Source: Eumeta japonica (lineage: Eukaryota > Arthropoda > Insecta > Lepidoptera > Psychidae). From it: a DNA stretch of 64,000 nt. The first letter of the stretch is position 1. Every line of letters begins with the position of its first letter. Below the pieces are notes generated by a model, which saw only the letters and a list, made by a program, of their open reading frames with translations, was not told where the DNA came from and did not search any database. Below, piece after piece: positions 1 to 64,000 of this stretch. The stretch covers positions 682,001-746,000 of the forward strand of contig BGZK01000099.1 of the NCBI GenBank assembly GCA_005406025.1, read 5' to 3'. Position numbers and translations under genes: made by a program.

Positions 1-426
1 AATTGATGTTCGGAGGGTCGTTATTCACCTCCAATGGTGGCTCTAATTTCACATGGCAGGTTTTAGGATTGAGACATTTACAAAAGCCTCTTTTGGGAGA
101 TTCACAAAAACAGCTAAGCCACCTATACTTCAAATAACAACGCTGTTCTGTAAATATTTTGTGAAGTTTGCAAAGTTCCAACGAGTCGGGAAATTCTTTT
201 GGCAGTCCATCTTGAATGTGTTGTATAGTTTCTTCTTCTATGAAGAAAAGTATAATTTTACCGATGCCATTCAGTGTTTTAAAAATGCTGTCACATTTGG
301 AATGACCATGCCGGTCGCTACAATTTTGTCAGCGGTGCGCTTCAAGTATCCTCCAATTCTATCTGCGGGAAGAATTTGCCACGTCCTGTTTCGAAGAAAG
401 ACCGAATCGTGGCAATAAACCCATAA
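1..426 (-). pseudogene. C-terminal part of a transposon-associated protein, truncated by the window edge and frameshifted
   Basis: On the minus strand an open frame runs from just after a stop at 427-429 to about 263. After a one-base frameshift in an A-run near 263-266 it continues open to the window edge, about 140 codons in all. The upstream block contains ADRIGGYLKRTADKIVATG. The downstream block contains EEETIQHIQDGLP, then a cysteine cluster C-x-C-x7-C-x-C-x5-CH (WLSCFCESPKRGFCKCLNP, complement of about 60-110). The 'D-x-GG-x-KR-x-AD' block followed by a 'SCFC' stretch resembles the C-terminal half of uncharacterised, multi-copy insect proteins that look transposon-derived. That resemblance is from memory. 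The N-terminal and catalytic parts would lie above 430, where I see only stops, so the piece is probably a 5'-truncated relic. The extent of its 3' end is unknown because it leaves the window. A 121-codon frame on the opposite strand is its antisense shadow. Confidence 0.45.
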
Positions 427-429
427 TCA

Positions 430-2030
430 AAAAGTTTTATGCAAATTTGTCTTAGATTATCTATCTAAGGTTAAATAGATATTCTAAGAAAAAAATGCGT
501 TTTTATAGTATCAAGTATGATAAACTCTTTAAAACAAGTACAAAAAATGTCTTAGGAGTTACTTAGAACAGTAATTCAGGATAAAATTCAGTTATTTTTA
601 TCAAAAACTTATGCCAAATTTTAAATAAAGTACATATTGTACAATACAATCAAAATAAAAAGTTATTTACAATAAAACAAACATTTTTGAGACGATAAAT
701 AAATGACTTGCTTCGAGAAAATTCGGTCACTCAGTAGACGAGGTAAAAAGGTACGCCCTCTCGTCACACACCAGCGGCCGACTGGCGGCTTTTCGGCGGC
801 GATCAAAGGATGCCGCTGCCTTGATAGCGGCGGATAATAACTGAATATTAAAGGTACCGGTTACAACTAATGTACTTGTTCCGTCCCTGAATCAATTTTT
901 GAACGTAACTCTATATACTAAGTAAAAGTAACTATTTGGGGGCCATTAATTAAGAACTTTTTTTTTCTAAAAAAGTATATGCCTTATTGTTGTTTTATGT
1001 TATATGTAGTGTAATTTACTATTTCATCTTCATACATAATAAAAATTTACTTATAGTCCCATAGAAAAAGCTTTAGTTTTAGAAAGTATTTACAATTTAC
1101 TATGGTATCGGAACAGAGACATTTTGTATGACAAGAATATTTTGTGTACTAAGTTACCATAAATATAAAGTATTTTAATAATCTAAAATCTAAATCTTTA
1201 AAATACCATCACCAATAACAATCACTAACGACATTATTATAAATTACTGATTTCTCTTCAATTACTATAGAGGAAAAGAAAGTGTAGCTAAAAAAGTTGA
1301 TAGACTTTATATTTCTATTGCTTACGATATAAAGATATTTTTGATTTGTAATGATTCATCTGAAAACGTAAAGTTTCTGATATCTCTGAACTCGATTACC
1401 CCCATACATATTAGACTTCACCCGCGTTTACATAGAATAAATTCTTTCGTATTCTAGATATCGAATTTCCTCCCAGTCGCGGTAACGATGCCGGTCCCAC
1501 TATCTACTCCATTTTTTTTCTATTTTTCGGTCGCGCTTCCTGTTCTTCTGAGACAAATTCTGGTTTCGGTCTTATCCGGAATAAAGAAACAGGGCAATAG
1601 GCAAACGCATTTATTTGGGAAGCATATTTATTTGAGCTACATTCATAACATTATATTATCATAAGGTATTCTTCCTTGGAGAAAGTTATTGGCATTCGAG
1701 TAATATTCATTTGATTAAAAAAAAAATTAATCAAAATAAACATTTTGACGAATTGTTTTTTGGGAGTATCTCAAAATCTACGAGAGACAAAAATAAAACT
1801 GGTTTTTCTTACATTCGACTGACATAGGGCAACGATGCAAATCTTTCAGACACGATTTCAATGCGGTACAGTGTTCAAACATTCACAGGCATACTGGTGT
1901 TCAAATCGAAGTGACCATTTTATTTATGAGTAACGCGAAACGAAAAGCCGGACCGCCGGCGCTTTAAGAAGTATGTTATTTGCTTGTCACCATCACGGTG
2001 TGCCAACTTCGCCGTAAAAGGTAATAGGTA
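430..2030. other. AT-rich non-coding stretch
   Basis: No coding frame or recognisable element. The only compositional change is a GC-rich patch at about 725-835 with repeated GGCGG/GCCGC words (cggccgactggcggc, cggcggcgatc). The rest is AT-rich with short A and T runs. Confidence 0.5.
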
Positions 2031-2498
2031 GGGGCCATCCATAAATTACGTCAGGTGAGTTTTACGATTTACGCACTCCGCCTTTGCCATAGACACAGGT
2101 GGTCGCGTTTGCGCGATACCCCCCTCTCCTGATGTGATTGAAATTGCAAAATACGTGACATGTGCAATTTAAAAATTTTGCAGTTATTAAATTAAAACAA
2201 CGCTTCGAAAATTATTTAAATTTTTATATTTGAAATCTTTTTTCCAAAATTCAACAATAAATGAATTATTTTAGAATTTTTTTAAAACGGCTTTTGTCAA
2301 TACCTCAAAAGCGGTATTGGTTTTTCTACTATGCCAAAGTCGACCGACGTGTGACGTAGTAGGTACCTACAGCGAAAAAATTTTTCGTTAGAGTTAAAGT
2401 TTAGACTTTAAATATATACCTCGTCCCCATACGATGGCGCATTTTGATGTCCCTCTCCCTTCGAGCCCTAATGTGTGACGTAAGTTATGGATGGCCCC
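2031..2498. mobile_element. MITE-like element with 23-bp inverted repeats
   Basis: The left end at 2031-2053 begins GGGGCCATCCATAAATT and runs to ...ACGTCA. The right end at 2476-2498 is its reverse complement with one mismatch (TGACGTAAGTTATGG...GGCCCC). The 468-bp body has no coding capacity. It contains an internal 'tgtgacgtag' echo of the end and a C-rich stretch (cgtccccatacgatgg, ccctctcccttcgagccc). The flanks are ..gta at the left and ata.. at the right, suggesting a degraded TA target duplication and therefore a non-autonomous Tc1/mariner-type element. The superfamily is inferred only from the TA. Confidence 0.75.
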
Positions 2499-5400
2499 AT
2501 AGAAAGCGACGATGATACGATCACCATCATTGCAATAAAATCACCACCACTGACGTGATCTTCAGTTCACACTTAGATCAGATAGGGGTATAAACACTTC
2601 TAAATAAACACTTTTGCTAAATTTATAGTATTACTTATACATAAAAAAAAACCACGTCCAGCATATGCACATATCCGTGTTCGACCGTCAGAAGCTATCC
2701 AATCAGAGGCGGGTCCGCCGGTCCGTCTGTGATTACTCAACGGCTTTAATTGAATTAGACCACGTCGGTGCGGAACCATTCGGCCGTCGAGGTCGTCGAC
2801 CCCCCTTACGTTGTGTTCACGTAGCGATTTACACGTATTTACATTGCTGTCTTGCTTTCGAAGTCCCGTCCTGCGGTAAGCGTAGGCCGATTTTCAAAAA
2901 ATCGCTACACTATTTGCGTTTATCGTAATTAAACCACTCTCGCTTCGTTCCTCGTAGAGCATTTTAATCCGCCGGTCCCGGCCCGTCCTGGTCCAGGATT
3001 TAAGATCCAAATCCTTCGATCTCAAATAAATGAACAATGAGAAAAAAAACAACCACCTTTCAGTGAAATTAAAAATGTCAGATGGATAGAAATTAAATTT
3101 TTCGATCACCGAACCTGTCTAGAGGGGACGTAGAGTTCGAATATAGTACATAGAATAATTTTAGACTTCTTAATTCAAGGACTGAACAATGTCTTAATTT
3201 AGAGCGTTGAAGAGTTTGATTTGAATCATCTATTAGAAATAGAAACTGTCTAATGAAGTTGGGACGTGTTTGCGTATTAATAATTCTCATACTCGCCGTT
3301 AGACGGCGCGAACTTGAATATTACTAAAATAATTCAAATTAAATATTTTTAGTTTAAAATCGGACCGGCTAGAACTCTTATACATTTACTTGATTGTTGC
3401 TTATGTACTATTTATTTATTGTTGTTAATCTCGCCATGTCATTGTGAGGCCATCCAGACGTATTTTTAAGGCTCGATAGAAAAATGGCACCCTTATAGGA
3501 TCACTGTGCCACTTTGTTCCGTTACAGAGTATCATCCTCTAATTACAATCAACATAATAAAAGTAACAATAAACATGACAAAAAATATATAACTTTTGTT
3601 AATTATTAATTATCCGACCTGCATATTTTTTCGACTTCGTGCGACGTTGCCGTTGCTCTGATTTTAGAAGTTAATTTTTGAAGTAAAATTAAAAATATGA
3701 AATACTTTCGCGAAATGCATAAAATGACAAATTAAAGGAACTGGTTATTGCATGAAATATAAATATTATTCTTCATAATTCGAAAAACAGAAGGTAGTAA
3801 GAAATTTGATCATTCTCCCTCTCATAGAGGAGTGTTTTGAGTCTATCATTTAACATGATAAACGGAAAATGCTCGTGAAGAGAAAACGTGTATAATTTGG
3901 GCTTTTTAATTTCAATGAGCTCTAATGCGATGGTTTATATTGCGGAACCCCATTCCTATGAATTCGACTTGTACTTGTCCGGTTACAGATTTGTGCTTGA
4001 TACGAATACGAGGTCAGAGTGTGCGCATGAGCCTCTCTTATTAGTCAGAATTTTTGAGCGAAGGTGTTCTGGTATGCACACAGATCTGAAGAATTAGGTA
4101 AAATTTGGACTGGAGTTCTCTGTTCAACTTCTTACGTTTAATTATTTTTTTTCGTGCGGAGTCAGAGTGTAGATCTTCTGCCCACAAAATGTTAAACGTG
4201 GACTGGAGCGCCTTCCGTTACGAGCGTGTATTAAGTCCAAAACAAGGATACGGAGAAGCGTATCCCCGTATGGCTACCACGAGAAACGTCCGTAGGACTA
4301 CAGTTCCACGTTAGTTAGCGCTCCATTATACTAACGATCCAATTACATTCGAGTCCATCGCGCCGTAGCAGCACACAACACAGTGAACCAAGTAATGAGT
4401 CATAATCTAAGGAGCATGTGCGAGATCTGTCACTGCTGATTAATGGTCCCTCCGCATCCGAGCGGCCACGCCCCCGCGTGATGGAGCCGACCGCTGATGT
4501 ACTACTCGCCGCTGCACTTCCACGGATGAGGAAATCACTTTGGTGTGTGTGTGTGTGTATGTTTGTTTTCTCATAGCTTGAAATTGTAATGTTTGCAATC
4601 AACTGATAAAGTGAATATATTCAATTTTTTCCGTTATTTCTAAAATTGCAGATACTAGTGTAAGATGTCTATGAAAAAAAAAACATATTAGATCTCAAGA
4701 AAGAAACTTTCGAAGTGTGGGTAGTAGAGCCGTAAGTCTTTTTTATCTCTCAATTAAATAAATCGATTGATCGAGTGCAGAGAACAATTTTAAAGGTATG
4801 TCATTACAAATTACTATATTAAAAAAAAGCAGTTAAAGTGAGATCGAACTTTTAAGCCTTACAAATACTAATATCGATTATTGTATAGAACGAAGGTAAA
4901 CCTCGTATGGAAACTTGTATTTCGCAGTAAATTTCATGTAGAAGGCAAAACAACCAAAACATAACATCAATAAATTTATATAAAAGAGAACAAAAGAAAG
5001 AAAAAGAATAATGAGAACGTATAGTTGATAAGAATTTTATTCTATTGTATCAGAGGTAGTATACAGTACTCTAGGTCTCTTCACTTAGAGCTTAAAGTTT
5101 TGGGTTTTCGAATATTTCTTCGAGATATTATGTAGTACTTAGAACTTTGCTAAGCGACTTTCCGTATTCGGCTTTCTCGGCGATTTTTTTTTTTTTATGA
5201 AATACATTGACACACTGCCATTGTTACATAAAAAAAAACACGTGTGGCACTCGGGGACTGCCGCGGTAAAACTATTGCATAGTATTGTTATCAACTTATG
5301 CAATTATAATTATTTATTTATTTTATTTATGCAGTATTTTTTTTGAGGAGGTGCCCTAACGCCGAAACTCTAAGCAGGCATGAGTCACCAGATTGCGAGG

Positions 5401-7244
5401 CGAAGAGGGGGATTACGCATGCGCAGTAACGTCGATACAACCAATGCCACCTAGAGGCGAGTTGTTGAATTAAAGAGACAAGCGTGATATTTCAAAAAAG
5501 TCATTAAAAGTTCTGCTATTCATCGATAGATGGCAAAAGTAAAAAGTATCACCGCTGTGCCGGTCGGAGTGGGGGGTGTTAGGTTATTGTCGTTACGGAA
5601 TTTCTGGATTCGGTCTCCACGCTCAAGGCCCGCGACAGAAGCTATGCAATAGCTTAAAAAGAAAATCGTTTCCGCGGTGTGTCAGCACCCTAAAATTCCA
5701 TTAACCCGAGTCGGGAAATCTCTTCAATTGTAATCGGGCGTATCTTTATAGTTTCGAATGTAGAGACGGACAGAATGGTGTCTATCTATTTCCAAACGGT
5801 TGATCTTTTGTACCCGTTCGGAAGTTGGTAGGAGACGGTCGGCTAAAGTTGCCGATTCCAGTGAGGACGCACTCGAACGCGGGGACCGACTTTGCTCGTT
5901 TAATAGCTTTCTATGTAAGTTTAATTCGTACTAATGTCGGTCGCTGCGACAGTTTCGTGTATAAATTAGACAGTGTTTGCCAGCAAAAATACTAACCCAT
6001 AAACTTTCATGTCTGAAGGGTAGGGGAGGTCCGCCTATGGCAGACGATGGTCTCAGGAATTTGTTCTATTTCCAGACCAAAGGACCGATCATGTCTATGA
6101 AAAAAAATATATAGGCCCTGCCTTGAGTTCAATACAGTCTAGAGGTAGTGAAAACTGGCTCGAACGAGAAGGGTTCTGAGTTCGATTTTCGGCCAATGTA
6201 ACGAGTTGGGTGACAATTTTCTCAACGTAAAAGTAAACATTCCATCAGATACGCAATTTTTGATTGTACATAAGTTGTTGGATTTTAAACTTATTTTCCT
6301 AAGGAATCGGCAAAAATTGAATTCCACTAAGACAAGAAAACAATTTGATGTAATATTGGCAATTTACAGGAAGAAGAGTCATTTTTGCGCTAATGTATAT
6401 AAAATATCTTTAATTAAGGTGCACATACATGATAGCCGAATCGATGGAATTTGTAAACTGAGACGAACCCGTACTAAAAACTCTTTAAAAATATGTAATA
6501 TATATTATGGAAAGTTAAAAATGTGAGGATATTCAGTCATTTTTGTAAAAAATAAGAACTATGTATTTTACAAAGACATTTTTCGACCAGTAATTCCTTT
6601 ACTTTATAAAATACTGAACGAATATTTTCAAAGTTATACATTTCAAGTCCTAAATGTAGTATGCACTTCTAAACGAAGCCCTCATTTTTAATTTCTTCTT
6701 TTAAAGCTCTTTCACCTGATGATAAGTGCAATTATTTCGTTACAATTACCCTTAACCCTTGTCAAGATTAACTAACTTATAAAGAGAGATAGAAACTAAA
6801 CACTGAGACTAATTCAAGCTTTATGCAGTAAATTTGAAACTCTGTTTTATACATTTCACAACAACAGCTTGTTTTTTATAAAAAAAATAGTCACATCACT
6901 ATTTTTCACGCGATTCACTAACTGTGCAACACTACGCTTGATCACTGTCTAATTATCTTCAAAATAATCGTCTGAAAGATGTTGTACAATTTGCACAACT
7001 TTTATTAACATATTGTACAATTCTAGACTATACGTCAGGTGAGGGTCGAGGAGAGGGGTTCACGACCCTCCTGGGCTGGGTTTTTGTCTTGCTACTGTAA
7101 TTGAATCGGTGCTTATATAGAACCAGAACCATGTGATCCATTATCACACCATGATGGTGACGACACCACAACACATGACTCGAAGGTTGGATCCACCCTT
7201 GTCATAGACTGGCTTATTTCTAACGTCAGAAATTACATATTATC
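2499..7244. other. Non-coding stretch with scattered GC-rich patches
   Basis: No supported gene. Short frames at 2665-2928, 4105-4314 and 6206-6526 have no recognisable similarity. GC-richer patches lie at 2700-2820, 4240-4520 and 5560-5900. At 5243-5282 is a short 'gtggcactcggggactgccgc' segment of a kind I recall as an interspersed lepidopteran repeat; a weaker relative is at 22,404-22,425. A (GT)8 microsatellite is at 4543-4558. Confidence 0.5.
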
Positions 7245-7504
7245 AGCGGTGTGCTTCAAAGTCTCATTTAAAATAATTAACTATTAAAGTTAAAACCTAA
7301 AGTCAAAATACGTTGTTTTAACATCACAATTGGCAGTTAACTAAGTTACTCATAAAGATATGACATATAGATTGACATATCTGACATTAAATTAATGTCA
7401 GAAATGCCAACGTTTTTAAGATTACCGATATTTGGACATGTTTAGTTTTTAACTTTAACAGTTAGCAGTTAAATATTGCAAATGAGAATTTGAAGCACAC
7501 CGCT
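7245..7504. mobile_element. MITE with long terminal inverted repeats
   Basis: AGCGGTGTGCTTCAAA (7245-7260) and TTTGAAGCACACCGCT (7489-7504) are perfect reverse complements. The symmetry continues inward with mismatches for roughly 50 bp: left TCTCATTTAAAATAATTAACT against right, complemented, TCTCATTTGCAATATTTAACT, then AAAGTTAAAACCTAAAG against AAAGTTAAAAACTAAAC. The 260-bp unit is therefore close to a large hairpin. It has no coding capacity. The flanks (attatc / ttatat) do not show a clear target duplication. Confidence 0.8.
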
Positions 7505-10500
7505 TTATATATAGATTCAACCATCTACCTGCTACCTACATATATTATATACTGTCAAAAGATTTAACTTGGCCAACGGAAACGGCGTAAATGCATAAAT
7601 TGTAATGTAAATCAATATAAGAATAGGTATTTATAATAACGCCTTTAATTAAGACTAATACATAAATTATTTAAAAGGTGTCTGTATTCATGAATAATTC
7701 TATGCGAGTACTTTTACGAATAACTAAATTTATAAACAAATATAACCATTAGCAGCGTCGTCGTTCTGTACCTGTAACAAAAAAATAGAATTTATAATAA
7801 TATTAAAAGAAATACATTGCAAGATATACTACTTTATATTGCAAATCACTACAAACATTATCTATTTTTAAAACTAAAAAACTTTTTCAATAATGTTAGA
7901 ATATTTTTAACGCCGACTTTCTAGAAACTTCAACGAATCTTCGCCTCCCACGCCAAAACTCTCGATATTTATCGTCGCCGGGGAAAAAAAAAATCACAAC
8001 CAATTAACAGACAAATAGGTTCGAGAACGTCCAATAAAAATATGCCATTTTCAATAATTTTTTTTTCCAATAAATTATATTAGAGGGGTCAACACACTGC
8101 AAAACCGTTTGACGCGCGGCTAAAAGCTTTTCGACATACCCCCAATTTTTCCCTTTTCTTGTCGATGGAGCGCGCGTTTCTCGTTCTTTTTTTTTTTGCA
8201 GCACAAAAAATAACCACTTGACCGGACGGAGCGCAGAACGTCCGCGAGGGTTGGTACAGATTACACTTTTTTTTTTTTAATTTTTCCCGGGCTAAATTTA
8301 TGTCCGAACGTCATTTTTGACGTGCTCCATTATCGGGAAAGAATTGCACTGGCGCTACTTTTCAATTTTCCACATCACGAAATCGATATTCCGATTTGAT
8401 TGAATAATTAAAATTGTCTTTCGTCACTTTATGCGTTCGTGAGTGTGACATTTAAAAATTGGGACAATATTAAATCAATAAACGTAATGCACATACAAAG
8501 TAAATGTTTTACTAACATTTCAGAGATGGTTTGCAATCGTGAAAGGTCCAATATATTTTGTGTAATAATTTTTGTACTAACGCGTATATACAAACCTAAC
8601 AGACAGAGAGATGTGTAGTTTAAAAGCTTTTAGCTCCTGCAAGTGCTACTAAGACATGAGGCATAGAATTATGTTAAATATAGAGATATTTATATAGACA
8701 CGGATATTTTATTTTAGGTAGTATTATATGTGATACCTTAATTTTAGTTATCAAAGTATATGATGTGAAACTAAATGAAAACGTAATTAACTATACTGTT
8801 AGGAATTCTGCAAACAATTCTCAAAGTATTACGATAATACACATGTACTTCTTGTAAGTATGCGCTAAAAAGTGACTACGAAAACTCCAGTCCATTTCTT
8901 ACAGTATTTTTTTATAATTTCTGTAAGTTTGTATGTTCGTTTACAAGCGATAAAGATAAGAACATACAAACATTTTAAACAGCTTTTAAACATTTTAAAC
9001 TTATGTTAATGTCATTAACGTCTCTTGTACTTCATACATCTTAAAATATTTAAGAATGAATATTTAAAAATGAGATTGATAATCAAACCCAGAACTTCAG
9101 AAACGTAAACACATTAAGGCAAAGATAATTCTTTGTTGACAAACGTACGGACACATGAACAACATAGCAAACAAAATATAAAAAGTTCCGTTTAGGCTTT
9201 CGGGGACAAAACGAGAAAAGGCATTTACTCTGTTACATATTATGCGATATTTACATTGTCGCGATTTTTAATAATAGTGTTATTGGTAACAAAAAAATGT
9301 AATCTAATGAAGTGTGTCCTATTGTTTTACATCACTGCGTAAAGTAGACATTTCAGAAATTGTTGCATTATTGTTTTTAAGTGCACACGTAAAAATAAAT
9401 AAAAATATGTATAATACAGAACAGACATGAAAAAGCGCGACTGATATCACGCCCGCCTAAATAATTACAGGTGTTATATATAAGTCACGAAAGAAACGAA
9501 CCGAACAGAAACACATAGATCACAGCGTAATATTATTACGTTTTGTTAGCAGCAACCCTGATGAAATATTACAAAATAAAATGGCGACGCCTCGGTGTCC
9601 GGGACAACCGGATATTGGAACTCCGAAAGGATCTATTTATGTAACGTTAATTATATATTTTCAATGGATATTCGGTCAATATTTGATGAAAGGACCTTCA
9701 TATGGACATTTATATTGGGAGTTCCAATGTATAACGTCATAAAAAAAATTGCATCACACATTCTTTAAAAGCTTTACATTGCAAAAGCGAATTTATTATT
9801 GAAATTATCTATATACTAAACGTATTATACAGATGGACGCGCCTACTAAGCTCCACTACGACTCCACATAAGTGTAAGGATTCCATACACTCGGTCACAG
9901 TGTGAACTACTCGCACACTTCAACAGATTATAAGTTTATCTCATTTTAACTATCTCGTCAGGTACGTAAACGGGACGATTATGCGAGGCGACTCGTTTGA
10001 CGTTGCCGTGACTGTTTCAGATATTATATAAATACGAATTAAAAATAGACCATCCTACTGCTTAATTTTCCGTTGCCTCACTAAACTGGCAACCTTTATA
10101 CGTCGCGTATGATGTAAACGTATTACTTAATGATGGAACGAAATAGCACGTTACTCATAAAGAAACAATAGGTGTCATATTTTAAAATCAGCATTACGAA
10201 ACTGACGGACCCGCACGAATCGATAGATCAACGTCGGAGGAACAAAAGTAAAGATCGTACCGAATAGAAAGTTGTGGTCTGTGACTACCCCTTCTAGTAA
10301 ATGTGCGCAAGATCAAGCATGCATGCGAACATTGAAGGCAGAGCTTAAAACGAACCGAAGGTTATTATTTATGGAGATTTGAGGCCGATGAGAGGCTCTA
10401 TAAGACCGATAACAAGCAGTCAGACCAATTATCAGGCAGTAAGACCGATAACAGGCAGTAAGGACACAAACGCGATGAAAATATATTCCTCCTAATTCAA

Positions 10501-13500
10501 ATCGCTCCCTTCCCTCACCCTTCATCGCCATTTGACCGCGCGAAACCTTATAAAACTCCAGCTGAAGTTTTGAATGAGAGAAATCCGATCGTTCTCACGG
10601 TGAGGTATAGCGAATGTTTAACCCGTATTGAGGGGCCGTCGGAGACAACAAGTTCTATTTACGCATCGGAATTATACTATTTAAAGCCATATCGACAACG
10701 AGCTTGTATTGCTTGTTTTTCGTGTGCACTTAAAATTAGGACTATTAGTACGCCTGATCTATTTTCAATGCATCTGTATCCGGTAAACACATAGTTATTT
10801 ATGCATATAATAAAACAGCAACGTGCACACTTGTATATTACACATTTTTGGAAATCTTTGCTGGTATAAGCATTGTCATCGACAGAAATTACAAATTAGT
10901 AATTGTAGAAATTTTTGTGTCAATCCGGATGAACGCTCATCACGCGAAAACTACTGATTCGCTTTATTTAAATTTGAGATGTACATGTCTTTTATACCTA
11001 GTAAAAATCTTAGGTATACAATTAAAGTGGGAAAGATGTAATATATCTGTAGGATAATAAAAAAATCAATTACAAAACGGGTCCACTTAAAGTTTGATGT
11101 AAAGGTGCTTTATGTAAGGGAATAGCATCTTAGACATAATTCAACCAGAAAAATTGTAAGGATCCGGCAAGATACCCAGAGACTTAACCCTTAGGACAAA
11201 TAACAAAAAAATATATCTAATGTATAATCTAAAAAAAAATCATTGAAATTTGCTTTTAATGAATTATCGCGTAAATATTAGAACATTAGCTATTCCAATT
11301 AGTTTGTCACTATTATCGAAACCTGTCAATAGATGTCGTCACGAATTGTTTAGTAGTACCGTTTTGGTTTACGAAGTAGAGAGGAAAATGCATAAAAAAT
11401 TGAGGGAGGAGCAGAAGCTCAGAAGGGGAAGAAAGGAGGAAAGAAGAGAGAGGTAGATATTTAATTAATGGTTGAAAACGAAAGAGAGATGCGACGCAAA
11501 TGGAAAGTGATTGAAATCGGGGAGAAGATCGAGATCGCTGTTGGCGAAGGCAATCGCGATCAGACGTAGAGTCCAGGTTAAAAGGTCAAAATCTGAATCG
11601 AGTGCTATTAGATCTACGCGGGCGGAGCCGTGGGCAAAGGCCGATATGGTAAACAAAGTAATTCGGGAGATTCTCGTAATCGGATCCGAGCCGGCTCGTT
11701 CCCAAACGGCATGTTTCGGAAATTAGCGACGCATGTGTCGCCGGTCGGCCGACGCCGGCGGTGGCGCGACCCGATTTACGCGCATATGGTGTTTTTACTA
11801 ATAATAATAGTAAGACTGCGCGGACGATCCGTTTGTCTGAATGTCATTCGACCTCTTTGAAGGAACTGCGAGGTGATTGTTTGGTTAGAAGCTCGATTTG
11901 TACATAAATTTTGTAAATATTTATTTATTGCTTATAATTTTAATAATGTGATTTGTTAGTTATATTTTAATAATAATTCTACAGAAATTTAGTTATGACT
12001 CATTGCATGTGCAACCATTACACGAATCGTTTTATTTATGAAGTCAAATTCACTTAACAAAATTTATACTTTAATTATTTCTATTCAAACATAAAAGTAA
12101 ATTCAATAAAGATTACATACAGTCGTCACACGGTCGGTCACAACACTATTATCGGCAAAAACTCGTATCAATTACGATACACAACGGAAAGTTTTCACAG
12201 CAACTTTTGAATGGTAACGAAAAACGAATGCCATCAATAAACACAAAATAACGCTAATTATAAACGATGAAAATAAAAATTGAATTTCTCCGCTGCAACG
12301 ATTTGCCTATTGAAATCGAGCGCGATACGATAGTGAGGTGGCTTAAAAATGCGACAGGTATTTACTTAGCCACAAAAAAAATACACAAAATCTGCGACTT
12401 TAACAGACGCTTTTGCGACACGATGCCCGAGCAAAGCGGACAGCATGAGGGCGCAAGTCGCAGGAGACGGTCGAGAGAGCAGAAGTTGGGGTAGGAAGTT
12501 TAAGCGTTGGCTGTGAATCGATGCGGCCAACGTCAGCGAAATTGGGACAGCATGGCCATTCACCGACCAACATCCATCCATCGCGTCCACTGAACTAAAC
12601 CGGCTGGGGTGCTACTTCGTGGTCTGCTTGGTTTTTAAAATACTTGGTTGCCATCAATAAGAATAATAGAAATAACCTTATTGCTATCAATAAAGGACTT
12701 AAGCCTACGGTATCCAACAAGTAAATATTTTCTCGATGGCAATAAATATTACAATATACGAACGTATATTAATTATAAACAAACAATTCCCTGTGACAAA
12801 AAATGGTATTTTCTTTTCATATGCGCACGTCCTCAATATAAAATGAAAATATTTCGGCAAGGTGTAAGACAAACAATAAAAACAACGAACAATATATAAA
12901 CATATATTGTAGGTCAAATATTTTTTCCACTCCATACAGTCTATTCATACACTGAATGCATTAAAACGACATTTTTTTCAGCGTGAATCCGTTGAAACGA
13001 AACCGCAGACGGGAGCTAGTTATATTCCGTCCACCGCCGCACGGTGGCTTTACTTAACTCATCCGGCCATATTCATACTCGTTTATACCGCCTCCCCCCT
13101 CCCAGCCGGCGCCTTCCTATTTACAATGCATAGAAAATTTTCGAAACGCGATTGCCTCCGCTTTGAGAAATGGCCGAAGACGAGGGTAAAATTGGCTTTT
13201 TTTTTTTCTCCTTCCGTACCATTTGACGATGTCGAATCACATCGGAGTATCGATGATTGAAACGTTCAGCTGCCCGCTAATCTTTTTCGTTACGTCGCAT
13301 TCGAACGATAGACTGGACTAACGACGTGGTTCCGCCCGCCCGGCCGTCGTAACGCCCCCCTTCCTCACTCCCCGTAGTCCGCGCCCCCACGTTAGTGAAG
13401 TATAAGGGAATCTTGCTACTACCGCTCGATAGATGGCGTGACAAGCATCGTGTTGGTACCACGAAACATTCGAAAATACCCACACCGGTGTTGCTACTGA

Positions 13501-15245
13501 CGGCTTGAGGCAATCGGTACCAAGACCGGCAATGTCCTTGTTAAATTTCGGGGTTCAAAATGTAAAGTTGTATAAATATAACGCACCCTGCAATAAACCT
13601 ATATCTCGGTGTAAACTTCTACGTGATTAGTTCACCCATACTGATTATGTATGTATTCAAATCAATAAAAGGTAAAAATTGCTGTATTAACAAAACGAGA
13701 AGACAAAATTAAAATTAGTTACAAAACAGACCAACAATAAGTCGTATAGGATTTTTTTTTAAATCTCGCATTTGCAAAACAGTTTTTTTTTTCTATTGCC
13801 AATTGAAAATAATTTTCGTGTCATTTCTAAAGTATTTTTTATTTTAATTTAGAGGCAAAAGAAAAGTGTCAAATGGAAAGAATTCTTTTCCATCATAACT
13901 ATAGCAAATAATAACAAATATTTAATTCATGAATGAATAATAAAAAAAAGGAAGTATTAAATCTCTCGTTTCGATACTAAAATGTTATCTGAAAAACGTG
14001 ATTTATGAAGGAGCAACTGCAAGTCTCACGTAATGCATTTGCATTTCCAACTTTTACGCAGCAAAAAATGTGCACAGTTTTGATCTTTTGATTGACAGAG
14101 GAATCTATTTCACGGAAAGCGAACCAACTGCATTGCTAGAGTCGGGAATGCAATTTTCGCATTTTTAAGGTTCCTTTTGTGTCTAGACTGAACGGGGTTT
14201 GAGTCTCTTTTTTTCAATTCGGGTACAGCTTGCGATATATTCTAATGCCAAATTTTGATATATCGAACGATTTTTGTCCATTGTCTTCGCAAACATATAG
14301 TTGGGAGTTTACTTGATGATACTATATATAGTCAACCGATGTCATTTTTAGCGTTTCATCCATGGCAACCTTGGATGACATGGGATGGTTATGGCATGGT
14401 AAGATCAACCATGGTAACCTCCTCCGTTGACGAGTGCGCGCGAGTGTACGTATGTTTGCTTGTATGGATGTATATGTATGTATATATATATATATATATA
14501 TTGAGAGATGCAACGAAACAATACATACTAATGTACTGTATTTATACATTGGTGGAGTCGTTGTATAAAAGAAACAAAAAATACATACATATATAAAAAA
14601 GATGTTATCGAAACTTAATATGACGACACTGTAGAAATACCACGTCGGTCAACTTTAAATGATTTAAACGGATATTGTTATTTTTCGCTTTATTCTTTGA
14701 GAGTTTACTAGAGATATAAAAGCGTTTGAGATAGTGCATTACTCTCAACTTGTCAAAAACAAATGCTGTCTTGAAATTTGATTACCTTTCGTAAGTACAT
14801 ATCACACTTATACTTTAATATGAATACACTGATATGTAAAAAATAAACATAACCACAGTAATAAATGAATATTTATTGTGTATTATATAAAGAAAAAAAC
14901 ACACATCGAGATTTTTTTTTATTTGCTTTAGATATGCTTCCTCTGATTTCGTTTTTGGTAATTTAATTCAATGCCGTTTAATTGATATTAACAAAAAAAT
15001 AAAATCGATTCGTATTTTGCACATCACATCTATGAATTAATGAACGTTAGTTCTGGCTCGCCTATAGGCGCTATTAGTCAGCTGATTTAAATTACAGGCT
15101 ACTGTGAACGCGTCGTATTCCTCCCGATCGAATCGGAAATGCCGCGAAATTTAAAATTGAACTCACAACAAAAATTTGTTGTTTTTTAGTTTTTACAATT
15201 TTTGGGTGAGCGTTGAGTGAGGTGTGCACTGTTTTTTCAAATTTT
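7505..15245. other. Non-coding stretch, no gene supported
   Basis: AT-rich DNA with no credible coding region. Small structures: a perfect 12-bp inverted repeat GTTTGTATGTTC / GAACATACAAAC at about 8927-8970; an 11-bp inverted pair ATTGGAACTCC / GGAGTTCCAAT at about 9614-9729; a short array of 'aagaccgataacaggcagt' units at about 10,400-10,460; and a TA/TG microsatellite at about 14,465-14,502. GC-richer islands occur at 11,490-11,800 and 13,000-13,520. Short frames around 11.3-11.9 kb and 12.3-12.6 kb overlap on both strands and show no recognisable domain. Confidence 0.5.
13000..13520. promoter_or_regulatory. GC/CpG-rich island, possible conserved non-coding element
   Basis: This block contrasts with its AT-rich surroundings. 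It contains CpG-containing words such as ccgccgcacggtggc, cccagccggcgccttcc and ccgcccgcccggccgtcg. There is no splice-framed open reading frame. Function is inferred from composition only; conservation cannot be judged here. Confidence 0.2.
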
Positions 15246-15478
15246 TGAAGTGAAACTTCTTTATCGGCGTATGGGAGAAATTTTATAGCAATGTAACGTT
15301 TTTCTGTTACGCGCCATCTTTATCTGTTACGCACCATCTTTATCTGTTACGCGCCATCTTTATATCTGGGTAACATTTTTCCGTTACGCGCTATATTTAT
15401 TCAATGTTATTAATGTCATCGTGGCATAAACATAATTGTTACTAAGGCCACCTGTCACATATACTTTCTGTCAACACC
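15246..15478 (-). repeat. LTR-like end with a 20-bp tandem array
   Basis: Read on the minus strand, downstream of the integrase relic, a block starts TGTTGAC or TGTGAC (about 15,478 or 15,459) and ends ...GAAGTTTCACTTCA at 15,246. That gives a TG...CA unit of about 215-233 bp, as expected for a 3' LTR. Inside are three tandem 20-bp units, on the plus strand tctgttacgcgccatcttta at 15,303-15,322, 15,323-15,342 and 15,343-15,362, with one substitution in the middle copy. A fourth, diverged copy follows at about 15,380. Confidence 0.45.
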
Positions 15479-15559
15479 CTAGATCTATTTACAGTTTGTA
15501 TATATTACATTTTCCTATTATCTAAGTTGAAACCTTTTCAACCGACATACATGAACTAT

Positions 15560-15725
15560 ATCTCACATTCTTTCATTGAGTGACTCGATTTTATATGTAG
15601 CATTCGATAATTTTCCTACAATTCTATATGGCCCTTTATAACATCGCATTAATTGAAAAGTTTTACCTATCACCCTTCTAGGTACATATACCATCACCAA
15701 GTCTCCTACATGAAACTCTAAACAT
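15560..15725 (-). pseudogene. Gypsy-type integrase C-terminal (GPY) module remnant
   Basis: The complement of 15,725-15,578 encodes about 48 uninterrupted codons with LEFHVGDLVMVYVPRRVIGK, then YKGPYRIVGKLSNATYKIE. The GDLV..Y.P......K....Y.GPY.I...L....Y.I pattern is the C-terminal GPY/F module of Metaviridae (Ty3/Gypsy) retrotransposon integrases, an SH3-like DNA-binding fold. After a stop the frame continues with VHVCRLKRF, typical of the integrase tail. No catalytic core, reverse transcriptase or gag is visible upstream at 15.73-16.2 kb, so this is a 5'-truncated relic next to its presumed 3' LTR. Confidence 0.75.
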
Positions 15726-18700
15726 TTCTATTTCTGAAACTCAGTAGTGACGTGAAAAATAATATTTCAATTAAGTGATTAGCGAAAAAAATTTTATAAA
15801 GTTATTGGCAAAAAGAATAATAGATATTTATTCTAATTCCAGTGGATTTCTAACAGAAGTAAGTAATTAAACCTTTTTTCTAGTACATTCAACACGTGGG
15901 TGTGATTACGGTATTTATTTTTTTTAAGGTTATTTCAGGTTAACCTTAGTTTTTGATTGTAAATATCAGTGCGTTAAGCCATTAATTACAAAAATATATA
16001 ATAACGATAACAATAATAGTAATAATTCTATTATAATCAATGAAATGCTATAATCTTAGTAGCAGAAAGGTGAAATAATTGTATTATTTTTGTATCCATG
16101 TCTATGATAATATAAGCCTTTTGCATAAACTTTATCTAATTTAGCTTTATTCAACCAATTTCTGTGAGTTGTAAATAGTAAATCATTTTTCGAAAAATGA
16201 TGTCATAAAGAAGTTTCACTTCTTACGTGTGTACACTAATACACACACACTTTTCTTAATTTATATTTCATGATGCAATATAATAGCTTGTGACCGCGTC
16301 CGAAGTACAATTCTATCTTCAATCGATCGCTCTCGACATGCACCGTTCTGGACATACGACAGAAATGTAAAATTGATATCGATATAGAAACAAAGTCAAA
16401 AATTAATGTGTTGAAGAGCAGGAGTTCGCAGACCGTTTATGTTAAACCATGGGTTTTATAAAAAAAAAAAACCGTCACGATAACTTATTTATTACTTTAA
16501 GAGTGAACAATTCTTGTGCCTACAATACATATATATATATAATATGAATTTTAGACATGGCGATCTTGGAAACGACCTCAACGATTTCATTGTAATTTTT
16601 TATTACAATAAAGTTACGCTTGTCTAGTTCATTTCGTAGAAAAATTTAAGGTAATCGCATTATTGCTATATTGTTGTCAACAAAAAAATAGCACTACAGA
16701 ACATATAGCACAGATGACCTTTATTGAATAAAATAATTGCGTATATTTTGCATGTCATTTAGTGTGTGTTGTAATATTTTAGACATGTAATAGTATTATG
16801 TAATGTTTATTGTCGTTACTGAATATAAGCTATTTTTTCCTTAATTTAAAAGACATCAAAAATACACCTAGTAAAGCTCCTTTCCACAGATGCTAGCAAC
16901 GAAAATAAAGTAACAGCAAAGTAGGATTGAACAATAAATACCAAATAGAACAACAACAACACTTTCCAAAATAAAAAACTCCCACGTCCCGTCCGACGCG
17001 AACGGGACCGTCGAAATGTGACCGATAAAAAAAGTATCCCGACGCGGATTCCGCGTTCGTTCCCGCGTCAGTCTGTCACGAGAACGGTTTTTCCAATTTC
17101 CAAAAATCGAATTCCAAACACGGATGACGCCACATTTCCATTCCCTTTTCCCGTTTTGATATGCACCGCAAGATAAATGGTGTGACGGGGAGCAATGGTC
17201 GCTTCGCTAAGCGGGTTTTTTTTTTTGGGTTCGCTCTCCCGGGGGCCGGTGCAAGTTCTTCGGAATGATTTCATTTAATAGATATAGTTGAGGATACGAC
17301 GGCGAATAATAATGATACTATGGTCATTATAATTAATTTATTAAGGGCATATGCGAAATATTTTTTTTTTACTATTATTATCATTTTATGCACAGCAACA
17401 TTCGTTTTATTTATATTTATCACCTTAGCTAATGTTTACCATTATATATAGAATTATCTATTATTACATTTTCTCTACATTTTACGTTTCTAATTTGTTC
17501 CTTACCTTTACGTATTTTTGTACTATGTCCTACTTTCATTCCAACTCTATTTCTACTAATAAGATACTTATATCACCCTTATATTAAATTAAATACGCAG
17601 AAATTACTTACCAGGTTTGGGGGTTGACACACCCCCTACGATCAACGGACGCGAAATCTAAATTGCAAACCTCACACTACTGAATGCTTATCTAACCAAA
17701 ATATGGATACAGAAATATTAAATTATTACTTGCTTTAATGTAGACGATAAGCATTGTGTTGAAATTCGTACGTCGCTGAAAGAGATTTTTATTCACTGTC
17801 AACAGAGGTTGTTGACTTTGAAGTCCCCGACACGCATCGGTCTAACGCAAGGACTGTGACGTTATACGTATTATTCTTAACGCAACTGCATAATATTTTA
17901 ATGCAATTCATAACACGGCCAAAGATTATTTAATTGTACAATAAAGTAGAAGGTTTGCACACACCTAACTTTCTGTGATAGATATCATTAGACGTCTGTG
18001 GCTTCGTTCGCATATAAACATAGAATAAATTTCTAGTTAACGATGCTGATCCCGATTTAAGAAATTATGTAGAAATCCGTTTAGTATCAATGTACTAAAG
18101 CGTTACTATCGAAATTTACTACCTAACGCTTTTTCAACTTTGTGGTAATTCTAAATTATTAATATTACTTTTCAAAGCTGCACTGTGTTTGGAAAGTAAT
18201 ATTTCTAAGTATATAATATACAATTCAGCAAAGCATACGCATTATGGCACCTTAGAAGCCATCCTAAAAAAATTATAGGTATTCAACAAATTTAAATTTA
18301 CTAGGTTTTACGCCTCGTACTGTATTTACATTTGTAACGAGTCAGTCTGTCATTCGGTCAGGATAAACTTTTAAATTATAAACCTATAGATCGACAATGA
18401 GTTCATTTTAAGGTAACTCACAAAATTAAAATACGCCAGAATTTAGTTCGCACCATATCGTGACCATCAATATATTATGTACAAACATCTACCTTTTATT
18501 AAATCGCGACATCTGCAGGCTACGGTAGGCGACAAGGCACCGCCATGACAATCGTCTTGTATGAAATGTTAGCCTATAGGAGATTAAAAAAAAAATAATC
18601 CGTCGGTAGGTGAACGATCGCGACCATTTTAAAAGGCATCTTCGAATGGGAGTCTCTCTATTACCATAACGTCTTGCATTAAGCCACCCCCATTATACTC

Positions 18701-19335
18701 TACCCCTATATTGCATTTGTACAAATTTACATTCTGGATTATAGGAGAGCTAATTTCAGTAGGGGGTTGGGGGACGTGGGAGGGAGGGACGGAAGGTGAG
18801 GGATGGGGAGGGATAAATTGTGTGTTTTCAGACTCTCTTTTCAGAGGGAAAAAAATTTGAATAATAATACGTTGATTACAGGGGCGGTGTGCCCTTAATT
18901 GATTTAAAGCTTAAGACGGACTTCATTGACGGTGAATTTGTTTTCGTTTTTCCTTTTTTTTTTATTTAAGGAAGTGCTTCATTTACCTTTCATTATAATA
19001 TTGGGGTCGAACTGTTAACATACGTCTCATTTCTATAAAATAAAATGTCTGGCGCCCAGTCTTTAAGTATTTTCATGAATGTTAAGGAATTAAGAATATC
19101 CAGATATGAGTCATAAATATACGAAAGTAAAATTGTTATAAGCGTATAGTTTGTGTTTGCATTGATTCTAATGTCAAAGAACTATAGATGTAATTAAGCT
19201 AGAACACAGTTTATGTAACATTCCAATATTTAATCTTGCGACTAGAGATACTATAAAGTAATGAAAAAACCGGACAAGTTCGAGTCGAATTGACGCGGAG
19301 AAAGTTCCGTACGATGAATATGTTATGTACCATGC
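15726..19335. other. Non-coding stretch with a GC patch and a G-quadruplex motif
   Basis: No gene. At 16,203-16,221 lies ATAAAGAAGTTTCACTTC, the exact reverse complement of the LTR-like end at 15,247-15,264. A GC-richer block at 16,980-17,260 has repeated gacgcg / cgcgtc words. A strong G-run cluster is at 18,762-18,812. The remainder is AT-rich. Confidence 0.5.
18762..18812 (+). other. G-quadruplex-capable G-run cluster
   Basis: GGGGGTTGGGGGACGTGGG followed by AGGGAGGGACGG and further GGG/GGGG runs gives more than four G-tracts of at least three bases with loops of 1-4 bases within 50 bp. It stands in otherwise AT-rich DNA on the plus strand. Confidence 0.6.
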
Positions 19336-19923
19336 TTTTTGACGTGACAACGTCTTATAAATTGGTTTGCCGGGTGACACTTCAAGAAACTGCGTTACGC
19401 TCCGCTCACGTTATGCGCTCACAATGAGAGCGAGTGAGAGGCACGCGTCCCTTCCACTCGGGCATGGTTAGCCCGCCTAAGAGCGAGAGAGACAGAAAAA
19501 GTGAAAGGCACGCGTCCCTTCCACTCGAGCACAGTTAGCCCGCCCAAGAGCGAGAGAGACAGAGCGAGAGAGAGAGAGAGAGATAGGCATACACACCGGT
19601 TCATGTCTTGCGCTTCTATTTCGCTTAGGCGCCTGCATACAAGTTTACACGTTGCCAGTTAATTGTAAAACGATTGTGTAGTGATAATGTGAAGGTAGTT
19701 ATATTTGTATATAAATACGTATGTATGTGTAAAGGTAAAAATAAAATTTTGTTAATATGAAATTCAGTGCGAGATTCTTTGTATAAATAAATGTTTTAAA
19801 TTGTTACTATTATTTCATCCTTCTTCCTACTATACGAATGAATATTCACATTAAAATGATTTTACCACTCAAAGTCGTTGTCACGTAAAACTTTCGCCCG
19901 TATACCGACTTTACAGGCAACCA
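19336..19923. mobile_element. Interspersed repeat, copy A (inverted ends, internal tandem duplication)
   Basis: The left end TTTTTGACGTGACAACG (19,336-19,352) is nearly the inverse of CGTTGTCACGTAAAA (19,876-19,890). The unit continues to ..ctttacaggcaacca at 19,923. Inside, a GC-rich segment of about 66 bp is tandemly duplicated (19,434-19,499 and 19,500-19,565), each copy containing gcacgcgtcccttccactcg and agagcgagagagacag. A (GA)n run follows at 19,564-19,584. The last about 218 bp are almost identical to copy B at 21.56-21.81 kb. No coding capacity; probably a non-autonomous DNA element. Confidence 0.7.
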
Positions 19924-21081
19924 TTTTTTTTTTTAATTTGGCCTCAATTTATTCGTGATAGCTAAAACAATTGCTAAAGTATGTTTATACGCAAAATATT
20001 GAAAGATTCACCATTTTATTTTAATACCATAGATTTCTTATAGATTTCCTGTAATTTGTAAGTTTAAGCTTTAATATTTTCTGAATACATTTTTTCAAAA
20101 TTTTAGCCTTATTAGATTCGGAGAAAAGCAGGGAGAATGATCAATTTTCGTACTTTTTATTAAATAACTATGACTGTTTATTTTAAAATTATAAATTGTG
20201 ACAAACCGATACACGAGACACGCACATGAGTAAATTCTATTAAGATTCCGTATTTGTCTTTTTCATTCACACGTACGGAACTCTAAAAATATTATAATAT
20301 TAATCAGTGATATCTCAAATGCAAATTTACACATATCACTATAAACATCACCCGAACGAAACCGGGACGATCGTTCTACATAAAAATATCCTTTAAGTAT
20401 AGAAAATATCCCCTTATCTGAAATAAGCCTTTAATTACAGCGGCTCGAGGCGCGAGGTCGTTCGAAAATTACATATTTCATGGGATTTCCGTCCATAATC
20501 CGTTCGCAATATATTTTATCACGAAATCAAACAGGCTGGTCCTTTTTCTCAAGGGTTTATGTTAAAAATTAACATTCCTCACATAAAATTTACGTGGGAT
20601 TAAATTAATTCGCAAAATAGAACATGGATAATGTTAATAAATTACAAGTATTACGTAAAGTTTTCAATTTCGAAATAACTTTGTATAAATAGAACACGGA
20701 TAGTGTTAATAATATACAAGTATTATCATTCCTTATAAATTAATATTGAACTAAAGCATAGAAAGGGATTATATTAAAAAACCAAAAGGAAAATTTTTCT
20801 TGGTAGCGTAGTAGGAAATGAGTAGAAATATTTTTAACTAATCAAAAAAATATCTTTAACTAATCAAAAAAGCTGGACTTTGCTTGTCGACTCCCACGCA
20901 ACTGTTCAAAAAACGTTGAATTTTTAAATCCTTGTATAAATTATCTTTATCTGGTAAAAAAAACTAAGAAACGAAGTGGGTGAGCTACACGTATGAATGG
21001 ATTCGACTGACATACTGTTTATGTATGCCCATTAAATAGAAAATAAATGATTAAAAAAATATATAAGGACATAAAAATACA
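19924..21081. other. Non-coding stretch
   Basis: AT-rich. A small GC-richer patch at 20,440-20,540 (gcggctcgaggcgcgagg) is the only contrast. No coding region or repeat recognised. Confidence 0.5.
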
Positions 21082-21930
21082 ATACTTTTTCCTTTTAGGG
21101 TTTCGTACCCAAAGTGTGCCAACGGGGCCCTATTATTAAGGCTCCGCCGTTCGTTCGTCTGTCCGTCACAGGGCTGTAATTACCTTTTGAACCATCACAG
21201 GTAGAGATACTTGAAATTTCCACAGTGTTGTATGACTTTGACTGCTATAACAACAAATAATAAAAATTAAATAAAGCCGAAAATTAAAGGGGGTTCTCGT
21301 ACTAGAAATGTACTTTTTTTTTGGGCGTTTTAGATCGACGATAATTTTTGACGTGACAACGTCTTAAATTAGGTTGCGGCTGGGAGTCACTTATGAAAAA
21401 GTGTAACGCTCGGTAACGTAACGATGAGTCACCGAACGAGAGAGAGGCCCGCCGAATGCCTTGCGTCTCTCTCCCACTCAACTATGATCGGTCTGCCGCG
21501 CGCGCAGCACTAGAGAATTAGTGCATAGCTTGCAAATGTATTGCAAGTTATTGTATGTATATTTGTATATAAATACGTATGTATGTGTAAAGGTAAAAAT
21601 AAAATTTTGTTAATATGAAATTCAGTGCGAGATTCTTTGTATAAATTAATGTTTTAAATATAATTTTTGTATAAATAAATGTTTTAAATTGTTACTATTA
21701 TTTCATCCTTCTTCCTACTATACGAATGAATATTCACATTAAAATGATTTTACCATTCAAAGTCGTTGTCACGTAAAACTTTCGCCCGTATACCGACTTT
21801 ACAGGCAACCAAATTTTTTATTCTTGTTTTTTATTAACAATAAAAAAACCATGAATGTTAAATATTATACAGGGTTCCAAACCCTTCGCGTGTGAGTCCC
21901 AACCGTACTTGCCCGGTTTTTGTATAAACG
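21082..21930. repeat. Older 'GGTTCCGTA'-type interspersed repeat split by a later insertion
   Basis: The left part (21,090-21,343) starts tttagggtttcgtaccc and includes ggggccctattattaagg, gttcgtctgtccgtcac and a stretch about gctataacaacaaataat. The right part (21,870-21,930) ends ttgcccggtttttg, the expected distal end of the same repeat. This is a pattern I recognise from many lepidopteran sequences as a dispersed LINE- or SINE-like repeat. The two halves are separated by copy B (21,345-21,811), so copy B inserted into it. Related pieces occur at 28.6-28.74, 29.03-29.66 and 31.74-31.85 kb. Confidence 0.65.
21345..21811. mobile_element. Interspersed repeat, copy B (nested insertion)
   Basis: Starts TTTTTGACGTGACAACG and ends ..ctttacaggcaacc like copy A at 19.34 kb. 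From about 21,560 to 21,811 it matches copy A base for base apart from a few changes and a local duplication of the 'tttgtataaataaatgttttaaat' segment (21,640-21,690). The GC-rich centre differs: it lacks the duplicated 66-bp unit and instead has gagagagaggcccgccg. The near identity of the tails suggests recent spread. Confidence 0.7.
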
Positions 21931-23084
21931 GACGAATCCCATTTACACCAAGACAACATTAGAAGAAACAGAAAAAAAAAAAAAAATTATTCAACAAAAG
22001 TACGTAAACAGCCCTTCATGGTAGGTGCGCAGACTTAACGTGTGACCATGTAAAATCACATACTCAGTCGGCCGCGATCAAAGCGGCAACCGGAGTGTGA
22101 ACGCCCGCCCCGCCCGCCGTGCGTGCGTGAGACGGGCGGCCTTCACCTGGCAACTTTCGGCTCGTGTAACACTGTATTAATATTTTTCAAAGAATTATCA
22201 CATTTTGCGGGTGAAATATACCGGTGAGGTTATTAGAATAAAACGATAAACCGAGTTTTGGATGTTGGTAAAATGTGTTCTTTAGACCGACGATCTTCTC
22301 TAAATACCTGAATAATTTTAAGATCTAAAATTCAATTTAGGACATGCATATAATAATATATTCATTAATTATGCCCATAAATTAGTTAGGTTGAAAAAAC
22401 CGTGGCACTCCGAGAGTGCCGACAGAAGTCAAAACTTGAACAAATACGTGTGTATTTTTTGAATCGTCAGGAAATATTTTATTGTTCAGGAAATACTCTT
22501 AAATGAAATGTTTTTTATTTATTATAATAAACTACAACTACAAAAATTATATTACAATTTTTATTTAATGCGCTGTTGTACATGAAAAATAATGCATATT
22601 ATTTTACATACAAAAATTGCAATCTATTGTTTAAAACATAAATTTATAAATACAATACGAAAAGTTCCGACATGAATATATATCTATGTTGTACGTATAT
22701 ATACAGTATATGTTTATATTATCAATGTATTTCAACCCAAACTCAACTCTCATGTAAACGTCGTGTAAACAGGGCCAATATAGGTACAGAGGTGTCGGTT
22801 ACGGTGACGTTAATAGTGTCGCGCATGCAATGTCTTTTTCCCCAACTCAAAAAATGCCAACATGAATGTGTATCTATGTACGCACATACACAATATATGT
22901 AGATACTTATATACAGAGGTGTCGGTTACGATAATGGTAACAGTGTTGAGAATTCAATAGTTTTTTTCCCATATCAAAAGTACTCAACGCGCCTAAATAA
23001 GTTTTCACTTTAAAAACAAGAACTAATGGATGTTTTAAGAGCCCTTTTTAATAAAATAACCGATATTAATAAGATGTGTAATCA
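21931..23084. other. Non-coding stretch with a GC patch and a degenerate duplication
   Basis: GC-rich patch at 22,070-22,150 (cgcccgccccgcccgccg). A segment of about 190 bp is duplicated in tandem. Copy 1 runs about 22,670-22,851 and copy 2 about 22,860-22,979. Each begins acatgaat(a/g)tgtatctatg-like and ends acagaggtgtcggttacg ... tcaaaa. Copy 1 carries an extra internal segment. No gene. Confidence 0.5.
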
Positions 23085-23345
23085 AAGGTTCAACGTAGAA
23101 ACCGCAATAACGTTATACACAGCGAAATAAATATCAGCAAAAACTCGATATAGGTGAAGAAAGGGAGGACCCAGCCGCGGTCCCTGGGGGACACCCGAGG
23201 CCCTGTCCCAGAGCAACGTTTCCGAATCAACTCGAGCGGTTGCGTTCTGGGGAATTAGATTAGGACGAAGGAAAAGGCTGATCCCGCCCACCGGCTGGCC
23301 GAGCTCTGTTAATAACACCGTCAAATGCTTTAGACAAAACTAACG
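23085..23345 (-). pseudogene. LINE reverse transcriptase fragment
   Basis: The minus strand encodes NPLVLSKAFDGVI at about 23,345-23,307. After a frame change it encodes SGVPQGPRLGPPFLHLY at about 23,195-23,145. These are the two adjacent reverse transcriptase signatures LxLSKAFDxV (motif A, with its catalytic Asp) and SGVPQGSxLGPLLFxLY (motif B) of jockey/CR1-type LINEs. Spacing is roughly as expected. The YxDD motif is not visible. The fragment is GC-richer than its flanks and broken by frameshifts. Confidence 0.65.
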
Positions 23346-23979
23346 GATTTCGATTCGATTTGTTCTGCGCGAAAGGGCGGTATCGTAATTGCGTAAGGGG
23401 CGGTTTGATTAACATGACCGCGAATAAGAATAATATAACTGTAACTTTCTTCTGCATATTCCTTCTTTGCACTAAGTAAATTGTATTTTTTCTCAGTTAA
23501 AATTTTCATATCATGTATGTACGTAAGAAATATTTCCCATTTCAGTTAAAAGATAAAGACTAATAAGTACACTTATATTATACAGTTTCTTTTGTAATGA
23601 AAAAGATACCTATCAAGTATTGCTCGAAGAATCACTAGTAAAAATGCAATGTGAAATATAAAAGAAGTATAAAATCAAATGTGTAATAACTAAAAAACCA
23701 TAAGTATCTGTGATGTTACGGTATATATTATTTTTAGAAGACGTCTTTCTGAAGAAAGAATATCTGTTTTCAGTATAGAGGCAGATGAGCATTTGAATTC
23801 AGTTTACTAACTGTTGCCTGTCCCATGCATTGCTTTTCCTCAGACGGCAGCATCCTTCTGTCCTGTTCCTCTAATTCCATGACCTCTATATGTTTGGATT
23901 AACTCCTCAAAATAATTTAATCATGATAGAAAAAAAAATACTTCAAGCAATTACTGGAATTGAAAAAGAATTGCCATTA
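23346..23979. other. Non-coding stretch between two LINE relics
   Basis: AT-rich, with no recognisable coding or repeat feature. Confidence 0.4.
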
Positions 23980-25610
23980 GGGATATAAATTTCTGCACTG
24001 GAAAACGAGAAGCATAAAACAAGGTCCTGATAAACGAGCTTCGGTGCTAGATGACAAAATATGGTTGACGAAATAAATGACTTCTGCGAATTAATAAAAG
24101 ATAGACAACTTAATATTCTATGTGTGAGTGAAGTTAAAAGAAAAGGTATTGGTGATGCCATTAGATGCGGATTCTTTTATACTTATTGGTTTGGCTTTAA
24201 TTACAGACAGTGAGAATTTTGTTGTTGCAAGGTGTTGACTTTATCCTATAAGAAGAATATCTGAATGTATAAACGATTGCGAATGTTTCAATCTGAGGCT
24301 TCAAATCAATACTAAGATGAAGCAGATCATCATGTTAAGAGCTAGTCCTAGACATTTTCAAACCGACTGGGTCGTGAAAGACTTTTGGATTGATGTATGA
24401 AACATTTTAACAAGATACTATAAAAACGAGACAATCACTATGTTTGGTGACAATTACCATGGGTCAATGTATAACAAGATGAATATAAAAAAAGTTTTAG
24501 TTAATTTTGGACGCAAAAAAATTAATGATAATAATAATAATTGCGTTCTATTATTACGCCAAAAGTTTAAATCGTATGTGACGACTAATGTTATGTTCGA
24601 CCATAGGATATATTTATACACGGTGCGACATGCATATGTAGCTTTACAATGGCTATTTTACGTATCTATGAATAGTATTGTGATTTAAAGAAACATAAAT
24701 GTCGACTAAATAGAGACGAGTCATTTCTTGCAGATCTTCTCTAGGTCTTAAAGCCTCTTGTGGGTCAATGACCAAGTACTCTGCGCGTGAGTTGTGAACG
24801 GAAAACAAAACTTTGACTATGATCATTGTCATGACGGATTCTGTCAAGAAAGGTGTTACGAAAGTAAATATTACCAAGACTAAGGGCATGGTTTTTAAAA
24901 AAAAGTAATAATCATTTCTGAAAGCAATATTATATGAAAAGAAGTTGAACAAATAAAAGTTTTCATCTCTTTGTTTGGTTCGTTTATAAATGACGTTAAA
25001 CATTATAGAGTTATTGAAGTATGAGTGAATACGGGAAATAAAATGAATGGGACATTGGTCGTAGTCAAGAATACTAAAAGTGTCTCGCAAAATACCTGTT
25101 TAATTATCTATGTTGAAAATTTGATCCATGTGTGATCGATCCATATGTACAAAAGTTAAAGTTAGGCGCGGTAGAAAAACCATCAAAATAAAATCGATGC
25201 AATGGAGATGCGATTCCTAGGTAGTATTGTAGAATATAATTGAAAAATGGACGTAGAAATAGTGATGTGATAGAACGCTGTGGTTTGAAAGAAGATTTAG
25301 TGAGTAGAATAGAAAATATATGTTGATGTAGTTTAGCAATCTGAAATGCATATATTAGAGCGATGAAAAAAATCTATAGAGCGCATATGTTTAATTGAAA
25401 GATTGACAAAAGGGCCCTCTAGAAACTCTTATGCAGACCACGTTAATGGCATATTAAAGAAGAGTCTAATTTTAAGCACCCGAAATCGACGAGCTTACAT
25501 GATAAGACTGACAGAATTCGATGAAGCAAAACAAGTATGTTAAGGTTGTAGAATGTGGAGATTTACGATTTTTGCGTAGCTTTCTGGGAAATTGGCGTGA
25601 TACTATAACT
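23980..25610 (+). pseudogene. Decayed RTE-like LINE (AP endonuclease and C-terminal remnants)
   Basis: Plus-strand blocks in different frames match an RTE/BovB-type LINE protein of the kind often annotated 'craniofacial development protein 2-like'. About 24,075-24,180 reads ELIKDRQLNILCVSEVKRKG, the endonuclease 'ILCVQETKxxG' block. About 24,380-24,470 reads DVxNILxRY..ETITMFGDNYHGSM, the 'GDLNGHVG'-type block. About 25,195-25,300 reads IDAMEMRFLGSIVEYN then RNSDVIERCGLKEDLVSRIE, and about 25,380-25,600 reads RNSYADHVNGILKKSL, STRNRRAYMIRL and FDEAKQVC, the conserved C-terminal tail. Stops and frameshifts are numerous. The reverse transcriptase core expected between about 24.5 and 25.15 kb is not recognisable and may be deleted. 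An antisense 145-codon frame lies over the gap. Confidence 0.7.
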
Positions 25611-26009
25611 AAAAAAAAAATCATAAATTTATGTTCAGTAGAAACAAGCTTGAAATATGTAGTACTGATTCGAATTTAAAGGATAACTTGTCACTCTGGT
25701 TTTTAACCAGAAAGTAAAAACTCGTTTTGAGTTAAAATGAATTGCTTTGAGTTCAAATTTACGACAAAATAAAAAGAGAAAGACATCACATCAAACATCA
25801 ACACTCTATATGCAAGTATTACTTAAAATTATAGTACATTTATAAATGCTTCTAAAAGTTCTCGATTTAACTGTATGTATCGGAGCCGAATATCCGAATA
25901 TGATATAGAAAACTAACAAGTTTAAAGTCGCTTGGCGAGTATTGGTCTGTGAAAATCAGAAATTTTAGTAACCAAGATATATTCTTAGGTTACGACATAT
26001 CCATACATA
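25611..26009. other. Non-coding stretch
   Basis: AT-rich DNA following the LINE tail. An A-run at 25,610-25,620 could be part of a degraded 3' end. Nothing else recognised. Confidence 0.4.
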
Positions 26010-26125
26010 CGTTTATGCCTATTTCCTTTAAAGTGTTAGGCAGAGACCACAGCTTCCCATCTGGTACTATCCCATTTCTGTCGATACACTGACATTCATC
26101 TATCGTTTCTCATACGCTCGCTGGC
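26010..26125 (-). pseudogene. RTE-like LINE C-terminal tail, second copy
   Basis: The complement reads about RMRNDRxMSVYRQKWDSTRWEAVVSA, then HFKGNRH. This is the tail that in this family ends '..W.S.VSAYPSGKxA'. On the plus strand it shows cctatttcctttaaagtg and aggcagagaccacagcttc, a pattern I recognise as a common lepidopteran interspersed repeat. It is in the opposite orientation to the 24.0-25.6 kb copy and diverged from it. Confidence 0.55.
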
Positions 26126-28300
26126 TGAGAGTGCAAATTAAAAAAAAATGGTACTTTAAACGTTTCAAAGAAAATCACAGTATTGTCATATTTACTGTAG
26201 CTAATATCCGTTGAACGCTTCGTATATTTTAACATTGTAACTAACAATATATTCGGAAACAACGGAGATCTACAAGAAAATGCTAAACATTACGTACGTA
26301 CGATATCTGGACTGTGACGTCAGATGAAAGTATATATTTCTTGTTAATCTAAATGTGAAACGCTTAACATTTTATATCGTCTAAAGTGACTTAATATATC
26401 TAAGCATTTCATAAGTTCAAAACGACTACTTATTATTTATTATATCCTGTGTATGTAAGATTTAAACGACTTTCTATATTTTGGCAAGAAAAGACATATC
26501 ATGTCGTCTGTGAAATTATCATGATGTAGGTTCCTCATTAATATCCTGACATTGGCATTCATACTACTGTTAATATACTTTAAGGCCGTGTCAGAGAAAG
26601 CCGTTTTACATTTTCCATTTAATGCCGGTATAGCACCCTTGAAGGGTTCAAATTTCCCAGATTTCCAATACACGTCAAATACCTATGTTTCCCACTAAAG
26701 TCGTGAACATATACCAGACGAATAGTCGACTTGGAATGAAATTACTGTGTATATTAGTTGACTGAAAAGGTATCGCGATAAAAGGGGGGTAATTACTTTT
26801 CGGGTAAATCATTAAGCCTTATGAAAGCTCAAAGAGAAAAAGTTCGCAGTATACGTTTGCCACTGTAGTTATTTTGAATGGACTAATTTCGTTGCTAGTC
26901 GCATGATATATTGAAAGAAAAGTTTTCGCGCTTGGACTTGTGATCTTAAGTATTGATGTGTCATATATATATATATATATAATAAAACAAAATAAACAAA
27001 AAAATATGTTTCTATTCAGTATTTAGTTCCTGTAGAAACGCATATATCTCAAACAACTCTTCGTCCCGCAGCACGAAAAAATCTTATCTAAAAAGGTAGT
27101 TAATAGATATTCCACAAATACTCCACCTGGGCCCAATGAGTTTTGGGCATTTCATATACTAAGCATTGAAGGTTTTAAATAAGTTTTTTAAAAAAGGAAA
27201 TTTTCATATAATTTTCGCATTCATAGTCAAAGAAGTGATAAAGGTGCTCAATTCATGCGAGTAAGAAAGAGCACTCAGTAGCGTAATCCTGGGCTCTGAA
27301 CCCGCATCTTCTATGCCTCAGAACGACGGTATGCCGGGACTTTAACTGCCGCATCTATATCCCAACGCGCAAGATATTTGATTCAGGTGTAAGAGATATT
27401 GGTTTCGGATTCCGATCTCGCAATATTATCTGCGTAAATCAATTATCCTAAACTATTTGGTCGGAGCCAGGCGTATATAGCTCAGAAAATATTCCTAACT
27501 CGAGATCAATACAATTATTACATTTTCCTTAGGCCGGTTGGTAATTCATTGCTGACCTTTTGCGCTAGAATTCGCGTTGATTTCGATAAATTACGGTTTT
27601 TGCCTAAAAATAACAATATAAAAACCAGTATATATAGCTGAAGTCACTTAACATTTGATTTCCATACTGTGAAATGCATTTTAATTATTAAAATTTAGTT
27701 AAATACCTATCCTTTTAGGGCATATAAACTATTTGATTAAAATACAATATTTGCGCTTAAGGTCGATGCTTCCGCCTACACCCCAACTTCAGATCCAACT
27801 AGTATTAGTTCTGACCATTATCGGGCCTCACTAATTTGGGACTATCTAATCTACAAATATAAATATTTGTACCCAAATCGTTTTGTTATTAACCTAGAGC
27901 TACAGTAACCGTTTTTCTAATTACAAACACGTCTTTAAAAGTTTTTGTGAAGAATTTCTCCTATCAATCCAATGTTCAACCATAAAACCGAAGCTCATAG
28001 GTATCTGTTTCTACAGCTGGGCTTAGGCTGCAACGCGAATCAATTGAATTCAAACTTGTAATTGTCATCTCATTAAAGGAGGCTAGATTCCCTTGAAAAT
28101 CAAAAACCCAAGGCCGACTCAAACTAGTTGCTACCATGATCACACCAAGTTCGAGGCTTGCACGTATTACCTACGCTTTTATGGTAGAGCAAAAAAAACA
28201 AAAAAATTGCAAAAAACAACTTTCTTGTATCGGGAATCCCCTTAATTTTTACTCCTTGTTTTCTCTTAATTATTCGTGAAGAAATGCGTCATATAATACC
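26126..28300. other. Non-coding stretch
   Basis: No supported gene. An (AT)10 microsatellite is at 26,963-26,982. Moderately GC-containing text at 27,290-27,420 and 27,760-27,840 looks like degraded repeat but I cannot assign a family. Confidence 0.45.
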
Positions 28301-28745
28301 TGCTGTCGTTGTTATGTCAGGTTTCTAAACATACCACTGCTGAGGTTTGCCCTCCCACAGTCTTTTTATTTCAGATTGAGGACTTAGTACCTAAGCCCTC
28401 TACGTTAGCCGCGCGAGGGTCGGGAGCTGCTAACGACCGACGTCACCAATGCGATGACAACAAGCACGGCCGACGGCTTAACGTGCTCTGAGGCAGGTGT
28501 GATTCAACTTGAGTTAAAAACTCATTTTAACTCAACCGTGGTCAGGATCGAATCTAGTACCTCTTGATTCGGAGACGACGTTCTTAACAACTCCCCTACA
28601 ACTACTATAAAGACAGACAACTACAGAACGGACGGACGAAAACACTCAAGCGCAAACGGTGTTGACTTAATAATAAGGTCCCGTTGGCACACTTTGTGTA
28701 TACAGAACCCTAAAGACGAGAAATGTATTACGGACACAAGGTGGT
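28300..28745. repeat. Two degraded interspersed repeats side by side
   Basis: 28,340-28,600 contains cacggccgacggcttaacg and tgctctgaggcagg, then atcgaatctagtacctcttg. I recognise this combination from a dispersed lepidopteran repeat whose consensus has 'aacgtgctctccgaggc' and 'cgaacccaggacctc'. 28,600-28,745 contains acagacaactacagaacggacggac, then aataataaggtcccgttgg and cacactttgtgtatacagaaccctaaa, the reverse complement of the left part of the 21.1 kb repeat. Both are decayed. A short frame at 28,309-28,491 is not a gene. Confidence 0.5.
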
Positions 28746-29032
28746 GATCTTTTATTGACGTGACCCAAAAACAGGGCAGTGATTAGAATCCCTTTATGCA
28801 TAATTTCATGAAAATCGCTTTCATTAATTTCTTCTCATTCTTCGTTTTCATACTGATTCCGAGAGAAATATAATAGGTTAAAGTAAATACTATAAGAGAA
28901 TACAATTTCACATAGAATTTGTACAGAAATAAATTTCGTATTCTGATAAATCAACGTATTGAAACATTTCATCTTATTTTAGTATGTCGCTTTAGTAATA
29001 TTACCATTCCTATAATATTTATAAAAGATAAA
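28746..29032. other. Non-coding stretch between repeats
   Basis: AT-rich, nothing recognised. Confidence 0.4.
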
Positions 29033-29660
29033 AAGTCGGCCAAAAGCGTGTCGGACCACGCGCTGTATAGGGTTCTGTAGTTGCCTGTCACAATATGCGG
29101 ACTTAGAAAAAGGCTTTTTGTTTGATACTAAGAACTTATATCATAAGTTATGTAGGGTGTAAAGGATGTTATCATTTTATCTTCTAATAATTTTACGTGG
29201 TTCATAAACGTATATTTACTACCTGTTTTACACAACCAACAACGTTATCTAAGTAATTTTCATACCTATACACAAAAATAACCATTCACCTCGGGCCCCA
29301 CATGACTCCAAGCTTAAATAGATATGGATACTCAAACGTGTCCATAAATCGAAAAATAGCTTCCACAGACTCGCAGTGTTTTGAATGAGCTATCCAACGA
29401 TACCTCACACTACGGGATAGACAAGACAAAATATCATTCGCATTTTACATATAAGCGATGTAACGTAATATATTTTTTTAAAGATTTAACTCTACCACTT
29501 TGTCGACGTGATTAATATGTATGTATATACCGAACTACAGCATTTTAGCACTAAGAGTCTCTAAGATAAGACGCGGCGAGATAAATATACAGGCGGACCG
29601 ACGGACGGACGGACACGGCGAAATTATAAGGGTTCCGTGTTTACTACGGAACCCTAAAAA
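29033..29660. repeat. Longer copy of the 'GGTTCCGTA' interspersed repeat family
   Basis: It begins aaagtcggccaaaagcg and tgtcggaccacgcg followed by agggttctgtag. It ends cggacggacggacacgg, gggttccgtgtttactacgg and aaccctaaaaa. Both ends match the termini of the repeat seen in two pieces at 21.1-21.9 kb, in the opposite orientation. No coding capacity. Confidence 0.55.
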
Positions 29661-31060
29661 AAGAAAATAATCGTGATAGTAGTAACAGGTTCGTTTAAAT
29701 TTCGCCTCGATATCCAAAAATGGCCTCGGACACATAGTGAAAGCAGGCCGTAACGTAACGAATTTTATATGTTCGGGTAACTGAAAACGCCGATCGTCGG
29801 CGTGAGCGTCCCTAAAACGTTTTAATGAACTCCTCCTGTATTAATATATACAGAAGGAGTTTAGGATGTTGCTTCTATTGCAACTATTCGATTTTAATAG
29901 TACAATATTTTAGAATACCGCAGGCAGCTAGGAGCCATTGCGGCGGATCGTATGTAAAAAAGTTTCGTTTACGAAATCGTAACAAATAAATGAAAAAACA
30001 ACCAATATATTCCGATTACTACGCCTCGTAGGTATTTCTCTGTTATTTTTTTAGAATTATTGACAAAAAGATATGGTAGAAAATTATTTGTTGAATTATG
30101 TGTTAAATATAGTTTTTTTTTTTAAGTTTTAGAATTGGACCATTTCATCAAAACGTTAAACCGTTCTCAGATCCAACTGTCAGTATTGCATTTTCTTTCA
30201 TTATTATTAACGTATACACTTTCTCTTTCTACCATTGCAATAGTAATTAAATCGAATGGGATATACATTGATCACATTAAAATAGAGGTGAATTCATTTT
30301 TATTATTAAATATTTCGAGTTCTTTCTGTATTCACTTACACCACGAAAAGCTAGCCTCTAATAAAAAAAAATTACAGCTAAGACAATGAAAAAAAAACGC
30401 TTCCGGATAAAACTTTTCCCAAATCACACAAAAGTTTTGACAATTTTCAATAACCACTCATCCCTATTTCGGCTTTCGGTATCATCGTTGATGCTTTCTC
30501 CATTCTAATTTTCAAAGTGCAATAGAAAAAGAATTAAGAAATAAATATAGAGTTTGTAAATGAATTCAATAAAAAAAAAAAGTTATCTATGCTGAAGTAC
30601 CATCATTTGTACTATAACGTATGTCGTTGTTTGTTAGAAAAGGTTCAATTACTTCCAAGCGAAACAGTTTTTTTTTAATGTTTTGATAAATCAAATAAAT
30701 TGCAAATGGACTACTTTGCAGTTAAGAAAAATTAATGATGGTGACATATGATTATGTGACCGTCGCGTCGTAAATTCATGTTAACTATAAACTTTAAAAG
30801 TGCATCATTTTTTACAATACTAGATTTGCACATTTGTTTTTACTGTGATGCAGAGATGCGGATATAGCAATGAAATAAAGTACTTCAAACATATGGTTAG
30901 AGACAATAAAATCGAAAATAGTAAATGTTATCATAAGCTTTAAAGGGTATAACACCCATCAAGGCATATCAAAGAATCGTACGAATCTAGTATACGACGG
31001 TTATTGAACACGAATATAGCATTCATCTCGAATCAGTGTGGTTTGCAGAAAGTGAATTAG
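29661..31060. other. Non-coding stretch with a short hairpin
   Basis: AT-rich. An imperfect hairpin at 29,828-29,861 has a 14-bp stem, AACTCCTCCTGTAT / ATACAGAAGGAGTT, with one mismatch and a 6-base loop. A frame at 30,135-30,389 has no recognised domain and low-complexity composition. Confidence 0.45.
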
Positions 31061-31855
31061 TGGAATGTATAAAAATGGATGTTTGTATGTATGAGATCGC
31101 TAAACTCCAACACTGTTTGACCGATAATCGCCAAATAAGGGTTTTCTCACGGAGGTTTATATGAAATCTGGTTTGTACCCGACATCGTACACGTTTTGTA
31201 CAATTGAATCGAATTGCTACACCGATTCTAATAATTCGTTCCCTTATAAAAGCTACGTTGTCCCTCAGTGTTATAGTGTATATTTTACGTAAATAAAAGT
31301 ATATAACCTTGGCTTTGAAAAAATCGGAACTGTGATAAATACAGGGCCTATAGGGTCGTTCTACTTAAGCCCTGAATGTCCGCAGAAAGGACAAGAGCTT
31401 ATATAACGAGATATAGCAAACTACAACATATAAAAATTACTTAATGATTATTATACATTCTATTGAATACCTAGAATACAGTCTGGCTGAAAGTACTAGA
31501 TAGTTCGTGTAATCAAGGTTAGGGGAGTAAGAGTGTTAAAAAGTATCGACCAAGTGCGACTAGAACTAGCAAACAATATCTTTATATACCAAACAAATGT
31601 CTTTTTTTTTCATTGAGTTGGATTTCTTTAGCTTCACGATTGTCCAATTTTTATTATACGTTTTGCTTTACTTTAAATTTAGAAAAAAAAAATTACAATA
31701 AGTTTAACGCTTATATTTATAATAATATTTGCACAAGAGTAACAAACAAAACACACGTATATAGACAAAACGACGGACAGACGGCGTAAACTTAGTAATG
31801 GTGTCCCATCGGCGAACTTTCGTTGCGGAACCCTGAAAAAGAAACCATCGCAGCG
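31061..31855. repeat. Degraded interspersed repeats
   Basis: 31,070-31,330 starts aaaaatggatgtttgtatg and continues with 'gagatcgctaaactccaac', 'accgattctaataattcg' and 'ttcccttataaaagctacg', a wording typical of a dispersed insect LINE or SINE tail. 31,740-31,850 has cgacggacagacggcg, gtgtcccatcggcgaac and tgcggaaccctgaaaaag, another end of the 'GGTTCCGTA' family. Both are old copies without coding capacity. Confidence 0.4.
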
Positions 31856-33559
31856 GCCGGGCAGCGGTAGCACACACTTTCTCCCAACGGCGATAACCTA
31901 ATTCGTTGCGGAAACCGCGCGTTAATGCAACAACGTCGATGGTGGCACGTCCCAGGGGGCGCTCGCCGCGGCGCGCTCTGGACTGCCCGAGCCGGCCGCG
32001 GCGAGCGAGATGGCCATTCGTATGCCGTTTGCAAACAAAGAAAGGCACGAATCGTTACAGACGCTCTTTCTTGTATTTATTCTAGAATAATTTAGTTATT
32101 CATTAATAAAATCACAGAGAACACAGTTCGTCTCAGGACGCGATCTTAGCGCACCTCTCTTACTTCACCGACGTCCATCGACAGGCTTTTATGTTTTCGC
32201 TAATTTAAGTTTAATTCGTTATATATTTAGCTATATTTAAGTCAAGTAAGCTTATGAATAATTATGACAGCAGTCAGATAGTTACAATGAACTCAACGTT
32301 TTGTATTTTAAAATTAACATTTATTACAATGAACATCGTCTCGTTATTGGTTCTGCTTGCTGAAACGCTAATTGCCTAGGTGACAGGCCCAAATTTCACT
32401 TAAAAATATGTCTAGTACGGTAATGTAGAAAAAAGTTACGAAATATTTCGTTTAAAAAAAATTGTGGATCTTAATGAGACCTAATACATTTGTAAGCAAC
32501 AAGCCCCTGATAACAATCAACACAACGACCTTTGCTGGGTGTTTGTTAGAAAATATTTTATTTATACCAGAATGCTCTATGCGGTGAGAGAAGAAAATAC
32601 AGCTTGATAATACTTAATTCTTGTGGATAAGATTTTCTTAGTAAATACAAATTTTATAGTGGTTAACTTTATCCTGGTATGATCATCATTTTTTCACGTC
32701 ACAAGTGCTTATTTAATAATAATTAGTACTTCAAAACATTAATCTAGTCTAATATTTATAAATTATTATTCTGTTATTGGTGTAAAATACATATTTATCC
32801 AAGCTAATTAGACGCGTGTTCGAAGCAACAAGCGTTGTATAAATTATACACAAAGGGACAAAATACGAATTCATAATGCTTCTGGAGACTTGTAGGGTCG
32901 TGCTCTATTTTTGTAGTGCTCTCCGTCATATTTGTAATCACCACGCTAGGCAGGTGAGACGGCAACCGCATTAGTACTCTTAGGCTTGTGAGGCCCATGT
33001 TCTCGTTCGTGGAATTGTTACTCAGACGTTTGATTAGTTATCAAAGACTTGCGAAGTTTCGTAGAAAGTGATGCTGCTGATCAATTGACATCGCAAAGTT
33101 GCGAGATTGATCTCGTCGAAGTTACTGTAAATGAATCAATAATAACTTAATGATCTATTGATAGGTACACATACAGACTACACTCAAAAAATGAGTCACA
33201 ATTACACGAAAAATAGTCTATTTTAAGTTGGAATCCAGAAAAGTGTATTAAGCTTGAGTAGCATCGCATTACTGTAAAACAAGGTAAAAAATACCTACAT
33301 ATACAGAGAACATACATGCATATACATAAATATAGAAAAATAATAAGAAAATATAGAAACTTATGACATAAGTAGCCAAACCTAAGCTAACGTCCATTAA
33401 GTATAGAGTTTAAATGCAAACTTATTAACTGTACACCATTTTAGAATAATGTAAAAAATCATAGACAAACTGAAGTTGAGAGTACATCGTTTGCCGCAAG
33501 AAGTACTAGTCTAGTAATATAAAGAAGAAACCTTCACAGAATACAGCCGGAGAAACGGG

Positions 33560-33850
33560 CTGGTCTTCAATAATACTTCGCCGCTCGCAACAAAGTAAAA
33601 TGACCGCATTACCAAATCCAGTAGCGCGCTCGCTACCACTTGTAAACGCCCGGATATTTCAATTCCCACAAAAGGGGAGGAATTCTATAAAATGGGAGAA
33701 CGCTTCTTCGCGCTGAATAAAGGGCCAATAATTCAATATGCATCGCGGTCTCGGTGTATTCAATAATGTAAGAGACCGCACCACCGAGCGCTAAAGATTA
33801 TTTTCTATGGAAATGGAGACGCGTAAGTTTTACTCGGCGCCAAATGAGCT
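33560..33850. promoter_or_regulatory. Candidate conserved non-coding element
   Basis: Mixed-composition block with many CpGs and no frame. It includes gcgcgctcgctaccac, ggaggaattctataaaatggg and repeated 'gaccgca/cgcggtctcgg' words. It contrasts with AT-rich flanks. Regulatory role is inferred from composition only. Confidence 0.2.
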
Positions 33851-34479
33851 TTATTTGAAACCATGTAATAAGGAGTATGCATTACAAATAGACCAGTTTA
33901 AGTTGAATAGAAATCGATCGTTTTAAGCAATACAACCCGTACATATATTTTAAGTATGGGTTTTATGGGTCAAGCTATTGTGGGGTTTTGTCGAAATTGT
34001 GGATATCAAGTCGTAATACCCACGCTGGGCCAGCGTTTTTGAATCTCACATTTATATATTTTGAATAGAACCGATTCTAAGCGATCGCCTTTCGTCGTTA
34101 GGTAAACAATGTGCTTTTACATATTACATTATGCATTGAAAATCTTAGCACGAGTTGTGGCCATTTTCTTTAAACCGAAAACAATACTTTTAACAATGTT
34201 GTAATTAATTCCAAATACAATTGCTGAATTTTAAAGTTGGTTATTTTTATAGACCTGGTAAATACTCAAATGGACTTGAATATTACATGTGTGGTAAGTG
34301 ACGACAAAAAATAAATTGTCGTGACCTTCGAGCAGCAAATTTCTATTTGCGTACACTTATAAGAATCAACTTTAGTTGTATATGGTTAAAATTTAAAAAG
34401 AGGTATGTCAAAAAAATATATCTAAAAATGTGTAGTAGGGTTTTGTATGTGATTTGTGCACACAAAAAATATTTCACAG

Positions 34480-35000
34480 CCACAGAAAGGGGGAGGAGGA
34501 ATCATCAAAACCGTCGCTAATGATCGGTATTGAAATCGGATCGATATCGCGGACGAGCGAACGTCGACATCACGAACAAAATGATACGACCGAACAAAAT
34601 ATCAAAAACCTTAACACTATTAAAACTCCAATCCGACACCGTATCCGAGTCGAAAGAGGCTTCGTCGCACAGAAAAAAAAAATTTAATACGAAATCGGAA
34701 ATTACTCCGAAACGCGCCGATTAACACGACGGACATTCCGAAACAGTCCCGGGCCGGGTGTACCGCTGTAAATCCACGTCAATCATTCACTCGATATCCG
34801 TTCGACTCGCCGCCCCGCGCGCCTCCGCGCCTGAATTTTTCATGAAAATAAACAGGTGAACCCTTTCACCGATTTATATCGAACGGAATCGGCATTCTCG
34901 GACGGAAATTTTCACCGATTATTCACAGTATTTTCGGGCGCCGAGGCGCGTCGGCGTCGCCGTCGTCGTCGACGGCTAAATATATAATTTGGTAATTTCG
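34480..35000. promoter_or_regulatory. Candidate conserved non-coding element with repeated TTTCACCGATT
   Basis: CpG-rich block. It contains an E-box in aacaggtgaacc and a repeated motif, ctttcaccgatttat (about 34,863) and attttcaccgattatt (about 34,909). It ends in a CG-rich run gtcggcgtcgccgtcgtcg at about 34,950-34,970. Two overlapping plus-strand frames (34,454-34,724) have no recognisable domain. Functional status is inference. Confidence 0.22.
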
Positions 35001-35389
35001 CCGCAACGGAAACTTTGATTTTCAAACAACGAAAGTTTCTTAATTAAGATCCAGATTTAATAACGAACTTTATATATAGCTTATCGGAAAAAGGATAAGT
35101 TTTGTGGTCTAATAGTGGCCTGATTCGGAGTTCGATATTTTGAGGGGGCACACGTGATCACGCACCAGAAAATATACATATGTATACGTATGTAAGAAAA
35201 AAGACCGATGGGTTCCTTAATTCCATTACCGAACGCTCGCGACCTGATTACTTACATAATTTATTCAATCCTTCTTTTTAAAAGGTGTATTTCTCCAATC
35301 CAATAAGTATCGCTATAAAAAAGTTTCAAAAGTTACGAGGATTCCCGATATTTAACTGGATTTAAAGTCGGAAATGTAATAAGCTAAAC

Positions 35390-35800
35390 ACGACAGTTGG
35401 CTCCACGTTCGACCTGTCGCGCCGCTCGAGCAAAATAGGAGCAATGTGGTAGGTACCATCGACCTCCTCCGGCCGCTCACTTGACCACAAGTGGCAGCGT
35501 GACTGTCATTTCAATCTTCGGTGTTACGTTGAGAAATAGAATGGAATCGAATCAGAAACATCTTTCGGAAAATTATAACAGAATCGATACCGAAATCGAC
35601 GCCGCCCGGCCGACTCCGGCGGGGCGCCTTCGCACTCTTTAACATGACAGTAATTACATTCATTTTATTTAAACATACCGTCGCGACGGCTCCGAAATAA
35701 AATAAAATACAGAAACGTCCTCCGGCCGGCGTCCTGCGCGATTCCATTTCCTGTGATGTCAATTCAAAAATTGTCGGCGGCCGCCGACATTTTCTGTTGC
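35390..35800. promoter_or_regulatory. GC/CpG-rich island, possible conserved element
   Basis: Contains tgtcgcgccgctcgagc, cgccgcccggccgactccgg, tcctccggccggcgtcctg and gtcggcggccgccgac (a near-palindrome at about 35,774-35,789). No splice-framed coding signal. Inference from composition. Confidence 0.2.
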
Positions 35801-36797
35801 TTCTGATGTAAATGAAGATCGTGGCGTTTTTTGTGCTGTTTGTATTTTATCAAGACTGTATTTAAATTTTTCTTTTCGACTGTTTTACGTCAAGACCTTT
35901 CCATTAGAGCGACTTCTGACTCAAACGTCTCCTTGGACCTGAACAATGGTTTTAGTTGCGCTTTCTAGGTTTACTCGTGTCTTAGCATGCAGTCGAATAC
36001 AGGCGACTATTCGAAAATGGGTAAAAATTACTACAACGGTAAAAATGATTTTATTTATGTGTATAGATATTGTTAATTTAGCATATTTAGTATCCTGACA
36101 ATAGTTAAGTGTTTATCATTTTTTACTTAATTGTTTAGTTAAAATAGTTGAGAGATTGGTAATATTATTTTTCAAGAAACAATACTTTTCAAGTCATATG
36201 AATTTTTGCTTGTTTTTTGATTAGTTCATCTGAATGATAAAAAAAAATATTAATGTTACGATTTTAATTTTATGAAAATGTTTACAGTTGAATTTATTTT
36301 TGAAATTAATATACTAATACGGAATTGTTCATTAACTAACGGGAAAATAAAAAAGAATTCTTTATTGACTTTATAATGTCTAAGATCTTCCATCATCGTC
36401 TTTTAAGTTTAGGATAAAAGCATAATTCGGGAGTTTTCAATGAACCCTTAAAAGTATCGATTTGAAGGTTTCATTAAAGACACTTTCGTGGTATAAGAAA
36501 CATTATTACATATGCAAAGAAAATAACTGTGCGTACGATTCTATTCGATATCAGAAATCAATAGAGCTTGCGGGCCTCCTTAGCTGTTCGGTGAAGAGGT
36601 AAGAAGTGAGAGACTTGATGCGGTATTTTACCGATTTTCTTAGAGCTGTAACAGTTAAGGTACGATGTGCATATCAGTTTTCTTTTATTATCTCCCCATC
36701 GCGAAGGCATATCCTCTTAGATTTTTTTTTTGTTTCGTATACAGTAAACTTGGATGTTGTCTTCACGCTGGTCTAGTGTCAACTACAAGCCACTAAA

Positions 36798-36914
36798 ACC
36801 ACCGAAAGTGGCGGTGACCGTTGAAGAAATAGTTTAATTTTATTTAAAAACTCATTGGTTAATTCAAAAACCGGTCAATTAAAAAACTGATTGGTCACCA
36901 CCGCTCTTGGTGGT
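36798..36914. repeat. 22-bp imperfect inverted repeat flanking a 73-bp spacer
   Basis: The left arm 36,798-36,819 reads ACCACCGAAAGTGGCGGTGACC. The right arm 36,893-36,914 pairs with it at 18 of 22 positions. All four mismatches are transitions. The spacer is AT-rich. This may be a tiny MITE-like hairpin or a fragment of a repeat. Confidence 0.5.
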
Positions 36915-38541
36915 CATCTCCGCCGATGCCGAAACCTAGCTTCTTATCTATGAATATTGGGTAACTGCATTTTGTTATTAAAAAAATAATCACGCTATCT
37001 CGGAAAAAGTGTTACTGTTTCATTTAGACATATGCCGTCAATTTTAATTTTACCACAGACGCATTATTTTAAGTGTCTCCAGATTAGCAACAGTATGGTC
37101 TCTTGTCTTCTGGAAAATAAAGGCGTCAGATGGTACTTTTAATGTAACGTCAAATGAAGTAGAAAAATTAAGTTCAATTCGACCGTGTCAAAGTCAATAT
37201 TTATTGTTTTATATTCTATTCGATCAAAAGCGCATACAAAGAGTGGCAAAATTATCCTCCAATCAGCATATATACAGTACAAATGGATGCTTACAGTTTA
37301 CTGTCGTATCGAGTCAATCGAATACTTCAAAAGTTAATAGTTAATCACCTGTCCATTCTCTATGCATTCATTCTTAGCTCTCGTTACCGCCGTATTGAAT
37401 CGGTAACCATAGGTAAATATCCAGACGGGCGAATATAGACTTGAAATTCCAGTTCTAGAAATACCTAGATGTGTGTATTCCATCCACAGAGCCAGACCGA
37501 AATGATGCATTCCCAGTGCTGCATTTTAAATGCGCCAGAGGGAGGTAGATTTAGACAAGAGCGTATTCACGATTACGGACTGTCATTCATATAAATTTCA
37601 TAAGGTGAATACATCTGCATAATCTGCAATATAATTCTTGCATTTTATTAAGAATTTTTTTTAGAGAGCGTTTGTACGTTTATATGACCATTGACTACTT
37701 TCAAATAAATTTTTTTTACTTTCAAGTGTCTTGAAACGAAAATTAATGTCACGTGTGAGTTTAATCTCGATATTAGTCCGAGAGTTCGGATTTATAACTA
37801 AAAGATCCAAAATGTTCTTTAGCGGGTTATTCATTCGCGATTCATATGACGTTTTAAACGGTTAAGATATTAAATATTTTAGCGCCGCAATTTCGTATAA
37901 ATGTAAAATATTTAAGGGTTATCACATTAATGTCTCTGAATTAAATTGAAACTGATAAAAACTAGCTGAAAGACGACCATAAAACACAAGTTCTTCGATG
38001 GACGCTTTAATATTCACCGAAATCAAATGTAATATTCCGAGGTTTCAAGTGGCCTATAAAAGATACGACGTACTGATAGATATAAAAATAGTGTATCGGT
38101 TCGTGCAGGAAGACAGAAGCGCAATTCTTTATTATTTTTATAGCGAATAATTATGCATTATGGCATAAAAAATTAAGTATAACTATTTTATACATTTATT
38201 TATTTATGCGTAGAATTATTTTAATTGAATTGAAGAAAAGAGTGCAAAATTTTAATTCGCAATACAATTATTTGGTAACATTTTCAATATTAAACATATT
38301 TTAGCAGCGAACAAAATAATTATGTCTTTATACAATTAGAAAATTATTTCTGATTTAATGAAATGATTATTAATATGAAAAGAAATATCTATTAAAAAAA
38401 TATAAAGTGTCGCAGTGTCATCTCATATTTGACAATTAAGTTTGTGAAAAAAAATGAAGATTGTAAGTAAGAAGAAAATTATTCATTTATTTCAATAATT
38501 ATAATCGAATCGGCCGATACTGATATACATCATCTTCTAAT

Positions 38542-38557
38542 AATAGGCATGATGACA
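38542..38557 (+). repeat. Left terminal inverted repeat of the transposon
   Basis: AATAGGCATGATGACA. If AT (38,543-38,544) is the target duplication, the element begins AGGCATGATGACA at 38,545. The match to the right end stops abruptly outward and weakens inward, apart from a shared ACTATAAT block. Confidence 0.85.
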
Positions 38558-38885
38558 GTAACTAAAAATTACTATAATTATGTATTTATTCAACAATACT
38601 TGAGTGATGGATTACAAAGTACTCCTTTATATTTTAATTATGAGCGAGATTACTAATTATTTTTATAAAATAAATTTACAAAATACGGTAAATCGCCATG
38701 ATATATTGAACACCAATCAGAGCCAATTACGTCACCGTTGAAATCGACACTACGAGCACTGTGAAAACGCGTACATCTTGTAGCTTTGGACAACTCCTGT
38801 GGCTTTAATTACCATTTCATTACGTTTGAAACAGTACTTAGCCTAAATTTAGTGTTATTAAAACGAAGGTGAAACTACGCAAGTC

Positions 38886-40335
38886 ATGGAACAAGGATTT
38901 AGTAAGGCAAACAGTACTAATTTGCCTAGAATCCACTTGTTGATGCTGGGAGAGTTTTTGGCATCAAACAAAGACTTTTGTTCAGCAGAATTTAGAAATG
39001 TCAAAACTTCCATGTAAGTAAAACATTAGATGCCTACATTAAATAATATTTTAAAAATTAAGTAATAGATCTAAAACACCATTAAATGTATTTCATATTA
39101 ATATTTGAGGTTATGGTAATGAATTTATTTTTTATAATGTGTCTTGTTTTATATTTATTCATTGTTTTTCTTATTTTAGGTCCTCCAGACCATCCTATGG
39201 CGATGATGCTGTAAGTTATGTACAACTTAAACGCGAAGGAGACATCTGCATAGTAAAATGTAAAGTTTGCCCGGAACATAAAGTCCATGCAAAGTTGTAT
39301 AGCGTGACTTTAATAATGGACGAACAGGAAGAGGCAGTTAAATCAATAGAATGTCACGATTGTGTGGCTTCACAAGGAGGCTGCAAACATGCTATAGCAT
39401 TTCTGATGTGGATACATCGCAGGAGTGAGGAACCATCCTGTACATCCGTCGAATGCTATTGGATGAAATCCAAACTTTCCAGGGCTGGAAGTACTCTAAA
39501 ATATTTAACAGCTAGCGAAATGTCTAATGCTAAACCTAGCTTGCCATCAAATACAGAAGTATTTGAAAAGTTTCTAGAGGAAGGGAAGAAAAGGAGGCTT
39601 AATAACTGCGAGGTAATAAAATACCAAAATGACTATGTTTTTGACCAAACAGAAAGTTTGTCTATGCATACATTGGTGCTGAAATATAAAGAAAGGTCCT
39701 GTGACAGATTTTTGGAAAAAATTGCATTGTCTGATGCTGATGTTTATAATATTGAAAAGTAACAAGAGCCCAACATGACAGTACCTTATGGCATGAGTTG
39801 AGATATGGCAGAATAACAGCTTCACGAGCATTTGAATTCAGTCGGTGCAAAACCAATGATGGCACACTGATCGCATTAATAATGGGTGGAAAACTCCTGA
39901 CACATTGGCTATGAAACGGGGCAGAATATTGGAAGATCAAGTAAGGAAGACAGTGAGTATAAAACTTGGAAAAAAAATTAACAAGTGTGGTCTCATAGTT
40001 TCTAAAATACATCCTATGATAGCAGGATCGCCTGATGGGATCTGTGAAGATAGTATCATTGAAATTAAGTGTCCCACGAGTGCAAAAACTTTAAAAAAAT
40101 ATGTATGTGATGGGAAACTAACGCAGAAGTTTTATGTACAGGTGCAGCTCCAAATGTACTTGACAGGACTTAAAAAAGGCTACTATTGTGTTGCTGATAG
40201 TGACTACAGTGAAAATAAAATGTAGAAATAGTTAGTGTTATGTATGATGAGAAATATGTATCAAATTTTCTGAATATTATTGTTTCTTCATGGAAAGATA
40301 ATGTGTATCCATTATTATACAGAAGTATTTCTTAA
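38886..40335 (+). pseudogene. SWIM zinc-finger / YqaJ-like recombinase-nuclease of the transposon, frameshifted
   Basis: Exon 1 (38,886-39,013) starts MEQGFSKANSTNLPRIHLL. A 166-bp intron (GTAAGT ... TTTTAG) leads to exon 2 at 39,180, continuing SSRPSYGDDAVSYVQLKREG. A SWIM-like motif C-x2-C-x6-C-x-H (ECHDCVASQGGCKHAIAFLM) lies at about 39,349-39,408. The YqaJ part shows LWHELRYGRITASR (about 39,780-39,830), GSPDGICEDSIIEIKCP with its putative metal-binding Asp (40,034-40,036) and Glu-x-Lys (40,061-40,069), and QVQLQMYLTG. The family is PD-(D/E)xK, lambda-exonuclease-like, so 5'-3' exonuclease activity in strand processing or recombination is likely. Frameshifts occur near 39,759, 39,896 and 40,219, where reading resumes in another frame and ends TAA at 40,333-40,335. 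A polyadenylation signal AATAAA is at 40,346. About 430 codons in total. No in-frame nonsense codon is seen besides those created by the shifts. Confidence 0.85.
39014..39179 (+). other. Intron 1 of the YqaJ gene
   Basis: GTAAGT donor at 39,014 and a pyrimidine-rich acceptor ending ttattttAG at 39,179. Splicing joins AT to G to make a Met codon and keeps the frame into SSRPSYGDD. A short in-frame extension into the intron (MSCFIFIHCF...) is an artefact of open reading through it. Confidence 0.75.
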
Positions 40336-41619
40336 CATTTATGTAAATAAAATGCAACTTTTAAAAATATGTTTTATTTAATTAATGAATCTTGTATGTT
40401 CACTAAACCACAAGCAATGGTGATGACATCATCAAGCACTTTTACTAAGTTGTGGTTGACATGCATGTGGCTTCAACATATTAAATTCCCGTAATCGTCT
40501 AATCACTCTCTCCACATGTATTCTCAGGCTTGCAATTTGTTTTGTTTCTCTGACCTCACTTTTAGACAGTTTTGCCCCAGTTGTTACACTCGGAGGCCGT
40601 ACTAACTGCACTCCCTCTTTCCGTAAATACTGTTCAACATGTTTGAACCCTCTGTCTGCCATCACATACATGCCAGGTTGTAAACACCTTATAAAGTCAC
40701 ATTGTTCCACCAAACATGTATCCGTTATTCTTCCTCCGTAGCCTGGTGAAATGTAATTAATCAAACCATTTGGTGTACAGGACACAAGATATTTGATGGT
40801 GTTAGCCTTTTTGTATTCTGACCATGAGAGAGCTTGATGTAAGGCTTTCGAAGGCTTTTGCACCTCTATTTCTAGGCAATCTATGATGCAAGTCACATTG
40901 TGATATTTGTGCCTAAAAGCCATCGGTAATTTTTTAATTAATTCATTATCTAATTTCACTAGAAATGGACGTATTACACTAGCAATTACTGGAATATTTT
41001 TAAAAATATTTTGCTTGCGTAAGTCGGAGTCATAGAGAAATCATCAGCGAGCTCTCTGAATGGGTTATTTAATCTAATTTTTTTTAAACACATAAGTATA
41101 TGATTTGCAGGAATATTAGTTTTTTCTTTAATTATATCAATTAGGTAGTAGCAACTTTTAGGCACACCAATATAAAACCGTGGATTTTTTGTTATTTTAG
41201 CAAAGTGTATTCCAGAATTTTTGATGCTTCTTGTTTTTTATCTTTTCCAATTAATTCGCTGCAGTCTGAAGTAGATTTCATCTGTTGGGATATTGTTGAT
41301 GGTGATGATTCTCTATGTGTACTAGATGGTGCAAATGAGATATCACTATCAGATTCTTCCTCAATTGTAAAAAGTTTCCTAGAATATTTCTGTATCATGG
41401 ATGTAGATGGCTTGGCAGTAATGCAACTTTTAATTTTAAATGGTGATGTGGAAACAGATTGGTTAAAAGGTTTCAAAGGTGATGTCATCTGGTTTACTAA
41501 ATTCATTTCTGTTTGTATGGCTTTACTTCTGTATTTATATGTTATGAGTACTTGAGTTGCTTTATCCGCTGACTTATGTGAATCTTTTTGTGAAGTATTT
41601 TCTATATGAGCTTGTGAAA

Positions 41620-41816
41620 CTGAAAGAGAAAAAAAAAACATAAATACAATACAGAATACCCACGTCTACATACTCATATTATGCAATGCTAAGAATTGGT
41701 TACCTAACAATGACAAGTTATTCAATTTGTAGCATTGCTTTATTGATCACACAAGAAATAGATATTTTTATTCAAGAAAATGAAGTACATTTTAATACAG
41801 ATAAATATGTAGTTAC
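41620..41816 (-). other. Intron 2 of the transposase gene
   Basis: On the minus strand GGAATTTCCG|GTAACT and TCTCTTTCAG|TTTCACAAG. Joining gives GIS-(G/V)-SQAHIEN in frame. The donor is GTAACT. The polypyrimidine tract (T10, then CTCTTTC) is strong. Confidence 0.7.
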
Positions 41817-42075
41817 CGGAAATTCCAGAAGAGCTCTCTCCGACTTCCACCTGTTTTGTAGTAACAGATCTTTCTTCTAAATCTTTCTCACATTCTTTAA
41901 TTAATGTCAGTCTTTGTTTTTTGAGAATATATGGTCGTTTAGTAGCATTGAATGTTCGTTTTCTTCGATCTGGTTGACATTGAAATTTTGAGGGCATACA
42001 TGCTGGTTTCATGCGAACCTGTGACACCGATCCCATCACATGATATTCCATATAATTCTCCATATCATTTGGTAA

Positions 42076-42229
42076 CTGAAATATTAATAAAAATCTATTA
42101 AGATAGATAACATCAGAGCAAGATGGGATCTAACCTCAAAACATATTGTTTATTATTTAATTCATACCTCTGACAAGATTATTGTACCACATACTACTTT
42201 AGAATCAACAAAACCAAATACAAACTTAC
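42076..42229 (-). other. Intron 1 of the transposase gene
   Basis: On the minus strand GAC|GTAAGT at 42,229 and TTTCAG|TTACCAAAT at 42,076. Splicing gives CEDHFD-LPNDMENY in phase 0, completing the THAP C2CH zinc ligands before the linker. Confidence 0.75.
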
Positions 42230-42655
42230 GTCGAAGTGATCTTCACAAAAATAAAGGTGAGCAGTAGGCAATATCCCTGTTGCATCCCGCCTTGCAAGTT
42301 TTAGCCACTTGTCTCGTATCGTTTTCTTTTGTGGAACGAATACAAATAACTTATTAGGTGTTTTATAGATGTGTTATTACACTGGGGTACCGCACAACCT
42401 CTATACACTTTGGAATTCATATTTAATAGCACAAAATAACTAAAGTATTCAATGAGCGTCTTATGTTTACGTTTTGGTTATTCAACCGTGACGTCAGAAG
42501 CGACGCTTTGACACTGACAAGCGTTTTGGTGGGAATTGAAATTTTATAAACTAAAATGTCTTTAAAAATATCTAAAACTTTGATTTTAGCAGAAATATGT
42601 TACTCATTATTAATAATGTATATTTCTGAGCATTATAGTACAGTTTTTAAAAAAT

Positions 42656-42671
42656 TGTCATCATGCCTATT
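42656..42671 (-). repeat. Right terminal inverted repeat of the transposon
   Basis: TGTCATCATGCCTATT, the exact reverse complement of 38,542-38,557. The element proper ends at 42,668 if AT at 42,669-42,670 is the target duplication. Confidence 0.85.
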
Positions 42672-45600
42672 GTCGTGCTCTTTGACTGTCTTAAGACAAT
42701 CCCTTCGCTGATAAGTGGATAAAATGGATGTGAGCCTGTTGTAGTTTATATCGATGTTGCGAGTTGCGAGTCAAAGTGGGAGGAGTAACTTAATCCACAC
42801 TTAGCGTGCCAGCGCCCATCGCCGCTATTTATGTGGAAATGTGTGGAAACAATTTACTTAATGCCCCGACTGTACATGAAACTGGTACAAAGTTAAGAGA
42901 TAATTATGGTAAGTCGGCCACTACCTTACACGCTAAAAGGGACTTAAATAGAGTGGAAACAAAGTAAAAAATATTAAGCAATAAAAACATCGGACAATCG
43001 GTACTAGTATTTTATACGAAAAAAATGTGCGATACGATAATGCAAATTTTTCGATCTGAGTTCTTAAAAATTAAATAGTATATTGAAATTTACCTCATTT
43101 CCAATAACCATATATTTCAAAGAGATATGATAATACCACGAGTAATCCTACCTATTTTCCAAAATTATTACATTATATAGGTTAAACATATATGGTAATA
43201 CTGAAATAAATATTCATAGGCGTTGCCGGACCTGTTTTTATATTTTATTTCATTTCATATTTTTTATTGTGATAAAAGTGAAAATGATTTAAATTTTAAA
43301 CAATTTTCTAGGTATATTATTATCTATTGTATGAATGATTCACTGAATGATTTTTCATATTGCGTTTTTATAACTGTTCCTGCTTTATCTCTAATATGAT
43401 TATATTTATTTTTAAGTACACGTTTTTTACTGAAAATATTTATTTAAAAACATCTTAAGAAACGATCAATTTATATAATTGCTATTAAAAAAAAAATAAG
43501 CTTAAAGTGCTTTTAAACGATTCTTTACTTTCTCGTATTTCCAAATCGGAGGTAAATTGATTTAAATTTTTACCGGCTTCAAAGAAATGAAGAGGTCCAT
43601 TTTTGACGCTTTTTTTACGTATGTTCATTGATTTCACTGAAACAGCTTAACAGATGAGGATAGTTTACACTTCATTATATCAAAATACATCCCGAAGTAG
43701 TTCCACATATTTATTAGTTTATTGTCGATTTATGCTTTCCTTACACAAAAACGTGACAGCTGATTTACATTAAATAGTGCTATATTTACAGGGCTTTGAG
43801 CATAATCACGTATTTTTTTTTATTGGGAAGATCGATCCAGTACTTTCTTAGTTGTGTAGTAATGCAGCTTCCATAACAGTTCACTTATTCATATTTTTCC
43901 TAGTTTTTAGTGGGCTAGAGAGAGAGAGCTTAGTGGAGTGTGTGGAGAGCCCTCCGTTTAATCCGGAAGTTAATAGGCATAAAAACTGAAAGACCTGAAA
44001 AACGGCCGATGTAATTGACGGCCTGACGTAATTTATATAAGCGAGGGTGGTCGCACACCTACTAAAGATTTCGAGACCCCGAATCACCTCCAGTGCCACC
44101 GGAAATTTCGAAATAGAACTGCTCTACCGCTTTTCTCAAGCAAAAGTAAAGATTGGCTAGTTTTGTGCATAAATGTAATATTAGGAATAATACTAGGAAT
44201 TACACCAAATAATAATATTAGGAATTACACCAAAATTTGTAGCTTTTTGGTGTAAAATATTTTTAATAGTGTGAATGTACAATACTTTATATTGAATAAA
44301 AATTTTTTTTGGATTTCTTTTTTTTTTTTCTCAAATTATACGAAACTTCTTCTAATGACATTTTTCGATACATCGATAACTACTCGCTGAACATACTTCC
44401 TTATGTATATTATTACAGTTTAATCGCGACAGCATCAGTCATTAGTCGTTAGCCGAAGCTCGGCAAGCGCAGACGTGCTCCGAGGCAACGCAGCGTTTGG
44501 AATATTAATGTTCCAACGTCACGACATATTCAGTTGGGAGTTTATATGCATAAATAAAAAAATAAAACTTGGGCAATAACTAATATGTCTATGTTAAATA
44601 TTTGTACGGTAAAATCATAAATTATCTAAAATCATATTTTCCGTTGTGTACAACGAATAAAATAAAAACTGCATAGTTACGATGCGAAGGTTTTGTGTCC
44701 ACTATTATTTTTACAACTTTTTAATACAACAGACATTTTGTTTTAAAGTAATTGTGATTTCTCTAATACCCATCGGTCCGTCAATTAATTATAGACTTTA
44801 GATTTCAACTAGAGCTTAGACCTTGAATTCTATAAGCACTTTATATTTAATAGCGATCCGAGAGGATATCTTATGAACCAATACAGAGTCGCTATCGCCC
44901 AAATCGTAAAGTAGAGGACCCGACTGCGGTAACAAGCGACACGTCCGCGTAGCCCCATCCAATAAGCATTAATATCCGTGGGTATCGAAAACCGATTTTC
45001 GGTCCTGCACCATTAATTTACTGGCAAACAAAGCAATAATTTGTACCAAGATGAGGTTAGCGTAAGGAAAGGGTCGAAACTAAAGGGGTGAGCCTATGGG
45101 GTGGCAATTAAAAATACGCTGTAAATCCGAATGGAGGGGGGAGGGGGGCAGGTTCGTGGCAAACGAGCTGCAAAATCATATACTACCTTTTGTAACCGGA
45201 TTTCACTTCGTATTTTTGAGTTGGATTTTCGTAATCGAATAAGACGTAAAAAAATATAAACAATAATTGAAGTAAATCTTCCAATAGATAAATATTCGAA
45301 ATTGCAGTGAAACATAAGTCATTTTTTATTAACTTTTATTAAATTTTTTTATACCTGGCTTTAACTAGCCTACCCTGTTATTTCATGAGGAGCTTCAATT
45401 ACATTTGCGTAAATATGTTTTGTTATTTCTATAATATTTCGCGGGTTCGGCTGTCGATCGTAATATATCTTTATCTGTTGTCGATATTGTTAAATTTGGG
45501 ACTTAATTTGCAAACAATACATAAGAAATTTTTAACATAATAATTATATAACATATGACAATAAACACACAAAATTCAAGAATTTTTGTACATAAAAATA

Positions 45601-45840
45601 GTTTTATTCGATTTCTAATATTATTTCTTATAGGGCTGTGACAGGACGTATAGCGAACTACTTCGTGTATAAATAATGCAAAATATTGTATGTGAGAATA
45701 AAAAGCTATCCAACCGACTAGGGCTGTCACCGACCGGCCGCGAAAAGGCATACAAGACAAAGGTGGAAATATTATTCCGGGTAATAACAATGAAAAATGT
45801 ACGCCGAGATTACAGAAGGTAGTGCCGGCTGTAAGGCCGA

Positions 45841-45860
45841 GGGGGGAGGGTTTGGGAGGG
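45841..45860 (+). other. G-quadruplex motif
   Basis: GGGGGGAGGGTTTGGGAGGG: four G-tracts with loops of one to three bases, on the plus strand. Confidence 0.65.
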
Positions 45861-46249
45861 ACTCCGACGGGGAGAGGAGTACGGTGAACTGAAAAAAGCA
45901 AAAAGAAAAAAAAAACATGAAACACACGGGGATAATTTAAATATAACCATTAATCTAGCTCGTACGTCTCGTCGCCGTCCCGAGGTACCGTTAGCATGTT
46001 AGAGTTTCTATTTAGCGAAATTAATTAAATTATGTCGGACGTATTTGCACATATGAAAAAAAAAGTGGGACAATGAAGTAATAATTTTTAATATTTATTG
46101 AAAATATATTTTTGATATCGGCAAGTTTTTCAATTCCATATTTTTTTATTTATCAATAACAATTATTAAATAAATCATATAAAAATGAATGCATACCATC
46201 ACAAAAGCTGAAATTAAATAAATGTTTTTAGAATGTCTCCTTCTTGAAT

Positions 46250-46500
46250 AAATCCATCTTGACATGCAAACATGCGTCGAGACACATCGCTGCCGACCGT
46301 ACAAGACTTTCCAAATTAAGCTGCCTTATTAATAGATCGGAGATACGTCTCTTTTGTCTTTCCGTGCGCGTCGCGAGTTGAATTTAATAGAAAATTAAAA
46401 CGAACCCGCGGCCTCCGCTCCTTTCATTAATGCTGCTGCAGCACATCCGACCGTATTAAAATTATGGGTACGCGCGCCACAGGGCTGTTTATTGGGTGTG
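46250..46500. promoter_or_regulatory. Candidate conserved non-coding element
   Basis: Higher-GC block with cgtgcgcgtcgcgagttg, gaacccgcggcctccgc and the palindromic tgctgctgcagcac, plus TAAT-core homeodomain-like sites (ttaatag, cattaatg). No reading frame. Regulatory role inferred only from contrast with its flanks. Confidence 0.2.
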
Positions 46501-46679
46501 ATACAAAAAAAAAAGTTTGGAACATCTAAGGGAGAATTTCCGATATTGCATATTTTTGTGGTTAACTAAGGACTATTCCTTAGATGGAGAATGTGCACGG
46601 GTGCAATATAGTTTACTTAAATTTGACGAATGCCACGGAAAATTTATAAACGTTTTCCACAATTATAAGGTGATCAACG

Positions 46680-46870
46680 AAAGTCAAAGGCGGATATGGA
46701 CAGAGCGCTGCCTTTCGGGATGAACTCCAAAGTGCCCACCTTCTCCCAGGAGAACGGCCGAAAGTTGTTCTGGCACACCACCTATGCAAGGGAGAGCTCC
46801 CAGAGACTAGTTATGCCAAGGCGTGCGTTCCTCGCAGAGGCAGGTATAGTGAGGACACTATTGGAGTAGG
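46680..46870 (+). other. GC-rich open segment of unknown origin
   Basis: An uninterrupted plus-strand frame from ATG at 46,697 to a TAG at about 46,870 reads MDRALPFGMNSKVPTFSQEN, then a part containing GRKLFWHTT and LVMPRRAFLAEAG. Its GC content is far above the flanks. It resembles wording I associate with a dispersed lepidopteran repeat, but I cannot name the family and no domain is recognised. Confidence 0.25.
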
Positions 46871-47874
46871 TAGATCGATAATCAAGGAGCGGGTAGATGG
46901 AATAGATCATAAAGGAAACAAAATGTTTATTTTCACGCCAGAAATAATTATTAAGAATAAACAATTATTTTACAGAAACATAGGAAACATGCGTCACCTG
47001 CAATTATTCTTTATAAGCGACATTAAGATTGTGCCTCTTTATGTCACCTAATTAGTACAACTGGTGTTAGGAAGAAGCGTAGCTTCGTATTGATCAGAAT
47101 ACACAGCTTATCTCTATAAATCGCTTCCTCTTACTTACGTCAGTTGATAAATAAGCAGAAGCAAGGATCTACCTTAAATGTACTAAATCTCTCAAACGTT
47201 TTAGTTGTATTAATTAAATGAATTAAAAAAGGGGGAAAAAAGGGGAGCCACTTGTACTAAATCTGTCACTAACGCCTTTTGCACGAATGACGTAGGCGAA
47301 TTAAAAGTTCTATATATGCATGTAGAGGTTGAAATCTTGCACGCAAAATCTATTGCGGTGCATGTACTTTTGTGCGATGTGAAGTGTGTGTGTGATGTTT
47401 GTCGCTGTTTTTACAATTGTTAATAAATTCTAATGCGAAAATTTAAGCGTATGAATATCAAAAAAGTTATACCCTCGTTATATATAGATATAACAAACTT
47501 ATAGATTGATAGGAATTATTTTTTAATTTTGAAAAATATTGCTAGTTTTAGATTCCTTAAGGTGTCGAGTAAGTTTTTGAACTTTTCAACGTATTACAGC
47601 CTGTCTGTTACTTGTATAGCTCGATACCTTTAACAAAATAATAAAATTAATCGACATTCAAAACCTCATTTACAGCAATCACATTTTCCGTAAAAGGCGC
47701 GGCACTCGTGGCTTTTAGCTTTGATGAATTTAATTTCGGCTTTGTTTACATTAAGTGCTACATCATTGAACTGAAAATATTGAGATTTGATTTTATAGAG
47801 AAACACCGGTAAGAGGGGCGTTCGATAAAGAGTGAAAATTAGTATTTAGCTGGTAGCTTTTGTTAAATTTTATT

Positions 47875-48870
47875 TTATTTTTCGTCATAGTCGCCTTTCA
47901 CCATAATGCACTTGGTATATCTTTTCTCTAAGCTCAAAATTCCTTTCTTAAAAAAATCTTTATTCTAAAAATTCCTGTACTGCGTCGACTACTGTTTCAT
48001 CATCTTCGAATCTCTGTGTTTTCAGACACTACTTCAACATGGAAAATACATAAACAGAAATCACTAAGGGCAAGGTCGGGTGCATGTGGAGGACGCTCAA
48101 GTATTTAGAAGCCAGCATCTCGAATTACAGCCATAGCAATGGCTGACCTCTGAGCCGAGGCATCATCTTGGTGGGATAAAACAATTTTTGGCTAGTTGAC
48201 ATCGACGTTTCTTTTGAATTTCGGTACGCAATTTTTTTATGCGTCCTGCATACAATGATCCCGTTACAGTGGCTTCACGGTCGAGATATTCTATCAAGAT
48301 AACCCCTTTACAATCCTAGAAAAACGAGCCTATGATCTTTCCGGCAGAACGACTCGCCTGAAATTTCTTAGGGATTGGAGATAATGGTTTTTTCGGAATC
48401 ATAGACTGTAATTTTGTTTCTAGATCGTAATGGTGAAACCGCTATGGTTGGTTGGCATGATATTCATGGTCGAGCCAAAAAAATATCAGGATGTTGTTGA
48501 AACAGTTTCAAAAAAAAAAGCATGAGCAATGTTCAGCCTGGTTTGTTTTTGTGCATCGGTAAGTATTCTGGGGACCCAGCGAGCGGACAGTTTTTCACCC
48601 TCAAACGTTCGTGTAAAATACTATGTTCAGTCAAAGTCTTTGTTCCTACTGTTATAAAACGTACCGTGACAAGACGATCTGCTAAAACGGATTTTTTGAC
48701 TTTTTTTTTGTCACTACAGTCGTCGGGCGACCCTAGCGAAGGTCATCTTTGGTGAATGTACTTCCACGTTTAAATTCGGCGCATCAACGAGCAACTGTAG
48801 AATACGATGGAGCATTTGCTTCTAAAGCACGTAAATCTTGATTGACTCGTTCTATAGTGAAATTTTTCAT
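47875..48870 (-). pseudogene. Mariner-family transposase pseudogene
   Basis: Minus-strand blocks in several frames follow a mariner transposase from end to end. The N-terminal helix-turn-helix region reads NAPSYSTVARWCAEFKRGST (about 48,815-48,755). The linker shows SVLADRLVTVR and HSILHERLRVK (about 48,700-48,610). The catalytic part shows RFHHYDLETKLQSMIPKKP (about 48,450-48,395), AGKIIGSFF, DCKGVILIEYLDREATVTG (about 48,320-48,265) and then IAMAVIRDAGF. The next part reads ILERPPHAPDLALSDFCLC, with the 'PHxPDLAxSDF' third-Asp block of DD34D elements (about 48,105-48,040). The end is KATMTKN/GDYDEK before TAA at 47,875. At least five frameshifts or stops are present, so it is inactive. Inverted repeats could not be identified with confidence. 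Confidence 0.85.
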
Positions 48871-49129
48871 GCACGGATACTTAATAACCGCGTACAATTA
48901 TTTTTTTCGAATTTCATCAACACACTACGACAGACTGCAAAACAAGACATCTATTAAAAAAAAAAACAAAAGATATTCAAATTATTTCCTTTTCTAAAAT
49001 TTAATCAATATTCCAGCTTTATCTGCTAGTATTAACTTTTTTTAGTTCCAAAGAGTTTGTAAGTACCTCGTTCTCACTTATGGTGAGCACCCTTCGTGCT
49101 TTATATTTTAAAGATACAAATGTTATAAT
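48871..49129. other. Flank of the mariner relic
   Basis: AT-rich 5' flank of the pseudogene. Contains an A11 run at 48,956-48,966. No clear inverted repeat matching the other side was found by eye. Confidence 0.35.
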
Positions 49130-49440
49130 AAATAAACTCACGCCTATTTCCCAGAAGGGTAGGCAGAGACTACAGATTCCACATGTTACGATCTTTACCT
49201 ATTTCTCTTGCTTCGATGATATCCATCACCTTTTTTCACACAAGCTTGTCGGTTACGGATACTTAAAATATGGGACTTTTTTTTAGTATGGCACTAATTT
49301 GGTCTGCATAAGATTTTCTAGGGCGGCCTTTACCGACCTTTCCACCACACACCTTCGCTCTATAGATTTCTTTTGTCAGTCTATTGTCATTCATTCTCTT
49401 CAGATAATATATTGTATACAATGTATTCACATGCCTGAGC
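49130..49440 (-). pseudogene. RTE-like LINE C-terminal tail, third copy
   Basis: The complement of about 49,430-49,300 reads YYLKRMNDNRLTKEIYRAKV, then GKVGKGRPRKSYADQISAI. After a frame change the complement of 49,250-49,140 reads KKVMDIIEAREIGKDRNMWN, then SLPTLLGNRREF. These are consecutive blocks of the same tail found at 25.2-25.6 kb (ERCGLKED.., ..RNSYADHVNGILKK.., ..FDEAKQVC). This copy is better preserved. About 30 residues between ISAI and KKVMD are disrupted. Confidence 0.75.
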
Positions 49441-51579
49441 ATATATATACTTATACTAAACTAGGAAACAAAAAAAAAACTTGGATGGATATGAGGTAAT
49501 CACAAATATTGATGAACCGATTACGATTAAAAAACTATATAAATCATAATATAAACATATTATAATAGTCTTCAATGCTTATAGGTTATATAATGTACTA
49601 GCATCGGTCACCGACGTACACAATATTTTCGCAAGTTTGATGATATCCATTCGACTTTGAACGGATTTTTAAAACAAATTCTTAAAGATATAGAAAATCA
49701 CATGGCAACTTGCGCCGGCTTCACTTAAACATTTATAAGTTTTATAATGTTGTTTAAATCTTTTTACTTAATTTTGAATGCTTAAAGCATCTGGATCGAT
49801 TCTGGCTCTACGAAGGCGTAAAATGTTACGGGCCAGCTATTCATGAACAATATGAAATTTACGTTATGATAACGTTATCAGTTCCTTTGTCATTTACGCG
49901 AAAAGTACTAAACTAACCAAACTCGACAACAGAGAGGAGAGAAAAACAGACAGAACTGGGATGGTAGTGAAGCTTCAGAAGGCTTACCACGCGTACATAA
50001 ACTGTTCGACCATAAAATAGTCGCACAAGACTTGATATATTAATATATTATATGGCACTTTTCTACAAATTTCAGTCCATATAATGATATTATATTCTAA
50101 TCATTAATTGTAACTCGAGTTTCTATATATAAAATATACGTGAAGCTAAATAAAGTTAAAGAAATATAATAAATAATAACGAATCATTTAGATGGGCTCA
50201 CCGTTATATTGCAGTGATGCCTCCATATACTGTGTAATATTTTAAATGACGTAATAATAAGTTTATTTTCTTCTTGTTAATATTTATAATTATAATAATC
50301 ATGACAATTAAGTAACATAACATTTTATTTTACAGTTAAAATATTAAAAAGAAATTATTAATCGAAATTTTTGGCCTGTTACAAAAAGTGAACTCCCCAG
50401 TTTTTCAAGTATTTTTTGCATTGATTTTGGAGTAGCATAAAGTTGCAATACCTGTCTTATTTGAAGATCTAATGACATGAGAACGTCGATTCCTAAACTC
50501 AAAAAATGCAAAAAACGGTATAACGGCAATGTATTATAAATAAATAAAGCTCATTTTTAATATCTATTACATAGAAATTTACAAATATCGCGGTCTATAC
50601 GACCTTCCGGTACATCGGAAATGAACTCAACAACAAAAGGAATAAAAACAAAATTCAATGACAAATTGTTTTTAATTTAATTGGTTTTTTCAGTAATTCC
50701 AAAAAAATGTTTACATGTAAAAATTAACGTTTTTAGTCATTGTAATCCAATATCGGCACTCCCATTCACATACGACGCAGTAAGTTGTGAAACATCCGAT
50801 TAAAAAAATCATTATACCAAAAAATTTCGTTAGTCTCGAAAAATTAAGAAAAGCACTCTAGACACCGAGTCAAAAATAGGTTTAAGCGTCCCCTTAGAAA
50901 CCGCTTAGAAATAAGCATGCTTAAGGTTTTATTTGCGATTTCTTCAAAATATTATCGATCTTTTTCAGAACGTTTTGTTACCGTCGTGTAGTTCTTGTCC
51001 GTAAATGCATCTCTTCCCACCTTACTTGTTCTCTAGACCTAGAGCTCATCACACCAGAGCGATTTCACATGTTTTTTTAATTTTTTTGAAAACAGGGTCC
51101 TTAACGAGGCGATCCGAACAAAATTTTCGATGTTATAAAACAATGTTCGATTTCGTACCCTATATAAATGTTGCGATTCCAAGATTTTTCAATTAATCCG
51201 CTTCGTAGACCCCTGAGAACTCATAAGAACTAACTCGACTCATATCTTCACAAAATTTACAAACATTACAATCTACTACGAGAATAATTACATCTTTATA
51301 AAAATAGGAATGTTTATGAAAAGAATAGACATTTCAAAAAACAATATGAAGTGTCGTTCCTCGTTATTTTACATTAAAAATGTACTGCAGTTAAAAAAAG
51401 GAAAACAATTATGACCGTCCAATCCGGTAGTATTTACGGAAACAGAAATTGTATTTTACATATTCATTTTAAAGTTTGGATAAATTGACATTATCAAATA
51501 TAAAAGTAAACATAAATCTAAATTCCGATCACAATTCGACAAGACCAGATTAACATCGTAATCACTCCAGATTGCCTAT

Positions 51580-51780
51580 TGAAACAGCTTCTGGTAACCC
51601 CTGAAGGGGCCGAGCGCCGTAATGATATTTCGGATTGAGGATCCAAAGGCGGAGTTCAAAGTCAAAGCACGTACGGGCACTACATTTAATTGTACATTAA
51701 TTGTGCCTCCCCCCCGCGGCCCCTCCCGCTCGAGACGGGCCAGCGTATAAGGAGCTAAGATTATTAAGATTTTCAGTTTA
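51580..51780. promoter_or_regulatory. Candidate conserved element with paired TTAATTG sites
   Basis: A CpG-containing block (aaggggccgagcgccg, cccgcggcccctcccg) flanks atttaattgtacattaattg. That stretch holds two TTAATTG/CAATTAA homeodomain-type sites around a GTAC centre. No frame. Inference from motif content. Confidence 0.25.
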
Positions 51781-53110
51781 ATAATAATTACTATATCGTT
51801 CTACTACAACAATGATTTCGGTTTTATTATTGACAGTGTGCTCGCCATTTCTTATGAGTACAATTTATGTGTAAGAATCAATTGGCCAATAAGCCAATTA
51901 ATTCATATAGATGTTGCCATAGACCACGCTTAAGCTACCTCTGGATACCCCGTGAGAATCATGTTTAATAATTTTAGAATATAGCGTGTTTTACCAAGTG
52001 CAGTAATTTTTTTTAAAAACAGCTTTACTGTATTACTAGCTGTCACCTGCACGCTTCGCTGGCCGTCATGGATTATGAATATAAATAAAAAAAAACAAGG
52101 AGGGTGTATACATTTAAAAAATAAAATAACCTAGAATAATCTACAGACGATCCCGCGTCTATTGGTCGTGGTCTCATAACGGTATGTTCAGTAGTTTTTA
52201 TGTCATTACGTGACATAGATTTTCATAATATTTATAGATACACGTATTGTTATACTCTTTTCATCGCTTGCAATCAATTTCTAACAAATATTGTCAAGTA
52301 CAAACACTATGATTCTAAAGATTTATTATATGTATAAGTTATGGTTGTTTTTATTTTAATACGAAACCGTTTTCTTTTTTAATAGTCGCAATGAATTAAC
52401 ACTTAATCACGCAAAAATCATATTAACATTTAGATTTCAATATAAAATGTACACAGAGCTCTACGTGCACATAAATAATTTAATTACGAGTTTATTTAAG
52501 AATTTATTTCAACCTGCTAGTTTATGATTTTATTTTTGCTAAGCAGTCTGTCTTTCATGTTTTATCGCAACTTTTATTTCTGACTCCCACCACGTTACAT
52601 AAGAAGCAAACTATACATTGAAAGTTTTTGGACTAAATTTAAAAACCGCCTTAACAATATTTTTCATCGTTAATTCTACGGCAAGTTAACTTTTTTAGAA
52701 ACTCATGTAGCTCATTTATATTTATTTTAATTATTCCTATTGGTTTAAAACTCCTAAAGTTGGAGAAACGACAGATTCTTCATTATTTAAATACAGTTTT
52801 TTTAGTAAAAATAAAAGTCTTATACTGACCGACTTCGCAAACCTATGCTGGTACCAATAGATGGCGTTCTACATAAGCTTCTATTTAGGAAATGACCCTT
52901 ATTACAAATGACAATATATCCATGTCAAAAAATAACAACGAAGGAATAAACAATATCATTGAATTTACTGAGTAAGTCTTCAATGAGATCTATATGAAAA
53001 AGGCTTTTGCCTATGACTGCGTGCGCATAAAATACAGAATTATATCAGCCTGTTTCACTAGACCCTCGTCTTATAAATCCACTACCTATTATGGTGGCCA
53101 GTGAATAGGT

Positions 53111-53205
53111 GGCCAGTATACCGTTGTACCATAACAAACAATTATAGGCCAGTATACAGCTGTACCATAACAAACAATATATATGTAATTGTTTGTTATG
53201 ATACT
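53111..53205 (+). repeat. 36-bp tandem repeat with an inverted half-copy
   Basis: Two units, 53,111-53,146 and 53,147-53,182, each ggccagtata..gttgtaccata-like then acaaacaat. Immediately after, ATTGTTTGTTATG (53,188-53,200) is the inverse of CATAACAAACAAT in each unit, so the second unit can pair with it as a hairpin. Confidence 0.7.
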
Positions 53206-55224
53206 AGAAATAACAATGATTTATACAATTTTTCTTTTCCTATAAAACTAATTGCAAAACTATAGTTTACAGAAAAAATTACAAAAATCATCTTATTGAG
53301 TTTGGACCTCTCTAAGTAATTGACCTCAATTAGTTTGTCAAACATGTTTCTCATATACATACACATACCCGTTAGTTTCACGACAGTATCCGTATAGGTT
53401 TATGTCAATTTTAGGTTAAGCCGCTTTTACGTTCAAATGTTAAAAATTGTTATTGTTAGTATTCTACGATAGACAATTTTGTGTGTATAAAAACTTTCCA
53501 CGAGCATCATAAATAATTCATAACTCATATTCCTGCACGCCTCAGAACTATATTCTAGGCAGCAAAGCAGGAATACCTCACCAATTTCGTGAAAGAAAAA
53601 TGATTTGCAGCTATCGCTATAAGAAGGAAACATTGTAGGAACCTCATAAGCGATGACACGCGATATTTTTCATCGCTGTATGAGCTATGAAGTTTACTTC
53701 CTTTTTTTAAATGTCTGTTCTGTATAGTTTGATCGTTTGTCTTTAGCGTCGTTGATTTTGATACCCATTGTTTGGCCAAGGTTCCCCACCAAAGCTACTA
53801 TTCCTGTAACCAGTGATGACATGCGATCGTCACCGAGTAAGTTGTAAAACTACCTAGTAGTTTGAAATTCTACTTTGCGATGTCCGCTTCATCGTAGCCA
53901 ATCGACAGGCTCTTTCTTCTCGATCGTTAAAGTCCGACATTTTTGGGGACTAATTGGATAAAATTACCGTCAAGAGAAATAATCTTTTTTAGGCAAATGC
54001 AATAACTACAGCACGGATGTGGAGCATTAAAAAGCTAGTATGTCAAATCGGTTCCAGCTCCACTAATAAGCATGGGTCTGGATTGTGGTTCTGCTTTTCA
54101 GCTGGAACTGGTTCGGATTTGAGCAGTTCTGTACACTGTACAATAGTACTTTCTATAAATCTGAGGTTATAGTACACAATGATATTTAAAAACTAATTAT
54201 ATTAAATCACACAAAAAGAAGAAAAAAAAGGTGTACTTTTCCTTGAATTCCTTTCTCGAAAAGTGAGTTAAGTTTCGATTCGAATTTTTTTTTCTTTAAG
54301 GTATTTAAGGTTTCAGATAGGCTGAAAATCGTTTTGCTTATATTCCAGAAGGTGTCAAATACCGATTTTTCTGCTTTTGCAGAATATTTTTTGAAAATGA
54401 TAATAAGTTCCTAACTACAGACGATGATATTAAAAAAGCGAACAAAAAATTTAAAAATAACAAAAGCATGCTTAAATAAAATATCAAATCATCGCACATG
54501 AACAATTATTTCAAAGTCGAATTAAAAATGAACACCAAAAATAAAATAAAATACAAAATACATAAATGCAAGAAAAACCAAAAGAAAATCCTCGTTTTCT
54601 TTCATTAAAATTGTAAGCGTAGCATGCAGCCAGTTGAAAATAGACTACGCCTCTCATACTGAATTCTTAATGACCCCCACAACGACAGCATACTGGAAAA
54701 TGTATGGCTTTTTATGCGGTTGGGAGGAACGGGGGGGTTATTATGTTGCAATTTCAGTTTCTCCCGACACTGCTGATAAATAAAATTAGTTGGATGTACA
54801 CAAATTTGAATATTATCATCGTTTTTACCGTATGTAAACTGTATCGCAACTGTACAACTTAAGTCAAATCAAACGACTTGTTAGTCTGTGGCTCAGACAG
54901 CACTTAAACCGATGTCATCGCACGTTGACAGAGGTGATCGGCAGCTTCCAACTCGTATCAGACCAGCGAGTAGAATTCAAGTCCAAGTCCTTCAATTAGA
55001 AGAACGTATGAAAAGAGCTTTAGTAGTGGTGTGATTAATTTAGCTGCAGCTGTTTGCGACTACCGACGAAAATCTGTTAATCGTTGAATGCCGGACGCAT
55101 ACACGTTTATTAATGTAAGCAGATAAACAACTATTTCGTCTCGATGCTATAATTCTACAATCAAATGTTATATTACAAATTTGGATATTTTAATGTTTTC
55201 ATAATTATTTTCAGTTACACAGAC

Positions 55225-56150
55225 GATTTAGTGAGGCTAAAATAGAATTAGCATATTCAGAAACAAGTATTAGTTTTACAGTGCATCGAAAAACCAGGAT
55301 CATGAACCTGATCATTGAAGATACACCCTTATCTACAATGCGCATTGCAACAATAGTAGGTGTGGGTCGTAAGCTCGTGATGCGACTCTTAAAAAGGTAT
55401 GGTTTACATTCATATGATTAATTAAAAGCGTGTTAGCTATTACATGACTGCTGGCCATCGACAATCTGCTAATAATTATATTTTTCTAAAGATTAAATGA
55501 ACGTCTTACCATAGAGCCAACATTATTAAGAAAAATTGTGGATGGACTAAGCACAGTTTACGAGGGTAGGAGTGTATTTAACTGAAAAAACCTTCACCAG
55601 CGCCTTCCAAAAAATTGAAAATCTGTACGGAAAGCATCACATCACAGGGAATTTGCAATAAATATGTGGGCTAGCAATTTAATAATAAGTTAGTTGGTCC
55701 AGTAGAATTACTACGTCGCCTAAATGCTGAAAATTATTTATCATTTTCTAAGGACAGTAAGCGATTTGGAATTTTTCGAAGACTTAGATGTACAAACATT
55801 TCGAAGTATATGGATACAACATGATGGCGCTTCAGTGCATTGCAGATCTGAGGTGCATTATCTCAGCTCTACATATCCCCAACCGAGGATCGGCCGAGGG
55901 AGCTCTGTGTTAGCATGACCGGCCAGGTCTCCGGCTTTAAATTTTTATGTATGGGGAACATAAAAAGCAAAATCTACTGAAAAGCCATCGAGTCGCAGGA
56001 TCAGTTACTTACTGGTCAGAATCAAAGATGCTGCCACGGAAATGAAAAACATGACCGTGAATTTAAATAGTCATATAAGAATCAGGTTAAGTTTATGCAT
56101 ACACAACGAAGGAGGCCATTTTGAAGCAGATTCGAAATAAAAAAAAATAT
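55225..56150 (+). pseudogene. Tc1/mariner-superfamily (DDE_3-like) transposase pseudogene
   Basis: Plus-strand blocks in changing frames reconstruct the order of a transposase. A helix-turn-helix reads HRKTRIMNLIIEDTPLSTMR, then IATIVGVGRKLVMRLLKRYG (about 55,285-55,402). The first catalytic region reads IVDGLSTVYEGRSVFN (about 55,536-55,583), where homologs have F-T-D-E-S/A-T-F. Then come SVRKASHHREFAINMWA, LVGPVELLRRLNAENYLSF (about 55,694-55,750) and RSIWIQHDGASVHC with the second catalytic Asp (about 55,806-55,847). Next is a 'GxxxWPARSPDL'-like region, visible as GRG and then ADRPGLRL-type text, and finally LSLCIHNEGGHFEADSK (about 56,090-56,140). The 'WxQxDGAxxH ... CxxxxGGHFE' arrangement is typical of an abundant arthropod transposase family. 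Many stops and indels; inactive. Confidence 0.75.
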
Positions 56151-57439
56151 TTCATAAACCTTTTTGCCTTTCATTAAAATTGCCTTTTATTTTATAAAAA
56201 TAGTATTTTTCTTAAGAAATAAATTTATCAAATAAATAACAGGAACATTTTTTTAAAGATTGTACCTTGATTGAGTGTATGAATATAGGCACACTTTTTA
56301 ATGAGTTGTAATTCTTACCTATCCGATGTGGCGACGTTTTATGTAAGGTTTGTATAGACAAGGTGTTTTATGAGAAATTGTTTTATTTTGTGAAAAAAAA
56401 TTAAAACCATAATAAAGTATTTTTAGGTATATTTTCCTTGACAAGTTTTGGTGTACATTATTAATATTATCGCTTGCCGAAGTTAAAGGAAAACGTCAGA
56501 AGCACCTTGTAAGCGATATGACTCAGTGACTTATAACGTTCTAAAATACAAAATAAAAAGCACTTGACGGGATTCTAGATCTTATTATTATAGATCAAAT
56601 CGTTGAAATCACACACGTTTTTAACCAATTTCAAAAAAGCAGAAGGTTCTATATTCAATGTATGTCTTTTTCCTTTGCTTATTTCACATGGTGTTGTCTC
56701 AAATTGTTTCTTTCGTAATATATAAGTTACGTTAAAGTAAAAAAAAAGCAGTATTTCCAACCCTATAATTTCAACACCGTTAAGCTATTTAAGCTATAAA
56801 ACAATATATCTGGCAGCTTGAATGCTAACGCGTCGGCGTGCAGCTTTATAACTATCGTAAAGCGAACAACTTAACTCCGGCTCGCAACTCTCAATAAAAT
56901 TATAACACCTTCGATCGCCCTAACGAGCTGGATTTGCTTTTGAAGCATTTTATGTCGCTGTCGTTGGCGCCCTCAATACGTGTTTTTTGCGTACTTAATG
57001 TATGTTTTTGTTTTGAATGGAAGATCCAACGATATATATATAAAAAGACAAAAATATATTTATAGAAATATTTAAGATGTATAACCACTGGACAGGTGTT
57101 GACATTAAAAAAAAATGTATAATATTATAATAGCTCTTAATTGTAGATATAACAAATTCTTAAGAATCATGCCATATAAATAGATCAAGATTTTTTTCAC
57201 AAACAAGCCGTGTTACATACAACAAACAAACTAATAATTGATGATTTCAATCGAAATAAAAACACTCGTAATTAAGCGAAAGAAAATTAAGAAAATCAAT
57301 TTAAAAATTCCTTATCTAGAAGAAACTTTCCTAAATGCCTACTGTCTCTTTCCCATGCTTTAACAATTAATATTGTTAAAACCTAAGATATGCAGATTAA
57401 CGGTTGCCGCTATCCGACATCGACAAAGTTCGTACTAAA

Positions 57440-57610
57440 GATTAATAAAAATTTTATTGTGCAGAGCGCTCGTCCGCCATTTTGTTTGGGTGAAATTAAT
57501 TCAAAATGGCCGCCGTAAAACCGCGCGGTCGCGCCGCCAATGTGTTTAATGAGAACGATTAAAATCGTTCCCCGGGCGAATGCGATGATGCAAATTTTTA
57601 ATATTAATAT
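57440..57610. promoter_or_regulatory. CpG-rich element with two opposed PHO/YY1-like sites
   Basis: CCGCCATTTTG (57,474-57,484) and CAAAATGGCCGCC (57,502-57,514) face each other 17 bases apart. Both contain the GCCAT/ATGGC core with the extended AAAATGGC form preferred by YY1/Pleiohomeotic proteins. They sit in a CpG-rich block (ccgcgcggtcgcgccgcc) in an AT-rich desert. It could be a Polycomb response element, an enhancer or a distal promoter. Function is not demonstrated. Confidence 0.35.
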
Positions 57611-58614
57611 AAAATTTCGTTAACAGTTCGTTGTGTGTAGTGGACGTTATTGAATTAGGAATGCTATTTCATATTATAATTTTTAATTATAACAATCCGC
57701 ATACATTATAGGATTAACACAATTTATTTATGGATCTACCATTATTATTTGGCAAGTAGATTATTTTTAAATTGCTTCATAACTGTTCAATTGCAGACGG
57801 ATTTAAAACAAGAAAGGCAGATTCTAAATTTTTACGAAAGATATTATTGTACAGCATAAGGAGAGAGTCGTTATCGAAGTGGTACTGTTTTTGGATAAGT
57901 AAAATTTTTTTGGTTTTAAGAATTGTATTTCTATTAACAAATAATATAATTTGTAGCAGAATTTTACACAAATGATGCTTTAATTTAAAACTATGGCAAA
58001 GCCGAAGGAAGATGGATTTTAGCGGTCTATGTGCGTATGTGGTATAGAAATATGTTCACTTGATCCCTCGCAGACATTAGAATATTTGGATTGTTGTTGA
58101 TGGTCCGCATCAGCACTAAATTTGATTTTTTGAAAACTCAACGTGGCATACATAATAAAATCGTGGATAAGAAAAAAAATCTTTGAATTACACCGTAACA
58201 GGTGCCAAATCATATTTGAATCATTTTGTCAACAAATTATTTATTGACCTAATTTAATTACTTCCTTTTGAAAAATATATTTCACCACTCTTTTAACTCT
58301 TTAATAGTGTCTGTATATAAAAAATGCTGTGTGGATAAATATATTTCACCCGATTACGGCTTAATTAAAATGCGGATTATGAGTTTAGATATCAATGTCG
58401 CCATCTTTTTATTTTCCCTCGCAACAAATATTTAGGTATCAAACTAAGCAACGGAAATACAATGTCGTCCCGAAATTCAACTCCGTCCAACAGTTTCAAT
58501 ATTTAGTATTTTTAGAGGAATGTAATAATAACTTGTCGTTACTTGTTGAGTTTTATAAGTTATACTCTATATTGTCAATGATTTTCACCTATGTTTATAT
58601 AAAAAAAAAATTAA

Positions 58615-58644
58615 AGTAATTCTATGATCGATCATAGAATTACT
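58615..58644. repeat. Perfect 30-bp palindrome
   Basis: The half-site AGTAATTCTATGATC is followed at once by its exact reverse complement GATCATAGAATTACT, with no spacer. It follows an A-rich run. Confidence 0.9.
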
Positions 58645-59030
58645 ATTGAAAATATAATATATTTTTAAAAGCGACAAGACATAGTTTTAGACTTATTATA
58701 ATATAAACGACAAATATAATCTAATCATTTAATACATCATAAAATGTATTTGTTATACATATATATATATACATACACACATAAACGCATATATAAGTTT
58801 AGGGGTTCGGAAACTAAAGATTCCGTACAAAGAATTATTTTTATTTAGGTACATTTCGTTGTAATATGTCATTAGCAATAATACTAAAATACCTCTAGCG
58901 CCATCTAGTAACGTACATGTGAAAGATTGATATCGTTCTAAGTATTACATAGTATAGAAAATACATAATACAATATTTATTCGTTATTTATGTGACATCT
59001 ACGAAATAATTGCGTTTTAGGTTTCCTGAC

Positions 59031-59330
59031 GTCCGTATGAAAAAAACTGAATCCTTATAGGATAACATCATGTGTTTGCCTGTCCGTTTATCACGGCCAA
59101 TTTGCTCCAGAACTTCTGGATAAATAAGTCAAAAAGTCGGGCAGCATACGAATGATTATGACTCGAATATGGATGTTTAAAGTGAATAAATGAATTTTGA
59201 ATATAGGGGTCAATTTTGTATGGCAAATTATAAAATAATAAAAAAAAAAGTTTTGCAAACTGTACCGTGTGACATATCAAATAAAGGGTTGGTTGTGAGG
59301 GTTCCAAATATATATTTTTTACATTTTAAA
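59031..59330. repeat. Degraded interspersed repeat
   Basis: Begins aaaactgaatccttatagg and gcctgtccgtttatcacgg. Ends with catatcaaataaagggttgg and gagggttccaaatat. This order (ACTGAATCCTTATAGGATCAC..., then ATATGAAAGGGCTT, then GGAACCCT) is a dispersed lepidopteran repeat I recognise. A minus-strand frame at 59,068-59,307 is not a gene. Confidence 0.4.
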
Positions 59331-59840
59331 ATAATTGATTTTATTTAGAAAAATAGATGAAAATTGACCATTCTCGCGGCTTATCTCCCACTACTGAGCT
59401 GAAAATTATGAAAAAAAAATCAAGAAATAATTCTTTAGGAAAACTCATAAGTCTATGCTTTTAAAATAGTATGGTATATGCTCATAAAATATTTCAATAA
59501 TGTTTGTATAAACATACATTTGCCGTTATTTCAATTATCATCAACAGTTAGTTTGGATTAGATAAATGTATAAAGAAAAATAAGAACAGAACAAAAAGTT
59601 ATTCCGAATTTTATCGAAATTTTTAAAAATAGACAAGTTTTGAAGCTTTTTAAATAAATATTATTCTCGAAAACTAAACAACGGATACTTGCAATAGAAA
59701 ATGTTTTAAAAAGTTCTCATTTAATTCAAAATTTTTACATAATGATACATCCACTATCTATTCACGTAAAAAAAACTTTATTCTATTTCACTTATTGATT
59801 TTTTTATAAATTAATAATGTTTATTTTTGGGAAATTAATA
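59331..59840. other. Non-coding AT-rich stretch
   Basis: No coding or repeat feature recognised. Confidence 0.4.
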
Positions 59841-59985
59841 TTGGATTATAGGCGAGTCAACCTTATTATACATCTATGCCAAATTTCAAGTCTGTGTATC
59901 TAATGATTGCTGAAATAAGTGCTTTTGATAGACAGACATGCGGACAGACATGCGAGTGATCTTATAAGAGTTCCGTTAAAAGAAT
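59841..59985. repeat. Degraded interspersed repeat
   Basis: Contains tatgccaaatttcaagtctg, tgtatctaatgattgctg, gacagacatgcggacagac and gatcttataagagttccg. This matches the 'GCCAAATTTCAAG...GACAGACGGACAGAC...TCCTATAAGGGTTCCG' wording of an old lepidopteran repeat. Confidence 0.45.
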
Positions 59986-62934
59986 TACGAAATAAGCATT
60001 ATCCAAAGTTAAAGATCGCCTAAGCTTCGTTGGAAAATTAAAAAAGATTCGCGGGGTGGAAAAAAAAAGATCAAAGCGAAAGGAGACGGAGCCGCGGACG
60101 AGACTAAACATATTAATCATGAAATTAAAATCCTAATAAAAATGAAAAAAGTCGTGATCCCACGCATAAATTTCTTTACGCGTGTGGGCGCAAGATTGAT
60201 TGTCTAATATGAAATATGTATAAGATGTGGCTGCGGGGATTATAAAATCAACTATGCTCAAAGCGAGCACGGTATATTTGCGTAAATGGTGAAAGGTCGT
60301 GGGATAACCTTGTGCACGGACAAAGATAGGTGGATACGCCTCTATCGCAGTGGAGGGTTCGAAATGAAAGTGATGCATAATTGAAGTGTGGCACACATTG
60401 CTTTCGTGATGCAGGTATATCAATAAGATTTTTCAGTGTTCGTCTGAGAACGTAAACAAATCACGTAAGTATAAAATGATAACCTGTGAGTTGGATCGTG
60501 TTACGGGCCGTGGTGGGTTGAAAATAAGATTTAAATTAATATGCCTACACGGATTATAATGTAGGCAACTGTTAGCTGACATATATTATTATTTATTTTA
60601 TCAAAAAAATTGTACTATATAAGTTATATAGTATAATTTTTATATAATATAGTACAATATAAGAGATGAGATATACTGGTTGAACAGGTTTTTATTAGCT
60701 TCAAGTTATTTTCTTTGCTGTGTTTTAAGGCGAGAATTACATAAACAATAAATACAGATCAATTGTAATTGTTAGAGAAAAATATTAGATTGCTTGCAAT
60801 TGACTATTAATAAAATCAAATATTAATTAACGTAATTACTTATTTCTGTTATAGAATCTTTATATTAAAATGCGCAATTTCATTTTATTCTTGTGATAGC
60901 TACATAAATTACACGCACTTGTGTTCTTAAATGTTTCGAAAGCTGCTGCCATAAAATACGGCGCATACAAATTCAAAAGAATTATATAATTTACTTATAA
61001 TAAATAAACTATATGTAATAATAATAAATATAATAATTAGAAGTAATATAAACTTTTTTACACTAATTAGAAGATTCATCGATGGTTATTTTGGTCCAAT
61101 TGAATATATAGTATTCAAACAAAAGTGTATTCTTGTAGTTCTAATTAATAAATCAATTATTAACTATCAGTTAATAAAAAAATTATATTCAATTTACGTA
61201 CAAGATACGTGGTATAAAATTGTATTTAAAAAATGAACACAACAATTAACAAATAAATAGACCAACAGATCCATTGAAGATAAAAATCACTTTGAATGAC
61301 CGATGAAGAAAATTGTATATATATAACAACAAAAAAAAAACGCAATACGAAAGAATACCAATCCGCCAACAAAACGACATCGCTCAACCCACACTCGCCT
61401 ATCACCAGAAGTTATAAATAAACCCATTTATTATTAAAAGCATCGTCTCTCTAACTTCACATACCATACCACGACACGGAAAAAAAAGGAGCTCCAAAAC
61501 GACTTAATAACCCGTCATTAAATCAATGCCGGTATATCGACATGCCGCATCCACCGCTTTCATAAATCATTGTCCGCATTAAACTGTCGCCTCTGAGCGC
61601 ATAAATAAAATAGCCCACTAATGATTCAGATTATGATGTGGTCTTTAAGAGCCTATTAATTTGAACATGCACGGTGGTCCCATAGTTCTTTTTAATTTAT
61701 ACGGTTATTACTGATGTATGGGATTTTAATTCAATATGGCGAATTTTTCATTCTAGTCGGTTGCGGTCAATATGAAAAGGTAATTTTGACATTGTAGATA
61801 AAAGTCGATGAACTCATTTTTAATTTCATCGTATAAATATCACCGGAAATAATCAGCGAAATATTGTGTAATGTGCAATTACTAACAGAAAACTTATTAA
61901 AAATAATTTCAAAAAATCTCACAACTTCAAATTTATTCTTCGCAACATGCTTTAAAAAAATGTAATGAGAAGAACACAACAAAATGAAATTTTGTACATC
62001 TAGATAGTAATTATTAGTGGTTTCAATTTTTGTTTAATACAAAATTGACTAAAACCGTATAAAATTGAGTAGTAGAATTATAAAAAAACAACATTATTAG
62101 GCTATAATTTGAAACGAGATATCTCGAACGTTTAAATGTAGAGATATCCTATATCCTAAATTAGATCAAAAATAAGTACACTCAAATAACAATTTCACAA
62201 AATGGAGCAAATCAAACATGAATAGGAATATACGAATTCCGTAGAATTAGGCACTTCACAATTGATATGGTATTTTAATCGAAAAACACATTCATATTTT
62301 CCGCTTCCGAATAATAAATTACAAACAAAACCTTTCGTTTGTGGAAGGACAGGGGGATATATTTACGATACGCTCAGTTAAACACAGCAATTAAACCGCA
62401 TATGTGTATTGTAGACGGACACATATAAATTATTTCAGTATCCTGAAAACGTCTGTAATTGTTGTTAAAGGTGAAAGGCGTATATTAAACTGTCTACGGA
62501 TTTTGAGCGCTCCATTTGGCTCGTACCAGTGCGTCCTTTGCTCGGGCAATCTAACCAGAGACTATCAAGTTTGTGGATGAGAAATACTTTTGTAATAAAG
62601 ATTCGAAGGTGTTATAACGCTCATATTGTACGTGTATATATTTTTGTATGTCTAAGCAATATAGATGTCTCTTCATAAATATTATTAAATATGACTCAAC
62701 CAATTTCGATGAAATTGAATTAATAAAATATAAAGTTGCAATGTGCATCCTGCTGACTATGGTTTAGTATCTGGAATGTTACTTCACTAAATATATACGG
62801 TGTCCCCACACACATTATATGGATTGATAAATACAAAAAATAAATTGCATTAAATCATAATTATATATATGTATGTATCTTACATTAAAATATACCTATT
62901 ACCTAGTGTTATTGAACGAATTTTGCAAAAGTGG
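59986..62934. other. Non-coding stretch, no gene supported
   Basis: AT-rich. A small inverted repeat TTGTACTATATAA / TTATATAGTATAA-like cluster is at 60,610-60,655. A minus-strand frame at 60,133-60,423 (96 codons) has no recognised domain. A GC-richer block at 61,430-61,770 is listed separately. Confidence 0.45.
61430..61770. promoter_or_regulatory. Candidate conserved element with homeodomain-type sites
   Basis: Block of mixed composition containing cccgtcattaaatcaatgcc, accgctttcataaatcattg, actaatgattcagattatg and agagcctattaatttg. TAAT cores and ATTTATG/CATAAAT words (Hox/Abd-B-like) are dense. No coding frame. Inference only. Confidence 0.25.
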
Positions 62935-63311
62935 GCGGCAATTCGCGCAATTTACGGGCTAGGATCTCGTTTCTCTTAGAAGTAAGTTTAAAGAAATTGG
63001 AATTTTTACTGTGAATTCACAGTTTAATTTACCAAAATTGAAGACAAGTAAGAAATATTTTGAATGTCTTAATAAAAAATGGTGGTAGACATAATTTCGA
63101 TACTGGAAATAAAAATAAATTGTATTTACATGTTAGTGGACTGCACAGGGTTACGAATTCGTTTAGGGGGCTCTGTGTGCGCATGTTCAATAAGATTCCT
63201 GAGGATATACGAAATTTACCCTTTAACAAATTTAAAGTATTTGTTAAGCAAACACTTTGGACAAAAAGGTATTATACAATCTCCAAATATTTAGAGTATA
63301 AATGGACATAA
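62935..63311 (+). pseudogene. C-terminal end of a LINE reverse transcriptase protein
   Basis: The region reads AIYGLGSRFSLRSKFKEIGI and then FTVNSQ (about 62,948-63,025), the post-catalytic 'RAIYGLG...SLREKFKE.GILTV.SQ' block of jockey/CR1-like insect LINEs. It continues in a second frame (63,060-63,311) with HNFDTGNKNKLYLHVSGLHR, FRGLCVRMFNKIPEDIRNLP and NKFKVFVKQTL, then YYTISKYLE. This is the usual C-terminus ('NTRNK.KL ... S....G...YN.IP..I..LP...FK..K..L....YY...EYL'). The catalytic core is missing upstream, so this is a 5'-truncated insertion with at least one frameshift. Confidence 0.7.
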
Positions 63312-64000
63312 TAAGCTCGACTTAGTACAGGTTTGTTTTTCTTGCAATAGTAATATATATGATTGTATTTGGTTTGAAAAGAGCTATTTACCATTTTTTC
63401 TTTTGCTCGTTTTTCTTGAGGGATAACTCCCTTACGAACTAGAAGTAGTTAAAAAAAAGGGGTAATATCAAAAAAAACTATAAATTGTTTAAATGTCGTG
63501 ACGTATTTCAAGTGTTATATTATAAACCTACGAAATGAAAATATTTTAAATTTGAAACGTATCTGAAGTGAGTTCACTTTTAAATAATATTTATGTGACG
63601 TATGATAATAAAGAAAAAATGACAATTTCTATCGTAAACATATAATATTGATTAAGAAAAGATAGGATAAGAACGGTTCCCGGCTGTAATAATCTAATGT
63701 TTTAAATGTCTATCAAGGCACCAAGGCTTATAGTTTAAAAAATGAGTACATTCGCTACATCTACAGAATAATAAATTTTCAAGCGAGTCCAACTGACAGC
63801 ATTTCAACGCTTATGTATTTGCAATTCGCGTTGTCGACAGACATCTTATTTTCCTTCGGCATGGTCCGAATAAAAAATTTTGTCATGTCTAAATTAAATT
63901 TTTGAGTTTATAAAAATTCAGACGTCTACTATGGTTGATACACATTAAATACCTGTGTGAATCGGAACATCCTACTGTCGCTCGATTGCTCTATGGGAAT
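63312..64000. other. Non-coding stretch to the window edge
   Basis: AT-rich flank following the LINE tail. No coding or structured element recognised. Confidence 0.4.

What the first reader, a model, noticed from the sequence alone, without database searches (positions are those of the whole stretch)
38545..42668. Full-length ISL2EU-type transposon pairing a THAP-DDE transposase with a SWIM/YqaJ nuclease
Both ends, the 2-bp flanking duplication and two convergent spliced genes can be read directly. The transposase brings its own exonuclease-like partner, related to phage lambda-type recombinases. This suggests a transposition pathway that couples cut-and-paste to end resection or recombination, and is the nearest thing in the window to a multi-component system.
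Basis: partly seen in the sequence, partly recalled or inferred. Interest (0 to 1): 0.75.

Follow-up and report, generated by a model that had tools for sequence, protein, structure and literature searches.

The report
Two-gene ISL2EU transposon in a bagworm
This is a recently copied cut-and-paste jumping gene in a bagworm moth that carries its own transposase plus a phage-lambda-type DNA-chewing enzyme; the kind was already known, but the enzyme's job in jumping is still unproven.

Summary
Window 38545-42668 is a full-length 4,124-bp DNA transposon with 13-bp inverted ends, an AT target duplication and two convergent spliced genes: a THAP/HTH/DDE transposase and a YqaJ (lambda-exonuclease-type) nuclease. 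The host is the bagworm Eumeta japonica/variegata. At least 30 near-full-length copies exist; 28 of these 30 read AAT|element|ATT. Paralogous empty sites for three copies show one unduplicated A|AT|T target. This is the published signature of ISL2EU, so it is a new family of a known kind.

Both genes are frame-shifted in the window copy; the homopolymer indel pattern points to residual nanopore assembly error. 1 of 30 copies has an intact 428-aa nuclease gene.

The nuclease is predicted to have the lambda-exonuclease fold with a conserved active site and 5'-phosphate pocket. Its N-terminal zinc module resembles SWIM but does not pass the SWIM tests. Between related elements it is about as constrained as the transposase, and the two genes co-inherit, so it is probably a selected working part. 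End resection remains an inference; a TnsA-like or DNA-binding helper role is not excluded.

The parts
38543..38544 (.). target site duplication AT, left (target A|AT|T)
   Evidence: empty sites of other copies
38545..38557 (+). left 13-bp terminal inverted repeat
38886..39013 (+). nuclease gene exon 1 (GT donor follows)
   Evidence: donor GTAAGT in 29 of 30 copies, acceptor TTTAG in 30 of 30
39180..40335 (+). nuclease gene exon 2: SWIM-like zinc module and YqaJ/lambda-exo domain; frame interrupted in this copy as assembled
   Evidence: intact 428-aa reading in copy L006 = P0001
40374..41619 (-). transposase exon 3: HTH_Tnp_4 and DDE_Tnp_4; frame interrupted in this copy as assembled
   Evidence: open 407-aa reading in copy L009; presumed DDE residues conserved in relatives
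41817..42075 (-). transposase exon 2
   Evidence: splice signals
42230..42420 (-). transposase exon 1: THAP domain
   Evidence: Pfam hit on the reading from copy L004
42656..42668 (-). right 13-bp terminal inverted repeat
42669..42670 (.). target site duplication AT, right

Best explanation
A recently active ISL2EU-type cut-and-paste DNA transposon family of the bagworm Eumeta. The THAP/HTH/DDE transposase binds the ends, excises the element and inserts it into A|AT|T, giving 2-bp AT duplications (target and duplication shown; chemistry inferred from the DDE family). The second gene encodes a predicted lambda-exonuclease-type 5'-3' nuclease behind a zinc-binding, SWIM-like N-terminal module. 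It is kept by selection as a working part of the transposon. My most likely role: it engages 5'-phosphorylated DNA ends made by transposition and resects them, steering repair of the donor break (or the freed ends) towards homology-directed repair. How likely: membership of the ISL2EU kind 0.95; nuclease catalytically competent in intact copies 0.8; resection role 0.4. The confidence below is for the whole statement without the resection step being taken as proven.
Against: No activity assay exists that I saw. No assembled copy has both genes open: the nuclease is open in 1 of 30, and the transposase is interrupted in all 29 copies where its start was located, so activity of this family is inferred from its youth. 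pS is near saturation between elements, so the constraint estimate is coarse (dN/dS of yqaJ finite only for L039, 0.115), and yqaJ is less constrained than transposase exon 3 in one of three comparisons. Within the family substitutions look nearly neutral (omega about 0.5-1.1), as expected after insertion. Conservation of a nuclease active site does not say which DNA ends it acts on. Shared host phylogeny could raise the Mantel correlation.
Confidence: 0.7

Rival explanations
1. TnsA-like role: the nuclease is an endonuclease partner that cuts the 5' strands at the element ends while the DDE protein cuts the 3' strands, as in the heteromeric Tn7 transposase.
For: Both partners sit in the same element and co-inherit. 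YqaJ proteins belong to the PD-(D/E)XK superfamily (passage of PMC3118119). [quoted passage not shown] That TnsA shares this nuclease fold is recalled.
Against: The conserved features are those of an exonuclease that recognises 5'-phosphate ends (R251/lambda R28). The sister group Spy encodes only a DDE transposase (passage of PMC4482050) and Spy transposases are active in cell assays (passages of PMC11304231), so this DDE lineage does not need such a partner in general.
Confidence: 0.15
2. Helper role: the second protein works mainly as a DNA-binding or nuclear-import cofactor through its zinc module, as the Myb-like protein is thought to do in Harbinger (recalled), and its nuclease activity is secondary.
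For: In the other PHIS groups with an additional ORF the partner is a Myb/SANT protein, and the functions of these ORFs are called unknown (passages of PMC4482050). The presumed zinc ligands are as conserved as the active site: C101, C104, C111 in 56 of 56 rows, H113 in 55 of 56.
Against: The nuclease active site is conserved almost without exception, which a pure binder would not need.
Confidence: 0.25
3. The window copy, and perhaps the family, is a truly dead relic with real frameshifts.
For: As assembled, the transposase is interrupted in all 29 copies where its start was located (the start of the 30th, L029, was not found), and the nuclease in 29 of 30.
Against: In 20 young copies there are 249 single-base deletions against 219 substitutions, and 165 of 249 lie in homopolymers of 5 or more, which are 4.8% of bases. 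The assembly is Canu on nanopore v9.4.1 reads polished with Pilon (passages of PMC6488591). Copy L006 has an intact nuclease gene and L009 an open transposase exon 3. A control on host genes could not be run.
Confidence: 0.1

Closest known systems
ISL2EU group of the PHIS superfamily (Han et al. 2015, PMC4482050)
   Same: AT duplication in A|AT|T, THAP+HTH+DDE transposase plus YqaJ protein, animal host, similar length (average about 4.8 kb there, 4.1 kb here)
Spy transposons (sister group; PMC11304231, PMC4482050)
   Same: related DDE transposase, A/T-rich palindromic target
   Different: Spy inserts in AAATTT without duplication and encodes only a transposase; here AT is duplicated and a nuclease gene is present
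PIF/Harbinger
   Same: related DDE transposase and a second ORF
   Different: 3-bp TWA duplication and a Myb/SANT partner there; AT duplication and YqaJ here
Lambda exonuclease / LHK-Exo (phage Red-type recombination)
   Same: predicted fold, catalytic residues, 5'-phosphate arginine
   Different: here fused behind a SWIM-like zinc module and encoded by a transposon; I noticed no further gene, such as an annealing protein, among the ORFs listed for the element, but did not search for one
Tn7 TnsA/TnsB
   Same: a nuclease paired with a DDE transposase in one element
   Different: exonuclease-type 5'-end pocket here; only two genes; homology to TnsA was not tested

Membership tests
ISL2EU | 2-bp AT target duplication in target A|AT|T | tested here: met
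   28 of 30 copies AAT|..|ATT; empty sites for 3 elements
ISL2EU | DDE transposase with THAP and HTH domains | tested here: met
   DDE_Tnp_4 5.8e-38 and THAP 7e-10 above cut-off; HTH_Tnp_4 2.6e-4 but 21 bits against a cut-off of 27; D393 and D468 invariant and E516 nearly invariant in 22 aligned sequences, P0122 numbering, presumed catalytic from the motif
ISL2EU | second ORF encoding a YqaJ-domain protein | tested here: met
   YqaJ 2.9e-15, 57.3 bits against a cut-off of 22; 55 of 56 aligned relatives hit YqaJ
ISL2EU | TIR usually beginning with GG (a tendency, not absolute) | tested here: inconclusive
   TIR is AGGCATGATGACA, so GG occupies positions 2-3
ISL2EU | transposase falls in the ISL2EU clade of a PHIS tree | not tested
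   no named Repbase ISL2EU, Spy or Harbinger reference sequences were fetched
lambda-exonuclease / YqaJ nucleases | fold and catalytic residues | tested here: met
   predicted model and sequence profile:
lambda-exonuclease / YqaJ nucleases | 5'-3' exonuclease activity on dsDNA | not testable with these tools
   needs purified protein
SWIM zinc finger | Pfam SWIM model match | tested here: not met
   not among the 2 families of P0001 at E up to 1, nor among the 25 listed of 36 families found over 56 relatives (the 11 unlisted rank below families with a single member)
SWIM zinc finger | CxCx(n)CxH ligands (recalled motif) | tested here: not met
   conserved pattern is C101-x2-C104-x6-C111-x-H113
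SWIM zinc finger | SWIM fold | tested here: inconclusive

The most novel reading that the evidence does not exclude
ISL2EU elements carry a dedicated end-processing module, a lambda-type 5'-3' exonuclease fused to a zinc module resembling that of SWIM recombination factors. It makes 3' overhangs at transposition breaks and so couples cut-and-paste to homology-directed gap repair, raising copy number: a eukaryotic transposon with its own Red-like resection enzyme.
Probability: 0.3. Interest if true: 0.65.

Novelty: new member of a known kind. Interest (0 to 1): 0.32.

Why it matters
Han et al. [quoted passage not shown] This family is young, has a defined target and ends, and its nuclease shows a conserved active site and sequence constraint similar to the transposase's. 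That gives a concrete, testable hypothesis (5'-end resection) and the exact residues to test. As a genomic object it is ordinary.

Tried and rejected
Rejected: a host gene captured by chance (both genes lie inside the repeated unit in 30 copies). TA duplication with GG..CC ends (the empty sites read show AATT only). Real pseudogene decay as the main cause of the frameshifts. Chance ends (142 exact 16-mers against 0 for the reversed control).

Led nowhere: Pfam SWIM. tRNA scan. An Hsp70 control for frameshifts in host genes did not complete, so the indel argument rests on homopolymer bias and the indel-to-substitution ratio. Empty-site search: 8 joined flanks were given, of 26 copies usable for it. 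2 of the 8 gave scored spanning paralogs (L025 in 38 of the 40 places listed, L002 in 2 of 40). Only 40 of 1,435 candidates were scored, so the silence of the other 6 means little. Junction letters were read for 2 places each. The third site (L028) came from loci already held. One search aligned the minus-strand copies in the wrong orientation; its divergence figures are discarded and one search replaces it. A match listed by VIA-align is a second look at Foldseek's list; families absent there are not excluded.

Literature searches. No paper on the biochemical role of the ISL2EU nuclease was among the rows shown (30 of 109; 2 of 2; 8 of 8; 12 of 242); subscription papers are mostly not held. 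Seen as text or passages: PMC4482050 (part 1 of 4, plus passages), PMC9179366, PMC6488591, PMC4026531, PMC11304231, PMC12730594, PMC3118119, PMC11406308 (passages). Others were seen only as listings.

Full report
What is there. The window lies in the genome of the bagworm moth Eumeta japonica/variegata. At 38545-42668 sits a complete DNA transposon. Its 13-bp inverted ends are flanked by AT. The whole-genome search returned 46 matches, a lower bound because 39 of 538 candidates were scored; the top 30 are near full length. After orienting them, 28 of 30 read AAT|AGG...CCT|ATT or one mismatch from it, with differing flanks (one search found flank similarity to other held sequence only for L004, L021 and L028 among 26 tested). 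The other two (L029, L030) have shortened or split right-hand matches. By arithmetic from the published base composition, AATT is expected at about 1.2% of random sites.

Empty sites. Joined flanks of copy L028 match a repeat in the flank of L002 through the junction, 74% identical over 391 columns, with GGAATTG uninterrupted. Joined flanks of L025 matched 38 places and of L002 two places elsewhere. The four places read out show the junction as CATAATTTC and TCTAATTGC with no duplication. This fixes the duplication as AT and the target as A|AT|T, as described for ISL2EU (PMC4482050).

Genes. The nuclease gene (+) has two exons and the transposase gene (-) three. Splice signals are kept in 28-30 of 30 copies. 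The stop codons of the two convergent genes lie about 40 bases apart (read). Pfam finds YqaJ and Viral_alk_exo in the nuclease, and THAP, DDE_Tnp_4 and a sub-threshold HTH_Tnp_4 in the transposase. In the window copy both frames are interrupted. In 20 young copies (L001-L019, L023) I counted 249 single-base deletions and 219 substitutions; 165 of the 249 fall in homopolymers of five or more, which make up 4.8% of the element. The assembly was built from nanopore v9.4.1 reads with Canu and polished with Pilon. My inference is that short reads polish repeats poorly, so most frameshifts are assembly errors; a control on host genes could not be run. Copy L006 reads through the whole 428-aa nuclease. 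No copy of the 30 was seen with both genes open.

Age and relatives. Copies L001-L019 carry 2-22 substitutions relative to the majority over about 4.1 kb, so the family moved recently. The nuclease protein has 126 six-frame matches in the genome, this family included (98 of 1,094 candidates scored). Three related two-gene elements fetched from it are about 69-73% identical in their main DNA matches. L039 shows the end motif at both ends and L041 at the right end, within 4 mismatches; none was found for the right end of L040.

Selection and co-inheritance. Against L039, L040 and L041 the nuclease shows pN 0.147, 0.160 and 0.217 at near-saturated pS 0.64-0.75. Transposase exon 3 shows pN 0.276, 0.199 and 0.176, and exons 1-2 0.244, 0.206 and 0.203; the L039 transposase values are inflated by frameshifted matches. 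Against exon 3 the nuclease is the more constrained in two of three comparisons and the less in one. Within the family, changes are close to neutral (omega about 0.5-1.1). For 19 nuclease-transposase pairs on contigs of equal reported length, distances correlate (Mantel r 0.73; highest permutation 0.44; 0 of 9,999 as high). These pairs come from the 120 listed of 257 and the 120 listed of 398 hits; one further equal-length pair was dropped because the contig was too short for both genes. Equal length is a proxy for the same contig.

Mechanism. Shown: ends, target, duplication, copy number, fold prediction, residue conservation. Inferred: the transposase does cut-and-paste by DDE chemistry; the nuclease is catalytically active; it acts on 5'-phosphorylated ends created by transposition and favours homology-directed repair. 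The Shu complex protein SWS1 promotes RAD51-dependent repair (abstracts in the listing; that it is a SWIM protein is recalled), which would fit, but SWIM membership is not established here. The sister group Spy has only a transposase and its transposases are active in cells, which speaks against an obligatory TnsA-like second-strand cutter (TnsA role).

Verdict. A well-bounded, young, new family of ISL2EU. The useful addition is the evidence that the nuclease is conserved, constrained and co-inherited, with the residues that a test should target.

Noticed in passing
L031, L034, L037, L038 (also L032, L033, L035); 8 of 142 genome-wide 16-mer hits were fetched: Non-autonomous elements of about 1.28 kb (others about 1.1 and 0.5 kb; the right end of L033 was not found) share the 16-bp end but are only about 66-85% identical in longer internal matches to the window family. 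They seem to derive from a related ISL2EU family and may be moved by it.
   Followed up: partly
YqaJ relatives P0007, P0020, P0046, P0104, P0119 against Lepidoptera: In a tree of 41 rows that I picked, beetle nuclease sequences are scattered among moth and butterfly ones (7 label changes forced for 7 beetle rows); the weevil Ceutorhynchus protein is 80% identical to the Eumeta one over 91%.
   Followed up: partly
window and L001-L030 of G000: The public bagworm assembly keeps many homopolymer deletions in this repeat, and the matching public gene models (EVAR_...) are mostly partial.
   Followed up: yes
L028 flank and L002:309-657: The repeat that L028 inserted into looks like a mariner-type transposase coding region (recalled likeness, not tested).
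   Followed up: no
window 19433-19563: Tandem duplication of a 67-bp unit, 92% matching, next to an AG run.
   Followed up: no
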